Shown: positions 1 to 64,000 of the stretch, in pieces
How the letters are laid out: the number at the start of each line of letters is the position of its first letter
Position numbering within the stretch: position 1 is the first letter of the stretch
Source of the DNA: Chloroflexota bacterium
Lineage (GTDB): Bacteria; Chloroflexota; Anaerolineae; B4-G1; DUEL01
Direction: 5' to 3'
Assembly: GCA_014874475.1 (NCBI GenBank)
Contig: JADBJJ010000012.1
Location: 160,657-224,656, forward strand
Length of the DNA: 64,000 nt
Translations under genes and position numbers: made by a program
Notes under the pieces: model-generated
Databases searched by the model: none
What the model was told of the DNA's origin: nothing
What the model saw: only the letters and a program-made list of their open reading frames with translations

Positions 1-210
1 GATCGCCTGCTGGACCCGGGCCTGGAGGTCCAGGTCGTAAAGTTGAGGGCCCAGCCCCTGACGGACGATGGCCCCACCGGTGTAAAAGGCGGTAACATCG
101 GCCCGCCAGAGGAGGCCGTCCACGGCTGCCCTGATGATCAGGCCCAGGTAGCCCAGGGCAATGCCTGTATGAAAAGCAACCAGCCAGCGCGCCGCCCGAT
201 TCGTGTTCAT
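1..210 (-). CDS. GT87/DUF2029-type membrane glycosyltransferase, N-terminal part
   Basis: Runs off the left edge, so it is missing from the ORF track; 70 codons are visible. The start is ATG at 210 and the frame stays open to base 1. The N-terminus has a basic stretch (NRAARW), a hydrophobic helix, then VTAFYTGGAIVRQG and QLYDLDLQARVQ. This is the typical opening of GT87/DUF2029 polyprenol-phosphate-mannose-dependent transferases: the D/T-FYTGG segment after TM1 and the QLYD segment in the first outside loop. It probably transfers a sugar from a lipid carrier on the outer face of the membrane. No clear ribosome-binding site is seen. It lies downstream of a GalU-like gene on the same strand, which fits envelope glycan work. 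The family call is by pattern recognition from a short stretch. Confidence 0.6.
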   Translation of the reverse strand, partial: MNTNRAARWLVAFHTGIALGYLGLIIRAAVDGLLWRADVTAFYTGGAIVRQGLGPQLYDLDLQARVQQAI

Positions 211-319
211 CCGATTTCTGAACTGCCTGAACTACGGAGCCGTCCGCTTGGACAAAGATTCCGAAAGGGCTTTCTCCCCGCTATCCCCTACCTGGCTGGT
301 ACAGGGCGGTGCGCTTTAC

Positions 320-1186
320 CTACACCAGCCCATCCAGCGATCGGAGATATGCCAGCAGTTCCTCCCGCATATCCGCTCGCCGCAGGGCCACCTGTATGGA
401 GGCCTTCAAGTGGCGCAGTGGGTCCCCCGCCGCCAGCCACATCCCCTCTATCGGCTGCGCGATCACCGTCGCCCGGGCGGCCAATCGGTCCACTGCGTCC
501 GCCATCCACAGTTCGCCGCCCTTGCCTGTCTGTTGGGGGTTCAGAACGTCAAAAATCGCCGGCGTAAAGATGAAATGGCCCACCTGCACCCAGTTGGAGG
601 GCGCCGTACCCGGTTCCGGCTTCTCCACGATGCGAGCCAATACATTGGTTGTGCCAGGTTTAAATTCCATACAGCCATAAAGGCGCGTCTCTTCATCCGG
701 AACCTGCTGGGTCGCCAGGACGGCCGCTGGACGGTACCGCTCGTAGGCCTGGAGCAGTTGCTTCGGCACCGGCACGTCGGCGAGGATGATGTCGTCGCCG
801 AACATGTAATAGAAAGGCTCCCCGGGCGTGAGCCAGGGGCGAGCCGCCAGCGCGGGGGAGGCATTCCCGTAGGGGAGCGTTTCCGGCTGGCGGACGAAAA
901 CGATGTTGGCCAGATGGGAAATCCGCCGCACCTCCTCCAGCAGCACCTGCTTCCCCATCGCTTCCAGGTGGCACTCCAGGTCTGGCGCGGGGGCGAAATG
1001 CCGTTCCACCACCTCACTTCCGCCCCGAACAACGATGATGATGTCCGTGATTCCCGATGCGACCAACGACTCCACGTGGTACTGAATCAGCGGGATACCC
1101 GCAATGGGAATCATCTCCTTCGGCAGGGCCTTAGAAGCAGGCAGGAACCGCGTGCCATATCCGGCGATGGTGATGACGCCTTTCAT
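320..1186 (-). CDS. galU: UTP--glucose-1-phosphate uridylyltransferase-like nucleotidyltransferase
   Basis: 288 aa, the usual GalU length. The nucleotide-binding start (AGYGTRFLPASKALPKEMIP) matches the GalU signature of this family, and the metal-binding GDD lies at about residues 130-132. It would make a UDP-sugar from UTP and a sugar 1-phosphate in the cytosol. The usual GLGHAV segment after the Q at residue 100 is changed here (LPYGNAS), so the sugar or nucleotide specificity is uncertain. The start is well supported by AAGGAGG 5 nt upstream of ATG. The start overlaps the stop of the upstream isomerase gene by an ATGA, so the two are translationally coupled. Neighbouring glycosyltransferases suggest it supplies an activated sugar for envelope glycans. 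Confidence 0.8.
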   Translation of the reverse strand: MKGVITIAGYGTRFLPASKALPKEMIPIAGIPLIQYHVESLVASGITDIIIVVRGGSEVVERHFAPAPDLECHLEAMGKQVLLEEVRRISHLANIVFVRQPETLPYGNASPALAARPWLTPGEPFYYMFGDDIILADVPVPKQLLQAYERYRPAAVLATQQVPDEETRLYGCMEFKPGTTNVLARIVEKPEPGTAPSNWVQVGHFIFTPAIFDVLNPQQTGKGGELWMADAVDRLAARATVIAQPIEGMWLAAGDPLRHLKASIQVALRRADMREELLAYLRSLDGLV

Positions 1187-1965
1187 ACAACCTCCTTAAT
1201 AAATTGCAGACTTCGCTCCAGGTCTTCCAGACTCTCCATCTCCAGGGAGATTAACGGGGGTACCGGGAGATTCCAGAGGAGGGGGAGGACGAGGGAGTAA
1301 TCCACCACCCCATCCGGCGCGTCCAGGGGCAGGTGCTCATCCCCTACCCCCCGGTGATTGTTGACGTGACAGTGGACCAGAAGTCCCTTCAGCCGGTCCA
1401 GCCACTCCGTAAATGAAGCAGAATCGGAATACAGATATATGTGTCCGACATCCAGACAGGCTCGGACAGCAGGGGAATCTACCTGATCCAGGATGTGCCC
1501 AATCAGATCAGGGCGGGGCTCCCACATATTCTCCAGCGCCACAATCAGCCCCAGCCGCTGGGCCTCCGCGCCCATCCCGGTCCAGAATTCCACCTGCCGC
1601 TGCATCCACTGCCGCAGATAGCGGGCATCCCGAATCCATGGGAGATAGTTGGCGTGGAAGATGACGTGTCGGGCGCCCAATTCGGCAGCAATCCGCAGAT
1701 TCAGTAGATACCGCTCTCGGGTGATGCAGAGGATTTTAGGGTCCTCGCTGGCGCTACTCATATCATAAAAGGCCCCGTGAAGGGCGATCTCTCCTTCAAA
1801 TCCCTTCAACAAGCGCCGATGTTGCGCCACCAGCGATGACCAGTCTCCATCCAATAGGCTAGGATTATATCCGTAGACCTGAATTTCTATACCGACGCCG
1901 TAGTCCCGGGCCAGAGCGATGTAGGGAGCGATGTCGGAACGGGGCGTAGCAATAGCCAGACGCAT
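1183..1965 (-). CDS. Sugar phosphate isomerase/epimerase (xylose isomerase-like TIM barrel)
   Basis: 260 aa from ATG at 1965 with AAGGACGG upstream; the track ORF starts much further upstream in shadow sequence. Features of the AP endonuclease 2/xylose isomerase-like barrel are visible: an N-terminal MRLAIATP strand, HGAFYDM, HANYLP, the acidic metal-ligand strand VALENMWEP, LDVGHIYLYS, HCHVNNHRG and SLEMESLED near the C-terminus. The Glu, Asp and His residues at these strand ends would hold a divalent metal. It probably isomerises or epimerises a sugar or sugar phosphate; the substrate is not readable. It is coupled by ATGA to the GalU-like gene and follows an unknown gene by 11 bp, so the three look like one operon. 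Confidence 0.75.
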   Translation of the reverse strand: MRLAIATPRSDIAPYIALARDYGVGIEIQVYGYNPSLLDGDWSSLVAQHRRLLKGFEGEIALHGAFYDMSSASEDPKILCITRERYLLNLRIAAELGARHVIFHANYLPWIRDARYLRQWMQRQVEFWTGMGAEAQRLGLIVALENMWEPRPDLIGHILDQVDSPAVRACLDVGHIYLYSDSASFTEWLDRLKGLLVHCHVNNHRGVGDEHLPLDAPDGVVDYSLVLPLLWNLPVPPLISLEMESLEDLERSLQFIKEVV

Positions 1966-1976
1966 GCCGCCGTCCT

Positions 1977-2642
1977 TTACATTAAATTTGCTCCACGCTC
2001 CTCGCGGTCCTGTATGTGAAGGTCTGCCAGAATAATTAGAACCCCCAGCAACAATGCGGCTTCCTGAAGAGGGGAACTCCATACTTCGGCCTGATAATGA
2101 GGACCCCGAGGAGGACGCTGAATGGCCCCCACCGGTTCCCCCCACTTCTGTACCTCCTTCTCTGCGACCTCCTCCAGCCTGGCCAGGTCCAGTTCTGCGA
2201 CATCCACCTCCCCGGTGTCGGCAACCGCGCTCTGGGCTTCTCCCTCGGCCTCCGGCGCGCGGAGAAAAATTTCGTAGAACCGTTCACCGAACCGGCTTCC
2301 CCGGGCAATATATGAGGCCCCTTCCCAATGGAAAAGGTAGCGCGGCAACCGCAGGAGAAGCATGTCCACCAGTTCCCACTGTTCCGCGACTACCGCCAGC
2401 GGCATCTCCTGGCCCTCCAGGATGATCCTGTATTCCCCTCCCCAGGGCCAGCGGGAAGGGTCTGGCGGCTCCAACCGACCTACCGGCTCCCGGTCCGGGC
2501 CCAAAAGAGTGATCTGCCGGGTCGGATGGGGAAGGAAGAGGCCCGTTGGCTCAGCCAGGTACAACATCCGGTCGGCCTCATCGGTGATCCGGTAGCGGTA
2601 CACCTGATGTTCAGAAAAGGACTCTTTGTATACCCGGATCAT
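1977..2642 (-). CDS. Unknown protein, possible tubby/LURP-one-like fold
   Basis: 221 aa starting at ATG 2642 with GGAAGGACG just upstream. I do not recognise a named family with certainty. The first about 110 residues are short beta-type segments (YKESFSEHQVYRYRI, ILEGQEMPLAVV, LFHWEGASYIARG) that recall the LURP-one/phospholipid-scramblase-like barrel. A charged Glu/Ala-rich segment follows, and then one hydrophobic helix near the C-terminus (AALLLGVLIILADLH). The protein may therefore be tail-anchored. It sits 11 bp upstream of the sugar isomerase gene on the same strand, so it is probably co-transcribed. Function unknown. Confidence 0.6.
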   Translation of the reverse strand: MIRVYKESFSEHQVYRYRITDEADRMLYLAEPTGLFLPHPTRQITLLGPDREPVGRLEPPDPSRWPWGGEYRIILEGQEMPLAVVAEQWELVDMLLLRLPRYLFHWEGASYIARGSRFGERFYEIFLRAPEAEGEAQSAVADTGEVDVAELDLARLEEVAEKEVQKWGEPVGAIQRPPRGPHYQAEVWSSPLQEAALLLGVLIILADLHIQDREERGANLM

Positions 2643-2761
2643 ACGTCCTTCCCTATGAGAGGACTTTCGCAGTTCACCTTGTGGGATGGTCTTTCCCTTA
2701 AGTCAGCCCGGAAAGGCTGCCCTGTATGAATCGCTCCGTGCCCACGGAGTGGGTTGTAACC

Positions 2762-5050
2762 CTACCGATGGTCGGTCCATCCCGCCTGACGGAGCAACGC
2801 CTCAGCCGCGGTGCGGTTCACCTCCCGGAACTGGGTACCGGATTGAGGGGGGCCCACAATTCCTTTCTCCTCCAGTAATTCAATGATGCGGGCAGAGCGA
2901 GTGTATCCGATGCGCAGCCGACGCTGCAGGAGGGATACGGAAGCCCGGTTCTCCGCCAGCAGGACCGCCACCGCGTCGGGAATCAGGTCATCCTCAAAGA
3001 GGGCGGGAGGGGGAGCCAGGTCGGGCCGGAGGGGCAACTGGATAGGTCGCGCCCCTCCGGCGGGTTCCGCTGGCGTCGGTGCGGGGGATGGTGGCGGCGC
3101 GACCCCTTTCCAGTACCCGATCAGCCGGTGCAACTCCGCATCGGAGACGAAGGCGCCCTGAAGGCGGATCGGTTGCGGGGAATCCGGGGGCATAAAGAGC
3201 ATATCCCCCCGCCCCAGCAGACGCTCCGCGCCGGGTATGTCCAGAATCACCCGTGAGTCCACCGACGAGGCGACGGCAAACGCAATGCGGGCCGGGAAGT
3301 TTGCCTTGATGAGACCGGTCACCACGTCTACGCTGGGGCGCTGGGTGGCGATAATCAGGTGGATACCCGTCGCCCGGGCCATCTGCGCCAGGCGACAGAT
3401 GGCCTTCTCGGTCTCCTGGGGAGCCAGCATCATCAGGTCGGCCAACTCGTCCACCACCACCACGATATAGGGCAAACGCTTGAGGTCCGGGTGGGCAGGG
3501 ACCACCCGTTCGTTGTAGTCCACGATGTCCCGCGCGCCCCCCGCGGCGAATTGGCGATACCGGCTATCCATCTCCCGAAGGACCCAGCCCAGCGCGCCGA
3601 CCACCCGCTCCATATCCACCACCACCGGCACCAGGAGGTGGGGGATGCCGTTGTACGGCGTCAACTCCACCCGCTTCGGGTCTACCATCAACAGTTTTAG
3701 ATCGTCCGGGGTGTTCTGGAGCAGCAATGCGGTCAGAATCGCGTTGATGCAGACAGATTTGCCAGACCCGGTGGTTCCGGCAATGAGCAGGTGCGGCATA
3801 GAGCGCAGGTCGGCCACATGCGGTGCACCAGAGACGTCCTGTCCCAGTGCCAGCCGAAGCGGAGAAGAAACCTGTTCCCACGCCTCGCTCTCTATGATGT
3901 CCCGCAGGGCGACCAGTGCGACCTCTTCGTTGGGCACTTCAATCCCCACCAGCCCCTTGTTGGGCACGGGGGCCTGAATGCGGATGGTTTTGGCGGAGAG
4001 GGCTAGCGCCAGGTCGTCGGCCAGACTGGCGATTTTGGCGACCTTCACCCGCGTCTCCTTGCCCCGACTGTTGGTAACGAAGAGCGGCTCCACGCCAAAC
4101 TGGGTGACGACCGGCCCGCGGTTGATTTCTTTTACCTTGACCGGCGCTCCCAAACTGGCCAGGGTCTCCTCAATAATCCGCACCTGTTGCCGGATCAGTT
4201 CCTGATTGAAGTCCTGCTCGCTTCCCGGCTCCAGAATCTGGCTCACCGGGGGGAGTTGCCAGAAGGCACCGCCGCCGAGGACGCGCGGCGGCGGAGGCTC
4301 AACCCCGACGGGGGTGGAAGGCCTGGCGGGAGCGGGACGGGGAGCAGTCGCCGGGCGGGGTGCGGGAGCAGCCGGGGGTTCCCGGACGACCGGCGCGGCC
4401 GGTCGGGCCGGCGCAGCGGGTGAAGCGGCAGAAGGACGAGGACGGGGGTGCTGAGCCCTCCGCTGCTGGAGCCACAAAACCCCGGCCCGGACCATTTCCG
4501 CTGGAGAAACGCCGGTGATGAAAAGAAAGCCCAGCAGCCAGGTGACCAGGAGTATCAGCGCGGCACCAGCCCCGCCCATCCCTCCCACCAGATAGGTTGC
4601 CAGGTACCGACCCAGATGTCCCCCACCGTAACCCTGGTCCGCCAGTGCCTGAGGGGGCAAGCGGGTCAGCCAGAGGCCCAGAAAGTGGGCGGTGACCAGA
4701 AAGGCCAGGAAGAGCATCAGAGTTCCCGCCACCTGCTCCGGCTCCGGGCGCGGGGCGCGGTCGCCGAAGCGGCGGAGGATCAGGTAGAGACCTACTGCGC
4801 CCATAAAGAGGGGCACGAAGTAGACTCCCCAGCCGAAGGTGCGGCCTAGAAGTTGGATCCAGAACCCCAGGAGAGCGCCTCGCTGGGCGGAGAAGAACGC
4901 CAGCACGGTCAGCGCGGCGACGACGAGCAGGGTGTAGCCCAGAATATCCAGTTGGGCATCCCGGCTCAGCCGGAGGCGCGGCTCTGGAGCGCGCTCGGGC
5001 CGCTTCTTCTTCCCTTTGCCCTTTCGGGTCGTTTTCTTGGCTGATCCCAT
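2762..5050 (-). CDS. ftsK: FtsK/SpoIIIE DNA translocase
   Basis: About 762 aa from ATG at 5050; a TTG at 5101 would add 17 residues and neither start has a clear ribosome-binding site. Order of parts: a basic N-terminus (KKTTRKGKGKKK), four membrane helices within about the first 190 residues, a Pro/Ala-rich linker, the FtsK beta domain, the motor with Walker A GTTGSGKS and Walker B VVVDELADLM, and a C-terminal winged-helix gamma domain (RRLRIGYTRSARIIELLE) that reads KOPS-like DNA sites. It pumps chromosomal DNA at the division septum. The linker is much shorter than in E. coli FtsK, which is normal outside Proteobacteria. A gap of about 120 bp downstream of its stop separates it from the unknown gene at 1977-2642. 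Confidence 0.95.
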   Translation of the reverse strand: MGSAKKTTRKGKGKKKRPERAPEPRLRLSRDAQLDILGYTLLVVAALTVLAFFSAQRGALLGFWIQLLGRTFGWGVYFVPLFMGAVGLYLILRRFGDRAPRPEPEQVAGTLMLFLAFLVTAHFLGLWLTRLPPQALADQGYGGGHLGRYLATYLVGGMGGAGAALILLVTWLLGFLFITGVSPAEMVRAGVLWLQQRRAQHPRPRPSAASPAAPARPAAPVVREPPAAPAPRPATAPRPAPARPSTPVGVEPPPPRVLGGGAFWQLPPVSQILEPGSEQDFNQELIRQQVRIIEETLASLGAPVKVKEINRGPVVTQFGVEPLFVTNSRGKETRVKVAKIASLADDLALALSAKTIRIQAPVPNKGLVGIEVPNEEVALVALRDIIESEAWEQVSSPLRLALGQDVSGAPHVADLRSMPHLLIAGTTGSGKSVCINAILTALLLQNTPDDLKLLMVDPKRVELTPYNGIPHLLVPVVVDMERVVGALGWVLREMDSRYRQFAAGGARDIVDYNERVVPAHPDLKRLPYIVVVVDELADLMMLAPQETEKAICRLAQMARATGIHLIIATQRPSVDVVTGLIKANFPARIAFAVASSVDSRVILDIPGAERLLGRGDMLFMPPDSPQPIRLQGAFVSDAELHRLIGYWKGVAPPPSPAPTPAEPAGGARPIQLPLRPDLAPPPALFEDDLIPDAVAVLLAENRASVSLLQRRLRIGYTRSARIIELLEEKGIVGPPQSGTQFREVNRTAAEALLRQAGWTDHR

Positions 5051-5229
5051 TTGTCGACGGTCAGCAGATGTGGCGAACAGTTGCAACTCTTTCAACGGCA
5101 ACCCATCAGTGTACCAACACGGCTACAAAAGTTCCACCCGCGTACACCATCCCCCAATCCCAGTTAGGAAAAATTATAACATATCTTGAATCCCCCGCAA
5201 CGTTTAGAGGAAGTGGAAACAAGCAGCAG

Positions 5230-5259
5230 AAGGGCCTGCTCTACCCCCTTCGGGCCCTT
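5230..5259 (-). terminator. Possible terminator after the GT4 gene
   Basis: Inverted repeat AAGGGCC / GGCCCTT (5230-5236 with 5253-5259) begins inside the stop codon region of the glycosyltransferase gene and is followed on the minus strand by a T-rich but interrupted stretch. Weak, because the stem is 7 bp with a 16-nt loop and the T tract is poor. Confidence 0.25.
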
Positions 5260-6335
5260 TATACCAGGGCCTCCTGATAGGCCTCCAGGGTGCGGCGGGC
5301 TGTCTGCTCCCAGGAAAACCGACCCGCCTGCGCCAGTGCCCGCCGACGCATTTCGGCATGGAACGCCGCGTCCTGCAGCAGTTGCAGGAGCGCTCCCGCC
5401 ATTCCCTCTGCATCGTCCGGGGGGAGCAGAATGCCCGCTGCCCCCACCACCTCCGGGATGGAGGAGGTATCGCTGGCAACCACCGGCACACCGCAGGCCA
5501 TCGCCTCCAGTACCGGCAGACCGAACCCTTCATAGCGGGAGGGAAAAATGAAGGCCGCAGCGCTCCGGTAGATGGCTGGCTTGTCGGCCTCCGATACCGG
5601 CCCGATCCACCGCACCCACCCCGGCTGCAGACCCGCCTCCCGGGCCTGCCGTCGGGGGTCCGGTGCAAAGGAGGTGTCTTTCACAGGTAGCCGTCCGGCC
5701 AGGACCAGTGGACATTCGTCCCCCAGCACGGGTCCAACCCAGGCGTACGCCCGCAGCGCAGTGGCGACGTTTTTCCGCACATCAAACCCTCCCAGGTAAA
5801 GGACGTACCGGTGGGGTAAACCGTAACGGGCCCGCACGGCGTCATCCCCTGGTTCGGGGTCCGGGCAGAAATGGGCGCCGACGGCCAGCGGGATGACCCG
5901 CACGCGCCCAGGGGGCACTCCCAGAGAGACCAGTACATCCTGCCGGGATGCTTCCGAATCGGTGAGGACCATTACCGCGCCGGGGGACGTCGCGCTCACC
6001 AGGGCGGTATAGAGCCGCACCAGCGGGCCGCCCCGGTAGGCCCGCAACCGCAACGGGATGATGTCGTGAATAGTGACCACGGTCGGGACGGGAGAAGCCA
6101 TCGGAGGAGCCCAGTAGGGCACATGGGCTACGTCGGCTCCTACCTGCCGGGCCAGGCGGGGGAAGATGACTTGCTCAAAGATGACCTTGTAGAGATTCCC
6201 TTTCCGCTGGGGTCGCAGGAGGACAATATCCAGAGAAGGATCCAGCCTGGTCAGAAACTCCACCAGGCAGCGGGCGTACTGTCCGCTGCCCGTCTCCGGC
6301 TGATCCCAGAACCAGGCATTGAAAGCGATGCGCAT
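5259..6335 (-). CDS. Glycosyltransferase family 4 (GT-B fold)
   Basis: 358 aa from ATG at 6335 (MRIAFNAWFWD); the longer track ORF adds frame-open shadow sequence. Two Rossmann-like halves are visible. The N-terminal acceptor half has TGSGQYARCL and VVTIHDIIPLR. The C-terminal donor half has YVLYLGGFDVRKN, the PSRYEGFGLPVLEAMACG segment carrying the EX7E motif that binds the nucleotide sugar, and PVVASDTSSIPEV. It would transfer a sugar from an NDP-sugar to a lipid or glycan acceptor at the inner membrane face. It lies between the MFS gene upstream and ftsK downstream on the same strand. Acceptor and donor cannot be read from sequence. Confidence 0.85.
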   Translation of the reverse strand: MRIAFNAWFWDQPETGSGQYARCLVEFLTRLDPSLDIVLLRPQRKGNLYKVIFEQVIFPRLARQVGADVAHVPYWAPPMASPVPTVVTIHDIIPLRLRAYRGGPLVRLYTALVSATSPGAVMVLTDSEASRQDVLVSLGVPPGRVRVIPLAVGAHFCPDPEPGDDAVRARYGLPHRYVLYLGGFDVRKNVATALRAYAWVGPVLGDECPLVLAGRLPVKDTSFAPDPRRQAREAGLQPGWVRWIGPVSEADKPAIYRSAAAFIFPSRYEGFGLPVLEAMACGVPVVASDTSSIPEVVGAAGILLPPDDAEGMAGALLQLLQDAAFHAEMRRRALAQAGRFSWEQTARRTLEAYQEALV

Positions 6336-6353
6336 CGGAGTGAGAAGTGGGGG

Positions 6354-6376
6354 GGCGGCGGCCAAAGGCCGCCGCC
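6354..6376. repeat. GC-rich palindrome
   Basis: Perfect inverted repeat of 10 bp (GGCGGCGGCC, AAA spacer, GGCCGCCGCC) between the GT4 start and the MFS stop, flanked by a G run and by CAAAACCCAACC. Related elements lie at 20785-20818, 28388-28425 and 33178-33222. Confidence 0.6.
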
Positions 6377-6391
6377 GCAAAACCCAACCTA

Positions 6392-7696
6392 TCAGGCTGC
6401 CAGTGCTTCGGTGCGCGCCCGCTCCTGCTGGGCCCGTTCCTGCAACTGGGCCCGCAGGGTCCGGATATCGCGCGGCACCAGGTAAGCCGCAGCGAAGAAG
6501 AAGAGGGCGCAGAGAATCCAGGTGGAGATGCAAATCCACAGGATCGCGTCGTGAAGGGTATAGCGGTCGGCGATGATGCCCGCCAGCAGGGGCGCCGTCG
6601 CCGCGCCAGCAGACTCAATGAAGTACTGCACCGCCGCCGCTGTGCTCCGCACCTCCGGCAGCGTCACATCGTAGACAGACGAGGTGACGTTGGGCGCAGC
6701 GAAGGGGATGAAGAGCGCCGTGATGCAGAGCATAATCAGGAAAAGAATCTGGTTCTCCGCTGGGATGCTCATCGTAACCCAGAGCAGCAGCGCACCGATG
6801 AGAACCGCCGTGGAAGCCACCAACATCCGGCCGCGCGGCGTCCGCCGGAAGAAGAAATCCCCCAGCGACCCGCCGACCAGATAGCCGGAGGCCAGTACCA
6901 GAACAGCCGGGGCCATCGTCATCAGAACCGCATCCGAAGAGTATCCCCGCTCCGTCTCCAGGTAGTAGAAGAACCAGTAGGTGATGGTATTCCAGGGGAA
7001 GACGCCGAAAAAGCCCTGAATGAAGAGGAGAATCAGACTGCGGATGCGGAAGAGCCCCAGTGCAGTCTTCCAGTTGAAGCGGTAGATGCCAATCTGCTCC
7101 AGGTCCGCCAGTTCCGGCTCACTCCGACCGCGCGGCATCTCCCGCACCCCGAAGAAGATGACCACGGCCAGAAGGATGCCCAGGCCGCCGGTGATATAGA
7201 AGACACCTCGCCAGCCAATGACATCCCGGAGCATTAATGCCATCACCATCCCCAGCAGGTAGCCGATAGGGCCAGTCAGTTGGAGAATGCCGTAGACCCG
7301 ACCCCGCACGCGAGGACCGAAGTAGTCGGCGATGAGGCTATAGAGGCCGGGGTAAGAAGAATCGTCAACGCCGGTGGAAGCGCGAGTGACCAGAAAGGCT
7401 GGATAAGTGGGAGCAATGGCATTCAGCCAGGTGGTGGAGCCCCAGATGAAAGAGGCCAGTGCCAGCAGTTTGGAGCGGGCGTACCGGTCATAGAGATAGC
7501 CCCAGATGGGGTACAGGATGGCGCCGACAATCAGCGCGCCGGTGGAGACGGCGCCCATCTGGGTCTTGGTGATGCGGAAGGTCTCCATAATGGGCTCGGT
7601 GAGAGGGCCAATTAGGAGTTTGTCGGATTGATGGAGAAGCATAAACATAAAAAAGACGGCGACAACAAACCATGCGTAGCGGGAAGGTCGGGACAT
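6392..7696 (-). CDS. MFS transporter
   Basis: 434 aa from ATG at 7696, chosen because AAGGAGG lies 7 nt upstream; the 520-aa track ORF runs through the leader. About 12 hydrophobic helices are visible, with the MFS loop motif in the form GYLYDRYARSK after helix 2 and GSLGDFFFRR in the second half. The N-terminus (FFMFMLLHQSDKLLIGPL) resembles sugar-acid/anion carriers of the family. The substrate is unknown. The gene follows a PIG-L deacetylase gene and a PanE-type reductase gene with short gaps, so a shared uptake and catabolism role is possible. The cytosolic C-terminus is Gln/Arg/Glu-rich. Confidence 0.85.
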   Translation of the reverse strand: MSRPSRYAWFVVAVFFMFMLLHQSDKLLIGPLTEPIMETFRITKTQMGAVSTGALIVGAILYPIWGYLYDRYARSKLLALASFIWGSTTWLNAIAPTYPAFLVTRASTGVDDSSYPGLYSLIADYFGPRVRGRVYGILQLTGPIGYLLGMVMALMLRDVIGWRGVFYITGGLGILLAVVIFFGVREMPRGRSEPELADLEQIGIYRFNWKTALGLFRIRSLILLFIQGFFGVFPWNTITYWFFYYLETERGYSSDAVLMTMAPAVLVLASGYLVGGSLGDFFFRRTPRGRMLVASTAVLIGALLLWVTMSIPAENQILFLIMLCITALFIPFAAPNVTSSVYDVTLPEVRSTAAAVQYFIESAGAATAPLLAGIIADRYTLHDAILWICISTWILCALFFFAAAYLVPRDIRTLRAQLQERAQQERARTEALAA

Positions 7697-7805
7697 AGAT
7701 GGCCTCCTTAAAGAAGTTAAGTTAATACGTCGCGGGGGAGCAGGACACCATGGGGCGAGGTATGTCTCCCCCGCACCGCAGGTCGCAGGAAGCAGGCCGC
7801 AGGGA

Positions 7806-8603
7806 TTACGCCTGCGCTCCCAGCAGGCTCTCCACAATGGGGTGGAAACGGACGTAGCGGAAGGCCTCGCCGTAGGCGAAGCCGGCCCGCTGCCCGATTT
7901 GTGCCGCCTCCGAACGGAGTGCCCAGGCCATCGCCATTCCCGGGTCCTCCGCAATGGGCCCCAGCATGGCCTTCAGGTCCAGCCCGGCCAGCCGGGCCTG
8001 CCGCGTCACTTCCTCCACCAGGAAGCGCACCTGGCTTTTGTGCTCGGCCATCGCTGCCAGTTTCTTCTCTATAGTATCGGTGATATCCACAATTTTGTTG
8101 GCCCCAACCGGGTCGGGAGTGTAGAAATACTTCTCCACCACGAAGTGGGGTTCCAGCCCTTCGTCCATATGTTCCGGATAAAAGAGGGGGAGGTGGCAGA
8201 AGTTGACCGCGTCGGAGGCAGCGCGGGCGACAGCCCGGTGGTCCGGGTGCACCTCGGCAATGTAGAGGGGGTCTTCGGCGATGACGACATCCGGTTTGTA
8301 CTGGCGGATGAGGCGGACGAACTGCTCCCTCAGCAGCCCTGGCGCCAGCAGAGCCAACTCCAGGTCGGGGTGCTCCAGGAAAATGGGTGGATCGGCACCG
8401 AGAACGGCCGCAGCCCGCATCGCCTCTTCCCTGCGGATCGCGGCCAGGGTCTCCGCATCGTACTCAAAGGAACCCTTATTGCCACTGGACGCGATGACGA
8501 TAATGACCCGAGCGCCCTCAGCGACCATTTTCGCGATGGTCCCTCCGGCGAAGACCTCCGCGTCGTCAGGGTGTGGGGTGAGAACCAGAACGGTTCTGGA
8601 CAT
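7806..8603 (-). CDS. PIG-L family deacetylase (LmbE-like)
   Basis: 265 aa, start ATG 8603 with AAAGGAG 5 nt upstream. The zinc-binding signature PHPDDAE is at residues 10-16, and the third-ligand segment EVHPDHRAV is near residue 125. LFYPEHMDEG and YTPDPVGANKIVDI follow, as in LmbE proteins. Family members remove the acetyl group from N-acetylglucosamine conjugates or related small molecules by a zinc-bound water. The real substrate is unknown. It is flanked by MFS and PanE-like genes on the same strand with gaps of 109 and 30 bp, suggesting one transcription unit. Confidence 0.85.
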   Translation of the reverse strand: MSRTVLVLTPHPDDAEVFAGGTIAKMVAEGARVIIVIASSGNKGSFEYDAETLAAIRREEAMRAAAVLGADPPIFLEHPDLELALLAPGLLREQFVRLIRQYKPDVVIAEDPLYIAEVHPDHRAVARAASDAVNFCHLPLFYPEHMDEGLEPHFVVEKYFYTPDPVGANKIVDITDTIEKKLAAMAEHKSQVRFLVEEVTRQARLAGLDLKAMLGPIAEDPGMAMAWALRSEAAQIGQRAGFAYGEAFRYVRFHPIVESLLGAQA

Positions 8604-8633
8604 ATTGCTCCTTTCGGAAGGTGAGTATAGGAA

Positions 8634-9569
8634 TCAAAACTGCAATTCCCCCCTCGCTCGTCGCTCCTGGGGCCAGAGGGCATAGTACAGAAAATGGTGG
8701 AGCGGGGTCTCCATTCCGGCGGCCTCCCCCAGCCGCACCACCGCGCCCACCAAATAGTCCAGTTCGGAGGGCCTCCCGGCTGCGATGTCCCGCTGCATGG
8801 AGGTTGTCCCTTCAGGGGGCATGCCGTCTATCAGGGCCAGGGTGCGCGCGGGCGCGTCGTCGGGCAGGCGAACGCCGCGCGCTCGTCCGACGGCGAAGGC
8901 TTCGGCGATGGCGTCTTCCAGCATCCGGCGCAGTTGGGGGACGCTCCTGAGCACCCCCACCGGAGCCCGGGTCACCGCGCCCAGGCCGGCGATGGGGACG
9001 ATGAAGAGAAACTTCTCCCAGAGGGCGACATAGATATCGGTGGGGATTTCGGCCCGCACGCCGGCCCGCTCAAAGGCCGCCTGCAGCCGCTGGGCCCGCT
9101 CGCTGGGGCGGCCATCCAACTCCCCAAAGGCCACATAGGGCTCCATACCGCCGTGGCGGACGCGCCCTGGCTCCGGAACGGTGCTGATGATGCGGCAAAG
9201 TCCGCCCAGGACCCGCTCCCGCCCCCAGACAGCCGCCAGGTGGTCCGGGGCCTCCACACCGTTCTCCAGGGAGACGATAAAGGTCTCCGGCCCCAGGAGG
9301 GGCCCCATTTTCGGCGCCACCTCCGGCACCTGCCAGGCTTTGACGCCGACCAGGACCACGTCCACCGGCCCCGCTTCTTCAGGGCGGTCGGTTGCCCAGG
9401 CCGGGTGAATGCGGAAATCCCCCAGCGGACTCTCCACATAGAGGCCGTCCCGGCGGATGGCCTCCAGATGGGCTCCGCGGGCGATGAAGACCACGTCCTC
9501 CCCCGCCCGGGCCAGACGGGCACCGAAGTATCCTCCCACCGCGCCAGCACCGAAGACCGCAATACGCAT
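8634..9569 (-). CDS. Ketopantoate reductase family protein (PanE/ApbA)
   Basis: 311 aa from ATG 9569 with AGGAGGTGG upstream; the track ORF starts too early. The N-terminal NADP-binding Rossmann motif GAGAVGGYFG is at residues 7-16, then VKAWQVPEV and SLENGVEAPD. The C-terminal helical domain has LWEKFLFIVPIAGL and SELDYLVGAVVRLGEAAG. The catalytic Lys (WEK) and late Glu are present. The two conserved Asn residues that follow the Lys in E. coli PanE (KLxxNxxxN) are replaced by Ile and Ala. It may therefore reduce a different 2-oxo acid rather than ketopantoate. It is the first gene of the PanE/PIG-L/MFS group. Confidence 0.75.
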   Translation of the reverse strand: MRIAVFGAGAVGGYFGARLARAGEDVVFIARGAHLEAIRRDGLYVESPLGDFRIHPAWATDRPEEAGPVDVVLVGVKAWQVPEVAPKMGPLLGPETFIVSLENGVEAPDHLAAVWGRERVLGGLCRIISTVPEPGRVRHGGMEPYVAFGELDGRPSERAQRLQAAFERAGVRAEIPTDIYVALWEKFLFIVPIAGLGAVTRAPVGVLRSVPQLRRMLEDAIAEAFAVGRARGVRLPDDAPARTLALIDGMPPEGTTSMQRDIAAGRPSELDYLVGAVVRLGEAAGMETPLHHFLYYALWPQERRARGELQF

Positions 9570-9688
9570 CGCCCACCTCCTGGGTGATCTGAGCAAAACG
9601 AGATTGCCCCAGCCGTGTTGCCCTTTTTTTACCACGAGTGGCGGATTTTCACAAGAGGAGAGTGGAGTCTCCCAAACGCTACTATGAT

Positions 9689-9717
9689 TTGCAAGCAAAG
9701 ACAATTCATTTTATAAT
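9689..9717 (+). promoter_or_regulatory. Sigma-A-type promoter for the PII-like/exchanger operon
   Basis: TTGCAA at 9689-9694, exactly 17 bp, TATAAT at 9712-9717. Transcription would start near 9724, leaving a short leader with the AAAGGAG ribosome-binding site before the ATG at 9749. Confidence 0.75.
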
Positions 9718-9748
9718 CCTATAACCCCTGCGGAAAGGAGCAAATAAG

Positions 9749-10105
9749 ATGATGTACGTCGTTTTGTGTGTTCTGGATGACCCGGACCGGCTGGATGAGG
9801 TCCTGGATGCCTGGCGCAAAACGGGTGTGAGCGGTGCGACCATCATTGAGAGCAACGGCCTCTATCGGCGGCAGACCTACCATAGACACATCCCTCTGCG
9901 CTTCGGCTTTGAGCACCTGACTGAATGGATGGAGCAGTGCAATATTACCCTTGTGGCGGTCGTGGAGGGCGAAGAGATCGTCCAGCGGTGCATAGAGGCC
10001 GTGGAGTCCGTTGTGGGAAGGTTGGAGGAGCCCAACACGGGCGTGCTGGCAGCATGGCCCGTCCCCATTGTGCGCGGAGTGGCCAAGCGTGGAGAGGAAG
10101 CATGA
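9749..10105 (+). CDS. PII-like (P-II/CutA fold) small protein
   Basis: 118 aa, start ATG at 9749 (a second ATG follows at once) with GGAAAGGAG upstream. The pattern YVVLCVLDDPDRLDEVLDAWRKTGVSGATIIES, then a variable loop, a second strand with ITLVAVVEGEEIVQRCIEAVESVVG, and a final GVLAAWPV strand, fits the beta-alpha-beta repeat of PII-like signalling proteins. The classical T-loop Tyr and PII signature are not evident, so it is not GlnB. It is coupled to the following exchanger gene by an ATGA overlap, which suggests that it senses or controls that transporter. Ligand unknown. Confidence 0.65.
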   Translation: MMYVVLCVLDDPDRLDEVLDAWRKTGVSGATIIESNGLYRRQTYHRHIPLRFGFEHLTEWMEQCNITLVAVVEGEEIVQRCIEAVESVVGRLEEPNTGVLAAWPVPIVRGVAKRGEEA

Positions 10106-11100
10106 TCTGGCTGACGTTTTTTCTCTCGGCTCTCGTCATAGTGCTGGCAGGGATCAAACTGGCCGAGTACGGCGACGCCATCGGCTACCGGACCGGTCTG
10201 GGCGGCCTATTTATTGGCACCCTGCTGGTGGCCTCAACGACCTCGCTGCCCGAAGTCCTGACGGCCATCAACGCCATCTGGCAAAACGCCGTAGACCTGG
10301 TAGCGGGCGGGATGCTGGGTAGCAACATGTTCAATATGCTCCTGCTGGGCATACTGAGCCTTCTCTTCTTCCGGCAGCGGGTGCTGCGGCGGGTGGCGAT
10401 GCGGCATGCCCTCTCCGGCAGTGTGGCGATGTTTGTCATTGGCATAGCGACCTTTTTCATTATGGCCCGCATCAACCTTCGCATCGGCTGGGTCGGGCTG
10501 GATAGTCTGCTGTTGGCGGGCGCGGCTTTGGCCGGGATGTGGCTCATCTGGACAGATGTGTCGGGCCTCCCAGCAGCGCCCTCCGCTCCGGCGCCGGAAG
10601 CAGAAGAAGAAGGCATCCCCAGCCTGCGCCGGGCCCTCCTGGGCTTCACGCTGGCGGTGGTTGTGCTGGTCCTGGCTTCCCCCCATCTGGTGCGCAGCAG
10701 CGTCGCCATCGCTGACGCGACCGGCCTGAGCACTGGCTTCATCGGCACCCTTGCGCTGGCGACGATTACTTCCTTGCCGGAACTGGTCACCACCATCGCA
10801 GCAGCCCGTCTGGGCGCCCACGACCTGGCTGTTGGCAACCTCTTCGGCAGCAATATTTTCAACATGTTCGCCCTGGGTATGACCGACCTTTTCTACACCT
10901 CGGGCAACCTCCTCAGCGCAGTTTCGCCGGATCTGGCGCTGGTGGGCCTGCTGGGGCTGCTGCTGACAGGCATCGGACTCATCGGCAACCAGGCCCGGCT
11001 GGACCGGCTCATCTGGCTGGTGGAACTGGACGGCATTCTGCTGGTGGTGGGGTATCTGGCAGGATTGGGATTTCTGTATCTGCGGGGGATTGGGGCTTAG
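10102..11100 (+). CDS. CaCA-family cation exchanger (sodium/calcium exchanger type)
   Basis: 332 aa from ATG 10102, which overlaps the PII-like stop; the track ORF starts upstream in another gene's span. It has two internal alpha repeats. The first carries STTSLPEVLTA and GGMLGSNMFNML; the second carries TITSLPELVTT and GNLFGSNIFNMF. These SLPE and GSNxFN motifs hold the ion-binding Glu and Asn residues of Ca2+/Na+ or Ca2+/H+ antiporters. About 10-11 helices, with a charged central loop rich in Ala, Pro and Glu. Ion specificity cannot be fixed from sequence. Confidence 0.88.
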   Translation: MIWLTFFLSALVIVLAGIKLAEYGDAIGYRTGLGGLFIGTLLVASTTSLPEVLTAINAIWQNAVDLVAGGMLGSNMFNMLLLGILSLLFFRQRVLRRVAMRHALSGSVAMFVIGIATFFIMARINLRIGWVGLDSLLLAGAALAGMWLIWTDVSGLPAAPSAPAPEAEEEGIPSLRRALLGFTLAVVVLVLASPHLVRSSVAIADATGLSTGFIGTLALATITSLPELVTTIAAARLGAHDLAVGNLFGSNIFNMFALGMTDLFYTSGNLLSAVSPDLALVGLLGLLLTGIGLIGNQARLDRLIWLVELDGILLVVGYLAGLGFLYLRGIGA

Positions 11101-11161
11101 GGCGATGGGCGGGCGGCGGACGCCATTCCGCTTCGCCCGGTGGCGGGCTGCAGGCACCCCG

Positions 11162-14100
11162 CTATGGAGATTTCAACACCACCGGCAAATACGCCCGCCA
11201 CGGGCGGACTTCCACCCAGGCCGCCCGCTCCCAGCAGCCCTCCGCTCCGTCTTCCAGAAAGGCCACCGCGTAACCCGTTCCTACCGGTGGCGTAACCGTC
11301 TGGGTCAGCGTGACCGCGCCGCCTGCAGGAAGCGAGCCGGACCACAGCCAGGCGTCCGGCACTTCTGAAGTGCCCGGCACCTTCCAGAAGAGGGTGCCTG
11401 TGACCTCCGCTGTCGCCGTGAGCGCATCGGCGGGGCCGGCGTTCTCCAGCCGGAGGGTGCAGGTCACCGCCGCGCCCGGCTCCGCCGGGGAGGGCCCGCA
11501 GGCCAGCGCCGAAGGCCCGAGGTCCGGCGCGCCCACCCGCACCCAGGCCGTCCGGGAGAAGACCACCCCCTGATCCACCAGCGCGATGCGCGCAGTGTGC
11601 GGGACAACGGTCCCCAGCGGAAGTCCGTCGGCTAGCGTGGCCGGGAGGGTGAAGGTGAGGGCCGCGCCAGGGGCCAGGCTTCCCGTCCAGGTCAACGGTG
11701 AAGCCGTCCCCAGGTCCGCCGGGAAGGTCGTGGAGACGGCCGCCGTAACCGCCAGAAGGCCGTCGTTGACCAGCCGGAGGGTATAAGTGACGGTCGTCCC
11801 GGCAGCCGCCGCGCCCCGGTCGGCCCGGAAGGACGACTCGCCCAGCCAGGAGAGGAACCCCACCACCTGCCGCAGCACCTCAGGGCGGACCTCTTCCGGC
11901 AGAGTCTCCCAAGGGAAGGAGAAAAAGACTGCCGCCATCGGAGAGGTGGAGGTTTCCTCCGCCTGGGCAACCGAGAGAGACGCGGCTTGCCCCTCCCCCA
12001 TAAAGGTTGCCCCCACAGGCCCCCGGCGGGCCAGAGCGATGGCATGCCGGTTCCCGTCGCGGAGGAGGGTCGCCGTGCCAGGGGACGGGATCAGCCCGTC
12101 CGACCAGTTACGGTAGGGATAAGTGAGGAGCCAGGAGCAGGTCGTCGCCCTTACCCCCTCCCTCTCTCCCGCTGGCAGAAGAAGGGGAGAGGGAACGGGG
12201 ATAGAGGTGAGAGCCGCGAACCCGCCACAGGCCTCCTCCATCCCTGCCGGATTCTCCGGGACGACGGCCGCCAACGTTGGCGTCACGTCCTCCGTGTAGG
12301 TCAGGACACCCAGGTAAGGCTGCAGAGGCCCTCCGGCGTGGTAATAGAGAAAGTCCTGCGCACTCAGGAACAACCGCCCCCCGCCCTCCAGGTACTCCAC
12401 CAGCGCAGCCTCTTCTCCTTTCGTCACCGGCTCATACCAGTCGTACCCCGTCCACCAGATGACGGCGGGATACCACTGCAGGACCTCCACGGGCGGGCTA
12501 CCCAGCCCGCCGCTCCCAATCACCGCGTGGGTCTCCCAGAGGTCGTAAGGGATCCCGATGGCCTCCATCGCGGCCCGGTATTTTGGGGCCTGCTCGTACC
12601 AGCGATCGTCGTCCACGAGAAGGACCGGCGCAGGGGCTTTGCTGGTCAGGACGGCGGTGGCGGTCAGGGACGGCGAAAGAATGGAGCGGAAGGTCAGGGT
12701 GATGACGTCACGCGCGTCCCAGGCCGCCGTCGCCGGGACAGTGACGCTCACAGTCAGCGTGGCAGACGTGCAGGCGGGAAGAATGAGATATGGCGCGCTC
12801 AGTCGGGTGGGCCAGTCCGCTCCCTCTATGGACGGGACGACGACGTCCGGGATCGCGCCGCGCCCGGTGTTGCGGACCCGCAATTCGTGGGTGACGACGG
12901 TGCCCGGCGGGCCGACAGCGGTATGTTGGGGCAGGGTATGGGTCGCCCTTGCTACACGTAACTCCAGGCCTGTGTCGGGGTCGGGAGCGGTCAACCAGTC
13001 CAGCGCGCGGCGCATCACCTCCCGGCGGGTCTGGCGGTCGTTGATGGCCTCAAAGCCGAAGGAGAGATAGAGCGCCCGGTAGTCCAGACAGGTGCCGGTT
13101 GCCAGGGCGGCATAGCCGCTGGCGGGGCAACTTTGCCCGGCATCCTCCGGACGGCACTCCGATTCGCTGCGGGCCTGATCGCAGGCCGCATAGGCCAGGA
13201 CAGGGGCCGCTGCATCGGGGTCGGCAGGGGCGACGACGTCGGGGTAGTCCTGGTTATTCGCTCCGCCCGGCCCGGCGATGGTCATCGTCAGGCCTGCAAA
13301 GGGGCCCCCGGGGAGCCCTTCTACCGTCCAGAGGTTGCTGGAATCCTCCACCAGCCGCGCCTTCAGGTACTTCCAGTAGTACGGCATCCCGGCGTCCAGG
13401 AAGCCCACGTCCTGCCCGCTCAGGAAGAGGCGTCCCCCTGCCGAGAGGTAGGTCGTGATGGCGTTCTGCGCGCCGATGTAACCGGGGGCATCATACGGCG
13501 CGCTCCAGACCACCACGTCGTAGGGGGCCAGGAGGTCGGCCGTGGGAGTGTCGTCGGGTATCTGGTGGATAGTCCGCTCGTCGTAGGCCAGGGCCAGGTC
13601 GTCCAGCGCCTGGCGGTAGTAGGCGATCTGGCTCCCGTAGTACCAGGCCCCGGAGTCCACCAGCAGGATGGAGGGGGCCGGGGGGAGGGTCAGAGTGAGG
13701 GCCGTTGTCTCCCCGGCAGTCACCGGGGCCGTAGCGGTGACGACAGAGTACCCCACCGCGCGGGCACGGACGATGTAACTGCCCGCCGGGAGGGCAAAGG
13801 TCGCCAGGGAGGCCGTCGCCGTGAGGGGGGTATCCAGGACAGTGATGGTAGCGGTGACGGGCGCGCCGGCGGCCCCGTCGGCGAGAGCGACCCGGAGGGT
13901 GCCCGTAGGGAGGGCGGTCAGGGCGAAATCGGCGGTCACCACTGCGCCGGTGGTGATGACGATGCCATAACGGGTGACCGGCCCATAGCCGAAGGCGCGG
14001 GCGGTCAGGTCATAGGGGCCGGGGGCCAGGGAGAGGATGTAGCGGCCCATCCCGTCGGTCGTCGCCGAGCCCCCGCCGCCGTCGCCGTGGAAGGTGGCGG

Positions 14101-15637
14101 AGACGGTCGCGCCGGAGATGGGGGCCCCGTCTCCAAAACGGGCTACCGTCCCTTGGACGATTCCGGCGTTCATCAGGGAGGCAACGGCAGCAAAGGCGTC
14201 TATGCGCCCCCAGCCAGAATCGTTGTTGGGGACGGTCGTGCTCAGCGGGACGGCGGTGCTGGTGATGAGATAGGCGGTTCGGGTGATATCCAGGGTTGGG
14301 CTGACGGCGCGCAGGAGCGCCACCAGGCCGGCGACGTGGGGGGTGGCCATAGAAGTGCCGCTCATGAGGCCATAGATGCCGCCGGGGAGCGCGGAGCGGA
14401 CCCCGACGCCGGGCGCGACGACGTGAGGCCGAACCTCTCCCCAGGGAGAGGGCCCCCGGCTGGAAAAGTAGGCGACGCGGTCCTCCGAATCGGTGGCGCC
14501 CACGGCGAAGGCCTCGGGGAGGGAGGCCGGAGAGATGACGGTCCCCGGGCCGGGGCCGCTGTTGCCGTTGGCGAAGACGACGAAGATGCCCGCCGCGCGC
14601 AGCGCGCGCAGGTCCTGCTGGAACTCTACGGAGAGGCTGTTCTCGTCCCCCCAGGAGCAGTTGATGACATCGGGGGCCAGGGCGGGGTCGCCTGCGGGGG
14701 CCAGGAGCCACTGGAACCCGGCGTGGATCCAGGAGTCGTAGCCATAGCCGTACCGGTCCAGGACTTTGACGCCGATCCAGCGGGCGCCAGGGGCGACGCC
14801 GATGCCCTCTCCGCCGACGGCGGTGCCCAAGGTGTGGGTGCCGTGGCCGTGGTCGTCTATGGGGTAGAGGGAGCCGGTGACGGGGTCGTACCAGTTGCCC
14901 CGATGCTGGGCGGGTCCGTGGGGATTGTAGCCCCGGTAGTTGGTCCGGAGGGCGGGATGAAGCCAATCGGCGCCGGTGTCCATGCCCGCCACGACTGCGC
15001 CGGTGCCGGAGATGCTCAGGGTAGCCCAGACTTCAGGGGCGCGGATGCGGGAGAGGTTCCATTCGGCCATCCCCCCTTCCCCCTCTCTTATAAATGGGAG
15101 AAGGGATACCTGGGTGCGGGCGAGATACTGCCGGTATCGGTCCAGGCGGACCAGGGTGACCTCGGGGCGGGCGGCCAGGGCACGGAGGGTATCGGGGCGG
15201 GCGCGAACAGCGATGCCATTGAAAATCCAGAAGGGGGTGTACGATTCCACCCGTCCGGCAGCCCGCTCGGCTTCCAGGTAGGCCCGCAGGGGGGCCTGGG
15301 TGCGGTCTGCCAGGGATTGCAGGACCCTCACCCTCTCTCTCGCCACCTCTGGCCGCTCTCCTTCCCCCTCTCCCATAGGGGTGAGGGCCGCCTGCTCCCG
15401 CAGGACGACAATGGCGGGGAGGATGTCGTCCGGGCCGGCTTGGGCCAGGGCGCGGGCCAGAGCGGGGTCTAAAGGGGCCGGCGGGGCAGGCGAAAACCAG
15501 TCTGGAAGGAAGTCCGGGTTTGAAGAGAAATTCGCATTGGTCCCTCCGATCGTCCCGCCAGGCGCAGGAAGGAAGAGAATCCCTACCAGAAACGACCCGC
15601 TGAGGGCCAGTCGGAGGACAAGGCGGAGTACACCCAT
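11162..15637 (-). CDS. Secreted multidomain subtilisin-like serine protease (S8)
   Basis: 1491 aa, start ATG 15637. A signal peptide (LRLALSGSFLVGILFLPA) is followed by an I9-like propeptide region to about residue 200. The S8 catalytic domain of bacillopeptidase F type has Asp220 (VAGMDTGADW), His265 (DDHGHGTHTLG), the oxyanion Asn near 359 (FANGNSGPG) and Ser429 (SGTSMATPHVAG). Next come a carboxypeptidase-regulatory-like beta domain and PEGA-like stretch, two domains opening SILLVDSGAWYY and PVLLVDDDRWYE, and CARDB/COG1361-like domains. The chain ends WRAYLPVVLKSP. Such proteins digest extracellular protein or mature surface proteins. The gene starts 1 bp after the metalloprotease stop, so the two are coupled. 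Several translated palindromic repeats lie inside it. Confidence 0.93.
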   Translation of the reverse strand: MGVLRLVLRLALSGSFLVGILFLPAPGGTIGGTNANFSSNPDFLPDWFSPAPPAPLDPALARALAQAGPDDILPAIVVLREQAALTPMGEGEGERPEVARERVRVLQSLADRTQAPLRAYLEAERAAGRVESYTPFWIFNGIAVRARPDTLRALAARPEVTLVRLDRYRQYLARTQVSLLPFIREGEGGMAEWNLSRIRAPEVWATLSISGTGAVVAGMDTGADWLHPALRTNYRGYNPHGPAQHRGNWYDPVTGSLYPIDDHGHGTHTLGTAVGGEGIGVAPGARWIGVKVLDRYGYGYDSWIHAGFQWLLAPAGDPALAPDVINCSWGDENSLSVEFQQDLRALRAAGIFVVFANGNSGPGPGTVISPASLPEAFAVGATDSEDRVAYFSSRGPSPWGEVRPHVVAPGVGVRSALPGGIYGLMSGTSMATPHVAGLVALLRAVSPTLDITRTAYLITSTAVPLSTTVPNNDSGWGRIDAFAAVASLMNAGIVQGTVARFGDGAPISGATVSATFHGDGGGGSATTDGMGRYILSLAPGPYDLTARAFGYGPVTRYGIVITTGAVVTADFALTALPTGTLRVALADGAAGAPVTATITVLDTPLTATASLATFALPAGSYIVRARAVGYSVVTATAPVTAGETTALTLTLPPAPSILLVDSGAWYYGSQIAYYRQALDDLALAYDERTIHQIPDDTPTADLLAPYDVVVWSAPYDAPGYIGAQNAITTYLSAGGRLFLSGQDVGFLDAGMPYYWKYLKARLVEDSSNLWTVEGLPGGPFAGLTMTIAGPGGANNQDYPDVVAPADPDAAAPVLAYAACDQARSESECRPEDAGQSCPASGYAALATGTCLDYRALYLSFGFEAINDRQTRREVMRRALDWLTAPDPDTGLELRVARATHTLPQHTAVGPPGTVVTHELRVRNTGRGAIPDVVVPSIEGADWPTRLSAPYLILPACTSATLTVSVTVPATAAWDARDVITLTFRSILSPSLTATAVLTSKAPAPVLLVDDDRWYEQAPKYRAAMEAIGIPYDLWETHAVIGSGGLGSPPVEVLQWYPAVIWWTGYDWYEPVTKGEEAALVEYLEGGGRLFLSAQDFLYYHAGGPLQPYLGVLTYTEDVTPTLAAVVPENPAGMEEACGGFAALTSIPVPSPLLLPAGEREGVRATTCSWLLTYPYRNWSDGLIPSPGTATLLRDGNRHAIALARRGPVGATFMGEGQAASLSVAQAEETSTSPMAAVFFSFPWETLPEEVRPEVLRQVVGFLSWLGESSFRADRGAAAAGTTVTYTLRLVNDGLLAVTAAVSTTFPADLGTASPLTWTGSLAPGAALTFTLPATLADGLPLGTVVPHTARIALVDQGVVFSRTAWVRVGAPDLGPSALACGPSPAEPGAAVTCTLRLENAGPADALTATAEVTGTLFWKVPGTSEVPDAWLWSGSLPAGGAVTLTQTVTPPVGTGYAVAFLEDGAEGCWERAAWVEVRPWRAYLPVVLKSP
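11356..11380. repeat. Palindromic GGCACTTC repeat inside the subtilase gene
   Basis: GGCACTTC-T-GAAGTGCC palindrome followed by a second GGCAC. It is translated in the subtilase C-terminus (VPGTSEVP). Similar cores GTGCC(A/G)GGCACTTCTG occur at 45954-45969 and 52587-52602. Confidence 0.6.
12150..12200. repeat. CCCTCTCCC/GGGAGAGGG-type palindromic repeat in the subtilase gene
   Basis: Arms built on CCCTCCCTCTCTCCC and GGGGAGAGGG around a short spacer. On the coding strand it is translated as LLLPAGEREGV. One of at least six related elements in the window. Confidence 0.6.
15071..15106. repeat. CCCTCTC-type palindromic repeat in the subtilase gene
   Basis: CCCCCTTCCCCCTCTC then TATAAAT then GGGAGAAGGGA; translated as LLPFIREGEGG between the propeptide and catalytic domain. 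Confidence 0.55.
15325..15387. repeat. CCCTCACC/GGTGAGGG palindromic repeat in the subtilase gene
   Basis: Outer arms CCCTCACC (15325-15332) and GGTGAGGG (15380-15387) enclose CCCTCTCTCTC and CCCCCTCTCCC. Translated as LTPMGEGEGERPEVARERV within the propeptide. Confidence 0.65.
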
Positions 15638-15638
15638 C

Positions 15639-16958
15639 TCACTCCTTCAGCAACTGGAGCAATTCGTCCAGCGAGGTGACGCTGCGCACCTGCTGCAGGA
15701 AGCGGCGGGGGTCTTTTTCCGTCATCTTCCAGGCCCGCCGGACTGCCGGCCCGACGGGGTCTTTTCCCGCCGCCCCCATCGGTGCGGCGGCATAGGAACC
15801 GTGGAAGGAGAAGTAGGCCTGGTTCAGTTTGCGAATGCGGTATCCATGCTCCCAGAAGAACTGGCGGCGGCGTTCCATGTACTCTTCTGCCTCTTCTATT
15901 CGCCCCTGGAGCAGCAGAGCGTCCACCCGGATGCGCGTCTCGTGCATTTCCCGATTGAAATCAAAAGCGGTGGGGTCAGGGGGCGGAGGGGGCGAGGCGG
16001 AGGATTCCTCTTCTTCAGCCCAGGGTTCCTTTGATGGCGCCAGGTCGGGGTAGTACTGGACCAGGGTGCGGCGGGCGATTTCCCAGCCCACCAGCGACGC
16101 GACGGTCTCATTGATGACCCGCGCCTCCCAGTTTCCCTCGTACTCCCAACCCAGGGGGAAGAAGAGCAGGTAATGGTGAGTCCACTCGTGGGCCGCGACT
16201 TCTGTCCACCACGGGAGGCTGGGGAACTCCAGCACCATTGCGGGCCAGGCTGAGAGCCCCCCAATCGGCGTCACCAGTGAGGAAAGGCCAAGGGACTGAT
16301 CTATCTGGCTCTCCAGGGCGTCGGCACGGTCGGCAGTGAGGCCCGGGACCAGTTCGGCCTGGTAGATGAGCGTGATTCGTTCCCGGAGGGAAGCAACAAG
16401 GACGTAGGGGAGCGGGGTAATGTGAATGCCGACCGGGGGAGCCGGCTGGCCCAGAAAGCCGGAGGCGTTCCGGGCCAGCACCACACCGACCTGCTCTTCT
16501 ATGATGGCCTCCGCAATGGGTTGCCGGACTGCAATCTCCCGACGCAGTCGGTCCCTTTCAGCCCGCATCTGCTCGGTGGCTTTGAGAGGGTCCCGAACAG
16601 ATGGGTCAGTGTAGGCTTCGTTGATTTTTCCCTCCAGCCGCCGGACTTCTTCTACGCGCTTCACCCAATCCCGCACAAAGTGGCATCGGTCGGATTCCGC
16701 CATATACCGCTGTGGTTGCAGAAGCCAGAGGGTGAACTTATCCCAGAGAACCTCCGCCTCCCAGCCCCAGAAGTTGAAACGGAGGTCGGTAACCAGCCGA
16801 TCTGCCCGGGTCTTCAGTGCACTCGGCGGTGCTCCTTCGCCCTCCAGACCCGACGCAACAGCCAGGAGCAACATCAGAAGGGCAGTCCGGTAGGCCGACC
16901 ATGAGAACCGGGGGATGGGGAAATGGAAGGGAAAACGGATCGTTTTCAGGATTTTCAT
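15639..16958 (-). CDS. Membrane-anchored putative zinc metalloprotease
   Basis: 439 aa from ATG 16958 with GGAGTGAAGG upstream. An N-terminal signal anchor (TALLMLLLAVASG) is followed by a long helical, charged region with KRVEEVRRLEGKINEA. The HEWTHH motif (AAHEWTHHYLLFF) supplies two His ligands, and INETVASLVGWE about 25 residues later supplies the probable third Glu ligand, a gluzincin-like arrangement. An acidic Ser/Pro-rich loop (EEEESSASPPPPP) precedes the C-terminal helices. I know no named family. It is placed 3 bp after the DUF2085 gene and 1 bp before the subtilase gene. It may process exported proteins together with the subtilase. Confidence 0.75.
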   Translation of the reverse strand: MKILKTIRFPFHFPIPRFSWSAYRTALLMLLLAVASGLEGEGAPPSALKTRADRLVTDLRFNFWGWEAEVLWDKFTLWLLQPQRYMAESDRCHFVRDWVKRVEEVRRLEGKINEAYTDPSVRDPLKATEQMRAERDRLRREIAVRQPIAEAIIEEQVGVVLARNASGFLGQPAPPVGIHITPLPYVLVASLRERITLIYQAELVPGLTADRADALESQIDQSLGLSSLVTPIGGLSAWPAMVLEFPSLPWWTEVAAHEWTHHYLLFFPLGWEYEGNWEARVINETVASLVGWEIARRTLVQYYPDLAPSKEPWAEEEESSASPPPPPDPTAFDFNREMHETRIRVDALLLQGRIEEAEEYMERRRQFFWEHGYRIRKLNQAYFSFHGSYAAAPMGAAGKDPVGPAVRRAWKMTEKDPRRFLQQVRSVTSLDELLQLLKE

Positions 16959-16961
16959 CCT

Positions 16962-17774
16962 TCACTCCAGTCCCGGGACTCCAGTGATGGTGCCGGTCAG
17001 CGCATAGCGGACAAGGTCCACCAGACCCACCAGCAGGAAGGCCAGAACCAGCCCGAACAGGAGGGGGGTAAGGGCGTCCCGCCACTGCTCATACCGATTC
17101 TCCCGCCCGGCTATAATGACAATGATGACTGTCATCGTCAACGTCAGCAGGGTCAGCACGCCCAGGGCACTGGTCAGCGCCAGGGGATAGAGGAGAGCCG
17201 ACCAGCCACTCAGCACCAGGGCCACCACAGCCGCCTCCATCAGGAGCAGGATGCCCAGGTCTTTCCCGTTCTGGATGACCGGTTTGGGGAGTGGGTTGCG
17301 CCAGAGGCTGAAATGGACCATTGGCCACAGAAGCGCAGCCAGGGCCAGGCCGTTCAGCGCGCCGGTCATTAGACGGAGTTCATTGCGGGGTTCGTAGAAG
17401 AGCGGAGTGCCTCGCATTAGGTTCACGTAGGAGTTCAGGCCATCTATACCCATAATCCCGATAAAACTGACCAGCAGAACGGTGATGGCCGGTGGTGGTA
17501 AAGAAGTCCCCCGGCGGCGAAGGAAGACGGCCTGGCCGAACAGCGCGGTCAACGCGCCCAGGAAGGTGCCCGTACAACGGGCGCAGAGGGGCAATTGCCG
17601 CTCAGCGAGAGAAAAAGAGTGGGAAGGAATTCGGTGGCAGACGGCGGCGGCGACCCAATCCGCTTTAACCAGCAGGCCCGGCGGGGTGAAGTCTACGTAG
17701 GCGCCGATCACCAGGACGGCCAGCGCAAGGGCAACCCAGAAGGTCCAGCGATAAGGGCGGTGGGTGGCAGTCAT
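16962..17774 (-). CDS. DUF2085 family membrane protein
   Basis: 270 aa from ATG 17774 (a TTG at 17789 is an alternative). The DUF2085 cysteine signature is clear: VCHRIPSHSF then LPLCARCTGTF in the first third. About seven hydrophobic helices are present. The conserved Cys/His set between the first two helices suggests metal or redox binding, but no function is established. The start overlaps or abuts the DUF192 gene stop, and the next gene begins 3 bp downstream, so it is inside an operon of export and proteolysis genes. Confidence 0.8.
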   Translation of the reverse strand: MTATHRPYRWTFWVALALAVLVIGAYVDFTPPGLLVKADWVAAAVCHRIPSHSFSLAERQLPLCARCTGTFLGALTALFGQAVFLRRRGTSLPPPAITVLLVSFIGIMGIDGLNSYVNLMRGTPLFYEPRNELRLMTGALNGLALAALLWPMVHFSLWRNPLPKPVIQNGKDLGILLLMEAAVVALVLSGWSALLYPLALTSALGVLTLLTLTMTVIIVIIAGRENRYEQWRDALTPLLFGLVLAFLLVGLVDLVRYALTGTITGVPGLE

Positions 17775-17781
17775 ATAGAAA

Positions 17782-18147
17782 TCATTCAAACTCCAGGAGG
17801 TCTCCCACCGATACCTCTCTCAGCAGTTCCGGGGGGCCCTCCAGAATGTCCCGGGCGGGAGCGCGCGGAGCGTAGAATGGCCGGAACGGGCGGGCCAAGA
17901 CGGTATCCACCACCCGCCCCGTCCGGTCCAGCCAGATGGCAGCGATGGGGAAAAAGACAAAGAGCATATGGATGGCTGCTTCTGCGCGGTTTTCCCGCGC
18001 GCCGACCAGCAGGAGCGCTTCTCCTGGCGACAACCGCCGGCGGAAGGTCAGCCCGCGCAGGCGGCACAGGAAGGATGCGCACCGCCGCGCCCGCACCGGG
18101 AGGGTGGTGCCGCGCGTCCGATTGTGGATGGATAGCCAGCGGGACAT
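17782..18147 (-). CDS. DUF192 family protein
   Basis: 121 aa. DUF192 traits are visible: CRLRGLTFRRRLSPGEALLLV, IHMLFVFFPIAAIWLDRTGRVVD and a proline-rich PFRPFYAPRAPARDILE, ending with a short strand (VGDLLEFE). The family forms a small beta barrel of unknown role and is often exported, but no signal peptide is seen in this copy. No Shine-Dalgarno sequence is visible; the region upstream of its ATG at 18147 is a GTGAAACGTGAAG-type repeat. It lies between the PrsW-like and DUF2085 genes. Confidence 0.8.
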   Translation of the reverse strand: MSRWLSIHNRTRGTTLPVRARRCASFLCRLRGLTFRRRLSPGEALLLVGARENRAEAAIHMLFVFFPIAAIWLDRTGRVVDTVLARPFRPFYAPRAPARDILEGPPELLREVSVGDLLEFE

Positions 18148-18149
18148 GG

Positions 18150-18178
18150 TGGGAAAAGGGAAACGTGAAACGTGAAGT
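18150..18178. repeat. Iterated GTGAAACG motif
   Basis: GAAACGTGAAACGTGAAG between the PrsW-like stop and the DUF192 start. The same motif family recurs at 40013-40051 (inverse orientation) and, degenerate, at 55650-55675. Confidence 0.55.
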
Positions 18179-19389
18179 TATCGGGCGGGAGGGGGTTGTC
18201 CCAGGCGATGGCTGGCCCAGAGAAGAGCGATGGTGACCCCACAGGCCAGCAGGGCCAGCAGGGCCAGCAGGGCCAGCATCAGGAGGCCAGCCACTCCCAT
18301 CCATACCACGTCATCGGCCCGGGGCAGCATCGTCAGGCCCAGCAGGACCATCCCGGCCGCGCAGGAATTCCACAGGCTGTGAAGCGTCACCGCGCCCACA
18401 AAGGCCAGCGGGAGCCGCCAGGGCCATCGCCCGGCCCACCACTGGCCCCATCCCCAGCCCATCAGGCCGCCAGTGGCGCAGTGCATAACGGTCGCCATTA
18501 GACGGCCCAGCACCCCCGGCCCCCACGCAGGGCCGACGAAGATGCCGTTGAGCATGTTCTCCGCCAGGGCAAACCCCGCACCGGATGCCACGCCCAGCAG
18601 AAATGCCCGGGCTGGAGAGGGACGGATCCAGAACCCCGCCAGACCGACCCCCAGTGTCTTGGTAACCTCTTCCACCAGCGGCACCAGTCCGCCAATAAAG
18701 ACCAGCGCGATGAGCATCAGGGAGGGGGGCAGTTGCTCCAGCAGATCTTCTGTGTCAGTGGGAAAGGAGGGTTCCCCGCTCATAAAGGCCTGCGGCATCT
18801 GCTGGAGCCATTCCGGAAGGAGCCCCAGCGCAGATAGACCGAGAGCCAGGGAGAGGGCCAGAGCAATCTCTATCACCAGAGCGGTGCCCGTACCCAGGAG
18901 CGCGCCGGCCAGCAACCCGCCGCTCACGTCCGACCAGGAGACATCGCGTCCGCGCAATCCCCATCCCACAAGAGTGAGGACCAGAGCAGGGAGAAGGAGC
19001 AGGGTCGGCGCATGAAAGAGGGCCATCAGGAGCGGTGGGGTATCCAGCAGCGAGGCCACCGTCCCGGCGACCAGGAGGAGGGCGAAAGCCACCCAGAGCC
19101 AGCCGGATCGCCGAAGGCGAAAAGGCGCGGAGGGAATGCCCCTTTGCTTCCGTATCCCCTCGGCGATCAGGACAAGCCCGAGGCACACGCCCAACACCCC
19201 CATTGCAGCGGCCTGGAGAAAGGTCATCTCGCCAATGTCCATCTCGCCACTCTGGAGTGGATCGGCGAAGACCAGCAGGATGGCCAGTACTATGCCACCC
19301 GTGACAACCAGGCCGCCAGCGAGGATGCTCAATAGTCCCAGGAGTTGAGCAAAGGAAGATCGGTTGGGAGCGCCGTCTGATAGTGCCAT
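18178..19389 (-). CDS. PrsW family intramembrane metalloprotease-like protein
   Basis: 403 aa with about ten membrane helices. The PrsW signatures are in order: EEVTKTLG (EExxK), GFALAENML (FxxxEN type), and His residues in TVMHCATGG and GAVTLHSLWNS. PrsW proteins cut membrane substrates such as anti-sigma factors. Here it follows the DsbA/cyclophilin lipoprotein gene by 25 bp, so they are probably co-transcribed. No convincing ribosome-binding site precedes the ATG at 19389. Four tandem 9-bp units near the 3' end encode an ALL-repeat in the last helix. The actual target is unknown. Confidence 0.82.
   Translation of the reverse strand: MALSDGAPNRSSFAQLLGLLSILAGGLVVTGGIVLAILLVFADPLQSGEMDIGEMTFLQAAAMGVLGVCLGLVLIAEGIRKQRGIPSAPFRLRRSGWLWVAFALLLVAGTVASLLDTPPLLMALFHAPTLLLLPALVLTLVGWGLRGRDVSWSDVSGGLLAGALLGTGTALVIEIALALSLALGLSALGLLPEWLQQMPQAFMSGEPSFPTDTEDLLEQLPPSLMLIALVFIGGLVPLVEEVTKTLGVGLAGFWIRPSPARAFLLGVASGAGFALAENMLNGIFVGPAWGPGVLGRLMATVMHCATGGLMGWGWGQWWAGRWPWRLPLAFVGAVTLHSLWNSCAAGMVLLGLTMLPRADDVVWMGVAGLLMLALLALLALLACGVTIALLWASHRLGQPPPAR
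18244..18279. repeat. Tandem 9-bp repeat (4 copies)
   Basis: GGCCAGCAG three times then GGCCAGCAT, inside the PrsW-like gene; encodes repeated LLA in the final membrane helix. Prone to slippage by whole codons. Confidence 0.7.
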
Positions 19390-19414
19390 TGAACGGTGTT
19401 AAAATATATAATGT

Positions 19415-20665
19415 TTAACGTTCCTCCACCTGCACACTTTCAATCAATAGCCCCGGCGGGGCGGTCGGGTCGGCGGGATTCCGCTCCGGCAACGCCTGAA
19501 GAATCTCCATTCCCTTCACTACCTTCCCGATAATGGTATACCGCCCATCCAGGTCAGGTTGAGGGGCCAGCGTGATGAAGAACTGGCTGCTGCCGGTGTT
19601 GGGGCCGGCGTTGGCAATACCCACGACCCCCGCCGCGTCGAACTTCAGGTCGCCGATTTCATCATCGCATTGGAAGCCCGGGGTTCCAGCAGCCGTCCCG
19701 GTCGGATCGCCGGCCTGGACGACGAAGCCCGGGATGACGCGGAAGAAGGTCGTCCCGTCGTACCAGCCTTCCCGGGCCAGGAAGACGAAACTGTTGACGT
19801 TGAGAGGGGCCTGGGAAGGGTAGAGTTCTATTAAGATGTCCCCTCTGGGCGTGCGAATGGTGGCGACGTACTGACGGGTTGTGTCAATCTGAAGGGCAGG
19901 CGGCGCGCTGTAGAGATGGGGATCCAACAAGGCCAGACTGATCAGCGCGTTGAGCCCTTGGTAGGAAATCCCCCACTGATCCGTAGGATACAGCCGTCCG
20001 TTTATTATGAAAGACGGTGTGCCCGTCAACCCCATGGCGATCGCGTCCTGGTACTGTTCTGCCACCTTCGCCTGGAACGTATGTTCCTTCAGATCACGGC
20101 TGAAGCGCTCCACATCCAGTCCCAGTTCCTGCGCGTAGCCCGCCAGGACTTGGGGCATCTGATCAGGGGAGAGGGAGGCCCATTCCTGTTGCCGCTGGAA
20201 GAGCAAGTCGTGCATCTCCCAGAATTTACCCTGGGCGCCGGCGGCCTCAGCCGCTTCCGCCGTAATCTGGGCCTTATCGTGAATGCTGGTGAGCGGGAAG
20301 TGCCGGTAAACAATCCTCAAATTGTCCTCGTGCGTTTCTTCCAGAAACGCCAGCAGGGGCTCCACCCCTGCGCAGCCCGGTCATTGGAAGTCCGAATATT
20401 CTATCAGTGTGACCGGCGCGTCTGCCGGGCCGCGCACCCAGTCCGCATCGGTGACCGGCGGGACGTCCAGCGCGGGCAGAGAGGCGAAGATAGAGGGGAC
20501 GGCCCGACAGGCCGCTGCTGCGGCACCTGGGGTAGAGGTTGAAGGTAGCGGGGTCGCGGTGGAAGGCACGGTGGGGACATTGCTGGTCGGTGTCGCTCCC
20601 CTCTGACAGCCTGTTAGCAGGCTCAGTCCGACAGCCAGCAGAAGCGGAACAAAGGTTTTTCTCAT
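19415..20665 (-). CDS. Selenoprotein candidate: DsbA-like thiol oxidoreductase fused to cyclophilin, lipoprotein
   Basis: 416 aa when the in-frame UGA at 20383-20381 is read as selenocysteine 95; the track shows it as two ORFs (20381-20668 and 19415-20365) in one frame. The start is ATG 20665 with AAGGAGG 5 nt upstream. Parts: a lipoprotein signal with lipobox LTGC (Cys20), a Ser/Thr/Pro linker, and a DsbA-like thioredoxin domain (VTLIEYSDFQ-U-PGC, then YRHFPL, GKFWEMHDLLF and the cis-Pro segment GLTGTPSFII). A cyclophilin domain follows (GDILIELYPSQAP, FFRVIPGFVVQAGDPTG, SSQFFIT). UGA replaces the first Cys of CxxC, the usual Sec place in redox proteins. It would oxidise, reduce or isomerise disulfides and speed proline isomerisation outside the membrane. 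It heads the protease-rich operon. Confidence 0.85.
20353..20383 (-). promoter_or_regulatory. UGA codon plus bacterial SECIS-like hairpin
   Basis: The UGA is at 20383-20381. The next 16 nt lead to a 5-nt apical loop UGGAG, closed by a perfect 7-bp stem GCAGGGG/CCCCUGC (20371-20365 with 20359-20353). The loop has G at position 2, and the UGA-to-loop distance lies at the short end of the range published for bacterial SECIS elements. A lower pairing CCGG with CUGG, leaving the UGA at the base, is also possible. Confidence 0.75.
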
Positions 20666-20722
20666 CAATCCTCCTTAAAAATAAATCTACGAAGTTTGCC
20701 CAGCGGTATCACAACCGACTCG

Positions 20723-20778
20723 CCCGTTTCCTCTCCCGTTCGCCTGCGGCGGCGGAGGAAGGGAGAGGGAAAAACGGG
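20723..20778. repeat. CCTCTCCC/GGGAGAGG palindromic repeat
   Basis: Arms CCCGTTTCCTCTCCC and GGGAGAGGGAAAAACGGG around a CGCCTGCGGCGGCGG core, between the selenoprotein candidate and the upstream unknown gene. Followed at 20785-20818 by a GCGGACGGCTTCGC-type element with flanking CAAACCCC. Confidence 0.6.
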
Positions 20779-20900
20779 GTCTACAGCGGACGGCTTCGCG
20801 GCCCGCCGCAAACCCCTCCTTACCTCTTTCTTCCCTCTGCGTCACCGGAGTTGAGATTCCTGGTCAGAGTTCAACTGTCAGATGAACTGTGTCGGTCCTC

Positions 20901-21296
20901 TTACTGATTGTTATACAGAGCGCCAGCCAACACGGCGAACGCCAGTACAGCCAGGGTAGAGATTTGCTCTCCGAACGTGAATCCCAGAACCGTCCCACCG
21001 ATTGCCATCGCCCAGAGGGGAAACGCCAGAGTGGTCAGAACGACGTTCAGGACTTTTCCCGGCCCCTGGGTGCCCCACCATCTCAAAGCGAGAGCAATTA
21101 TCCAGCAGGCGACGCCCCAGATGCCCAGCACGGGTTCATTAGGAGCGACCGCCTTGCCCAGCAGGTACACCGCTACGACCTCGGCCGGTATATGGGCGGC
21201 CACACGGCTCAGATAGTCCTGAACCTTGTCGGCTGTACCTGGTTCTGCTCTATGAGCCCTTACAGACTTACCGATGCTTCCATACAGGGTTGCCAT
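20901..21296 (-). CDS. Small membrane protein of unknown function
   Basis: 131 aa, start ATG 21296 with GAGGT upstream. A charged, soluble N-terminus (SVRAHRAEPGTADKVQDYLSRVAAH) is followed by about three or four helices (AEVVAVYLLGKAV, WGVACWIIALALRWW, VLTTLAFPLWAMAIGG, ISTLAVLAFAVLAGALY). I do not recognise the family. It lies about 235 bp upstream of the selenoprotein candidate on the same strand, with a palindromic repeat between, so co-transcription is possible but not shown. Confidence 0.6.
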   Translation of the reverse strand: MATLYGSIGKSVRAHRAEPGTADKVQDYLSRVAAHIPAEVVAVYLLGKAVAPNEPVLGIWGVACWIIALALRWWGTQGPGKVLNVVLTTLAFPLWAMAIGGTVLGFTFGEQISTLAVLAFAVLAGALYNNQ

Positions 21297-21708
21297 TTTT
21301 CTACCTCGCGTTTATTAGGGGTTGTTTTTGCCGCACTGACCCGCAACGGTGGTCTCCCCTCCGTATACCGGCCCCACTCCCCGTCCCCTTGTCTCGCCCC
21401 CCACGACTACGCCGTGCAGAGAGGGGGTTCTGGAGAAGAGAGCGATAGAGGCCCCGTCTTGTGCCAACAAACCTTGTTCCTGAGCCGGCAGCGTTATATT
21501 TCAGCAACACTCAGGTAAGGAGAATGCCGCCCGCAGCATTGCAGCAAAAAACTTTCCAAGCCCTTCAACCTCTTCCGGCAACCATCCGGGATTTCGGGAG
21601 CGCGCTGGATGCAGACCTTGACAGAGATTTTACCACAGAGGCGGCGAATTGACCAACGAGGCACAAAAGTTGACTATCGGCGGAAAAAGAGATATAATCT
21701 CCCTACCT
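21297..21708. other. Intergenic region between divergent genes
   Basis: About 410 bp. It holds the leader of the small membrane protein (minus) and the promoter of the MFS gene (plus). A 63-codon frame (21461-21652) is open, but it shows no family likeness and its inner ATG at 21524 is too close to the AAGGAG to be convincing. Nothing else recognised. Confidence 0.5.
21670..21698 (+). promoter_or_regulatory. Strong sigma-A promoter, probably giving a leaderless mRNA
   Basis: TTGACT (21670-21675), 17 bp, TATAAT (21693-21698). The expected transcription start is near 21705, only a few bases before the ATG at 21709, which has no ribosome-binding site. Confidence 0.75.
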
Positions 21709-22962
21709 ATGTTCAAGCGGACCGGGAACCGTACATCCACATCCTGGCAACAAAATCTCTGGGCTATCTGGTTCGCCGAATTTGCGTCCATCATTGGTTT
21801 CTCTTCTGTATTGCCCATCCTCCCATTCTACGTCCAGGAGATTGGGGTAACCTCACCGGACGCAGTGAAATTCTGGTCGGGCATCATTTTCTCCGCCCAT
21901 GCCGTCACGATGGCCGTGATGGCTCCTATCTGGGGTTCTCTGGCCGATCGGTACGGGCGGAAACCCATGGTGGAACGGGCGATGTTTGGTGGAGCGCTGG
22001 CGATCGGGCTGATGACCCTGGCCCAGAGCGCTCCCCAACTGGCCCTGCTGCGGGCTTTTCAAGGGATGCTGACGGGCACCGTGGCGGCGGCGAACACGCT
22101 GGTGGCCAGCACAGCCCCCAGGGAGCGAGTCGGCTACGCGATGGGGCTCCTGCAGATGGCTATCTACCTGGGCAGTTCCGTCGGCCCCCTGCTGGGCGGT
22201 TTTATCGCTGACCAGTGGGGCTTCCACGCCACCTTCCTGACCACCAGCGCACTCCTGCTGGCCGGCGGGCTAACGGTAGCCTTCCTGGTCCACGAGGATT
22301 TTTCCCCCCTTCCCCGGGGCGGGGAATCGGCAGGGACAATTCTCTGGAGCAACTTGCGCCTCGTCTTCTCCTCCCTGCCCCTGGTCAGCGTCCTGAGCGT
22401 CCGGTTTATGATGCGGCTGGCGGCGCGGGCGCTCTCGCCGATAATGCCCCTGATCGTCCAGTCGCTGGTTTCCACTGGAGCAGCAGCGACCCTCTCAGGG
22501 CTGGTCCAGGGGGTTAACTCGGCAGCAGGGGCTGCCGGATCGGTGCTTCTGGGTCGCCTGAGCGACCGTCGGGGAGAGCGGTGGGTGCTCCTGCTCTGTG
22601 CGCTGGGGTCGGCGGCCCTCCACATCCCCCAGTACTTCGTCCGGGACATCTCTGCGCTGATCCTGCTGCAGGCCGGCTCTGGATTCGCGATGGGCGGCAC
22701 CATCACCGCGCTCAGCGCGACGCTGGCCGCCCTCGCCCCACCAGGCCGACAGGGTACCGTCTACGGCGTGGAGTCCACTGTCGTCTCTATCGCCAATGCC
22801 GTCGGGCCGATGCTCAGCACGGCGCTGGCAGTGGCCGGCGGGCTGCGGATGCCTTTCCTGGGCGCCGCCACTCTCTTCGCCCTGGCCGGCCTGGTGACTG
22901 CCTGGCTACTGCCTCGCGCCGACTCAACCCACCCTGCGCCAATTCCCGGAAACGGGGTATAA
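21709..22962 (+). CDS. MFS efflux-type transporter
   Basis: 417 aa from ATG 21709; the ATG at 21649 in the track lies upstream of the promoter and cannot be used with it. Twelve-helix MFS protein with the loop motif GSLADRYGRKPMV after helix 2 and GRLSDRRGERWV in the second half. It also has PLLGGFIADQWG at the end of helix 5, the antiporter motif C type (GPxxGG) seen in drug:H+ exporters such as MdtG or TetA. Substrate unknown. The stop lies 25 bp before hisS, and a TATAAT overlapping the stop may serve hisS as well. Confidence 0.85.
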   Translation: MFKRTGNRTSTSWQQNLWAIWFAEFASIIGFSSVLPILPFYVQEIGVTSPDAVKFWSGIIFSAHAVTMAVMAPIWGSLADRYGRKPMVERAMFGGALAIGLMTLAQSAPQLALLRAFQGMLTGTVAAANTLVASTAPRERVGYAMGLLQMAIYLGSSVGPLLGGFIADQWGFHATFLTTSALLLAGGLTVAFLVHEDFSPLPRGGESAGTILWSNLRLVFSSLPLVSVLSVRFMMRLAARALSPIMPLIVQSLVSTGAAATLSGLVQGVNSAAGAAGSVLLGRLSDRRGERWVLLLCALGSAALHIPQYFVRDISALILLQAGSGFAMGGTITALSATLAALAPPGRQGTVYGVESTVVSIANAVGPMLSTALAVAGGLRMPFLGAATLFALAGLVTAWLLPRADSTHPAPIPGNGV

Positions 22963-22987
22963 TTTTTGGTGTAGTCAGGAGGAACCG

Positions 22988-24256
22988 ATGCCACGATTCC
23001 AGCGCCCGACCGGAACCCACGATATCCTGCCCGAGGAACAACTGTACTGGGAGTACGTCACCGACTTTGCGGTGCGGCTGGCCCGCCAGGCCGGCTTTGA
23101 ACGCATAGACGTCCCCATCTTTGAGGCCACCGAACTCTTCGCCCGGGGCATCGGCGCCACCACCGACGTGGTGGAGAAAGAAATGTATACCTTCACCGAC
23201 AGGGGCGGGGAGTCGCTGACCCTCCGGCCAGAGTTTACCGCGGGCGTCGTCCGCGCCTACATTGAGAATGGGATGCACGTGCGCCCCCAGCCGGTCAAAC
23301 TCTACTCCATTGGCCCTGTCTTCCGGTACGACCGCCCCCAGGCCGGGCGCTTCCGTCAGTTCCACCAGTTCAACATGGAGATTCTCGGGGAGATGGACCC
23401 CCTCGCCGACCTGGAGGTGATGCTCATCATCTGGGACCTCTACGCCGGCCTGGGATTCCGTGACCTCTCCTTCCAACTCAACTCCACTGGCTGTCCCCGC
23501 TGCCGTCCGGGATACGTCGGGGTCCTGAAAGAGTACTACGAGGAGCACATCGGCGAAATCTGCGAGGACTGCCGCCGGAGGCTGGCGCGCAACCCCTTGC
23601 GGGTGCTGGACTGCAAGGCCGATGTCTGCCAGCCGGTCATCGCAGCGGCGCCGCCCATCACCGACCATCTCTGCGACGAGTGCGCCGACCACTTTGCCCA
23701 ACTGCGGGGGTATCTGGACCTGCTGGGGCGGCCGTATACGCTGAATCACCGGCTGGTTCGGGGGCTGGACTACTACACCAAGACGGTCTTTGAGGTCTGG
23801 GCGGCGGGCATCGGCGCGCAGGCAGCAGTCTGCGGCGGGGGCCGCTACGACGGATTGGCCGAGGCGCTGGGCGGTCCGCCGACCCCCGGTGTGGGTGTGG
23901 CCGCCGGCATAGAGCGCATCATCATAGTGATGAAGGCCCAGGAACTGGAGGTCCCGTCCCTGCCAGCCCCCACCGTCTTCCTGGCCCATCTGGGCGACCG
24001 CGCCCGTCGGGAGGCGGTCCGCCTGGCGGACGAACTCCGCCGGTCCGGGGTGGCCGTCTGGACTGCTTTCGGTGACCGGGGGCTGAAGAGCCAGATGCGG
24101 GAGGCGGATAAGCGGGGCGCCCGTTACGTCGTCATCCTGGGTGAGGACGAACTGGCCCGGGGGAAGGCAACGGTGCGGGAAATGGCCGCCGGTGAGCAGA
24201 CGGAAATCCCCCTGGAGGAACTGGTCTCGTGGCTGCGGCAACGGGCCGGCGCTTGA
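22988..24256 (+). CDS. hisS: Histidine--tRNA ligase
   Basis: 422 aa; start ATG with AGGAGGAACCG upstream. The class II synthetase core has motif 1 (FERIDVPIFEATELFARGIG), motif 2 (GPVFRYDRPQAGRFRQFHQFN), the histidine-binding segments RGLDYYTKTVFE and CGGGRYDGL, and motif 3 (GVGVAAGIERIII). The anticodon-binding domain is at the C-terminus (VFLAHLGDRARREAVRLADELR). Charges tRNA-His with histidine in the cytosol. Length is normal. It overlaps the start of nadK by 28 bp, so the two are co-translated. Confidence 0.96.
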   Translation: MPRFQRPTGTHDILPEEQLYWEYVTDFAVRLARQAGFERIDVPIFEATELFARGIGATTDVVEKEMYTFTDRGGESLTLRPEFTAGVVRAYIENGMHVRPQPVKLYSIGPVFRYDRPQAGRFRQFHQFNMEILGEMDPLADLEVMLIIWDLYAGLGFRDLSFQLNSTGCPRCRPGYVGVLKEYYEEHIGEICEDCRRRLARNPLRVLDCKADVCQPVIAAAPPITDHLCDECADHFAQLRGYLDLLGRPYTLNHRLVRGLDYYTKTVFEVWAAGIGAQAAVCGGGRYDGLAEALGGPPTPGVGVAAGIERIIIVMKAQELEVPSLPAPTVFLAHLGDRARREAVRLADELRRSGVAVWTAFGDRGLKSQMREADKRGARYVVILGEDELARGKATVREMAAGEQTEIPLEELVSWLRQRAGA

Positions 24257-25077
24257 CCACCGTCGGCATCTTCGTCCACCCCCGTCTTCCGGCAGCCCCT
24301 CCACTGGCCCGGGAAATCGCCCGCTGGTTGTGGGAACGGGGAGTCCGGGTTTGGGAGACGGATTCCCTGGACGAGGGCACCGTCCTCCCGAACCTGGACG
24401 ACACCGACCTGCTGGTCACGCTGGGGGGTGATGGCTCCATTCTGCGGGCTGCCCATCACACCGCCGGACACCCCACCCTGATTCTGGGGGTTAATCTGGG
24501 ACGGATGGGCTTCCTCACCGAGGCGGAGCCGGACGGGTGGGAGGAGGTGCTGGGGCGCGTCTGGCGGGGGGAGTACTGGGTGGAGGAGCGGATGATGCTG
24601 CGGGCGACCATCGGGGCCAGAGACCTGCCCGCGTGGGACGCCCTCAACGATGTGGTGGTGGGACCGGGGGCGCTGGGGCGGGTGGTCCATCTGGAGGCCC
24701 GGGTGGACGGTGACCTGCTCACCACCTACGTGGCGGACGCACTGATTGTCGCTACGCCTACCGGGAGTACGGCCTATGCCCTGGCGGCGGGCGGGCCGAT
24801 TATGCCCCCGCAGCAACGGAACATCCTGCTGGTGCCCGTCGCTCCGCACTTGAGCCTGGACCGGGCAGTGGTGCTGGCGGAGGGGGTTCGGGTACGGGTA
24901 GTCGTCCGGGGCCACTCCCCGGCCTCCCTGATCGTGGATGGAGAGGTAGTGGCGGAACTGACACCTGGGGACGCGGTGGAAGTGGAGGCCAGCCCGCGCC
25001 TGGCTCGCTTCGCCCGGGTACAGGAACGGGACTACTTCTACCGGACGCTGATGGCCCGCCTGGTGCCCCGACGGTAG
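24229..25077 (+). CDS. nadK: NAD kinase
   Basis: 282 aa from GTG 24229, supported by GGAGG 10 nt upstream inside hisS; a TTG at 24253 is the alternative. It carries the NAD kinase GGDGSILRAA motif, NLGRMGFLTE, the substrate loop ALNDVVV and the glycine-rich TPTGSTAYALAAGGPI. It phosphorylates NAD to NADP using ATP or polyphosphate. The family's usual NE/D motif reads LND here, which is within normal variation. It overlaps the 3' end of hisS. Confidence 0.92.
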   Translation: MAAATGRRLTTVGIFVHPRLPAAPPLAREIARWLWERGVRVWETDSLDEGTVLPNLDDTDLLVTLGGDGSILRAAHHTAGHPTLILGVNLGRMGFLTEAEPDGWEEVLGRVWRGEYWVEERMMLRATIGARDLPAWDALNDVVVGPGALGRVVHLEARVDGDLLTTYVADALIVATPTGSTAYALAAGGPIMPPQQRNILLVPVAPHLSLDRAVVLAEGVRVRVVVRGHSPASLIVDGEVVAELTPGDAVEVEASPRLARFARVQERDYFYRTLMARLVPRR

Positions 25078-25590
25078 AGCGCTGCTCTGCGGTTTGAGCC
25101 GAGCGAACCGTTTTCGCTTGGAAAGACCATCCTACCCCTGGGGGTCTTATGCCTGCTGCTCTCTCATCTCCTCAGGAACACAGGGCGAAGCCGCCTCGGT
25201 GGACGCCCGTTGTCTCTCCCTCGCAGCAAGGAGGTTGGTGACGGATGACCTCAACAATGACTGAGCGAGAGGTAGCCGCCGCTCTGGCCGCCAAACTGGA
25301 CGAATATATCCGACGGTACCATACCAATGGTGACGTTGCAAAAGCCCCGCGTTCTTTCGGGTGTGTTCCAATCCTCCTGTCCTCTCCCCGCGGCCGCCTC
25401 GCGGCGCGGGGAGGGAGATAGTGGGGGATGAAACTGCCGCTCACAAATCCTCTTTTCTGAGGAGGGGGTCACGACATCGCCCAGCAGAGATCGGCCAAGA
25501 AGTTGCATATGACGCAACTGCTCGGCGCAGCAGAACGGGTATACTTACAATCTGTAGGGTCCAATTGCTGGTTCCGGGAGAGACTGAGAG
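25078..25590. other. 512-bp region with one small ORF and a palindromic repeat
   Basis: Between nadK and the Fe-S protein gene. It holds a 58-codon ORF with a strong ribosome-binding site (25245-25421) and a CCTCTCCCCGCGG/CGCGGGGAGG palindrome at 25374-25418 that forms the ORF's 3' third. The rest shows no recognised feature. Confidence 0.5.
25245..25421 (+). CDS. Small ORF (58 aa), possibly a truncated gene
   Basis: ATG at 25245 preceded by AAGGAGG at 10 nt; too short for the track. The first part (TEREVAAALAAKLDEYIRRYH) looks like a natural amphipathic helix. From about residue 38 it reads through a dispersed GC-rich palindrome (LLSSPRGRLAARGGR) and stops. It could be a small protein or the 5' remnant of a gene interrupted by the repeat. 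No family recognised. Confidence 0.3.
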   Translation: MTSTMTEREVAAALAAKLDEYIRRYHTNGDVAKAPRSFGCVPILLSSPRGRLAARGGR

Positions 25591-26370
25591 ATGCCCGGTG
25601 TTCATATCCTGACAGGCGAATACAGCCATCTGCGCCGATGGAGCCTCTATCTCTTCGCGCGCTACTTGGAACTGCCCCTGCTGGGCTGGAGTTACCACCT
25701 CCTGCGGGGACGTTGGAAGCGTTGGGGGGCCAGCCCTCTGTTGCGGGCAGTACTGGGCTGGGGGGTCGCCGCGCCTTTTGGATACCTGGGGGACACTGCC
25801 CGCCCCGTCCCTTATCCCCAGATACTGGAATGGGTCGGCCGTCTGGAGGGCCCTATCGCGGTCGGGCCATGCCGGTGTCGGTCCACCCATCACGGTTGTG
25901 ACCATCCTCTAGAGACAGACATCGTCATCCGCACCGGTGTGGCAGCATGGATGACCGCGTTCCCCCATGAGTACCGGCTCATCAGCAAGGACAAAGCCCG
26001 CCAGATCATCACCGAATGCCACCGGCTGGGGATGTGGCAAATGGTCTTTGTCCACTGTCCGGTGGAGCGGACGAACGAGTACGTCATTTGCAATTGTTGC
26101 ACCTGCGGCTGTGTGCCATATGTCTTAAATCGGGAACTGGGGCAGCGCCACTATCCCTTCCTCCGAGGGGATTTCGTCTCCCATACCGACCTGGAGCGCT
26201 GCATGGGCCGGGGGGACTGCGTGGCGGCCTGCCCCTTTTCAGCCCGCGCAATGGTGGACGGGCAGGCCCGGCTGGTGGGCCCCTGCTTCGGCTGCGGACA
26301 GTGCGTATCAGCCTGCTCCGAGGAAGCCATCCGGATGGTCCCCGGAGCGCGGGATGCCAGCCTGGAATGA
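25591..26370 (+). CDS. Iron-sulfur protein with C-terminal 2x[4Fe-4S] ferredoxin domain
   Basis: 259 aa. The N-terminal about 85 residues are hydrophobic/aromatic without Cys (LYLFARYLELPLLGW). The central part is Cys/His-rich (GPCRCRSTHHGCDHP and ICNCCTCGC) and could hold a further cluster. The C-terminus has two clear 4Fe-4S motifs, CMGRGDCVAACP and CFGCGQCVSACS. Probably an electron-transfer subunit on the cytosolic face. It is followed by a CCG-domain Fe-S protein and a DUF169 protein with minimal gaps, so these three act together. The exact complex is not recognised. Confidence 0.75.
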   Translation: MPGVHILTGEYSHLRRWSLYLFARYLELPLLGWSYHLLRGRWKRWGASPLLRAVLGWGVAAPFGYLGDTARPVPYPQILEWVGRLEGPIAVGPCRCRSTHHGCDHPLETDIVIRTGVAAWMTAFPHEYRLISKDKARQIITECHRLGMWQMVFVHCPVERTNEYVICNCCTCGCVPYVLNRELGQRHYPFLRGDFVSHTDLERCMGRGDCVAACPFSARAMVDGQARLVGPCFGCGQCVSACSEEAIRMVPGARDASLE

Positions 26371-26384
26371 CCGGGGGAACAGAC

Positions 26385-27626
26385 ATGACGACGAACTGGT
26401 ACCGGCGTCTGCCCTTTGATCCCAATTGCTGCACCCTCTGCGGGGAATGCCTTCATCGCTGCCCCGTGCTCTGCCTGCCCCTGGAGACAGCCCGACGGGA
26501 AATGCAGGCTCTCATAAATGGGAGAGATTCGCCGGTCCTGCGAGACTGCACGTCCTGCCTGGCCTGTAATCTTTTCTGCCCCACCGACGCCCGCCCGGCC
26601 AACCTGATTCTGGATCGCTGGCACGAGGCGTACCTGCGGGAGGGGTTACCGGCCCGTGCCCGCTATTTCCTGCCCCACGCTCGTCCCAACTTCCGCACCG
26701 ACATTCTGAACCGCCTCCCGCCCGACGAAAGGGCCGCGGTCGCCCGCTGGGGCTGGGAGGAGCCCACGTCGGAGTTCCTCTATGCTGGCTGTAACCTGCT
26801 CACGGCTCCTTATCTGACGTTCTCCTCCCTCTTTGTCGGGGTGGACATCCGGGGCAGCCTGGACTTCTGCTGCGGGGAGATGCTCTTCCGGATGGGGCTC
26901 TACGAGGCAGTGGAACAGGTAGCGCGACGACTCACCCGCTGGTTCCAGCGCCTGGGCGCGCGGAGGGTCTATCTGCTGTGCACTGCCGGGCTGAATATGT
27001 TCCAGAATGTTCTCCCTCAGTTCGGGGCGGACTTCTCTGGCATCCAGTTCCAGCATTACCTCCCCGTAGTGCTGGAACGGTTTCGGAGCGGTGACCTCCG
27101 GGTGGTTCAGCCCCTGGCCCAGGAGGTGACCGTCCAGGATTCCTGCCACGCGCGGGCGCTGGAGCCGTCGTTTGCCGACCTGCCTCGCCAGATTCTGGAG
27201 GCCATCGGAGTCCGGGTGCAGGAAAGCCCCCATGCCCGTCAGGAGCAACTCTGCTGTGGCATCAGCGGTGGCTTCTCCCACGCCTCTGCCTACCATCCCT
27301 TCCGCCTGCTGCTTTCGGCCCGGACGACCTCCCGAGACCATCGGCGCACGCGCGCCGATGTGACCTGCGTCTATTGCGTCGGCTGTCTGGAGATGATGTC
27401 GGTGGCCCGCTTTGTTGACCCCAACCGTAGACCTGTGGTGCACCTCCTAGAACTGGTCCAGTGGGCAATTGGCGAAACGCCCCGCCGTCGCCAGGAGGCC
27501 CTGGCCTGGCAGTTCTTGCTGGGGGCTATCCGGCGGCAGTTCCCCCGACTCCTGAGCCGGGAGCGGTTCTGGCTGGAGGAGTTGCCAGAGGTGCCCGAAG
27601 GAGAGAGCGGATGGAATCCCCCATAG
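26385..27626 (+). CDS. Fe-S protein with CCG (HdrB/GlpC-like) domain
   Basis: 413 aa from ATG 26385 (GGGGGAAC upstream); the track ORF starts too far upstream, and an ATG at 26367 overlapping the previous stop is possible. The N-terminus has two 4Fe-4S motifs, CTLCGECLHRCP and CTSCLACNLFCP. Two CCG-type cysteine sets follow: DFCCGEM, and VQDSCHARAL ... EQLCCGISGG, plus TCVYCVGCLEMM. This is the layout of GlpC/heterodisulfide-reductase-B-like electron-transfer proteins. It would pass electrons between a ferredoxin-like partner and a disulfide or quinone-type acceptor. Its 3' end overlaps the DUF169 gene. Confidence 0.8.
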   Translation: MTTNWYRRLPFDPNCCTLCGECLHRCPVLCLPLETARREMQALINGRDSPVLRDCTSCLACNLFCPTDARPANLILDRWHEAYLREGLPARARYFLPHARPNFRTDILNRLPPDERAAVARWGWEEPTSEFLYAGCNLLTAPYLTFSSLFVGVDIRGSLDFCCGEMLFRMGLYEAVEQVARRLTRWFQRLGARRVYLLCTAGLNMFQNVLPQFGADFSGIQFQHYLPVVLERFRSGDLRVVQPLAQEVTVQDSCHARALEPSFADLPRQILEAIGVRVQESPHARQEQLCCGISGGFSHASAYHPFRLLLSARTTSRDHRRTRADVTCVYCVGCLEMMSVARFVDPNRRPVVHLLELVQWAIGETPRRRQEALAWQFLLGAIRRQFPRLLSRERFWLEELPEVPEGESGWNPP

Positions 27627-28381
27627 ATGCCGACATGCCAGAGCCGGTTGGAGTGGTGCGGCTATCCTCTTCACAGGCCCACCCAGACGTACCCCTCTAC
27701 AAGGGTGTCTCTTTCTGCGATGCCGTCCGCCGGGCCGGCGATGAAGAGGTTCTGCGGGTCCTGCCCGGCTCCATCCAGGTCTGCCGATGGTCGCCGGTGG
27801 TGCTGGGGCTCCGGTCCCCGCAGAACCGCTTTGAGCGTTCGCTGATACCCCGCCTTCCCTTCCCGGTGGCTGGCCTGCTCCTGGGCCCCCTGTCTGCCCT
27901 GCCGGACCCGCCGGAGGTGGTCATCCTGCGCGCGCCGTGGAGCATCCTCCAGCCAATGGTTGCGGCGGCGGGGTCGGAGGGGCTGTGGGATGGTCACCGG
28001 GGCCGGGCAGACCGGTCTGCCATCCCCTTCCTGGGGAACGGGGGACGAATCGGGCGTCGGACGTGGATTGATGGGGTGAACCGTCTTCTGGCCCCGCTGG
28101 CCCGCAACTCTCACTGGCAGGCCTTTACTCGCTGGCTCTTCCGCAGCGGGCTGGTGACGGCGGGCTTTGATGCCCTCATCTCCCGCACCCTGGCCGATAT
28201 GTCGGTCTGCCGCAACTCCATGGTTATCCCGCTGCTGACCGGTCATGTGAACTTCTCTTTCTTCTGCACAGGGGGCATCACCTGGGGCCGGAACCGGCCT
28301 GATTTCCTGACTTCGGGTTGGCCGTGGACCGTTTATCTGCGCTGTTGCCCTGCGGGGGACGCGCAGGGCATGGGGACGTAG
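27611..28381 (+). CDS. DUF169 family protein
   Basis: 256 aa from ATG 27611 with GAGAGAG upstream, overlapping the previous gene by 16 bp. DUF169 traits: PLYKGVSFCDAVRRAG, VCRWSPVVLGLRSP, VVILRAPWSILQ and the late SVCRNSMVIPL and FCTGGITWGRN segments with scattered conserved Cys. The family has no established biochemical function; Cys residues and its redox neighbours suggest an Fe-S or cofactor role. It is the last gene of the Fe-S trio; a palindromic repeat at 28388-28425 separates it from the next gene. Confidence 0.75.
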   Translation: MESPIDADMPEPVGVVRLSSSQAHPDVPLYKGVSFCDAVRRAGDEEVLRVLPGSIQVCRWSPVVLGLRSPQNRFERSLIPRLPFPVAGLLLGPLSALPDPPEVVILRAPWSILQPMVAAAGSEGLWDGHRGRADRSAIPFLGNGGRIGRRTWIDGVNRLLAPLARNSHWQAFTRWLFRSGLVTAGFDALISRTLADMSVCRNSMVIPLLTGHVNFSFFCTGGITWGRNRPDFLTSGWPWTVYLRCCPAGDAQGMGT

Positions 28382-28387
28382 AGTTGG

Positions 28388-28425
28388 GGGTTGGCGGCGG
28401 CTGAAGGCCGCTGCAAACCCCTCTC
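28388..28425. repeat. GCGGCGGC/GCCGCTGC palindrome with CAAACCCC flank
   Basis: GGTTGGCGGCGGCTGAAGGCCGCTGCAAACCCC-type element between DUF169 and the PLP enzyme gene; related to the elements at 6354-6376, 20785-20818 and 33178-33222. Confidence 0.5.
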
Positions 28426-28445
28426 AGGGTGCATCGGGAGGAGCC

Positions 28446-29573
28446 GTGAGAGCCCTTTTTGATGCTTTCCCAATTCTGCGGGACCGGGTCCCTTTTGTCC
28501 CTCTGGCCGATTTACCCACGCCGCTGACGCCGATGGAGTGTCTCTCCGCCGAAACGGGGGCCGAAATCTGGGTCAAGCGAGATGGTCTGACCCACCCCAT
28601 CTACGGCGGCAACAAGGTTCGCAAGTTTGAGTTCATCTTTGGAGACGTCCTGCGCCGGGGGTCCAGAGTGGTCCTCACCGGCGGGGGGCTGGGCTCCCAT
28701 CACACCCTGGCGACGGCTGTCGTCGCGCGCCAGTTCGGCCTCCGGACCGTCTGCGGTTACTACTGCCAGCCCCTCACCGACGAGGTCTATCACAACCTCC
28801 GGGCCAGTCCCCCGCTGGGGATTGAGGCCCTTTTCTGCGGGGATTACGTGGGATTGGCCCTCTCCTTCCTCTGGCAGTATATGCGCTGGACGGTGCGCTC
28901 AGGCCGCCCGGTCTACTTCATCTACCCCGGCGCGCCGGGGACGTTGGGCGTGCTGGGATACGTCAATGCCGCCTTTGAACTTAAGGCTCAGTGGGAGCGG
29001 ATGAGCATCCCGGAGCCGGAGGCGACGTTCGTGGCGGTGGGCTCATGCGGGACCTTTGCAGGGTTGCTCCTGGGGGCAAGACTGGCAGGGTGGCGCGGCC
29101 GCGTGCTGGGAGTGCGGGTGATTGAGGAGGACGTGGCGAACCGGCCCAAGATCGCCCGAATGGTCAACCGGGCCGCCACGTACCTGCGCAGGCAGGACCC
29201 GTCCGTCCCACCCGTGCGCGTCACGGCTGAGGAGGTAGAGTTGTTGGATGGCTACCTGGGGCCCGGCTATGCCCATCCGACGCCAGAGGCGTTGCGGGCG
29301 GTGGAGTGGGTGGCCCGGACGGAGGGATTGCCCCTGGAGACCACTTATACCGGCAAGACGATGGCCGCGCTCTTGGACTATGCCGCTGACCATCCTGGAT
29401 CGCGCCTGTTGTTTGTGGATACGTACGCTGAAGCCCCGAAACTCAGGGAAGGGGACTGGCACCAGTTGCCCAGGCCATTCTGGCCCATATTTGATCCCTC
29501 CATCCGGGCTCGCTGCTGGTGCTGGCGTTCTGGGTGGAACCCGACGTTCTGCTGGCGCCGGAGATTGAGGTGA
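28446..29573 (+). CDS. PLP-dependent D-cysteine desulfhydrase/ACC deaminase family enzyme
   Basis: 375 aa, start GTG 28446 with GGAGGAG upstream. Tryptophan-synthase-beta fold type II PLP enzyme: the PLP lysine is Lys57 (YGGNKVRKFEF), with TGGGLGSHHTLATA, then SCGTFAGLLLGARLAG for phosphate binding and TGKTMAALLDYA near the C-terminus. Family members split D-cysteine or open the ACC ring. The last about 20 residues (RCWCWRSGWNPTFCWRR) look like translation in a wrong frame, so the real C-terminus may have been altered by a frameshift near 29500. It lies downstream of the Fe-S trio. Confidence 0.78.
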   Translation: MRALFDAFPILRDRVPFVPLADLPTPLTPMECLSAETGAEIWVKRDGLTHPIYGGNKVRKFEFIFGDVLRRGSRVVLTGGGLGSHHTLATAVVARQFGLRTVCGYYCQPLTDEVYHNLRASPPLGIEALFCGDYVGLALSFLWQYMRWTVRSGRPVYFIYPGAPGTLGVLGYVNAAFELKAQWERMSIPEPEATFVAVGSCGTFAGLLLGARLAGWRGRVLGVRVIEEDVANRPKIARMVNRAATYLRRQDPSVPPVRVTAEEVELLDGYLGPGYAHPTPEALRAVEWVARTEGLPLETTYTGKTMAALLDYAADHPGSRLLFVDTYAEAPKLREGDWHQLPRPFWPIFDPSIRARCWCWRSGWNPTFCWRRRLR

Positions 29574-29595
29574 CTCTTTAACCCAATGGATTAAG

Positions 29596-29624
29596 TTGCA
29601 ATGCTCCATCGTTCGTGGTACACT
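29596..29624 (+). promoter_or_regulatory. Promoter for the UroD-like gene
   Basis: TTGCAA (29596-29601), 17 bp, TACACT (29619-29624). It overlaps the track ORF's ATG at 29601 and so supports the downstream GTG at 29670 as the real start. Confidence 0.55.
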
Positions 29625-29669
29625 TCTGACGAGATTTTGCCATCTTCGCCGGCCGGGAGTCTTCTCGTC

Positions 29670-30875
29670 GTGAACTCTCGTGAACGTGTGCGGGCTGCAC
29701 TGGCCCACCGCGAGCCGGATCGGGTGCCCATAGACCTGGGCGGCACACCTGTCACCGGCATCAGTGCGGTTGCATACGCGCGCCTGAAGCGGCATCTGGG
29801 GCTGGATGGAGAGCCGGTGCGTGTGGCCGATATTCTCCTCCAACTGGCCGAGGTGGAGGAGCCGATCCGTCGCCGCTTCGGGGTGGACGTAATTGGTCTG
29901 CCTGTCCTGGAGCCCATCCCCGGCGTCCGCAATATCCGCTGGAAGCCCTGGTGGCTTCCCGATGGCTCCCCTGCCCTCATTTCCGCCGACTTTGAGCCAG
30001 AGGTTACCCCTCAAGGTGACCTCCTCATCCGCGCCCCCGATGGCTCCATCTCCCACTGGATGCCCGCTGGGGCGTATCACTTCGTGCCCCGCGATGCCCC
30101 CCTGGCCGACGCCACCCTCGCCGACCTGGAGCGCTGGGAGCCGCCCTGTCTCGCCGAGGAGGAACTGGACTTCCTGCGCCGAACCGCCCGTCGCCTCCAC
30201 GAGGAGACGGAGTATGCGATCGTTGGCTGGTTCGGAGGAAGCCTCTTTGAGGGTGCCCAGTTCGCCCGGGGCTGGGTCCGGTGGCTGATAGACCTGAAGC
30301 GGAACCCGGATTTCGCCACTGCGCTGGTGGCAAAACTGGCCCAGGCCACGCGGGAGAACCTGGAGCGATACCTGGACGCAGTGGGGGAGTACGTGGACGT
30401 GGTCGGCTTTGGGGACGATTTCGGCACCCAGCAGGGGTTGCAGATCGCCCCTGAAGTTTATCGGCGCCTGTTTCAGCCTTATCACCGGGAGTTGTACGGC
30501 CTGGTCCATACCCGCACGCGCGCCCGCGTCTTTCTCCACAGTTGCGGCTCCATCTACGAACTGATCCCCGACCTGATAGAGGCCGGGGTGGATATCCTCA
30601 ATCCGGTGCAGACCTCGGCGGCGAAGATGGATCCGGAAAGGCTCAAGCGGGAATTCGGCCACCGGCTGGTCTTCTGGGGCGGTGGGGGCGATGTGCAAGG
30701 GTTACTTCCTTGGGCCGGCCCGGAGGAGGTGGAGGCGGACGTGCGCGACCGCCTCTCCATCTTCGCGCCGGGAGGTGGCTACGTCTTTGCCCCCGTCCAC
30801 GACCTTCAGCACGATATCCCCCCAGCCAATATCGTGGCCATGTACGATGCCGCCCTCCGCTGGAGCCCCCTGTGA
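29670..30875 (+). CDS. Uroporphyrinogen decarboxylase-like (MtaA/CmuA-type) protein
   Basis: 401 aa from GTG 29670 with GGGAG upstream. The UroD-fold TIM barrel is indicated by NSRERVRAALAHREPDRVPIDLGG, VVGFGDDFGTQQGLQIAPEVYRR, VFLHSCGSIYELIPDLIEAGVDILNPVQ and GGGGDVQGLLPWAGPEEV. The HSCG-type His/Cys region is that of zinc-binding corrinoid methyltransferases of this family. The HemE substrate motif (MRQAGR) is missing. It is therefore more likely a methyltransferase acting on a methylated substrate and a corrinoid or thiol acceptor than the heme enzyme. The partner corrinoid protein is not in the window. Confidence 0.75.
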   Translation: MNSRERVRAALAHREPDRVPIDLGGTPVTGISAVAYARLKRHLGLDGEPVRVADILLQLAEVEEPIRRRFGVDVIGLPVLEPIPGVRNIRWKPWWLPDGSPALISADFEPEVTPQGDLLIRAPDGSISHWMPAGAYHFVPRDAPLADATLADLERWEPPCLAEEELDFLRRTARRLHEETEYAIVGWFGGSLFEGAQFARGWVRWLIDLKRNPDFATALVAKLAQATRENLERYLDAVGEYVDVVGFGDDFGTQQGLQIAPEVYRRLFQPYHRELYGLVHTRTRARVFLHSCGSIYELIPDLIEAGVDILNPVQTSAAKMDPERLKREFGHRLVFWGGGGDVQGLLPWAGPEEVEADVRDRLSIFAPGGGYVFAPVHDLQHDIPPANIVAMYDAALRWSPL

Positions 30876-31076
30876 TGATGTGGGGCAGGTGGTTCTGTGG
30901 CGCGCTCTCATTCCCCTCCTTCACCCCGGCCAGTAACTTCAGTGTTTCCTTTTTTTCCGGTCGTCTCCCCATAGCGGGTTGCTGAATCTTCATCGCTGCG
31001 CAAGTGTGTGGACTACCCATTTTCCCAGAGCGCGGTATAATTGGAACGAATCACATAAATTGGTTCGGGTAAGATT

Positions 31077-33173
31077 ATGCCGCCCATTTTCCCGTTTACT
31101 GCCATTGTCAACCAGGACCTGATGCGCCGGGCGCTTGTCCTGAACGCCGTCTATCCCCAGATTGGAGGGGTGTTGATTCGCGGCGAGCGCGGGACGGGTA
31201 AGTCCACTGCTGCCCGTGCCCTGGCTGCCCTGTTGCCGGAGATAGAGGTCGTCGCCGATTGTCCGTTCTCCTGCGATCCGGACCAGCCCGCGACCTGGTG
31301 CACGCTCTGCAAGGAGCGGGCTGCTGCCGGGGAACAACTCCCCCGGGCTCGCCGCCGCACCCGCTTCGTGGACCTCCCCGTCAGCGCGACGGAGGACCGG
31401 GTAGTGGGCACGCTGGATATTGAACGGGCCATCCAGAAGGGGGAGCGCCACTTTGAGCCAGGAGTCCTGGCCGCCGCCAACCGGGGCGTCCTCTACGTGG
31501 ACGAGGTCAACCTGCTGGATGACCACGTGGTGGACATCCTGCTGGATGCTGCCGCGATGGGCATTAATGTGGTGGAACGGGAGGGCATCTCCTTCAGCCA
31601 TCCGGCCCGTTTTATCCTTATCGGGACAATGAACCCGGAGGAGGGGGACCTGCGTCCCCAACTCCTGGACCGTTTTGCCCTCTGCGTGGACATCAGGAGC
31701 GTCCATGACCCGGCAGCGCGGATGCTCATTATGGAGCGCAACCTGGCCTTTGAGAGCGACCCCGAGGGCTTCTATGCCGAATGGTTGCCGCGAGAAGAGG
31801 CCCTTTCCCGGGAAATTGCCCGTGCCCGCCAACTTCTGCCCCAGGTCCGCCACAACCGGGGCGACCTGGCCGTCATCGCTGCGATGATGGCTGAGATGCG
31901 AGTGGACGGCCACCGGCCCGACATGGTCATCCTGAAAACGGCCCGGGCCAATGCGGCCTTTGAGGGACGCACTCGCATCACCGACCGGGACATCCTCCTG
32001 GCCGCCGAACTGGCCCTGCCCCACCGTCTCCGGCGCCATCCCCTCCAGCCGGTGGAGGCGACACTGGATAATCTGGGGGAACGGCTGGCCGAGGCCCGTA
32101 TCCAGGTGGTCAAAAAGGACCCGTCGCTAACAGAGGAGGTTGTGGACGAGGAAGTCCCCCCAGAGGAAAAAAAAACGCACATAGAGACTGAGACGGGAGA
32201 GATGCCCTCCTCCGAAAGGCAGCAGCCGCCGCGCGAGCCTGTCCTCCAGAGCATCCCCCAGTGGCCCTCCGAAGGGCAGTGGTGGGAAGGGGGGAAGAAA
32301 ATCCCCGCAGGCGACTCCTTCACCCCCCGACGGCTGGACACTCCCCTGGACCGGCTGACCCGCTCCGGGACCGGTCGGCGCAGTACCACCCGTACTGACC
32401 AGCGGCGTGGGCGCTACATCCAGGCTCGCCCTTGCCCCGATGACCCCGGCGATCTGGCCTTTGATGCCACGCTGCGGGCGGCTGCGCCCCACCAGAGTCG
32501 CCGCCGTCGGCCCGGCGGCCCTGCGCTGGTCGTCCGCCCGGAGGACTATCACCGCAAAGTGCGCGTTCGCCGCATGGCCAACCTCATCCTCTTCGTGGTG
32601 GACGCCTCCTGGTCTATGGCTGTGGCGGAGCGGATGGAGGCGACTAAAGGGGCTGTTATGTCGCTGCTCACCGATGCCTATCAGCGTCGGGACCGGGTGG
32701 GAGTGGTCATCTTTCAGAAGAACGGCGCCCGAGTAGTGCTACCGCCTACCCGCAGCGTGACCCGCGCCCAGAAAGCGCTCCAGGATGTCCCGGTCGGGGG
32801 GAAAACCCCCCTCTCCGCCGGGCTCAACCTGGCCTACGAGGTCATCACTCGCGAACTCCGTCAGCATCCCGATCTGATGCCGCTGATGGTGCTCCTCACC
32901 GACGGGGCCGGCAACGTCTCTATGAGCGATCTGCCGCCCCAGGAGGAGGCCCACCGGATTGCGGAACTCTTCCCCCAGGCCTGCATCCGGTCGGTGGTTA
33001 TCAACATGGAGCACGAGTCCTTTGACCAGGGATTAGCGCAGGCGCTGGCGAACCACCTCCAGGCCCCTTGCTACCGGTTGGAGGAACTGCGGGCCGACGC
33101 GCTGCTGGAGCGGGTGCGATGGGAATTGGAGGAACAGGCTAACCAGCGGATCTACGAGTTATCAAGCCGTTGA
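31077..33173 (+). CDS. Magnesium-chelatase-type AAA/VWA fusion (ChlI-ChlD)
   Basis: 698 aa. The N-terminal AAA+ module of ChlI type has Walker A GERGTGKSTAAR (about residues 38-49), Walker B VLYVDEVNLLDDH, sensor segment LIGTMNPEEGDLRPQLLDRF and a lid domain. A long acidic/proline linker (EEVPPEEKKTHIETE) follows. The C-terminal VWA domain has the MIDAS motif DASWSMA and TDGAGN. This is the combined I and D architecture that works with a large CobN/ChlH-type subunit to insert Mg or Co into tetrapyrroles; that subunit is not in the window. A TATAAT at 31036-31041 may belong to its promoter. Confidence 0.85.
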   Translation: MPPIFPFTAIVNQDLMRRALVLNAVYPQIGGVLIRGERGTGKSTAARALAALLPEIEVVADCPFSCDPDQPATWCTLCKERAAAGEQLPRARRRTRFVDLPVSATEDRVVGTLDIERAIQKGERHFEPGVLAAANRGVLYVDEVNLLDDHVVDILLDAAAMGINVVEREGISFSHPARFILIGTMNPEEGDLRPQLLDRFALCVDIRSVHDPAARMLIMERNLAFESDPEGFYAEWLPREEALSREIARARQLLPQVRHNRGDLAVIAAMMAEMRVDGHRPDMVILKTARANAAFEGRTRITDRDILLAAELALPHRLRRHPLQPVEATLDNLGERLAEARIQVVKKDPSLTEEVVDEEVPPEEKKTHIETETGEMPSSERQQPPREPVLQSIPQWPSEGQWWEGGKKIPAGDSFTPRRLDTPLDRLTRSGTGRRSTTRTDQRRGRYIQARPCPDDPGDLAFDATLRAAAPHQSRRRRPGGPALVVRPEDYHRKVRVRRMANLILFVVDASWSMAVAERMEATKGAVMSLLTDAYQRRDRVGVVIFQKNGARVVLPPTRSVTRAQKALQDVPVGGKTPLSAGLNLAYEVITRELRQHPDLMPLMVLLTDGAGNVSMSDLPPQEEAHRIAELFPQACIRSVVINMEHESFDQGLAQALANHLQAPCYRLEELRADALLERVRWELEEQANQRIYELSSR

Positions 33174-33177
33174 TTCA

Positions 33178-33222
33178 GGGCGGGTTCAGAGCGGACGGCG
33201 AAGCCGCTTCGCCTTGCCCCCC
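33178..33222. repeat. GGCGAAGCCGCTTCGCC palindrome
   Basis: Perfect 7-bp arms (GGCGAAG, CCG, CTTCGCC) just after the chelatase stop codon; same flavour as the other GCGGACGGC elements in the window. Confidence 0.5.
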
Positions 33223-33253
33223 TCTTTTTGATCCAATCTTTCCGGAGGGGAAA

Positions 33254-34351
33254 ATGGCAGAAGAAGTACACGTTTGGGCGGAGCCCCTTAGGGCATTCTG
33301 CGAACGGGTCTTCCGGAAACTGGATGTGCCGGAAGAGGATGCCCGCATCACCGCCGATGTGCTGGTGGCGGCGGACCTGCGCGGGATTGATTCTCACGGC
33401 GTGGCCCGACTGCGCCGGTACGTGGAAGGGTTGCAGACCGGCATGATGGTCGCCCGTCCTCAAGAGCGGGTGGTGCGTGAGACGCCGGTCACGGCCCTCA
33501 TAGATGCCGGCGCCGGTTTGGGGCAGCCTGTCTCCTACCGGGCGATGCGGCTGGCCATCCGCAAGGCGCTGGAATTCGGCGCAGGGTTCGTCGCTGTGTG
33601 CAACTCCAACCACTACGGCATCGCCGGATATTATGCTATGATGGCCCTGGAACACGACTGTATCGGCATGTCCATGACCAATGCCGACGTCCTGGTCGTG
33701 CCGACCTTTGGCCGCAACGCGATGCTGGGGACCAATCCCATCGCCATCGCTGCACCCGCCGGAGAAGAGCCCCCCTTCGTCCTGGATATGGCCACCAGCA
33801 CCGTCCCCCGGGGCAAACTGGAGGTCTATCACCGGCTGGGAAAGCCGATGCCACTGGGGTGGGCCACCGATGAGCGCGGCATCGCCACCGAAGACGCGGG
33901 TCTCGTGCTGGAGAACTTCAAGAATCGGGCCGGCGGCGGCCTGCTCCCACTGGGTGGCGAAGGGGAACTGCTCAGCGGACACAAGGGGTATGGCCTGGCT
34001 CTCTGGGTGGACGTCTTCTGCGCGGTTCTCTCCGGTGCCGCCTACGCCGACTTGGTCTACCCGAAAACGCCGGATGGCAAGCCTCTGCCTGCCAACCTGG
34101 GCCACTTCTTCGGGGCCTGGCGGGTGGATGGATTCCGGCCTCTGGATGAATTCAAGGCCGCGATGGATGACCTGCAGCGGCGGTTGAAGAACGCTCCGAA
34201 GGCGGAGGGTGCCACCCGTATCTACATCCATGGAGAGAAAGAGTACGAGGAAACAGAGCGGCGGCAGCGGGAGGGCATCCCGCTGAACCCCAAAGTCGCG
34301 GCCGACCTGCGGGCGATTGCCGCCGAACTGGGGGTGGAGTACGACTTATAA
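33254..34351 (+). CDS. Malate/L-lactate dehydrogenase family (Ldh2) oxidoreductase
   Basis: 365 aa from ATG 33254 with GGAGGGG upstream. Signature DSHGVARLRRYVEGL, SNHYGIAGYYA, TNPIAIAAP, VLDMATSTVPRGKLEVYHR and LSGHKGYGLALWVDVFCAVLSGA place it in the Ldh2/ComC NAD(P)-dependent family, unrelated to classical lactate dehydrogenase. It reduces or oxidises 2-hydroxy acids such as malate, lactate or sulfolactate; the exact substrate is not readable. Full length. A short palindrome lies between it and the chelatase gene upstream. Confidence 0.9.
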   Translation: MAEEVHVWAEPLRAFCERVFRKLDVPEEDARITADVLVAADLRGIDSHGVARLRRYVEGLQTGMMVARPQERVVRETPVTALIDAGAGLGQPVSYRAMRLAIRKALEFGAGFVAVCNSNHYGIAGYYAMMALEHDCIGMSMTNADVLVVPTFGRNAMLGTNPIAIAAPAGEEPPFVLDMATSTVPRGKLEVYHRLGKPMPLGWATDERGIATEDAGLVLENFKNRAGGGLLPLGGEGELLSGHKGYGLALWVDVFCAVLSGAAYADLVYPKTPDGKPLPANLGHFFGAWRVDGFRPLDEFKAAMDDLQRRLKNAPKAEGATRIYIHGEKEYEETERRQREGIPLNPKVAADLRAIAAELGVEYDL

Positions 34352-34412
34352 GGTTAGCCAGTAGAGGTCAGAGGGTATTTCTGTGATATTTACCAGGACT
34401 GGGTGGTCGAAT

Positions 34413-35315
34413 ATGGAGCGCTACGGGGGGCAGGCGGTGATTGAGGGGGTGATGATGCGGAGCACCCGCCGCATGGCGATGGCCGTTCGCAACCCCCGGG
34501 GGGAGATTGTCCTCCGCACCGAGCCCCTTCGGTCGGCGATATACCGGGGAGTGATCCCCCGCATCCCCCTCCTGCGCGGGCTGACTATGCTCTGGGACGC
34601 GCTGGGATTGGGGATTCGTGCGCTGATGTGGTCGGCGGATGTGGCTCTCGGTGAAGAGGAGAAAGCGGGTTCATTCAGCGGCGTGATGGGATGGGTCAGC
34701 GGGCTGTTGGGTCTGGCCCTGGGCGTTGGCCTTTTCATGGTTCTGCCGTCCGTGCTGGTGGGCCTGCTCCCCGTACCGCTCTCCCCTCTGGCAGATAGCC
34801 TGCTGGAGGGACTGGTCCGGTTGCTCTTGGTGGTGGGCTACATCTGGGGGGTCGGGTTTCTGCCCGACATCCGCCGAGTTTTCGCCTACCACGGGGCGGA
34901 GCACAAAACCATCAACGCCTACGAGGCCGGCGTGCCGCTGACGGTGGAGGCCGTTCAGGCTCATTCCACCGCCCACACCCGGTGCGGCACGTCCTTTCTG
35001 TTGACCGTGGTGGTCATTTCCGTCCTGGTCCTGGCTCCGCTGGGGCAGTTGCCGCTGATGTGGCGGGTCCTCAGCCGGATACTGGCGATCCCGCTCATTG
35101 TCGGCTTGGCCTACGAGTGGATGCAGTTCAGCGCTCGCTTTGCCGATCGGCCCTGGATGCGCCCGCTGGTGGGCCCGAACCTGGCATTGCAACGACTCAC
35201 CACCCGCCCGCCCGACGACGGGATGGTGGAGGTAGCCATCCGGGCGCTGAAGGCGGTTATGGAGGATACCCGAACTCAGGAGACACCAGATGGAACCCCG
35301 GGGACGATACTTTGA
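34413..35315 (+). CDS. DUF1385 family membrane protein
   Basis: 300 aa from ATG 34413 (GGTGG 7 nt upstream); a GTG at 34383 is the other choice. It begins with the DUF1385 hallmark RYGGQAVIEGVMMRS, then VRNPRGEIVL and RIPLLRGLTMLWDALGLG. Four or so helices follow, with AYHGAEHKTINAYEAG and HTRCGTSFLLTVV between them. The conserved His/Glu/Cys set suggests metal binding. Function is not established. It overlaps the MaoC gene by 26 bp, so the two are translated together. Confidence 0.9.
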   Translation: MERYGGQAVIEGVMMRSTRRMAMAVRNPRGEIVLRTEPLRSAIYRGVIPRIPLLRGLTMLWDALGLGIRALMWSADVALGEEEKAGSFSGVMGWVSGLLGLALGVGLFMVLPSVLVGLLPVPLSPLADSLLEGLVRLLLVVGYIWGVGFLPDIRRVFAYHGAEHKTINAYEAGVPLTVEAVQAHSTAHTRCGTSFLLTVVVISVLVLAPLGQLPLMWRVLSRILAIPLIVGLAYEWMQFSARFADRPWMRPLVGPNLALQRLTTRPPDDGMVEVAIRALKAVMEDTRTQETPDGTPGTIL

Positions 35316-35736
35316 GGACTTCGTCATCGGCGAAGAGATAGAATCGGCGCCGCGCACCATCACCGAAGCGGACATTCTGACCTTTGCCGAACTTTCCGGC
35401 GATAACAACCCGCTGCATGTGGACCCGGAGTATGCGCGGACGACGGTGTTTGGAGAGCGCATCGCCCACGGCCTGCTGGGGCTCTCCGTCGCCAGCGGGC
35501 TGGCCTGGCAGACGGGCCTTATGGAAGGCACAGCCATCGCCTTTATCGGGCTGGACTGGAAATTCCGCGCCCCCATCCGGATTGGGGATACCATTCGGGT
35601 GCGGATGAGCGCGACGCAGAAAAGGGAAATGCCCCATCTGGGCGGAGGCTTTGTGACCATCTCCGCTGTTGTGTTGAACCAGCGGGATGAGGTGGTACAG
35701 AAAGGGACGTGGACCGTTTTGGTTCGCTCCCGATGA
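35290..35736 (+). CDS. MaoC-like hydratase
   Basis: 148 aa hot-dog fold protein. The R-hydratase/MaoC signature is complete: FAELSGDNNPLHVDPEYARTTVFGERIAHGLL with the catalytic Asp and His, then LDWKFRAPIRIGDTIRVRM. It would hydrate trans-2-enoyl-CoA to (R)-3-hydroxyacyl-CoA. The start lies inside the 3' end of the DUF1385 gene. Substrate chain length unknown. Confidence 0.88.
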   Translation: MEPRGRYFEDFVIGEEIESAPRTITEADILTFAELSGDNNPLHVDPEYARTTVFGERIAHGLLGLSVASGLAWQTGLMEGTAIAFIGLDWKFRAPIRIGDTIRVRMSATQKREMPHLGGGFVTISAVVLNQRDEVVQKGTWTVLVRSR

Positions 35737-35827
35737 GCATGGGAGCAGCGGTGGAGAGTATCCACCGAGCGATGGCCCAATGATCGGCCCGATGGGAGGG
35801 CGGCACAGCAGATAGGTGAAAACCCGT

Positions 35828-37168
35828 ATGAAAGAATCCACTGTAACCCCGTTGCCGACGCCGGTAGAGAAGGGGGGATCGGAACCCCTGACGGCGTCCG
35901 CACTTCCCCGGCGCAGTTCCATCGGATTGGGGCTGGCGAAGCCGTTGCTGGAACAGCGGGATTTCATGCTCCTTTGGGGGGGGCAACTGCTCTCCCAGAT
36001 CGGGGATCAGTGTCTTCTGATTGCGGCGGTCACTCTGATCACCCAACTCTCCCCTTCGCCTCTGGCCCTCCTGATCCCGGCACTCTCCCTGGCCTTCCCC
36101 CAAATCCTCTTCGGACTGGTGGGGGGCGTCATCGCCGACCGTATGGACCGCAAGTGGGTCATGATTGCCTCCGATCTCTTGCGGGCGCTCCTGGTCTTGG
36201 CCGCCCTGCTGGTGCGGACAGCAGACGATCTCTGGATTCTCTACCTGGCAGCGGCGGGGATGGCGATGGTTGGCGCCTTTTTCTACCCGGCCCGCAATGC
36301 CAGCATCCCCAACATCGTCCCCGGCAACCTCCTCCTGGCAGCCAACGGGATGATTCAAGGCAGTTACATTCTGGCCCTTATCCTGGGCCCGATGTTCGCC
36401 GGGAGCATTGTGGAACTGTGGGGATGGCCAGCAGCGATTATTTTTGACAGCGCTACCTTTGTGATCTCAGCGGCGACAATCTGGCTGATCCGTATCCCGC
36501 CGTTGCGGAACGGCGATTCCGGCCTGGCTCCCTCCCGGACCCTCTGGCAGGATATGCGGGTGGGACTCCGGTTTATCTATCGCTCCCCATCCCTTCGCCG
36601 GGTGCTACCAGTGACGGGTGTGGCGACCCTGGGCATCGGCGCTGTGGTCCTGCTGGCTATCCCCCACCTCAAACTCCAATTGGGGGCTGGAGGGCTGGAG
36701 TATGGGGGGGCAATGAGCGCGCTGGGCGTCGGCTCCATTCTGGGCGGACTGGTCGCGGCCCGCCTTTCGCACCGATTCTCCCTTCATTTGTTAGTGGGAT
36801 GGATGCTGATTCTGTCGGGTGGAGCCATCGTCGGTTTCGCCTACGCTCCCAACTACCTGGTTGTCCTCTTCAGCGTGGTGGCTTTGGGGATGTGCATCGT
36901 CATCGCCCGAGGAGCACTGGATACGATGGTTCAGGCCCTCTCTCCCGATGAAGTGCGGGGGCGGGTCCAGTCGGCAGTGGCGCTCATTGTCGCCGCTGGG
37001 ACAGCGTTGGCGGAGGGACTTTCGGCCTTCCTGGGCCACTTCCTGGGCGTGCAAATTATCTTCGTGGCAGCAGGCCTGGTCACTGCGGCGGCGGGTTTCG
37101 CCACCATCTACGCCCTCCGCGAAGTGGCCCTGCGGATCCGGATGCGGATTTCGGATACCGGTTTCTAA
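35828..37168 (+). CDS. MFS transporter (MFS_3, EntS/macrolide-efflux-like)
   Basis: 446 aa from ATG 35828 (AGGTG upstream; GTG 35816 possible). A soluble N-terminus of about 40 residues is followed by twelve helices. FMLLWGGQLLSQIGDQ, GGVIADRMDRKWVMI and FFYPARNASIPNIVP mark the MFS_3 subgroup, whose members export siderophores or macrolides. No linked biosynthetic genes are near. It is separated by about 90 bp from the MaoC gene. Confidence 0.85.
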   Translation: MKESTVTPLPTPVEKGGSEPLTASALPRRSSIGLGLAKPLLEQRDFMLLWGGQLLSQIGDQCLLIAAVTLITQLSPSPLALLIPALSLAFPQILFGLVGGVIADRMDRKWVMIASDLLRALLVLAALLVRTADDLWILYLAAAGMAMVGAFFYPARNASIPNIVPGNLLLAANGMIQGSYILALILGPMFAGSIVELWGWPAAIIFDSATFVISAATIWLIRIPPLRNGDSGLAPSRTLWQDMRVGLRFIYRSPSLRRVLPVTGVATLGIGAVVLLAIPHLKLQLGAGGLEYGGAMSALGVGSILGGLVAARLSHRFSLHLLVGWMLILSGGAIVGFAYAPNYLVVLFSVVALGMCIVIARGALDTMVQALSPDEVRGRVQSAVALIVAAGTALAEGLSAFLGHFLGVQIIFVAAGLVTAAAGFATIYALREVALRIRMRISDTGF

Positions 37169-37293
37169 TGCGTTTCTAATACAACTCTAACGGTTTTCTC
37201 ATACATCAGTGGCATACTGTTACCGCGATATTTCCGGCTTGTAGGGTAACTTTGTGAGTTTCCCTACCAATCTGCTGATCTGGAGGTCTTGGT

Positions 37294-39201
<1,908 letters not shown>

Positions 39202-39266
39202 CGCGCACGGAGCGCGGAGCGGGTGTTCCGTATCCTGTGTGTGCTGGTGGAGAGGGAGGACAGGCC

Positions 39267-39899
39267 GTGTCGACCCGAAAGAAAATCCCCATTCGCATTG
39301 TCCAGCCGGAACTGGAGGAGGCGCCGCCTTCGCCGGTCGTGCCGGTGGATGAGGCGCCCCCGCCGGTGGCGGAGGCCCCACCGCCGGCGCCGCCAACGAC
39401 AGCCGCCGCTCCGCCGGCCCCGGCGGGCCCTTCGGAAGAACACGCATTGAGAGAGGAACTGGAACAGTGGAAAGACCGGGCGCTGCGCTTAGAGGCGGAA
39501 ATGGATAACTTCCGCAAGCGGCTGCAGCGCCTGGCGGAGGAGCGCATCGCTGCCGACCGGGAGCGGCTGCTGCGGAACTTCCTGGATGTGGCCGACGACC
39601 TGGCCCGGGCCCTTTCTGTAGATGGCGCCGACGCGGAGTTCATCCGCCAGGGGGTGGAACTGACCCACCGCAGCCTGATGAACCTGATGAATCGGGAGGG
39701 AGTGACTCCGATAGAAGCCGACGGCCAGCCGTTTGACCCGGCCTGGCACGAAGCAGTGGGCACCGTTCCCGCGCAGCAGGTCGGCAAAGAGCCGGATACC
39801 GTTGTCCACGTTGTCCGGGCGGGTTACCGCATCGGCGACCGACTCCTGCGCCCGGCCCGGGTCATTGTCGCCACTGCTGAGCAGGAGCAACATTCGTAG
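39267..39899 (+). CDS. grpE: Nucleotide exchange factor GrpE
   Basis: 210 aa from GTG 39267 with GGGAGG 7 nt upstream; the track's ATG at 39237 has no such site. An Ala/Pro-rich disordered N-terminus is followed by the long helix (LEAEMDNFRKRLQRLAEERI), FLDVADDLARAL, and the beta-wing domain (VTPIEADGQPFDPAWHEAVGTV, VRAGYRIGDRLLRPARVIV). It releases ADP from DnaK. It lies 65 bp after dnaK, so they are one operon, ended by the hairpin at 39929-39967. Confidence 0.93.
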   Translation: MSTRKKIPIRIVQPELEEAPPSPVVPVDEAPPPVAEAPPPAPPTTAAAPPAPAGPSEEHALREELEQWKDRALRLEAEMDNFRKRLQRLAEERIAADRERLLRNFLDVADDLARALSVDGADAEFIRQGVELTHRSLMNLMNREGVTPIEADGQPFDPAWHEAVGTVPAQQVGKEPDTVVHVVRAGYRIGDRLLRPARVIVATAEQEQHS

Positions 39900-39928
39900 T
39901 CAGGCACATCGTTCGCAGTCAGGTACAC

Positions 39929-39967
39929 AGCGCAGCGGAGCGCCATAAAACGCGACTCCGCTGCGCT
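39929..39967. terminator. Bidirectional terminator between grpE and ligA
   Basis: Perfect 12-bp arms AGCGCAGCGGAG / CTCCGCTGCGCT with a 15-nt loop rich in A (CGCCATAAAACGCGA), followed by TTTGTC on the plus strand. Located between convergent genes. Confidence 0.55.
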
Positions 39968-40012
39968 TTGTCACCTGGACCGTCACCCGGAACACAAAAC
40001 CCAGATCGTTTC

Positions 40013-42086
<2,074 letters not shown>

Positions 42087-42117
42087 TCATAGATGTAGCA
42101 ACTCCGAAGGGGTTGCG

Positions 42118-43341
42118 CTACAACAGCCATAGGCTCACCGTCTCTATATGATAAGTCTGCGGGAACATATCCACCGGCTGGACGGCCTCCAGGCGGTATC
42201 CGGCGGCGGTCAGACGGCGGGCGTCCCGGGCCAAAGTGGCTGGGTCGCAGGAGACGTAAACCAGGCGCGCCGGATGGGCCGCTATCAGTCCTTCCAGCGC
42301 CTCCGGCGAGAGGCCCGTGCGCGGTGGGTCCACTACCGCCGCGTCCAGTGCTCCGGCGCGGTCCACTAACACCGCTTCCATCGGCCCTTCCACCACTTCC
42401 ACGTTCTCCAGATCGGCGGCGTTCGTCAGCAGGTCGTCCACAGCGTAGGGGTCTGCCTCCACCGCCACCACCAGGCCGGCCCGCTGGGCCAGAGGAAGGG
42501 TGAAGAGGCCCACGCCGCAGTAGCCATCCAGGACCACTTCGTGGCTTTCGGGGGCCAGGTAGTCCAGAACCAGCGAGACCAGCCGCTCCGCCTGGGCGGT
42601 ATTGGCCTGGAAGAAGGACGGGGCGGAAACGCGGTAGGTATATCCAGCGACCCGTTCGGTGAGATACCCCTCACCGATCAGGGTGACGGGCACTCCGTCC
42701 GAAGTGAGGAGGATGCAGGAGAGGGGCAGGTCTATTTCCAGTTCCGGGGCCTCGTCCTCCGCCGTCTCCAGGATGAGCATACGGTCGCCGGTAGCGGTGC
42801 CCGCCCGCAGTGTGAGCGCGGTCAGGTCCGGCAGTTCCAGGTCCAGCGCGTCATAGAGTTCGGAAAGGAACGGGTGCAGGATCAGACATTCGTCTATGGG
42901 GATGATGTCGCGTCGGTCTTCCTGGCAGAAGCCCAGGCCGCCGGAGGGGGCGGGATGGAAGCGGGCCTGATTGCGGTAGGCCCAGCCGGTAGGGTCGGGC
43001 AGGGTGGGGCGGACGGGCGGGTCGGAGAGGCCGCCGATACGGGCCAGTTGCTCCGCCACCACCTGCGTTTTGAGGCGGAGTTGGGCTGGGTAGGCGGTGT
43101 GTTGCAGGTGGCAGCCACCGCACCCTTCGGGCCCAAAGTATGGGCATGGTGGCCCGATCCGCTCCGGCGACGGTTCCAGAATCTCTGCCAGCCGCGCGCG
43201 GGCGTAACGGGGGTGGTCCTCCACAATTTCAGCGCGCACTGTCTCGCCGGGCAGAGCGTAGGGGACAAAGATGACTTTGCCCTCATATCGGCCGATGGCT
43301 GCGCCACCGTGGGCGATACCGGTCAAGTGAAGGGTGATCAT
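42118..43341 (-). CDS. TrmA/RlmD family RNA (uracil-5-)-methyltransferase
   Basis: 407 aa from ATG 43341 (MITLHLTGIAHGG); the track start 16 codons earlier lies across a possible promoter. An N-terminal TRAM domain is followed by Fe-S cysteines (CPYFGPEGCGGCHLQHTAYPAQL) and the SAM-binding Rossmann core (VVLDGYCGVGLFTLPLA). Then come DPPRTGLSP and the nucleophile Cys in YVSCDPATLARD. It methylates C5 of a uracil in 23S rRNA or tRNA; which one cannot be told. No Shine-Dalgarno sequence is seen. Confidence 0.9.
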   Translation of the reverse strand: MITLHLTGIAHGGAAIGRYEGKVIFVPYALPGETVRAEIVEDHPRYARARLAEILEPSPERIGPPCPYFGPEGCGGCHLQHTAYPAQLRLKTQVVAEQLARIGGLSDPPVRPTLPDPTGWAYRNQARFHPAPSGGLGFCQEDRRDIIPIDECLILHPFLSELYDALDLELPDLTALTLRAGTATGDRMLILETAEDEAPELEIDLPLSCILLTSDGVPVTLIGEGYLTERVAGYTYRVSAPSFFQANTAQAERLVSLVLDYLAPESHEVVLDGYCGVGLFTLPLAQRAGLVVAVEADPYAVDDLLTNAADLENVEVVEGPMEAVLVDRAGALDAAVVDPPRTGLSPEALEGLIAAHPARLVYVSCDPATLARDARRLTAAGYRLEAVQPVDMFPQTYHIETVSLWLL

Positions 43342-43478
43342 TTTGGGATGACGGTATATATGGAATGACCGACGGCTGGATGATTCCATTTTACACGTTC
43401 TGGGAGGGGATGCAAACGCGGGAGAGAGGCATCTTGCCTACTGAGGGAATTCCAGTAAAATATAACTATGGCCGCTGA

Positions 43479-43525
43479 GAGGACACGGGTGTTGATCCGT
43501 GAACCCCGCGCCGCTCCGTGTCCTC
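43479..43525 (+). ncRNA. Structured RNA or leader with alternative stems (candidate)
   Basis: Perfect 10-bp arms GAGGACACGG (43479-43488) and CCGTGTCCTC (43516-43525). Inside, CACGG can instead pair with a nearer CCGTG (43497-43501). The two pairings exclude each other. A weak promoter TTGCCT-16-TAAAAT (43434-43461) lies upstream. Located before the small membrane protein gene. No known riboswitch class recognised. Confidence 0.3.
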
Positions 43526-43646
43526 CCGTGTTCTCTGTTGGCTCTGTTACAGGAGCCGCACTGATCAGCGGAGCGCAGGTCGCCCGGCTAATGGAAACTG
43601 TGCAGGCCCGGTCTGTTATATTCCGATCACAAAGGGGTATAATGTT

Positions 43647-44024
43647 ATGTTACCTAACTTGGCCCAAACGTTGATCCGTATTCTGCTGATCCTGGTCCAC
43701 CTGGCCGGGCTGGTTGTCGCCGTCCTCCTGCTGGTGCGCCGCAGGGGGATAGCGCCCATCCTGGCGGCTACCGCGTTCACGCTGCTGATCCTGCTGGATG
43801 CTGCCCGGATTGTGCAGACGGCTCTTCTGCCCTCCATCGTTCGTCAAATTCGCTCCCCGCATGCCCTGCCCTGGGTCGTGGGAAGCCTGAACTGCTGTTG
43901 CGGCTTTCTGGATCTGGTTGCCTGGGGATGCCTGATCGCCGCCCTCTGGCTGGGAATGGGACGGTCTGAAGCAGAGCACGAAATACGGACGGAAAAGGAG
44001 GAAACATCGCTTCCTTCCGAATGA
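43647..44024 (+). CDS. Small membrane protein of unknown function
   Basis: 125 aa from ATG 43647. Three hydrophobic helices (IRILLILVHLAGLVVAVLLLV, GIAPILAATAFTLLILLDAA, LDLVAWGCLIAALWLGM) with a CCCGF motif before the last, and a charged C-terminal tail (EAEHEIRTEKEE). No family recognised. A TATAAT lies only 3 nt upstream of the ATG, so either the start is further downstream or that box is not its promoter. The 3' end overlaps queA by ATGA, so translation of queA depends on this gene. Confidence 0.55.
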   Translation: MLPNLAQTLIRILLILVHLAGLVVAVLLLVRRRGIAPILAATAFTLLILLDAARIVQTALLPSIVRQIRSPHALPWVVGSLNCCCGFLDLVAWGCLIAALWLGMGRSEAEHEIRTEKEETSLPSE

Positions 44025-45082
44025 GCGATTTTGAGTACCATCTGCCGCCGGAGTTGATCGCGCAGGAACCGGTGGAGCCCCGGGACGCGTCCCGGCTGAT
44101 GGTTGTGGAGCGCGCCACGGGGACGATTTTCCATCACATCTTCCGTGACTTGCCCCAGTTCCTCCGGCCGGGGGACCTGCTGGTTTACAACGACAGCCGG
44201 GTCATCCCGGCGCGCCTGTTTGCCCGCAAGCCCACCGGCGGACGAGTGGAAGTTCTCCTCCTACGCCCTCGCTCGGAGACGGTCTGGGAGGTGCTGGTGC
44301 GGGGGCGGGCGGTGCGCGTCGGTGGGCGTCTGGAGGTGCTGGACGGCCCGGATGGGGCCCCGACGGGGGCCGGGGCGAAGGTCCTGGAGGAAGGAGAGCG
44401 AGGGCTCCGGGTGCTGGCCTTTGACCGTCCGGTGCTGGCCCTGGCCGAAGCAGTCGGGCAGACCCCACTGCCACCGTACATCCGCCGTCCGCTGGCGGAC
44501 CCGGAGCGATACCAGACCGTCTATTCCCACACCCCGGGGTCGGCGGCGGCACCGACGGCGGGCCTTCACTTCACCCCTGAACTCCTCCTCCGGCTGCGGG
44601 AGATGGGGGTGGAGTCTGTCTTCGTTACCCTGCACGTGGGGCTGGATACCTTCCGTCCAGTGGAGGAAGAACGACCGGAGGGGCACCGGATTCACACCGA
44701 GTTCTGCCGTCTCCCACCAGAGGCGGCGGAGCGGATCAACCGGGCTAAAGCGGAGGGGCGGCGAGTGATTGCGGTGGGCACCACCTCGGTTCGGGTCCTG
44801 GAGACGACGGGCCTGGCGGCAGTGGGCGGTGACGCCGACGCCGAATCCTGCCCCTGGCGGGTGGTGATCCCCTACGAGGGTATGACCGACCTCTATATCT
44901 ACCCAGGTTTCCGCTTCCGGGTGGTGGATGCGCTGATTACCAATTTCCACCTGCCCCGGTCCACTCTCCTGCTGCTGGTGGCGGCTTTCTGCGGCAAGGA
45001 GTTGATGGACCGGGCCTATGCCGAAGCCGTGCGCCTTCGCTACCGGTTCTACAGTTTCGGGGACGCGATGCTCATCCTGTAG
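44021..45082 (+). CDS. queA: S-adenosylmethionine:tRNA ribosyltransferase-isomerase
   Basis: 353 aa, complete. SDFEYHLPPELIAQEPVEPRDASRLMVV at the N-terminus, VYNDSRVIPARL, the family core AAPTAGLHFTPELL, TLHVGLDTFRPV and GMTDLYIYPGFRF with ITNFHLPRSTLLLLVAAFCG near the end match QueA throughout. It transfers the ribosyl part of SAM to preQ1 in tRNA to form epoxyqueuosine. Start overlaps the preceding gene's stop. Confidence 0.96.
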   Translation: MSDFEYHLPPELIAQEPVEPRDASRLMVVERATGTIFHHIFRDLPQFLRPGDLLVYNDSRVIPARLFARKPTGGRVEVLLLRPRSETVWEVLVRGRAVRVGGRLEVLDGPDGAPTGAGAKVLEEGERGLRVLAFDRPVLALAEAVGQTPLPPYIRRPLADPERYQTVYSHTPGSAAAPTAGLHFTPELLLRLREMGVESVFVTLHVGLDTFRPVEEERPEGHRIHTEFCRLPPEAAERINRAKAEGRRVIAVGTTSVRVLETTGLAAVGGDADAESCPWRVVIPYEGMTDLYIYPGFRFRVVDALITNFHLPRSTLLLLVAAFCGKELMDRAYAEAVRLRYRFYSFGDAMLIL

Positions 45083-45093
45083 ATGACGTTGGG

Positions 45094-45114
45094 GGTGGCG
45101 GGGCCGCCGCCACC
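45094..45114. terminator. Hairpin between convergent queA and tpiA
   Basis: GGTGGCGG / CCGCCACC, 8-bp arms with a 5-nt loop, directly before the tpiA stop. No T tract on the plus side. Confidence 0.35.
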
Positions 45115-45115
45115 G

Positions 45116-45865
45116 TCACCCCCTGGCTGCGATCTGGGCGACGATGTCGGCGAAGGCGGCGGGGTCCCGGCCCCGACGGGTGGCCCCCAGGCCGTCTACA
45201 TCGGGGTTGGCCAGAAGGGCCGCCGCGTGCTCCGGTGTCACGCTCCCGCCGTAGATGATGCGGGCCTGCTCGGCGGTCTCTTCGCCGAACCGGTCCGCCA
45301 GCCAGCGGCGGATGGCCCTGCAGCCAGCGGCAGCATGGGCCGGCGACACCGGCTCCCGCTGCCCGATGGCCCCCTCCGGCTCGTAGACAAAAGCCATCCG
45401 GGCTACCGCTTCCTGGTCGCAACCGTCCAGCAAAACAGCCAGCCGTCCGGGGTCAAAGATTTCCCTAACGGCCTCACCGAAGAGGAGGATAGGGCGCAGG
45501 TTGCTTTCCAGCGCGGCCCGTACCTTTCGGTTCACCGCCTGGTCGTCTTCCCGCAGGCGGCGGCGTACTTCCCAGTGGCCGACCATTGCCCATGTGGCGC
45601 CGGCGTCGGCCAGCAGTTCGGCGGAGATAGCGCCGGTGTGGGCCTGACCAGGGCCAGGCCACAGGTCCTGTCCGCCTACCGCGATGGGGGTTCCCCTGAC
45701 GGCAGCAGCGACCGCCGCCAGCGCGGTGTATGGTGGGCAGAGCACAACCTCTACAGTATCCAGCCAGGGCCTAGCGCGGGAGAGAAACTCCCCCACAAAG
45801 GTCACGCTCTGGGCAATGGTCATCGCCATTTTCCAGTTCGCCAGCACAAAGGGCCGTCGGCTCAT
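45116..45865 (-). CDS. tpiA: Triosephosphate isomerase, divergent
   Basis: 249 aa from ATG 45865 (AGGAGG upstream; the track start is earlier). The catalytic residues of TPI are present: Lys in LANWKM, His in MVGHWEV, Glu in VYEPEGAIG. YGGSV also remains. But the loop-6 hinge PVWAIGTG is PEGAIGQR here, GHSERR is GHWEVRR, and the loop-8 GGAS is replaced by GATRRGRD. It probably interconverts dihydroxyacetone phosphate and glyceraldehyde 3-phosphate, though altered phosphate-gripping loops make a different substrate possible. Divergent from the DUF4380-like gene. Confidence 0.8.
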   Translation of the reverse strand: MSRRPFVLANWKMAMTIAQSVTFVGEFLSRARPWLDTVEVVLCPPYTALAAVAAAVRGTPIAVGGQDLWPGPGQAHTGAISAELLADAGATWAMVGHWEVRRRLREDDQAVNRKVRAALESNLRPILLFGEAVREIFDPGRLAVLLDGCDQEAVARMAFVYEPEGAIGQREPVSPAHAAAGCRAIRRWLADRFGEETAEQARIIYGGSVTPEHAAALLANPDVDGLGATRRGRDPAAFADIVAQIAARG

Positions 45866-45953
45866 CGGTTCCTCCTGGAACTCTGAAACAGGTCCTGTAC
45901 AGCGTACATTATCCCTCATCTTTCACTTCCCGGCAAAGCCCTCCACGAGGGGC

Positions 45954-45969
45954 GTGCCAGGCACTTCTG
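45954..45969. repeat. GTGCCAGGCACTTCTG repeat
   Basis: Core palindrome GTGCCAGGCAC plus TTCTG, just before the AGGAGG of the DUF4380-like gene; same core at 52587-52602 and related at 11356-11380. Confidence 0.5.
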
Positions 45970-45981
45970 TAGGAGGTTTTT

Positions 45982-46899
45982 ATGGACATCCGGAAGGTAG
46001 AATACGGAGGGTGGCCCAACTGCTATCGGTGGTCTAATGGACTGGTGGACCTGGTGGTGACCGCCGATGTGGGCCCGCGTGTCATCCGGTTCGGCTTCGT
46101 CGGCCAGGCCAACGAATTCAAGGAATACCCGGAGATGCTGGGCCGGGTGGGAGGCGAGGAGTGGCGGATTTACGGCGGGCACCGGCTCTGGCATGCGCCA
46201 GAAGCGATGCCCCGCACCTACTTCCCCGATAACAACCCCGTGGAGGTACAGGTCCATTCCACCTTCATCCGGGTCGTCCAGCCGCTGGAGCCCACCACGG
46301 GCATCCAGAAAGAAATGGACATCTCGCTGGAGGCAGACCGCCCCCACGTCCGGGTTGTCCACCGTCTGCGGAACGGCTCCCTGTGGCCGGTGGAGTTGGC
46401 CCCCTGGGCGCTCTCGGTGATGGCGCCTGGCGGGGTGGCCATCCTGCCCATGCCCCCGCGCGGGCGGCACGAGGAGCAACTGCTCCCTACCGGCGCCCTG
46501 GTCCTCTGGGCGTACACCGATATGAGCGACCCCCGCTGGACCTGGGGCCGCCGGTACGTCCGATTGCGTCAGGATCCGACCCACGCCGCGCCGCAGAAAA
46601 TAGGGGTTGTTGCGCCGGCAGAGACCTGGCTGGCCTACTGGCGGGACGGTCATCTCTTCCTGAAAACCTTCTCCGTCGTCCCGGGGGCCTGTTATCCCGA
46701 CCGGGGCTGCTGTGCGGAACTGTTCACCAACGGGGAGATGTTGGAACTGGAGACGCTGGGCCCGCTGACCGTCCTTGCGCCGGAAGCGGTCATGGAGCAT
46801 ACAGAGGACTGGTGGCTCTTCCGGGATATGCCATTTCCGGAGACAGACGAGGATGTAGACCGGGTCATTTCCACTGTACGGGCGCATATAGCGGTTTGA
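45982..46899 (+). CDS. DUF4380-like/aldose-epimerase-like beta-sandwich protein
   Basis: 305 aa, start ATG 45982 with TAGGAGG upstream. The pattern of many short beta strands (LVDLVVTADVGPRVIRFGF, WRIYGGHRLWHAPEA, GIQKEMDISLEA, VVHRLRNGSLWPVELAPWALSVM) resembles the galactose-mutarotase-like superfamily and DUF4380 in particular. The GGHRLWHAPE segment may be part of the sugar site. Likely binds or modifies a carbohydrate; no reaction can be assigned. The efp promoter overlaps its stop codon. Confidence 0.7.
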   Translation: MDIRKVEYGGWPNCYRWSNGLVDLVVTADVGPRVIRFGFVGQANEFKEYPEMLGRVGGEEWRIYGGHRLWHAPEAMPRTYFPDNNPVEVQVHSTFIRVVQPLEPTTGIQKEMDISLEADRPHVRVVHRLRNGSLWPVELAPWALSVMAPGGVAILPMPPRGRHEEQLLPTGALVLWAYTDMSDPRWTWGRRYVRLRQDPTHAAPQKIGVVAPAETWLAYWRDGHLFLKTFSVVPGACYPDRGCCAELFTNGEMLELETLGPLTVLAPEAVMEHTEDWWLFRDMPFPETDEDVDRVISTVRAHIAV

Positions 46900-46924
46900 C
46901 GCTCTTACCTGTACCTGGTATAAT
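46896..46924 (+). promoter_or_regulatory. Promoter for efp
   Basis: TTGACG (46896-46901), 17 bp, TATAAT (46919-46924) with a TGG before it (extended -10). The start would be near 46931, 27 nt before the efp ATG. Confidence 0.8.
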
Positions 46925-46957
46925 GCTTCTGCCAACATTGTCTGGGAGGAAACGGGT

Positions 46958-47515
46958 ATGATTGATGTGAACGACCTGCGCCGAGGAACAACTTTCATTC
47001 TGGACGGAGAACTCTATAAGGTCCTAGACTACCAGCACCACAAGCCCGGTCGGGGCAATGCCATTATCCGTACTAAACTGCGCAACCTGCGTACAGGTGC
47101 CACTATCCAGCAGACCTTCCTATCTGGTGACCGGGTCCAGGAAGTGCGGATTGAGCGCCGGGGCGTCCAGTACCTCTACAACGATGGCGACCTGTACTAT
47201 TTTATGGACACAGAGACCTTTGACCAGGTCGGTGTCCCCGCCTATGTGCTGGAAGGGCAGGCCGGGTACCTGAAAGAGGGTATGGAACTGGTCATCTCTA
47301 TGTACGAAGGTCAGCCCATTGAGGTGGAACTCCCCACCGCCGTGGACTTGCAGGTGGTGGATACAGAGGTTGCCGTTGCGGGCGATACCGCCACCAATGT
47401 GTTGAAAAAGGCCATCCTGGAGACCGGCCTGGAGATTCAAGTCCCCCTCTTCGTCCAGGCCGGAGATATCGTCCGGGTGGATACCCGCACTAAAGAGTAC
47501 GTCACCCGCGTGTAG
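46958..47515 (+). CDS. efp: Translation elongation factor P
   Basis: 185 aa; GGGAGGAAACGGGT upstream of ATG. The three beta-barrel domains of EF-P are clear: domain I with HHKPGRGNAIIRTKLRNL, domain II with GVQYLYNDGDLYYFMDTETFDQ, domain III with LETGLEIQVPLFVQAGDIVRVDTRTKEYVTR. It helps ribosomes pass proline runs. The tip residue is Arg (PGRG) where E. coli and Bacillus carry a modified Lys, so the modification system, if any, is not of EpmA type; no modifying enzyme gene is nearby. Confidence 0.96.
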   Translation: MIDVNDLRRGTTFILDGELYKVLDYQHHKPGRGNAIIRTKLRNLRTGATIQQTFLSGDRVQEVRIERRGVQYLYNDGDLYYFMDTETFDQVGVPAYVLEGQAGYLKEGMELVISMYEGQPIEVELPTAVDLQVVDTEVAVAGDTATNVLKKAILETGLEIQVPLFVQAGDIVRVDTRTKEYVTRV

Positions 47516-47626
47516 GGGCTGCTGGGTAAAACCGCAAAACGGCTTTGTTGCTATGCCGCCTGTCGCAGGCGAATGCAGACCATTCAGGCAGAATTCGGAT
47601 CCTCCGACATGCGGTGAAAGGAGACT

Positions 47627-50314
47627 ATGCCCTCCCGTCTGAAGTGGACTTTCATCCTTTCTGGCTTGCTGGCTATCATCATCATCTTCGGGCCAGGCCT
47701 GCTGGAATTCGTTGCCGGTATCTACACCGACTGGCTCTGGTTTGAGGAACTGGGCTACCTCCCGGTCTATCAGACCCGATTGGTGGCGACCGTCGTCACC
47801 TTCCTGGTTGGTGGCCTGCTGGCGGCGGCGGTCCTGGCGGTCAACTGGCTCCTTCTCCCTGCCCGCCTGACTGAAAGCCGCATCCTTCGCCCCTACCGCA
47901 CCCGCCTGGGCCGCACGGGATCCCGGACTCTGCGGTGGATTTTCGTCGGCATCGGCCTCTTCATCGCCTTCATCATGGCCCAGGTCTTCTCCTCCCGCTG
48001 GCTGGATTTCCTCTTGTTCCGGCACGCCGTCCCCTTCGGCCTGGCCGACCCCATTTTCGGCCAGGATGTCAGTTTCTACATCTTCCGACTGCCAGTCTAC
48101 GACCTGCTGGCGGGCTGGTTCCTGTCCCTGGCCATCCTCAGCCTGCTGGGTGTCCTGGTCGCCTACGGGACGGCGGGCGCCTTGCAGGATCGGGGCCCCA
48201 TCGCTCACCTCTCCGTCCTGGGTGCGCTGACCCTGGCCCTGATCGCGGCTCAGTACCAGTTGGCCCGCTTCCGACTGCTGATCTCCAGCCGGGGCGCCGT
48301 CTTCGGTGCCGGATACACCGACGTCCACGCCCGTATCCCCATTTACGACTTGCTCACCGTCGTTCTTCTGGTCGCTGCACTTCTCTTCCTGCTCAACCTC
48401 TACATCCGCCGTTGGCGGTTTCTCCTCCTGGTCGGCGGCGCGTGGCTGCTTCTGAGCGTCCTCAGTTCAATCTACCCCGCCGCCCTCCAGCGCTTTGTCG
48501 TCGCCCCTAACGAACTGAGTGCCGAGCGGCCCTACATCCAGCACGCCATCCGCTTCACCCGCATCGGCTTCGGTCTGGAAAACGTCCGCGAGCAGGATTT
48601 CCCCGCCGAAGGCCATCTGACTCCGGACGTCCTGGAAGCCAACCAGTCCACCATCCAGAATATCCGTCTCTGGGACTGGCGCCCCCTTCTGACCACCTAC
48701 GGGCAACTCCAGGAGATCCGTCTCTACTACACCTTCAACGATGTGGACGTGGACCGCTACGTCCTGGAAGACGGCCTTCGGGAAGTGATGCTGGCGGTGC
48801 GGGAACTGGATGTGGACCAACTGGCTGAGCAGGCCCAGACGTGGGTAAACCGTCACCTGGTCTTCACCCACGGCTATGGCGCCGTCGTGAGTCCTGTCAA
48901 CGAGTTCACCCGCGAGGGACTCCCCGTCCTCCTGGCCCGGGACATCCCTCCCCAGAGCACCGACCCGGCTTTGCAGATAACTCGTCCGGAAATCTACTTC
49001 GGCGAAGTGACCCGGGAGTACGCCATCGTCAACACGACAGAGCCGGAGTTTGATTATCCCCGCGGCGACCAGAACATCTATACCCGCTACGAAGGTCCGG
49101 CGGGTGTGCCGCTGGGCGGCTTTTTCCGACGGGCCCTCTTTGCCCTTCGCCTCAACAGTTCCCAGATTCTCTTCTCCTCTGCGCTGCGTCCCGATAGCCG
49201 CATCCTCTTCAACCGCCAGATTAGCGAACGGGTCTGGACTCTGGCCCCCATCTTCTGGTACGACCCCGACCCCTATGCGGTGATTGCCGACGGTCGCATT
49301 GTCTGGATGTATGACGCCTATACCTGGAGCAACCATTTCCCCTACTCGGAGCCGTTTGACGGCGTCAACTATATCCGCAACAGTGTCAAGGTCACCATAG
49401 ACGCCTACACCGGCCGGACGACCTTCTACGTGGTAGACCCCACCGACCCCATTATCCGGACGTATCAGGCTGTCTTTCCCACCCTCTTCACGCCCGGGGA
49501 GCAGATGCCCGGTGTCCTGCGGGCCCACTGGCGCTACCCGGAGCAACTTTTCCGGGTCCAGGCTGCCGCCTACGCCGCCTATCACATGGACGATCCGCAG
49601 GTCTTCTACAACAAAGAGGACCTCTGGGCCGCGCCGACGGAAGTCCGGGAGCAGGGCGAGATGGAAATGGCGCCCTATTACGTGGTGATGCAGTTGCCCG
49701 ATGAGGACAAGGTGGAGTTCCTGCTGATGCGCCCGTATGTCCCCAATGGACGGCGCAACATGATTGCCTGGCTCTATGCCGATTCGGACGGCGAGGACTA
49801 TGGGCAACTGGGCGTCTACAAATTTCCCAAGCAGGAACTGATTTACGGGCCCATGCAGATAGAGGCCCGCTTTGACCAGGACCCGTACATTTCCCAGCAG
49901 TTGACGCTCTGGAATCAGCGCGGCTCCCAGGTGATCCGTGGTAACCTGCTGGTCATCCCGATAGACGACACTCTGCTCTATGTGGAGCCGCTCTATCTGC
50001 AGGCGGAGGCAGGCCGGTTCCCGGAGTTGAAGCGGGTGCTGGTGGCCTACGGCGACTCGGTGGCTATGGCGGAGAACCTGCCAACGGCGCTGGCGCAGGT
50101 AATAGGGCTGGCGGCGCCGCCGCCCGTGACCCCGCCCGCCACGTCCCCCACTGCCTCCGACGACGTGGCCGCGCTGGCCCGATCTGCGCAGGCCCACTAC
50201 CTGGCGGCGCAGGAATGTCTCCGCCGGAACGACTGGGCTTGCTACGGGCGGGAACTGGAGGCCCTCGGCGCCGACCTGGAGGCCCTGGTCGCCGCCACCA
50301 GCGCATCGGAATAA
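47627..50314 (+). CDS. UPF0182 family membrane protein (COG1615)
   Basis: 895 aa, start ATG 47627 with AAAGGAG upstream. Seven helices lie in the first about 300 residues; LEFVAGIYTDWLWFEELGY and FLLFRHAVPFGLADPIFGQDVSFYIFRLP are UPF0182 hallmarks. A large extracytoplasmic domain follows (QNIRLWDWRPLLTTYGQLQEIRLYYTFNDVDVDRY, FWYDPDPYAVIADGRIVWMYDAYT, GPMQIEARFDQDPYISQQLTLWNQRGS). The function of the family is not established. An extracytoplasmic peptidase or assembly role is sometimes guessed, but no catalytic site is seen. Confidence 0.95.
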   Translation: MPSRLKWTFILSGLLAIIIIFGPGLLEFVAGIYTDWLWFEELGYLPVYQTRLVATVVTFLVGGLLAAAVLAVNWLLLPARLTESRILRPYRTRLGRTGSRTLRWIFVGIGLFIAFIMAQVFSSRWLDFLLFRHAVPFGLADPIFGQDVSFYIFRLPVYDLLAGWFLSLAILSLLGVLVAYGTAGALQDRGPIAHLSVLGALTLALIAAQYQLARFRLLISSRGAVFGAGYTDVHARIPIYDLLTVVLLVAALLFLLNLYIRRWRFLLLVGGAWLLLSVLSSIYPAALQRFVVAPNELSAERPYIQHAIRFTRIGFGLENVREQDFPAEGHLTPDVLEANQSTIQNIRLWDWRPLLTTYGQLQEIRLYYTFNDVDVDRYVLEDGLREVMLAVRELDVDQLAEQAQTWVNRHLVFTHGYGAVVSPVNEFTREGLPVLLARDIPPQSTDPALQITRPEIYFGEVTREYAIVNTTEPEFDYPRGDQNIYTRYEGPAGVPLGGFFRRALFALRLNSSQILFSSALRPDSRILFNRQISERVWTLAPIFWYDPDPYAVIADGRIVWMYDAYTWSNHFPYSEPFDGVNYIRNSVKVTIDAYTGRTTFYVVDPTDPIIRTYQAVFPTLFTPGEQMPGVLRAHWRYPEQLFRVQAAAYAAYHMDDPQVFYNKEDLWAAPTEVREQGEMEMAPYYVVMQLPDEDKVEFLLMRPYVPNGRRNMIAWLYADSDGEDYGQLGVYKFPKQELIYGPMQIEARFDQDPYISQQLTLWNQRGSQVIRGNLLVIPIDDTLLYVEPLYLQAEAGRFPELKRVLVAYGDSVAMAENLPTALAQVIGLAAPPPVTPPATSPTASDDVAALARSAQAHYLAAQECLRRNDWACYGRELEALGADLEALVAATSASE

Positions 50315-50389
50315 ACGACGGGCCAGGCCCTTCCGGAAGCGCCGGGCACGCTACTGGTCCACGCCCCATCGGGCACAGAGAGTCCGTCG

Positions 50390-50420
50390 TGGGGGCAGGA
50401 AACGAAGCCGCCTGCCCCCA
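50390..50420. terminator. Bidirectional terminator between UPF0182 and DUF2723 genes
   Basis: 10-bp perfect arms TGGGGGCAGG / CCTGCCCCCA with an 11-nt loop between convergent genes. T tracts are weak. Confidence 0.5.
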
Positions 50421-50426
50421 ATCCGT

Positions 50427-53375
50427 TTATCTCAGCGGCACCGCCTCCCATCTCCGGTCGTCCATCGGGGGGAGGGGGGTCATGCGGAAGCGTTCGTAGG
50501 CCACCAGCGTGGCCCGTATGCTGCCACCCGCCCAGTCCGGTGCAATAGAAATGAGGTGGCGGTCCCGGACCCGCGAGCCTGCAATCCACTTCAGCGTCGG
50601 GACAGTGCCCAGCGCGGGCTGGCAATCGTGCGCGCCCAGGAAACGGCCCGCATCATCCATCAGCCGGACGCTGGTGGCGTTGTCGGTTGTCAGCGCGCGG
50701 AGCCCCACCAGAGTCACGTCCACCGTCATCCGCGCGCCAGGGGCGGCGGGGGAGGCCTGAACGCCCACCACCGCCATCTCGTCTCCCAGGGGCACAAAGC
50801 GGACATCGCCCGGCGGAACAACCAGCGGCACCCGCCACAGGGGCCAGCCCCATGGGCCTGCCGCTATCCGCTCCTTTCCCGTAGCATCGGTCAGAGAAAG
50901 GGAGAGCAGGCCATGAGCCGTCCCGGGGAGGTCCACTGCCACTGTCTGGTACGCGCCCTGGGGAAGGGCCGGTAGGCTGGCGGCCCCCTCTGCTCCGCCA
51001 GGGGCGCGGAGGTGCAGAGTCCCGCCGTCCGTCGGGCCGCGCCAGCGGAGATAGACCCGCAGGGTATCCGGGGCCGTCCGGTCGTAGTCGGCACCGACCA
51101 GAGTAGGCCCTCCGGCATAGGGGACGCGCTGGGGGTGGAGGGTGAAAGGCAGGCGGGCGGTAGGCTCCACATCCAGTTCGGTCAGGAGGGTGAACGGTTC
51201 GCCGTCGGCGGTGGGCAACGGCTCAAATCCGGCATCGGAGACGGTGTAGGCCCCCAGAACCAGCCGGTAACGGCCGGGCCGGAGAGTGGGGTAGAGGGGG
51301 AGCACCAGTCGCTCCCAGCGGATTTCGCCGAGCGCGACGTCTGCACCCAGGTAGCGGTCGGCCTGGGCGACCTCGCGCCCATCGGGGTCAGTCAGACGGA
51401 GAGTGAAGGACGGCGCGCGGTCGGAGAGGGCTGTCCGTCTCCAGGCCAGTATGACCTCCAGGGTTTGTCCGGCCCGGACTGGCGGGCCCGGAAGGCGGTA
51501 TCCCAGCAACTGGACGCCTTCGGCGAAGGAGGCGCCCGTGAGGGAGAGCGGGGCGGTTGCCTCCAGCGCGGGGCGACGATGGAGACGAAAGCCCGCGCCC
51601 ACCGGCTCGGCGCTGTAGCCGGAGAAGTCGTAGAAGTGGGTCAGCAGGAGAGGCCGGTCAGCGCCGACTTCCTCCACGCGCCGGAGCCAGGTAGCCCCGT
51701 AGTCCTCCCCGACGACGGGATAAACATACTCTACCGCCACATCGGGCCGCCGTCCCTCCACCTGCTGGAGGTACCAGAGCGGGGTCGCCCAGTGCCAGTC
51801 GGCCAGGATGACGGCGCCAGGAGGGGCAGCCTCCAGGAGTGGCTGGACCGTCTGGCGGGTGGACGTATCGGCGGCCAGTTCAGCGATGCTGAGATGCGCC
51901 TGGAGGTTGATGACGCCGGCCCAGAGGGCCAGCGCAGTCAGAAAGGGATATATTTTTACTGCGAAGGCCCGAAGACGCGGGGGACCGTTGGGATTTTCCC
52001 TTTGGGTCTTAGGGTCTTGGGGGTTTCCCCATCCGGCGGGGAGAAGGCCGACGGAGAGGGCAATGGGGAGGTAGGCTGGCATCAGATATTCCACCGTCTG
52101 CGGAGCCCGGTAGGTCAGAGTGACGTAGGTGTGGAGGAGGAAACTGCCCGCCAGCAGGAGGAAGAGCCGCCAGTCCCGCCGGAGGACGGTCAGAAGGCCC
52201 AGGAGCGTCAGGGCCAGAAGGAGGCCGTTGAACTGGAAGGTGAGGAGAGTAGGCAACAGGGCCAGACGGTGGGAAAAGTCCTGGAGGTTGGCGAAGGCGA
52301 ACATGTCCCCGGCGAAGCCCTTCGCCAGCACATGCCACAAGAAGCCCTGGAAGGTATCCAGGTCGGGCGGAGCCAGCGGCGCGCCGGCCGCGCCGCGGAG
52401 GGGGAGGTAGGCCATCGGTACGAGCAGCGCGGTCAGAAAGACCAGGGCGGGTCGCCACCACCGACGGGGCTGGAGGACCAGACGGGGGTCCAGACTCAGC
52501 AAGTACAGGAGAAAAAAGACGCCCACAAAGGCCAGGGAGGGGTGGTGCCCGATGCCCAATCCCATAGCCAGCGCCAACAGGAGGAGGTGCCGGGCACTTC
52601 TGGAATTGCTTGGCGCGTCTGTGGCGAGACGAGCCAAGGCGTAGAGAGCCAGGGCGGCGAAGAAGAGGGTGGGCATACGGATGTTAGCGATGGTGGCCTG
52701 GGCCCAGAAGGTGGTGGCGGAGCCCAGGGTCAGTGCGGCAGCCAGACCCCCTATGCGGGCCAGGCGGGGGGAAGCGCCCAGGTGTCGGACCCAGAGGCGG
52801 GTCGCCCGGGCCAGCCAGAGCAGGGTGACCACTGCCATCGGCGCGCTCATCAGGTTCAGCCGCAGCGCCGGGGTGCCGATCGGGACCAGTCGGATAAAGA
52901 GATGCCCGGCCATCGTGTAGAGGGGATAGCCGGGGGGGTGAGCCACACCCAGGAGCGCGGCCGCCAACTGAAACTCGCCGCTATCGGCGGGGAGGACGTC
53001 CCGGGAGAGCGTGGCCAGGTAGAGGGCGAGGAAAAGGATGCAGATCCCCGCGTCGGCCAGATGGTCGGCCCGGCGGTCGGAGAGGAGGGGCGGGCGGTCG
53101 CTTTCCCGCAGAGATTCTATCGCCCAGATCAGGCATGCGATGCTCCCCCATACCGGGAGCGAAAGCCGCCAGGGCCAGAGAACGGCCACCAGGAACACCA
53201 TTGCGGACCAGCCAGTGATTGAGGCCCGGCGTCGGGCCAGGAGAAACCCCGCCGCTCCCCCTCCCAGCATCAGCACCAGAATGACCGGCACTGGGAGCGG
53301 AACGTCCGGTATCTCCAGCAGGAAGCGGGCCACCGCCAGCCCCAGAAGGATGCCGTAGCCGATATTGAGATGCAT
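50427..53375 (-). CDS. DUF2723 membrane protein, glycosyltransferase-like
   Basis: 982 aa. The N-terminal two-fifths hold about 14 helices; DUF2723 is marked by LSRDVLPADSGEFQLAAALLGVAHPPGYPLYTM, with the DSGEF acidic pair and HPPGYP typical of protein O-mannosyltransferase-like GT-C enzymes. The C-terminal half is extracytoplasmic beta-rich (two sandwich-like regions, LGYRLPGPPVRAGQTLEVILAW and LLSLSLTDATGKE). It probably transfers a sugar from a lipid carrier to exported protein. A repeat-derived peptide (NPQDPKTQRENPNGPPRLR) splits two helices. The start at 53375 has no ribosome-binding site and lies 8 nt from a TATAAT. Confidence 0.88.
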   Translation of the reverse strand: MHLNIGYGILLGLAVARFLLEIPDVPLPVPVILVLMLGGGAAGFLLARRRASITGWSAMVFLVAVLWPWRLSLPVWGSIACLIWAIESLRESDRPPLLSDRRADHLADAGICILFLALYLATLSRDVLPADSGEFQLAAALLGVAHPPGYPLYTMAGHLFIRLVPIGTPALRLNLMSAPMAVVTLLWLARATRLWVRHLGASPRLARIGGLAAALTLGSATTFWAQATIANIRMPTLFFAALALYALARLATDAPSNSRSARHLLLLALAMGLGIGHHPSLAFVGVFFLLYLLSLDPRLVLQPRRWWRPALVFLTALLVPMAYLPLRGAAGAPLAPPDLDTFQGFLWHVLAKGFAGDMFAFANLQDFSHRLALLPTLLTFQFNGLLLALTLLGLLTVLRRDWRLFLLLAGSFLLHTYVTLTYRAPQTVEYLMPAYLPIALSVGLLPAGWGNPQDPKTQRENPNGPPRLRAFAVKIYPFLTALALWAGVINLQAHLSIAELAADTSTRQTVQPLLEAAPPGAVILADWHWATPLWYLQQVEGRRPDVAVEYVYPVVGEDYGATWLRRVEEVGADRPLLLTHFYDFSGYSAEPVGAGFRLHRRPALEATAPLSLTGASFAEGVQLLGYRLPGPPVRAGQTLEVILAWRRTALSDRAPSFTLRLTDPDGREVAQADRYLGADVALGEIRWERLVLPLYPTLRPGRYRLVLGAYTVSDAGFEPLPTADGEPFTLLTELDVEPTARLPFTLHPQRVPYAGGPTLVGADYDRTAPDTLRVYLRWRGPTDGGTLHLRAPGGAEGAASLPALPQGAYQTVAVDLPGTAHGLLSLSLTDATGKERIAAGPWGWPLWRVPLVVPPGDVRFVPLGDEMAVVGVQASPAAPGARMTVDVTLVGLRALTTDNATSVRLMDDAGRFLGAHDCQPALGTVPTLKWIAGSRVRDRHLISIAPDWAGGSIRATLVAYERFRMTPLPPMDDRRWEAVPLR
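51955..52025. repeat. Repeat-derived insert within the DUF2723 gene
   Basis: Contains GCGAAGGCCCGAAGACGCGG and CCCTTTGGGTCTTAGGGTCTTGGGG, a compositionally odd patch that encodes a hydrophilic spacer between two membrane helices. Such CTTTGGGTCTT units are common dispersed repeats in this kind of genome. Confidence 0.45.
52587..52602. repeat. GTGCCGGGCACTTCTG repeat within the DUF2723 gene
   Basis: Same core as 45954-45969, here translated in a cytosolic loop (SNSRSARH). Confidence 0.5.
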
Positions 53376-53383
53376 CGGGGAGA

Positions 53384-53389
53384 ATTATA
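53384..53389 (-). promoter_or_regulatory. Extended -10 box of the DUF2723 gene
   Basis: TGG-TATAAT on the minus strand, 8 nt before the ATG at 53375. No -35 is seen. The expected transcription start falls on or next to the start codon. Confidence 0.5.
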
Positions 53390-53432
53390 CCATATTATGA
53401 CCGCCGGGGTAGGCAGCCATGGCGAAACCCAC

Positions 53433-53461
53433 TTTACAAAATTGGCATTGTAGGCTATAAT
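53433..53461 (+). promoter_or_regulatory. Promoter of the greA leader/small RNA
   Basis: TTTACA (53433-53438), 17 bp, TATAAT (53456-53461). Start expected near 53468, right before a strong hairpin. Confidence 0.75.
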
Positions 53462-53467
53462 AAAACC

Positions 53468-53601
53468 ACACGGCTGAGAGGGTAACCCCCTCTCAGTCGT
53501 TGCGCATAAGGGGGGTGACGTGCCGCACGGTAGTAGCCCCGAGTCCTTTTCTTTTAATGATATTTGCCTGCCCTCTTCCAGGGGCGGGCATTTGGATTTT
53601 T
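53468..53601 (+). ncRNA. Small RNA or attenuated leader upstream of greA
   Basis: About 134 nt. It opens with a 13-bp hairpin (ACGGCTGAGAGGG / CCCTCTCAGTCGT, one G-U pair, 53470-53500), has a middle part with GGGG and CCCC that could pair, and ends in a terminator-like hairpin TGCCTGCCC / GGGCGGGCA (53565-53590) followed by TTTGGATTTTT. greA starts 65 bp later. No known RNA family recognised; it could be a free sRNA or a leader controlling greA-lysS-serS by termination. Confidence 0.45.
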
Positions 53602-53665
53602 AGACGCAATGTAACGGTTTCATTCACCAGTGACACATCGTTTATCCCAGGAGAGACCCGACGAT

Positions 53666-54133
53666 ATGGCCGAACAAGTTGTCTATCTGACTCGCCAAGG
53701 ATACGAACGCCTGAAGGCGGAACTGGAGTACCTGCGGACAGTGCGCCGCCAGGAAGTCGCGCGTCGGCTCCACGAGGCTCTTGCCGAGGGAGACGTTCTG
53801 GAGAACGCCGAACTGGAAGCCGCGCGCAACGAGCAGGCCTTTGTAGAAGGCCGCATTATGGAACTGGAGACGCTCCTGGGCACCGCGGAGATCGTGGAGG
53901 ACGAGAGACCCACCGGAATCGTGAATGTGGGCAGCCGGGTGACCGTTGTAGAAGGCGACAATCCCCCGGAGACCTACCACATCGTCGGGCCCGCGGAGGC
54001 CGACCCCTCCCAGGGGCGAATCTCCTATGAGTCTCCCCTCGGGAAAGCTCTCTTGGGGCATCAGGTCGGGGACGAGGTCCGGGTCAACGCGCCGGCCCGG
54101 GTGATGGTGTTTCGGATTGTAGAAATCGCCTGA
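53666..54133 (+). CDS. greA: Transcription elongation factor GreA
   Basis: 155 aa from ATG 53666 (AGGAG upstream). The N-terminal coiled coil carries the acidic tip (EALAEGDVLENAELEAARNEQ) that enters the polymerase channel, and the C-terminal FKBP-like domain has NVGSRVTVV, ISYESPLGKALLGHQVGDEV. It rescues backtracked RNA polymerase by cleaving the transcript. First gene of greA-lysS-serS, 17 bp before lysS, behind a probable terminator hairpin. Confidence 0.95.
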   Translation: MAEQVVYLTRQGYERLKAELEYLRTVRRQEVARRLHEALAEGDVLENAELEAARNEQAFVEGRIMELETLLGTAEIVEDERPTGIVNVGSRVTVVEGDNPPETYHIVGPAEADPSQGRISYESPLGKALLGHQVGDEVRVNAPARVMVFRIVEIA

Positions 54134-54150
54134 GCAGTTAGGGGCAACGG

Positions 54151-55653
54151 ATGGAACTGGACGACCTGGAGCGGCAGCGTCTGGAGAAGTTACAGCGGCT
54201 GCAGGCCCGGGGTTGGGACCCGTACCCGCCTCGGGCGGAGCGGACCCATACCGCTGCTCAGGCCATTGCCCTCTATGAGGCTGGCGGCGAAGACCAGGAG
54301 GTCACTATCACCGGTCGGCTGCGCAGCATCCGGGTGATGGGCAAGGCCACTTTCGCCCATGTGGAGGACGAGAGCGGAAAAATCCAGATTCTCCTCCGCC
54401 TCAACCTTTTGGGCGAAGAGGTCTATGAAGCCTTTGAGCGGGACTTTGATCTGGGGGACTTCGTGGAGGCAAAGGGCCGCCTGATGCGCACCCGTACCGG
54501 TGAGATTACTGTGGAGGTCACCCGCCTGCGGATGCTGGCGAAGGCCCTGACCCCTCTCCCCTGGGGCAAGGAACAGCAGATCGGCGACCGGGTTGTCCGC
54601 TATTCCGCCCTCACCGATGTGGAGGAGCGGTACCGCCAGCGCTATGCCGACCTGGCGGTTCACCCCGAAGTCCGCGAGATTTTCCGCATCCGCGCCCGCA
54701 CGATTGCCGTCATTCGGCGCTTCCTGGACGAGCGGGGTTTCCTGGAAGTGGAGACCCCCATCCTTCAGCCGGTCTACGGTGGGGCGGCGGCCCGCCCCTT
54801 TATCACCCACCACAATCAGTTGAATCAGGACCTCTACCTGCGTATCTCAGACGAACTCTATCTCAAGCGGCTTCTGGTGGGCGGTTTTGAGCGGGTCTAT
54901 GAAATCGGCCGCGACTTCCGCAACGAGGGCGTCTCCTTCAAGCACAACCCCGAATTCACCATGCTGGAGTTCTATGCCGCCTACCTGGACTATCGGGCAG
55001 TGATGGACCTCTGCGAGGAGATGGTCTCCACCGTGGCGCGGGAAGTGCTGGGAACTACCGTCATCACCTACCAGGGCCATACTATAGACCTGGCCCCACC
55101 CTGGCGGCGGATGACCCTGCGGGAAGCCATCCTGCAGGCCAGCGGCATTGATTACACCCAGTACCCTACCGCCGACGCCCTTTATGAGGCCCTTCGCGCG
55201 GCCGGGATCCCCGCCCAGCCCGGACAGACCTGGGGCAAGTTGATTGACAAAGAACTCCTGAGCGGGCTGGTGGAGCCGAATCTGATTCAGCCTACCATTT
55301 TGTACGATTACCCGCGCGACATCTCACCCCTGGCAAAGGCCAAGCCGGATGACCCTACTCACGTGGAGCGGTTTGAGGCCTTCATCGGCGGGATGGAGGT
55401 TGCCAACGCCTTCAGCGAATTGAACGACCCCCTGGACCAGGAGCAGCGATTCCTGGAGATGCGGCGGCTTTATCGGGCAGAGGACGAAGAGGCCCACCCG
55501 ATGGATGAGGACTACGTCCGGGCAATGATGTACGGCATGCCCCCCAACGGCGGCTTTGGGATGGGCATTGACCGGCTGGTTATGCTCTTTACCGACCGCT
55601 CTTCTATCCGGGAGGTCATTCTCTTTCCTCACTTGCGGCCCAGGGAGGCGTGA
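54151..55653 (+). CDS. lysS: Lysine--tRNA ligase, class II
   Basis: 500 aa. The N-terminal OB-fold anticodon domain (EVTITGRLRSIRVMGKATFAHVEDESG) is followed by the class II core with motif 2 (YEIGRDFRNEGVSFKHNPEFTMLE) and motif 3 (GFGMGIDRLVMLFTD). The ELNDPLDQEQRF segment is typical of LysRS-II. Charges tRNA-Lys. Start ATG 54151 with TAGGGG upstream. It lies 17 bp after greA. Confidence 0.96.
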   Translation: MELDDLERQRLEKLQRLQARGWDPYPPRAERTHTAAQAIALYEAGGEDQEVTITGRLRSIRVMGKATFAHVEDESGKIQILLRLNLLGEEVYEAFERDFDLGDFVEAKGRLMRTRTGEITVEVTRLRMLAKALTPLPWGKEQQIGDRVVRYSALTDVEERYRQRYADLAVHPEVREIFRIRARTIAVIRRFLDERGFLEVETPILQPVYGGAAARPFITHHNQLNQDLYLRISDELYLKRLLVGGFERVYEIGRDFRNEGVSFKHNPEFTMLEFYAAYLDYRAVMDLCEEMVSTVAREVLGTTVITYQGHTIDLAPPWRRMTLREAILQASGIDYTQYPTADALYEALRAAGIPAQPGQTWGKLIDKELLSGLVEPNLIQPTILYDYPRDISPLAKAKPDDPTHVERFEAFIGGMEVANAFSELNDPLDQEQRFLEMRRLYRAEDEEAHPMDEDYVRAMMYGMPPNGGFGMGIDRLVMLFTDRSSIREVILFPHLRPREA

Positions 55654-55675
55654 GACGTGAGGCGTGAGCAGTGAT
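55650..55675. repeat. GTGAGACGTGAGGCGTGAG motif
   Basis: Tandem degenerate 8-mers filling the gap between lysS and serS; resembles the GTGAAACG repeats elsewhere in the window. It also provides the only purine-rich sequence before the serS ATG. Confidence 0.45.
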
Positions 55676-56953
55676 ATGCTGGATATTAATCTTCTGCGGA
55701 AAGACCCTCAACGGGTCCGGGATGCGCTGGTGTCCCGAAATGAGGACCCCGCGCTGGTGGATTGCATCCTGGAAATAGACAGCCGCTGGCGAGACTTGCT
55801 GACCCAAGTGGAGGAACTGCGCGCCGAGCGCAATCGGACTTCCAGAGAAATCCCTCGCATCCAGGACCCGGCCCGGCGGGAAGCCCTGATTGCCCGGATG
55901 CGCGCCGTAGGTGACCGTATTGCCGAACTGGAAGCCCGGGTGCGCGCCGCTGAGACGGAACGAGATGGCCTTCTCCTCCACCTGCCTAATATCCCCCACT
56001 CCTCTGTCCCTGTCGGCCCGGATGCGAGCGCTAACGTCATCGTGCGGGAATGGGGGACGCCGCGCGCCTTTGACTTTGATCCGCTTCCTCACTGGGACCT
56101 GGGGCCGGAATTGGGCATCCTGGATTTTGACCGGGGAGTCCGGCTGGCCGGGAGCCGCTTCTATGTCCTCTGGGGCGCCGGGGCTCTCCTGGAGCGGGCC
56201 CTCATTGCCTGGATGCTCCACGTCCATACCCGCGAGCACGGCTATACCGAGGCCTATCTTCCCTTCGTGGTCCGGCGGGAATGCCTGGTGGGGGCTGGAC
56301 AACTCCCCAAGTTTGAGGACAATCTCTACCACAACGGGGAGGACGATCTCTGGCTGGTGCCGACCGCCGAGGTCCCGCTGACCAATCTCCACCGGGACGA
56401 AATTCTCCCTGCCGACGCGCTGCCCCTCAAGTACGTCGCCTACACTCCCTGCTTCCGCAAGGAGAAGATGAGCGCCGGGCGGGACGTCCGGGGGATCAAG
56501 CGCGGCCACCAGTTTGACAAGGTGGAGATGTACCAGTTCACCACCCCGGAGGCTAGTGACGCCGCGCTGGAGGAGATGTTGGAGCACGCGCTGGACCTCT
56601 GCCGACGGCTGGAGATTCCCCACCGCGTTGTCCAACTCTGCACCGGCGACCTGGGCTTCACCGCGGCCAAAACCTACGACATTGAAATGTGGGCTCCAGG
56701 CTGCGGGGAGTGGCTGGAGGTCAGTTCGGTCAGCAACTGCGAGGAGTTTCAGGCCCGCAGGGCCAACATCCGCTACCGGCCTGCTCCCGATGCCCGCCCC
56801 CGTTTCGTCCACACCCTCAACGGCTCGGGCCTGGCGCTCCCGCGTGTCGTCATCGCCATTCTGGAAAATTATCAGCAGGCCGACGGTTCCGTCGTGGTGC
56901 CGGAGGCCCTGCGGCCCTGGATGGGTGGTATAGACCGCATCGCCGAGCGATAG
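55676..56953 (+). CDS. serS: Serine--tRNA ligase
   Basis: 425 aa from ATG 55676 (MLDINLLRKDPQRVRDAL). A long antiparallel coiled coil (residues about 30-105) that grips the tRNA long arm is followed by the class II core: TAEVPLTNLHRDEIL, motif 2 FRKEKMSAGRDVRGIKRGHQFDKVEMYQF, EVSSVSNCEEFQARRANIRY and motif 3 HTLNGSGLALPRVVIAILEN. Charges tRNA-Ser and tRNA-Sec; this matters here because a selenoprotein candidate is encoded in the same window. Ribosome-binding site weak. Confidence 0.96.
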   Translation: MLDINLLRKDPQRVRDALVSRNEDPALVDCILEIDSRWRDLLTQVEELRAERNRTSREIPRIQDPARREALIARMRAVGDRIAELEARVRAAETERDGLLLHLPNIPHSSVPVGPDASANVIVREWGTPRAFDFDPLPHWDLGPELGILDFDRGVRLAGSRFYVLWGAGALLERALIAWMLHVHTREHGYTEAYLPFVVRRECLVGAGQLPKFEDNLYHNGEDDLWLVPTAEVPLTNLHRDEILPADALPLKYVAYTPCFRKEKMSAGRDVRGIKRGHQFDKVEMYQFTTPEASDAALEEMLEHALDLCRRLEIPHRVVQLCTGDLGFTAAKTYDIEMWAPGCGEWLEVSSVSNCEEFQARRANIRYRPAPDARPRFVHTLNGSGLALPRVVIAILENYQQADGSVVVPEALRPWMGGIDRIAER

Positions 56954-56994
56954 GAGATTGGCCGAAATCGCAGAGGGAGATTACCCCATTTCTT

Positions 56995-57816
56995 TTATTT
57001 CCGCGTGACTGGAACCGCTACGGCGAACACCTCCCGCTCAAAGAACCAGCGGAAGGGTGGCCAGTGGAACAGGATATAGCGGGCCAGGCGGAAGATGAGG
57101 CCTTCTTGCCGGTGCTGTGGCGGTGTACCCAGCCAGACCCGGGCGCGAAATCCGTTGCGACGCAGCACCCGCCACAGACTAAAAAGGCTCTGCTCGTTGA
57201 CGTGCACATCCACATTGGCGGGGATCAGCGCCCGGGGATTGCGGGGGTATGCCGCTCCCTGCCCCATCAGAATCCGCACCAGCCGAACCACCGGGTAGGC
57301 GTAGCGGTCGTACCAGGCGTTGGGGGCGGTGTGGATGACCAGCCGACCGTTCGGTTTGAGGACCCGGCGCGCTTCCCGCAGGGCCTGGTCCAGTTCCCAC
57401 GGGTAGAGGTGCTCCACGATGTCAAACATGAGCACCCGGTCAAAGGTGCCGTCGGCGAAGGGAAGACGCCGGGCATCGGCCTGGTAGACACCTGCCGCCT
57501 CCCCGTCTACCATCGCCTGTCGGGAGAGAACAACGGCGGCGCGCGCATAGTCAATCCCGTGCGCCTCCGCACCGGTCCGGGTACAATGACGCAGGATCTC
57601 CCCCCGCCCGCATCCCACGTCCAGCACCTGCATCCCCGGGCTGATGCCTGCCACCGCAAAGGCGGCCTGCAGCCGACGGGAAAGTTCCCGCCCCTCCGTG
57701 GCGACGAATTCTTCGTACCCCTCGCAAACGGAGAGGAAGTACTCCTGGTCATACCGGTCTGGCGGCACCGATGGGCCCGCCACCCCGGATGAATTCGGAT
57801 TTTTGATATGATTCAC
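56995..57816 (-). CDS. SAM-dependent methyltransferase, class I
   Basis: 273 aa from GTG 57816, chosen because GAGGTGG lies 9 nt upstream; ATG 57843 lacks such a site. Motif I VLDVGCGRGEILRHC (about residues 66-80), then AHGIDYARAAVVLSR, YQADARRLPFADGTFDRVLMFDIVEHL and a Methyltransf_11-type LREARRVLKPNGRLVIHTAPN. The C-terminal part is aromatic and basic, ending near a hydrophobic segment. Substrate unknown. Convergent with serS and upstream of nothing obvious. Confidence 0.85.
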   Translation of the reverse strand: MNHIKNPNSSGVAGPSVPPDRYDQEYFLSVCEGYEEFVATEGRELSRRLQAAFAVAGISPGMQVLDVGCGRGEILRHCTRTGAEAHGIDYARAAVVLSRQAMVDGEAAGVYQADARRLPFADGTFDRVLMFDIVEHLYPWELDQALREARRVLKPNGRLVIHTAPNAWYDRYAYPVVRLVRILMGQGAAYPRNPRALIPANVDVHVNEQSLFSLWRVLRRNGFRARVWLGTPPQHRQEGLIFRLARYILFHWPPFRWFFEREVFAVAVPVTRK

Positions 57817-57865
57817 GGCGAATTCCCACCTCGTGGAAACCATCAGTTTTTTGTAACTGTTCAGC

Positions 57866-57950
57866 CCTTACCTCACCCCCCAGCCCCTTTCCTCTCCTGC
57901 GCGCCCTTCGTCAGCGGGAGAGGGGATGGGGAGCAGGGCTGGGGAACCAG
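57866..57950. repeat. Palindromic CCCCTTTCCTCTCC/GGGAGAGGGGATGGGG repeat
   Basis: CCTCACCCCCCAGCCCC at one end and GGGCTGGGG at the other, with CCTCTCC and GGAGAGG inside, between murJ and the methyltransferase gene. The most complete intergenic copy of the CCCTCTCCC family. Confidence 0.65.
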
Positions 57951-57952
57951 GC

Positions 57953-59581
57953 TCAGGTCTCACGGCTGGAACAGTTACGTTTTTTACCCTGTGGTAATAC
58001 CTTTCTGCGCAAAGCATCGGTCAGAGCAGCCCGCAGCAGGTGGAGTTCTTCCACCCGCAGGGCCATGCTCAGGAGGACGTAGGCAGCGCCCGCCAGCCCT
58101 CCAGCCCCGCCGATGACCAGAAGTTCCCCCCACAGGCCTGGCCCGACCCGTACTTCCAGGAATCGGGCCACCCCCCATGCGACCATCACCAGCGCCAGCG
58201 AAGCGACCGTCACCCGAAACAGTAACCCCCACACCCCTGAGGCTCCCAGTCCCCCCAGACGGCGGTGGGTGAGGTAGAGCATGGTCAGCGCGTGGGCTGC
58301 CCATTTCCCGGAGTTGACCAGGACCAAGAGCGGGAGCGTCAGGATTCCGGCAGCCGCCAGCGCGACCGCCGTTATCGCATAGAGGACGGTCGTCCCGATG
58401 CCCACCAGTGCCGGCGTCCAGGTGTCCTTGCGGGCGTAGAAGGCGAAGATGAGTACCTGGTCCACCGCCGCAAACAGTAGGCCGGGGAGATGGCAGCGCA
58501 GCGCCTCCGCCACGGCCAGCGTATCGGCGCGGGTGAATCCCCCGTGCTCAAAGACGAGCGCCACAAGGGGAACTGAGAGGACCAGCAGGGCGGCGGTCGC
58601 CGGGGTGATCAGGAACAGGACCAGGCGAAGCCCTTGGGAAAGAGTGGCCCGGAAGAGGGAAGGGTTCGGCTCGGTGGCCTGTCGGGAAAGGGTGGGCAGA
58701 ATCGCCAGGGAGATGGCCACAACGACCATCCCTAGCGGGAACTGGATAATCTGCGCCGCGTATTCCATCCAAGCGATGGCGGAGCCGCTGATGTGGGAAG
58801 CCAGGTGGTAACTGAGCACCACCGAGAGCATGTTGTCCACGATCAGACCGATCAGAACGGGCAGGTAGAGTTGTCCGATGCGCCGGAGCGCCGGGTGGCG
58901 CAGGTCCAGGGCAAGATGGAGACGGGCATCCCGCAGGCCGGGCAGTTGGAGGGCGACCTGGAGAATGGACCCTACCACCAGCCCCAGGGCCATGCTGCGG
59001 ACTCCCCACCACCGTCCCAGCAGGAGAGTCGTCACCACGAGCGACGCGTTGAAAATCGCGGCGGTAAAGGCGGGAAAGGCGAAGCGCTGGAGCGCGTAGA
59101 GGGCAGCCGAGAAGACGCCAGCCAAGTTGAGGAAGAGAAGGGCAGGGAGAACGATGCGCAGGAGTTCTGTTGCCAGCCTCTGGTCGGCGGGGGCCAAACC
59201 GCCAGCCATCAGCCAGACCAGTTGGGGGGCAAAGATTTCTCCCAAAAGCAGGAAAATGCTCACAATCAGGGTAATAGCGCTGGTCAGCAAGGCCAGCAGG
59301 CGCCACAGTTCGGCCCGGTGCTCCTGGGTGGCGTAGTCGGAGAAGACGGGGACCAGCGCGGAACTGATCATTCCGCCCACCAGTAGGTCATACATCGTGG
59401 TGGGGACGCGGACGGCGGCGTTGAGGGCACTGACGGAGGAGTCGGCCCCGAACAGGCCCGACTTGACCATCTCCCGGAGCAATCCCAGGATCCGGCTGGC
59501 GATGTTGCCCAGGGAGATGAGGCCGGCGGCCTGGGTCATCTCTACGTGCTCACCGATTGCGGAGCCTTCCGGTGGCGTCAT
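57953..59581 (-). CDS. murJ: Lipid II flippase MurJ (MviN)
   Basis: 542 aa, start ATG 59581 with GAGG 5 nt upstream. About 14 helices of the MOP fold; SLGNIASRILGLLREMVKSGLFG near the N-terminus, RVPTTMYDLLVGGMISSALVPVFSDY and YAAQIIQFPLGMVVVAISLAILPTLSR are MurJ landmarks, with essential Arg and Asp residues in place. Flips the peptidoglycan precursor lipid II outward. C-terminus is basic and ends NCSSRET. Confidence 0.93.
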   Translation of the reverse strand: MTPPEGSAIGEHVEMTQAAGLISLGNIASRILGLLREMVKSGLFGADSSVSALNAAVRVPTTMYDLLVGGMISSALVPVFSDYATQEHRAELWRLLALLTSAITLIVSIFLLLGEIFAPQLVWLMAGGLAPADQRLATELLRIVLPALLFLNLAGVFSAALYALQRFAFPAFTAAIFNASLVVTTLLLGRWWGVRSMALGLVVGSILQVALQLPGLRDARLHLALDLRHPALRRIGQLYLPVLIGLIVDNMLSVVLSYHLASHISGSAIAWMEYAAQIIQFPLGMVVVAISLAILPTLSRQATEPNPSLFRATLSQGLRLVLFLITPATAALLVLSVPLVALVFEHGGFTRADTLAVAEALRCHLPGLLFAAVDQVLIFAFYARKDTWTPALVGIGTTVLYAITAVALAAAGILTLPLLVLVNSGKWAAHALTMLYLTHRRLGGLGASGVWGLLFRVTVASLALVMVAWGVARFLEVRVGPGLWGELLVIGGAGGLAGAAYVLLSMALRVEELHLLRAALTDALRRKVLPQGKKRNCSSRET

Positions 59582-59671
59582 CTGGTCCTCGGCATATGCT
59601 CACCCCGGCGCCCGCAAGGGGGAACCCCGACGTTTGCCGCGGTTCCGGCAGTATGCCAACCCCCCATCTCG

Positions 59672-60004
59672 TTATGGCGCGAGTCGCCGTTCATATCGTT
59701 CATAATAGCCCAGGAGGCGACCATCGGCGCTCCGGATAGCCCGCATATAGACCCGATATCGCTCGTTCTCGTAGATGAACCGTTCCTCTGCGCCACTCCG
59801 CAGTTCTTCCAGAACCTGGAGGATAATTTCCCGCGAGCGCGAGTTATGACAATCCAGCAGCGACTGATTCAGAAGAGTTTCGCCCCCTTTATAGTGGGCG
59901 ATGGCGGCTCGGTTCATGTAGCGGATGACGTGGTCTGTATCGGCAACCAGAATCGGCTCCGGCAGACTATCCAGAATGGCAGCCAGCAGACTGATATCGG
60001 ACAT
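59672..60004 (-). CDS. Stand-alone PAS domain protein
   Basis: 110 aa from ATG 60004 with AGGAG 8 nt upstream; the track ORF starts inside the tRNA gene. One PAS fold: ILDSLPEPILVADTDHVIRYMNRAAIAHY, a central helix and ERFIYENERYRVYMRAIRSADGRLLGYYE beta sheet. No output domain is attached, so it probably binds a ligand or a partner protein. Lies downstream of the tRNA-Val terminator. Confidence 0.8.
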   Translation of the reverse strand: MSDISLLAAILDSLPEPILVADTDHVIRYMNRAAIAHYKGGETLLNQSLLDCHNSRSREIILQVLEELRSGAEERFIYENERYRVYMRAIRSADGRLLGYYERYERRLAP

Positions 60005-60027
60005 CGGGGACTCCTGGTGGTAGAACA

Positions 60028-60058
60028 ACAAACCGGCTGGTCGTTCCAGCCGGTTTGT
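60028..60058 (-). terminator. Intrinsic terminator after tRNA-Val
   Basis: 13-bp arms ACAAACCGGCTGG / CCAGCCGGTTTGT with a 5-nt loop, followed on the minus strand by TGTTCT-type T-rich sequence. Directly abuts the tRNA 3' end. Confidence 0.65.
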
Positions 60059-60131
60059 GGGCGGTACAGGACTTGAACCTGTGACCTCCACGATGTCAAC
60101 GTGGCGCTCTGGCCATCTGAGCTAACCGCCC
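60058..60131 (-). tRNA. tRNA-Val (GAC)
   Basis: On the minus strand: acceptor stem GGGCGGT pairs with ACCGCCC, D arm with AGCTCAGATGG, anticodon stem CCACG/CGTGG around loop TTGACAT (anticodon GAC), T arm ACAGGTTCAAGTCCTGT. Discriminator A; the CCA end is not encoded. Confidence 0.95.
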
Positions 60132-60186
60132 ATGTTGATGTAAATTATACCACTACCGGCAAAAATTGGCAAGAGTTCGCGTCAAG

Positions 60187-61491
60187 TCAAATGATAATGT
60201 TACCGGAGCGAGGTCGTCTGTCAAATGATAATGTTACCGGAGCCAGGAGCTCTTCTGGCAGGCCTGATGGCAGATTCAGAGTTTCAAAGATATTCTCTGT
60301 TACCCCTGGCACCGCCCCCGGCAGAGAGAATAGTTGCTCTATCAGGTCATACATCTCCTGCCGCAGTTGCAGGGGGTTCGTCGCATCCCGAAGTCTCCTT
60401 AACCGCTCCCATCGTTGAGGGGGCACCGCTCCCGTCTCTTCTAACCGCTCCAGCGGTGGGCGGGCCGGGTCATACACTCGCCGAGTGCGGAACTTCCCTT
60501 CACCGATGGGAATCTGGACTTTCTCCCGGATTCGCATAACCGGCAAGAAGAGATGGGCGTATATCCAGAGCCGCTCGTAAATCCGATTCAGCAGAATGGT
60601 CTGTGCCCTGGTGTCCAGCCGGTCATCGCCGATCCAGGAACGGACCAGGAAGGGATTCCGCTCTTCTACGAAACGGTTGTCATTCTTGCGGTAGGGACGG
60701 CTGCAGGAGATAACAACAGCCGGAAGAACTTCGGCCCAGAACCGAAGCAGATGGGCGTTGAAGAAAGCGCTATTGTTGTCCGGGTGCAGTTCTCGGATGG
60801 GGAAAGGGATTCTCCGGAGCACTTGCCGGAAGGCGTCTTCCATCACCCGGTAACTGCGGCCCAGGACCGCCCAGAGTTCCACCCAACCGGTGGCCACATC
60901 CACCAGTTGTAGGGTCAGGACATATTCCCCGGAAGCCTTGAGGCCACAATGATGGACGAGGTCCACTTCCAGATGACCTGGCTGGCCAATGTTGAAGGGG
61001 ATTCGTCCAGTAGGGATACCCTCCAAAAGGGCAGGTTTCCGATTGCGGGCTGGGGGAACCGGGCGGGGCTTGTCCCGAGGCGCCTTCTCCAGAATGCGGC
61101 GAACGGTGGAGACGCTCATCGCCCCCAGGGAAGTCAGCAGATGGGGTTTTCCGTCCAGCTGTCCGTGTTGAGCCAGGTGGAAAGCCATATCCACCCGTAC
61201 GGGCTGTAATCGTTCCGCACTGGGATAGTCCAGCGCCTGGGCGATGAGGAGGACAGCGGACCGAACGTCGGGGCCGTATATGGGGCCGCGCTCAGTTCGG
61301 CGGGGTTTCCGCTGTGGGGAAAGAGGGCTGTTCATCAAACGGATCAGAGACTTCCGATGAAGGCCGGTGACGGCTTCCATCTCGTTCAGGAGAGCGGAGC
61401 GCTCTCTGGGTGAGGCCTTCTGGTATCGCCGAGACATCACCGCCAGATACTTGCGGCGTTCGGTGAAGTTCATCTGTTCCTCCGGATGCAT
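60187..61491 (-). CDS. Transposase with DDE (rve-type) catalytic domain
   Basis: 434 aa; both ATG 61491 (GGGAGG upstream) and ATG 61473 (GGAGG upstream) are good starts. An N-terminal helix-turn-helix region (ERSALLNEMEAVTGLHRKSLIRLMN) is followed by the integrase-like core: first Asp in GHLEVDLVHHCG, second Asp in ELHPDNNSAF, and Glu in NDNRFVEERN. The YVLTLQLVDVATGWVELWAV strand is typical of rve domains. The stop codon lies within the left terminal repeat, and the last residues (SGNIII) are encoded by it. Confidence 0.88.
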   Translation of the reverse strand: MHPEEQMNFTERRKYLAVMSRRYQKASPRERSALLNEMEAVTGLHRKSLIRLMNSPLSPQRKPRRTERGPIYGPDVRSAVLLIAQALDYPSAERLQPVRVDMAFHLAQHGQLDGKPHLLTSLGAMSVSTVRRILEKAPRDKPRPVPPARNRKPALLEGIPTGRIPFNIGQPGHLEVDLVHHCGLKASGEYVLTLQLVDVATGWVELWAVLGRSYRVMEDAFRQVLRRIPFPIRELHPDNNSAFFNAHLLRFWAEVLPAVVISCSRPYRKNDNRFVEERNPFLVRSWIGDDRLDTRAQTILLNRIYERLWIYAHLFLPVMRIREKVQIPIGEGKFRTRRVYDPARPPLERLEETGAVPPQRWERLRRLRDATNPLQLRQEMYDLIEQLFSLPGAVPGVTENIFETLNLPSGLPEELLAPVTLSFDRRPRSGNIII

Positions 61492-61553
61492 ACTGACCTC
61501 CCGGTAACATTTTCTTTTGGTGACAGTATAGCATCCGGTAACATTTTACTTGA
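60187..61553 (-). mobile_element. Insertion sequence with doubled terminal motifs
   Basis: About 1.37 kb carrying a single transposase gene. The left end has TCAAATGATAATGTTACCGG twice, offset by 34 bp (60187 and 60221). The right end has the inverse TCAAGTAAAATGTTACCGG at 61553-61535 and a second AAATGTTACCGG 34 bp inward (61501-61512). Target-site duplication could not be identified with certainty. It sits 56 bp from the tRNA-Val gene. Confidence 0.85.
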
Positions 61554-61567
61554 AAGAACGCTGGAAG

Positions 61568-61595
61568 TTGCCGGCCCGGAGAATTGGCCTATAAT
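61568..61595 (+). promoter_or_regulatory. Promoter for hsdM
   Basis: TTGCCG (61568-61573), 16 bp, TATAAT (61590-61595), just outside the IS right end. Confidence 0.55.
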
Positions 61596-61672
61596 ACTTA
61601 TCATCGGCAAAAAGGACCGCCTCGCGTCGGCCCGGACGGTCGGAGCGCCCGGGCAAGGGGAATCGTATCCCA

Positions 61673-61715
61673 GGCCCCCCCCACCGTCAAACGGGGCGGG
61701 CTTTTTCGGAGAGGA
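61673..61715 (+). terminator. Terminator-like hairpin in the hsdM leader
   Basis: GGCCCCCCCCACCG / CGGGGCGGGC followed by TTTTT, immediately before the GAGAGGAG ribosome-binding site of hsdM. It could attenuate hsdM or block read-through from the IS. Confidence 0.4.
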
Positions 61716-61719
61716 GCCG

Positions 61720-63300
61720 ATGCTGGATATCCAACAACTGGAAACCTGGCTTTGGGATGCGGCCTGCGCCATCCGCGGGCCCGTGGACGCGCCCAAGTTC
61801 AAGGATTACATCCTCCCGCTCATCTTCCTCAAGCGCCTCTCGGATGTCTACGACGATGAGATAGCGCGCCTGGCGGAGGAGTTCGGTAGTCCCAAGATAG
61901 CAGAGAAATTGGCGGCGGAGCAGCGCAACCTGGTTCGCTTCTACATTCCCAAAGAAGCCCGCTGGGAGGCCATCCGCCAGAGGACCACCGGCTTGGGGCA
62001 GTACCTGACCGACGTCGTGCGGGCCGTCGCCCGCGAGAATCCCCGACTCCAGGGCGTGATTGATACCGTGGACTTTAACGCCACCGCCGCCGGCCAGCGC
62101 ATTCTGGACGATCCCCCTCTGGCCAATCTCATTGAGGTGCTCAGCCGCCATCGCCTGGGCCTGCGCGATGTGGAGCCCGATATCCTCGGCCGCGCCTACG
62201 AGTATCTCCTGCGCAAGTTCGCCGAAGGGCAGGGCCAGAGCGCCGGCGAATTCTACACCCCGCGCGAGGTGGCCATCCTGATGGCGCGCCTGCTGGAGCC
62301 TGGGCCGGGGATGGAAGTCTATGACCCCTGCTGTGGCTCCGGGGGGCTCCTGATCAAATGCCACCTGCGGCTGCTGGAAACCCACGGCCAGCGCCAAAAC
62401 GGGCAGGTGCGTTTGCCCGCCCACCTCGCGCCGCTCAGGGTGTACGGCCAGGAGATCAACCCCGCCACGTTTGCCATAGCGCGTATGAACGCCTTCATCC
62501 ACGATATGGAGGCGGAGATTCTCCCCGGCGATACCATGCGCCGCCCCGCCTTTACGGACCCTTCGGGCCGCCTGCGCCGCTTCGACCTGGTGGTGGCCAA
62601 TCCGATGTGGAACCAGGACTTTTCCCAGGACATCTACGAGAACGACCTCTACGAGCGCTTCCGCTTCGGCGCGCCCCCCTCCTCCAGCGCCGACTGGGGC
62701 TGGCTGCAGCACATGCTGGCCTCGCTCAAGGACGGCGGTCGGATGGCCGTGGTGCTGGATACGGGCGCCGTCTCGCGCGGCTCGGGCAACCAGGGCTCCA
62801 ACCGCGAGCGGGATATCCGCCGCGCCTTCGTGGAGGCCGACCTGGTGGAGGCGGTGCTGCTCTTGCCGGAAAACCTCTTCTACAACACCACCGCGCCCGG
62901 CATCATCCTCGTCATCAACCGCGCCAAGCGCCGCCGCGGCGAGATTTTGCTGATCAACGCCTCCAAACTCTTCGCCAAGGGCCGGCCCAAGAACTGCCTG
63001 ACCGACGAGCACATCCAGACCGTGGCTGACCTCTACCACGACTGGCAGGCGGCCGAAGTAGGGGCACAGAGCCCTGCGCCCTTACTTTCCGCCATCATCA
63101 CCAAAGAGGAGGCCGCGCGCAACGACTACAACCTCAGCCCCAGCCGCTACGTGGCCACGAACGACCGCGAGGAGGTCCTGCCCCTGGAGGAGGCGATGGT
63201 GCTCCTGCGCGAGGCGGAAGAGGAACGGGCCGAGGCCGACCGCGCCCTGCGGGAGGTGCTGGCGCAATTGGGATTGGGAGGGTGGCGCGATGGCGCGTGA
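61720..63300 (+). CDS. hsdM: Type I restriction-modification DNA methyltransferase subunit M
   Basis: 526 aa from ATG 61720 with GAGGAG upstream; the track's longer frame runs through the promoter and hairpin. The N-terminal helical domain (AACAIRGPVDAPKFKDYILPLIFLKRLSDVYDDE) is followed by the N6-adenine methyltransferase fold with GEFYTPREVAILMARLL, SAM motif DPCCGSGG and the catalytic motif, here NPMW rather than the common NPPF. The C-terminal coil contacts HsdS. A translated palindromic repeat (EVGAQSPAP) lies at 63058-63085. It overlaps hsdS by 11 bp. The hsdR subunit is not in the window. Confidence 0.93.
   Translation: MLDIQQLETWLWDAACAIRGPVDAPKFKDYILPLIFLKRLSDVYDDEIARLAEEFGSPKIAEKLAAEQRNLVRFYIPKEARWEAIRQRTTGLGQYLTDVVRAVARENPRLQGVIDTVDFNATAAGQRILDDPPLANLIEVLSRHRLGLRDVEPDILGRAYEYLLRKFAEGQGQSAGEFYTPREVAILMARLLEPGPGMEVYDPCCGSGGLLIKCHLRLLETHGQRQNGQVRLPAHLAPLRVYGQEINPATFAIARMNAFIHDMEAEILPGDTMRRPAFTDPSGRLRRFDLVVANPMWNQDFSQDIYENDLYERFRFGAPPSSSADWGWLQHMLASLKDGGRMAVVLDTGAVSRGSGNQGSNRERDIRRAFVEADLVEAVLLLPENLFYNTTAPGIILVINRAKRRRGEILLINASKLFAKGRPKNCLTDEHIQTVADLYHDWQAAEVGAQSPAPLLSAIITKEEAARNDYNLSPSRYVATNDREEVLPLEEAMVLLREAEEERAEADRALREVLAQLGLGGWRDGA
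63058..63085. repeat. GTAGGGGCGCAGAGCCCTGCGCCC repeat, copy 1 (in hsdM)
   Basis: GTAGGGGCACAGAGCCCTGCGCCCTTAC, imperfect palindrome, in frame, encoding VGAQSPAPL. Confidence 0.75.
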
Positions 63301-64000
63301 ACCGACCGCCGGCGTGGGCGCAGTAGGGGCGCAGAGCCCTGCGCCCATTCAGGAAACCGAACTCGGCCCCCTGCCCGAGGAGTGGCGGGTGGTGCGGCTG
63401 GGGGAGATTTTTACACCGGTTGACCGTTTGTCAAGACGCGTAAAGATCCAAGATGATCAACAATACACGCTATTGTCGGCCCGTTTGTATGCAAAGGGTA
63501 TCACCGTAAAACAGCAAATAGCTGGCTCCAATTTGAAGACGAAAACTTGGTATTGGGTTAAAAAGGGCGACTTCCTATTACTGAAGATTTGGGCAAGAAA
63601 AGGTTCGTATGGATTTGTAGAAACGGATTATCCGAATAGCATCGTTAGCAGTGATTATCCTATTCTCGTTTTAGACAGCCATAGGGCCGATGAAGGTTAT
63701 GTGCGTTTTCGGCTTCAAATGGAGATAAGTTACCGTCCACTGGATTCCGTAGCTAAAGGGGCGACAAATCGACAGCGCGTCCATGAGCGAGAATTTCTGC
63801 GCGCCATCATCATCCCCCTCCCTCCGCTCCCCGAGCAGCGGGCGATTGCCCACGTGCTGCGCGCGGTGCAGCAGGCCCAGGAGGCCACCGAGCGGGTCAT
63901 CCAGGCGGCGCAGGAACTCAAGAAGAGCCTGATGCGCCACCTCTTCACCTACGGCCCCGTGCCCGTGGTAGGGGCGCAGAGCCCTGCGCCCCTACAGGAA
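63290..64000 (+). CDS. hsdS: Type I restriction-modification specificity subunit S, 5' part
   Basis: Runs off the right edge (237 codons seen), so it is absent from the track. Start ATG 63290 with GGGAGGG 6 nt upstream, overlapping hsdM. ETELGPLPEEWRVVRLGEIF opens the first target-recognition domain; the domain itself (residues about 45-165) is AT-rich with unusual codon use. IIIPLPPLPEQRAIAHVLRAVQQAQE is the central conserved coiled coil. It chooses the DNA sequence to be methylated and cut. Repeat-encoded VGAQSPAP segments occur both before the first domain and after the coil. Confidence 0.9.
   Translation, partial: MAREPTAGVGAVGAQSPAPIQETELGPLPEEWRVVRLGEIFTPVDRLSRRVKIQDDQQYTLLSARLYAKGITVKQQIAGSNLKTKTWYWVKKGDFLLLKIWARKGSYGFVETDYPNSIVSSDYPILVLDSHRADEGYVRFRLQMEISYRPLDSVAKGATNRQRVHEREFLRAIIIPLPPLPEQRAIAHVLRAVQQAQEATERVIQAAQELKKSLMRHLFTYGPVPVVGAQSPAPLQE
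63323..63348. repeat. GTAGGGGCGCAGAGCCCTGCGCCC repeat, copy 2 (hsdS 5' end)
   Basis: In frame, encoding VGAQSPAP between the HsdS start and the first target-recognition domain. Confidence 0.8.
63968..63995. repeat. GTAGGGGCGCAGAGCCCTGCGCCCCTAC repeat, copy 3 (hsdS)
   Basis: Complete imperfect palindrome in frame after the central coiled coil of HsdS, 645 bp from copy 2 in the same orientation and frame. Confidence 0.8.

Follow-up and report, generated by a model that had tools for sequence, protein, structure and literature searches.

In Rickettsia, palindromic elements are translated in frame as parts of unrelated proteins, and they are not known to have an associated nuclease. Vsr-like homing endonucleases occur in inteins and split genes, with a Vsr-fold nuclease in frame in other genes. 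Holder et al. (2015, PMC4666352) reported the TMECO triplex motif from 262 proteobacterial genomes and, in E. coli, from intergenic positions only; TM/PIT elements also come from Hoyne et al. (2000), as cited in PMC4666352. These TM/PIT repeats were shown to form triplexes and to mark unstable loci, while PMC4666352 did not settle where they come from or how they spread.

The window analysed here is a stretch of 64,000 nucleotides (G000:C1:160657-224656) from a Chloroflexota assembly of 3.0 Mb in 32 contigs, and it contains a subtilase gene with translated repeats. The family to which I assign them shares with TM/PIT the hairpin CCCTCNCCC/GGGNGAGGG together with a third word GGGNGAGGG, and neither has a known transposase. 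However, the Chloroflexota copies are often in genes whereas TMECO is exclusively intergenic in E. coli, the window's genus has longer, variable spacing in place of the second loop of exactly 3 nt seen in G048 and others, and Holder et al. (2015) reported no link to DUF559. Like REP/RAYT systems, the family shows short palindromes, dispersed solo copies and a nuclease gene flanked by palindromes, but the enzyme is a PD-(D/E)XK Vsr-like nuclease rather than an HUH tyrosine transposase. The sequence-only reading had pointed to a REP-associated transposase; PF01797 (Y1_Tnp) has no match in the genome, while 5 of 14 control genomes were positive. The subtilase inserts resemble Rickettsia palindromic elements in being palindromes inserted in frame and absent from homologues, although sequence and host are unrelated. 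The resemblance to Vsr-like homing endonucleases lies in a Vsr-fold nuclease sitting in frame in other genes, with one DUF559 insert in an intein/Hint-like reading frame (L276, judged by eye); the difference is that DUF559 is here bounded by hairpin repeats.

The best explanation as a whole, to which I give a probability of roughly 0.6, is that the inserts are eroded, non-autonomous TM/PIT copies lying in frame, and that the family was probably moved by a DUF559 nuclease.

Translated repeats in a subtilase gene

The host gene (11162..15637, minus strand) encodes a subtilase of 1491 aa with Peptidase_S8 at residues 211-477 and CarboxypepD_reg at 494-574, and a homologue search found its nearest relatives in Thermoflexales/Anaerolineae MAGs. 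Its reading frame holds three copies of a C-rich/G-rich palindromic element, all read from the minus strand. Site A (15325..15387) has the terminal arms CCCTCACCC..GGGTGAGGG and is translated as ALTPMGEGEGERPEVARERVRV, which includes GEGEGER; in the AlphaFold model of residues 56-497, where the propeptide is confident, it is the propeptide loop joining strand 1 to helix 1. Site B (15071..15105), a short eroded copy translated as LLPFIREGEGGM and including REGEGG, lies between propeptide and catalytic domain, and the same model gives it no structural placement, its catalytic part being poorly predicted (mean pLDDT 60). Site C (12148..12213) is translated as ALTSIPVPSPLLLPAGEREGVRA, including GEREG. 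It had been placed between C-terminal domains, but in the model of residues 1000-1262 it is a low-confidence loop (pLDDT 51-67) inside one C-terminal domain that is otherwise confident.

Related copies lie between genes, with no strand assigned, at 20720..20777 (fold z -2.5), at 25374..25418 as a hairpin (z -4.1) and at 57866..57945 with the outer arm CCTCACCCC (z -1.4). The window contains the word CCCTCTCCC 8 times where 2.15 would be expected, a count reached in 0 of 100 shuffles. A palindrome at 14433..14452 of the minus strand (ACCTCTCCCCAGGGAGAGGG) was considered as a fourth element and rejected: it encodes the conserved SPWGE motif, and its CCCTCTCCC at 14444-14452 encodes SRGPSPWGE, which is conserved in nearly all homologues, so that it is a chance palindrome. 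A further genus-specific insert of ~26 residues (11939..12022, minus strand; residues about 1206-1233; GGGGGCAACC..GGGGCAAGCC) apparently derives from another type of C/G-rich repeat, which in L046 is GTAGGGGCAACC-like; the sequence-only reading did not list it.

The window's own subtilase copies are weak palindromes. As single-stranded DNA they fold like shuffles (z -0.4 at A, -0.2 at B and -1.2 at C), whereas the orthologous copies of the sister species G004 fold strongly in the same test (z -7.1, -9.8 and -4.0), and the window's subtilase copies are thus eroded. What identifies them is their composition, position and orthology rather than a clean hairpin, with terminal arms still discernible at A and C. 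Of the sequence-only reading, the three in-frame copies and the related intergenic ones (about 20723, 25374 and 57866) stand, with the correction that the subtilase copies are only weakly palindromic.

Same-genus orthologues were compared from G004 (L017/L046), G003 (L022/L047) and G001 (L018/L048). At site A the left end of the element is common to the window's species, G004 and G003, and the interior differs; in G003 (L022/L047) the right half and ~40 codons are gone, with a frameshift, near query residues 87-131, which may be a real deletion or an assembly error at the hairpin. At site B three species have three different elements. Site C is occupied in the window's species and in G004 and is empty in G001 (L018). 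The insert peptides at all three sites are absent from subtilase homologues outside the genus. At site A, homologues without the repeat have a loop of about equal length, so replacement fits better there than simple insertion. The element has very probably been inserted in frame in this gene, and the idea that the repeat spreads and that loops and linkers tolerate it holds up, both on the absence of the residues outside the genus and on the empty site C within it. Occupied sites probably turned over fast, so that sister species retain an element at each shared place but differ in its interior.

Family and distribution of the element

Scans of the window's genome covered 855 kb (sampled stretches of ~790 kb plus the window), with a reversed control. 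A loose word scan gave 40 matches against 35 in the control and did not separate elements, and relaxed or one-mismatch words in the sampled stretches likewise gave counts about equal to the control. A composition scan gave 9 against 1. The genome-wide count that the sequence-only reading had looked to thus fails with loose words and succeeds by composition, so the element is real, but in this genome its copies are few and eroded. These data bear on the view that the subtilase stretches are low-complexity Gly/Glu/Arg/Pro linkers of a GC-rich gene with a chance likeness to the repeat. Own copies that fold no better than shuffles, and the 40 against 35 of the loose scan, are what it would expect, but the G004 orthologue folds strongly at all three sites and the terminal arms survive at A and C; the sister-species copies largely refute this view, and I give it almost no credence.

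Across seven same-genus genomes the outer-arm pattern CCCTCACCC N25-55 GGGTGAGGG has 12 forward matches and none in the control, and this CCCTCACCC..GGGTGAGGG pattern supplies the terminal inverted repeats of a MITE. The words of this pattern agree with those that Holder et al. (2015, PMC4666352) gave for the TMECO triplex motif. A slightly relaxed three-part TM pattern occurs in 28 of 60 relatives and in 167 of 350 Chloroflexota genomes, with up to 861 copies per genome; the reversed control has 0 matches in every genome listed. In the window's genome the hairpin CCCTCNCCC-loop-GGGNGAGGG with third word GGGNGAGGG is found at G000:C11:149080 and C30:50416, the subtilase copies being too eroded. 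At genus level, and judged from sequence, the element in all likelihood belongs to the intrastrand-triplex (TM/PIT) family, the triplex itself being predicted. Because they are eroded, the window's own copies are tied to that family by orthology and composition. A MAFFT alignment of the elements was poor and gave no covariance model. Several MAG contigs (G001, G005 and G004 loci) start or stop in or beside TM elements, so these assemblies probably understate the number of copies.

Copies within genes are not peculiar to the subtilase. Among the 108 core hairpins from the fetched loci, 28 fall deep within open frames of 200 aa or more, though codon composition makes some of these frames doubtful. 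Pfam gives clear cases: six hairpins in a DNA methyltransferase (L206), three in an NB-ARC protein (L197), and others in a second methyltransferase (L198) and in purD (L200). The claim that the repeat is confined to exported proteins accordingly falls, as in-frame copies are present in purD, DNA methyltransferases, a STAND/NB-ARC protein and an intein-like protein. One purD loop (L327, L328, L329) is occupied by a TM element in one species, whereas the sister species G020 and G041 have unrelated tandem repeats there, which indicates that permissive loops collect different repeats. At places homologous to the L206 hairpin sites, L198 (G024:C28) has a different repeat, translated as LTQRHKDTEDNLGVSVSLCEKD, whose DNA resembles a second palindromic family. 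A search for empty sites in the family of the L206 host gene found no full homologue in another genome.

It could be argued that selection keeps the hairpins as working terminators or as structural DNA elements, and that their presence in genes is incidental. Similar hairpins at gene 3' ends are presumed terminators in Enterobacter sp. 638 (PMC2869309). The hairpins here, however, occur mid-frame and more than once in a gene (six times in L206, three times in L197), and subtilase homologues lack them, which makes this explanation very improbable.

DUF559 genes beside the hairpins

I scored 49 strong DUF559 loci in Chloroflexota and 16 from Alpha-, Beta- and Gammaproteobacteria, Deinococcota and Cyanobacteria; these are best hits, mostly from MAGs and taken regardless of relatedness, and some plasmid-collection records among them are clearly chromosomes. 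In Chloroflexota, TM words lie within 200 bp of DUF559 in 29 of 45 left and 27 of 46 right flanks, against 0-3 of about 43 in bins farther away, and in the other phyla in 11 of 16 left and 9 of 16 right flanks. The reversed-order control matched 9 and 8 near flanks in Chloroflexota and 1 and 1 in the other phyla; the Chloroflexota control matches are as arrays of palindromes would produce. No TM words were found beside weak DUF559-like hits (11 loci), and random windows of the window's own genome contain them in 27 of 4000 cases. A clear C-rich hairpin is present on each side of DUF559 in only 28 of 65 loci. The left and right hairpins at a given locus are more alike (similarity 0.63) than shuffled pairs (0.39; maximum of 2000 shuffles 0.485), and the flanks tend to bear the same hairpin variant. 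Among the 350 Chloroflexota genomes, counted regardless of relatedness, TM occurs in 89 of 114 with a strong DUF559 and in 78 of 236 without (odds ratio 7.2, p 1.7e-15), and the exact pattern is absent from 25 of the 114. It is extremely likely that DUF559 genes are associated with TM hairpins, in Chloroflexota and in other phyla.

The association extends into reading frames. In L206 and L177 the DUF559 domain lies between two translated hairpins, and in L206 domain and hairpins are in frame within a methyltransferase whose homologue L198 has no DUF559 block there. DUF559 with translated hairpins alongside was seen in frame inside larger reading frames at L206:1928-5551, L177:1-2373, L261, L274 and L276; the frames that bear it are methyltransferase, STAND-like, restriction-modification-like and intein/Hint-like, the last two judged by eye. 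A DUF559 copy with an internal TAG stop, likely dead, is found in the window's genus (L262, G004:C10).

Close to E. coli ycjD (1351407-1351760) lies TMECO no. 9 (1351204-1351239), and the 3' end of the gene carries a TM-like hairpin (about 1351396-1351418); in that species ycjD takes the place of eefRABCD between fabI and sapF. In Deinococcus the position of DUF559 within the hpa gene cluster differs between two species. YcjD is described as a putative Vsr-related PD-(D/E)XK protein and Caulobacter VsrA as having DUF559. As far as its accessible text goes, the open-licence literature on DUF559 and YcjD contains no link to repeats, and earlier reports may be missed.

How the hairpins might spread

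The window's own genome has no DUF559 match, though TM copies are present, and DUF559 is absent also from some copy-rich relatives, namely G048 (40 TM copies), G025 (31) and G019 (23). Such genomes invite a passive account, in which repeats arise and turn over through replication errors at hairpins or triplexes, and pre-existing TM repeats recombine, homologously or by template switching, which disperses DUF559 genes and solo hairpins while DUF559 itself does not act. That many TM copies occur in genomes without DUF559, that element interiors change at fixed sites, and that TM motifs are tied to local genome instability with no mobility genes nearby (Holder et al., 2015, PMC4666352) would all agree with it. 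Against it, DUF559 is bounded within 200 bp by TM hairpins of the same lineage variant on both sides, a specificity gauged only against distal bins, weak DUF559-like hits and random windows. I consider the passive account unlikely.

In the preferred reading, a DUF559 nuclease of the YcjD type (Vsr-like, PD-(D/E)XK) would cut the hairpins and drive their spread. The mobile unit would be REPtron-like, hairpin-DUF559-hairpin, and the repeats seen in the window would be its solo hairpins. The subtilase inserts would be old, non-autonomous palindromes of the form CCCTCACCC.. CCCTCTCCC-loop-GGGAGAGGG ..GGGTGAGGG that came to lie in frame where surface loops or linkers tolerate Gly/Pro/Arg/Glu-rich peptides. 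The window's lineage may once have had a DUF559 nuclease and later lost it; because its genome now has none, the subtilase copies would be relics or would have been moved in trans in an ancestor. For DUF559 as the active mobiliser of TM hairpins I see about an even chance. It is similarly a toss-up whether DUF559 nucleases with adjacent TM/PIT hairpins form an unrecognised class of bacterial mobile element, of which TM/PIT repeats, including those of the subtilase, are the non-autonomous copies.

If this reading is true, the DUF559-TM unit works like RAYT-REP with a different nuclease. As a mobile unit, hairpin-DUF559-hairpin seems to be undescribed so far. The association across phyla offers a direct candidate for the spread of TM/PIT repeats, one that is testable in E. 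coli, where ycjD and the hairpins are both present. DUF559, a domain family of unknown function, would thereby gain a possible role, and hairpin repeats would be seen to add peptides to enzymes, including housekeeping ones.

Follow-up and report, generated by a model that had tools for sequence, protein, structure and literature searches.

Gene Layout and Domain Architecture

Analysis of the window, i.e., the whole 64,000-nt stretch of Chloroflexota DNA presented above, led to a coding frame on the minus strand that runs from 20665 to 19415 and is open apart from codon 95, a TGA that is its only in-frame stop (Table 1). The two ORFs that the sequence-only reading had joined are therefore one frame split only by this UGA. 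The peptide around it reads VTLIEYSDFQ-U-PGCAGVEPLL and, since the UGA occupies the first position of the CxxC of its relatives, the motif here is UPGC; the TGA is aligned with their Cys codons, as had been proposed. UGA is a normal stop elsewhere, since the neighboring gene at 15639-16958 (minus strand) ends in TGA, and the earlier statement that it is not a general sense codon stands. When the window was scanned for further frames with TGA read-through close to Cys motifs, only antisense or chance frames came up. A PrsW-type protease gene, which is the downstream neighbor here, adjoins the fusion gene in loci L109 and L127 too, and the flanks of L102 to L127 gave no functional partner gene elsewhere.

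Table 1. Features of the fusion gene, its surroundings and the selD gene of the same genome (hairpin positions in brackets are numbered with the U of UGA as 1).
Feature	Position	Strand	Details
Whole coding frame	19415..20665	-	ATG 20665 to TAA 19417-19415; 416 aa with predicted Sec at codon 95
AAGGAGG, Shine-Dalgarno-like	20670..20676	-	4 nt upstream of ATG; from sequence
Signal peptide with lipobox LLTG-C20	20606..20665	-	Predicted lipoprotein anchor; read from sequence
Cys53, second conserved cysteine	20507..20509	-	Just ahead of the thioredoxin domain
Thioredoxin_4/DsbA-like domain	19943..20446	-	Residues 74-241; Pfam PF13462 90 bits, PF01323 64.7 bits
In-frame UGA, predicted Sec95	20381..20383	-	First position of UxxC; sequence and alignment
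Resolving Cys98	20372..20374	-	Predicted partner of Sec95
Hairpin 1	20353..20371	-	7-bp stem GCAGGGG/CCCCUGC (13-19/25-31); loop UGGAG 20364-20360, 16 nt past UGA
Hairpin 2	20332..20350	-	8-bp stem GCGUUUCU/AGAAACGC (34-41/45-52); apex U-GGA-A at 20343-20339
Cyclophilin-type peptidyl-prolyl isomerase domain	19478..19861	-	Residues 269-396; Pfam PF00160 134.5 bits
Cys333, cyclophilin domain	19667..19669	-	Presumed Cys53 partner; co-occurrence
PrsW-family intramembrane protease	18178..19389	-	Downstream neighbor, same strand as fusion gene
DUF192 and DUF2085 membrane-protein genes	16962..18147	-	Further along same strand
Own selD (L018), itself a selenoprotein gene	G000 contig C1:121458-122381		One in-frame UGA (ASCAG-U-AGKL)

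A DsbA-like/cyclophilin fusion on a lipid anchor had been proposed, and the lipobox, PF13462/PF01323 and PF00160 do lie in one frame. A low-complexity linker separates the hydrophobic leader (LLTGC, Cys20) from the Thioredoxin_4/DsbA-like domain, and the column of the lipobox Cys20 holds Cys in 71% of 134 relatives. Both domains score above the Pfam cut-offs (PF01323, 25.6; PF13462, 23.2; PF00160, gathering score 21.7). T216-P217 is unvaried in the alignments and, judged by sequence, matches the predicted position of the cis-Pro motif of thioredoxin folds. For the fusion protein, AlphaFold2 gave a confident model with a pLDDT of 91.1 and a pTM of 0.82, and Foldseek with this model matched cyclophilins in the PDB (E-value = 1e-15), with 3jb9_d among the PDB relatives of the cyclophilin domain. 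The motifs GWYDG, FRVIPGFVVQ(A)GD and SSQFFIT are visible in the cyclophilin sequence, being read by sequence and not placed on a solved structure.

Apart from the active-site pair, a second set of cysteines varies in concert. In raw counts, uncorrected for relatedness among the 134 relatives, Cys53 occurs together with Cys333 in 45 and with an interdomain Cys at 254/255 in 43, while 43 have none of these and three are exceptions. This co-occurrence suggests that Cys53 may be disulfide-bonded to a partner that can be exchanged, which would tie the linker to the cyclophilin, and that this partner has probably switched between domains.

Conservation of the UGA and Selenocysteine Machinery

Relatives were searched in 396 genomes of the same class. 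Matches at E ≤ 1e-40, which are end-to-end homologous fusions (weaker matches may be DsbA-only), were present in 307 genomes, and among the listed matches, counted manually, 54 of the 396 genomes have a relative with exactly one internal TGA and none has one with TAA or TAG. In each of the 60 distinct TGA copies that were read, the TGA aligns to this codon. A Cys codon (TGC or TGT) is aligned to Sec95 in most of the other relatives, which is what the sequence-only reading had anticipated for residue 95. Scanning of public genome contigs gave 80 related loci with TGA at the aligned codon in seven and Cys codons in most others, and in a phylum-wide sample matches at E ≤ 1e-70 were confined to the same class. 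The two nearest relatives, from congeneric genomes at 87% and 83-84% protein identity, share the TGA; their dN/dS against the window gene 3' of the UGA is 0.059/0.529 = 0.11 and 0.075/0.805 = 0.09, similar to that before the UGA. The conserved TGA and a dN/dS of ~0.1 past it thus indicate that the downstream half is translated and selected.

The source genome (3.0 Mb, 97.7% complete, a draft of 32 contigs) encodes all the genes that the sequence-only reading implied: selA (581 bits, cut-off 268), selB (310 bits, or 343.9 including the C-terminal part, cut-off 242), selD (328 bits, cut-off 125) and, as selC, a tRNA-Sec (72 bits, cut-off 47) for which ARAGORN reported the anticodon tca (UCA). 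Full-length selA was found in 46 of the 54 genomes that carry a TGA copy (manual count); five of the remaining eight have selB above cut-off, and three, which are 67-78% complete, have neither selA nor selB. In f2, another family of the order, selA above cut-off is absent from all genomes, selB was found in none of the eight tested, and all 18 copies among the matches listed are free of internal stops, with no TGA copy. One TGA in the SelD gene is a common feature of the class. In the own SelD gene, two hairpins lie in tandem, of which the second bears a GGU-type apex at a distance from the UGA similar to that in the fusion gene; the best stem of the SelD genes of the class (30-46) is weak and, with only 19 genes recovered, a lead.

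Downstream Hairpins and the Candidate SECIS

The published model of bacterial SECIS elements has a loop of 3-9 nt with G in the first two positions, a spacing of 16-37 nt and an MFE ≤ -7.5, and the bSECISearch-type consensus has an N1-G[G/U]-N-N2 apex on a 3-9 nt loop with a stable upper stem (PMC13188914). The sequence-only reading had taken a 7-bp stem with a UGGAG loop 16 nt after the UGA (hairpin 1) as the SECIS. That hairpin is present, folds at -15.5 kcal/mol against -5.4 ± 2.6 for synonymous recodings of the same peptide (p = 0.003) and fits the model here, but a second, better conserved hairpin at 20350-20332 (hairpin 2, apex region UCUGGNAGA) had been overlooked, and hairpin 1 is probably not the main SECIS. 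Hairpin 2 folds at -9.8 kcal/mol (p = 0.003 against synonymous recodings); the recoding test used 300 draws from each gene's own codon use, so that 0.003 is the lowest attainable p. Both hairpins of the window gene carry a GGA apex and both agree with the SECIS model, hairpin 2 only when its U-A closing pair is counted in the loop, which then begins 37 nt past the UGA (38 nt if the pair is counted closed).

Comparison among the TGA copies separated two types. Type A, to which the window gene belongs, comprises 40 copies by pair counts, or 39 once L144 had been reassigned to type B on visual inspection. Hairpin 2 shows 97-100% pairing at its inner six pairs in type A, compensatory pairs (G-C, U-A, C-G and A-U) at columns 37-38 and 48-49, and a nearly invariant apex, UCUG[G/U][U/A/C]AGA, in a region that varies freely in the Cys copies. 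It ranks 1st of 399 candidate 6-bp stems (0.493 vs. a mean of -0.48, s.d. 0.18) and is the only hairpin predicted by RNAalifold for this type. No stem emerged from the Cys copies, and a stable hairpin at this site (-7.5 kcal/mol or lower) was found in 0 of 55 of them. Type B (~19 copies) lacks hairpins 1 and 2 and has a hairpin at 20-26/33-39 with a CCGUG apex, the best of 399 stems within its set, which places the element 22-23 nt past the UGA; members with hairpin 1 only have it at 16-17 nt. All three placements fit the published model, hairpin 2 at its very edge (upper limit 37 nt). Since the classes were defined by pair counts, scanning for stems within them involves some circularity, from which the invariant apices, the contrast with the Cys copies and the synonymous-recoding test are free. 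Type A has the apex, loop size and stable upper stem of the bacterial SECIS consensus (PMC13188914) and differs from it in its two tandem hairpins and a conserved apex at 37-38 nt.

These patterns point to hairpin 2 as the best-supported SECIS, most likely the one read by SelB in type A, while hairpin 1 may shorten the path from the UGA to the apex, or may be a second or older SelB site. The converse arrangement, a Sec protein with hairpin 1 as the SECIS and another role for hairpin 2, we regard as unlikely. Its spacing of 16 nt and UGGAG loop accord with the model (PMC13188914), it is the more stable of the two in the window gene (-15.5 vs. -9.8), and L137 and L161 have hairpin 1 alone, its GG apex lying 17 nt past the UGA; the window gene and these two loci argue against a strict exclusion of hairpin 1. 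Across the 39 type-A relatives, however, the space of hairpin 1 folds stably (-7.5 or lower) in 37 with a sliding register and no fixed G[G/U] in the loop, whereas hairpin 2 has a G[G/U] apex, which the Cys copies lack, in all 36 stable cases and tops the covariation scan.

Alternative Readings of the UGA

The UGA itself can be read in other ways. A TGC or TGT is one base away from TGA and the source is a draft of 32 contigs, and a codon misread or decayed to TGA with a dead downstream part could be imagined on these grounds. Nevertheless, the same TGA occurs in the congeners and in more than 50 other genomes, and its retention across independent assemblies already refutes a pseudogene or sequencing error; with dN/dS at ~0.1 past the UGA and a conserved RNA structure 3' of it in TGA copies only, the probability left to this account is negligible. 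It is very improbable that the UGA is a true stop between a 94-aa lipoprotein and a protein of 316 aa that begins with the GTG at 20365, possibly as a selenium-dependent switch between a short and a long form. Such an ORF exists mechanically, and reduced Sec supply is generally expected to terminate translation at Sec codons; yet in the Cys relatives the fusion is one unbroken frame, initiation at 20365 would strip the active-site motif and the export signal from the second protein, and the hairpins are conserved as a SECIS would be. That a reassigned or suppressor tRNA decodes the UGA as Trp or Cys is barely credible, even if the codon is in frame and other UGA recodings occur in bacteria, given that the neighboring gene stops at UGA, that the genome has all sel genes and a tRNA-Sec with a UCA anticodon, and that UGA is found only where relatives have Cys and never at random sites.

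Selenocysteine at the attacking position, as first proposed, is supported by the sel genes and tRNA-Sec, the alternation of TGA with Cys codons, the dN/dS of ~0.1 past the UGA and the conserved hairpins. We consider it very probable that the gene encodes a lipid-anchored extracytoplasmic selenoprotein, with a Sec95-Cys98 DsbA-like redox domain, a tethered cyclophilin and Sec insertion directed by a hairpin.

Sec/Cys Exchange and Possible SECIS Movement

Sec and Cys have been swapped at least 12 times on the family tree. Mapped onto a FastTree phylogeny of 132 relatives, the Cys label requires 18 changes, SecA 14 and SecB nine, of which well-supported branches force 12, 12 and seven, respectively; these counts give no direction. 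Cys copies are free of the type-A and type-B hairpins, except for a few. L025 has a TGC codon and an intact type-B hairpin (7/7 pairs, -10.8 kcal/mol), L115 retains the greater part of hairpin 2, including a UCUGGAAGA apex, and L105 and L118 bear weaker SECIS-like remnants; the four look like recent Sec-to-Cys reversions with a fossil SECIS. Genome G285 has two Sec copies, one of type A and one of type B (L107 and L131), both of which a single SelB would need to serve. Loci L172-L174, L176, L181, L182, L185, L186, L043, L046, L055 and L060 have Asp, Glu, Thr, Ser or Ala at the Sec/Cys site; such paralogues, with neither Cys nor Sec, are probably active-site-dead, with the fusion kept.

We give an even chance to a broader hypothesis, in which the SECIS would have moved among at least three positions (loop at ~16, 23, and 37 nt) via intermediates that, like the window gene, have two GG-apex hairpins, repeated swaps between Sec and Cys would leave decaying fossil SECIS in Cys copies, and hairpin 1 would make the long-range element work by shortening the path between UGA and apex.

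Putative Function and Relation to Known Families

During translation, the UGA at codon 95 would be placed before a conserved hairpin in a genome with SelA, SelB, SelD and tRNA-Sec, codon and hairpin both being seen in the sequence. SelB would bind the G[G/U] apex, most likely that of hairpin 2, and insert Sec, and hairpin 1 may shorten the distance from the ribosome to hairpin 2. After export, Sec95 and Cys98 would form a redox pair for making, breaking or shuffling the disulfides of exported proteins, and the tethered cyclophilin would isomerize prolyl bonds of the same clients; we infer a role as a combined folding catalyst. The source genome gave no match to PF07884, the VKOR partner looked for in the case of a DsbA oxidase, and encodes a CcdA/DsbD-type membrane protein, which therefore favors a reductase or isomerase of exported disulfides. 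Such a role appears at least as likely as that of an oxidase, and electrons would most likely flow from or to the CcdA/DsbD-like protein. The Cys versions presumably do the same job in relatives that lost Sec, or do not use it here.

DsbA-like selenoproteins with a UxxC motif have been listed since 2005 (PMC1088965, PMC1794560, PMC5029168, PMC13188914). The window protein has in common with them (form 1, PF01323) a DsbA/Thioredoxin_4 domain, Sec for the first Cys of CxxC, a downstream, here predicted, SECIS and Cys homologues, and belongs to that form by a PF01323/DsbA-type domain above cut-off with U95-P-G-C98. No prolyl isomerase is named in those listings, whereas the window protein adds a cyclophilin and a lipoprotein anchor. 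NCBIfam NF041057 (Rcas_1661 (seleno)lipoprotein) shares, by its family name, the lipoprotein nature, the thioredoxin-like domain and the alternation of Sec and Cys. It aligned with residues 19-226 at 105 bits (98.8 in the genome search), below its curated cut-off of 190, and its 247 positions are without the cyclophilin that the window protein has; the literature search found no paper on Rcas_1661. Cyclophilin-type isomerases (PF00160; bacterial PpiA/PpiB) have the same domain, which the window protein fuses with a thiol oxidoreductase behind a single lipid anchor. A limited set of papers gave no mention of a DsbA-cyclophilin fusion. The novelty claimed by the sequence-only reading is narrowed accordingly: DsbA-like UxxC selenoproteins are known (PMC1088965, PMC1794560, PMC13188914) and a related NCBIfam model exists, while the cyclophilin fusion appears to be undescribed as a selenoprotein. 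What appears to be new here is this fusion and the shifting position of the SECIS.

The bacterial selenoproteome thereby gains an apparently undescribed fusion, a tethered Sec-DsbA/cyclophilin, whose Sec form occurs in about one in seven genomes of a large Chloroflexota class and whose gene ordinary annotation rules are liable to split into two false genes. The family documents Sec/Cys exchange in nature at unusual density, with at least 12 forced changes, along with SECIS birth, relocation and decay. With SECIS elements recorded at known positions, the recognition rules of SelB outside E. coli become directly testable.
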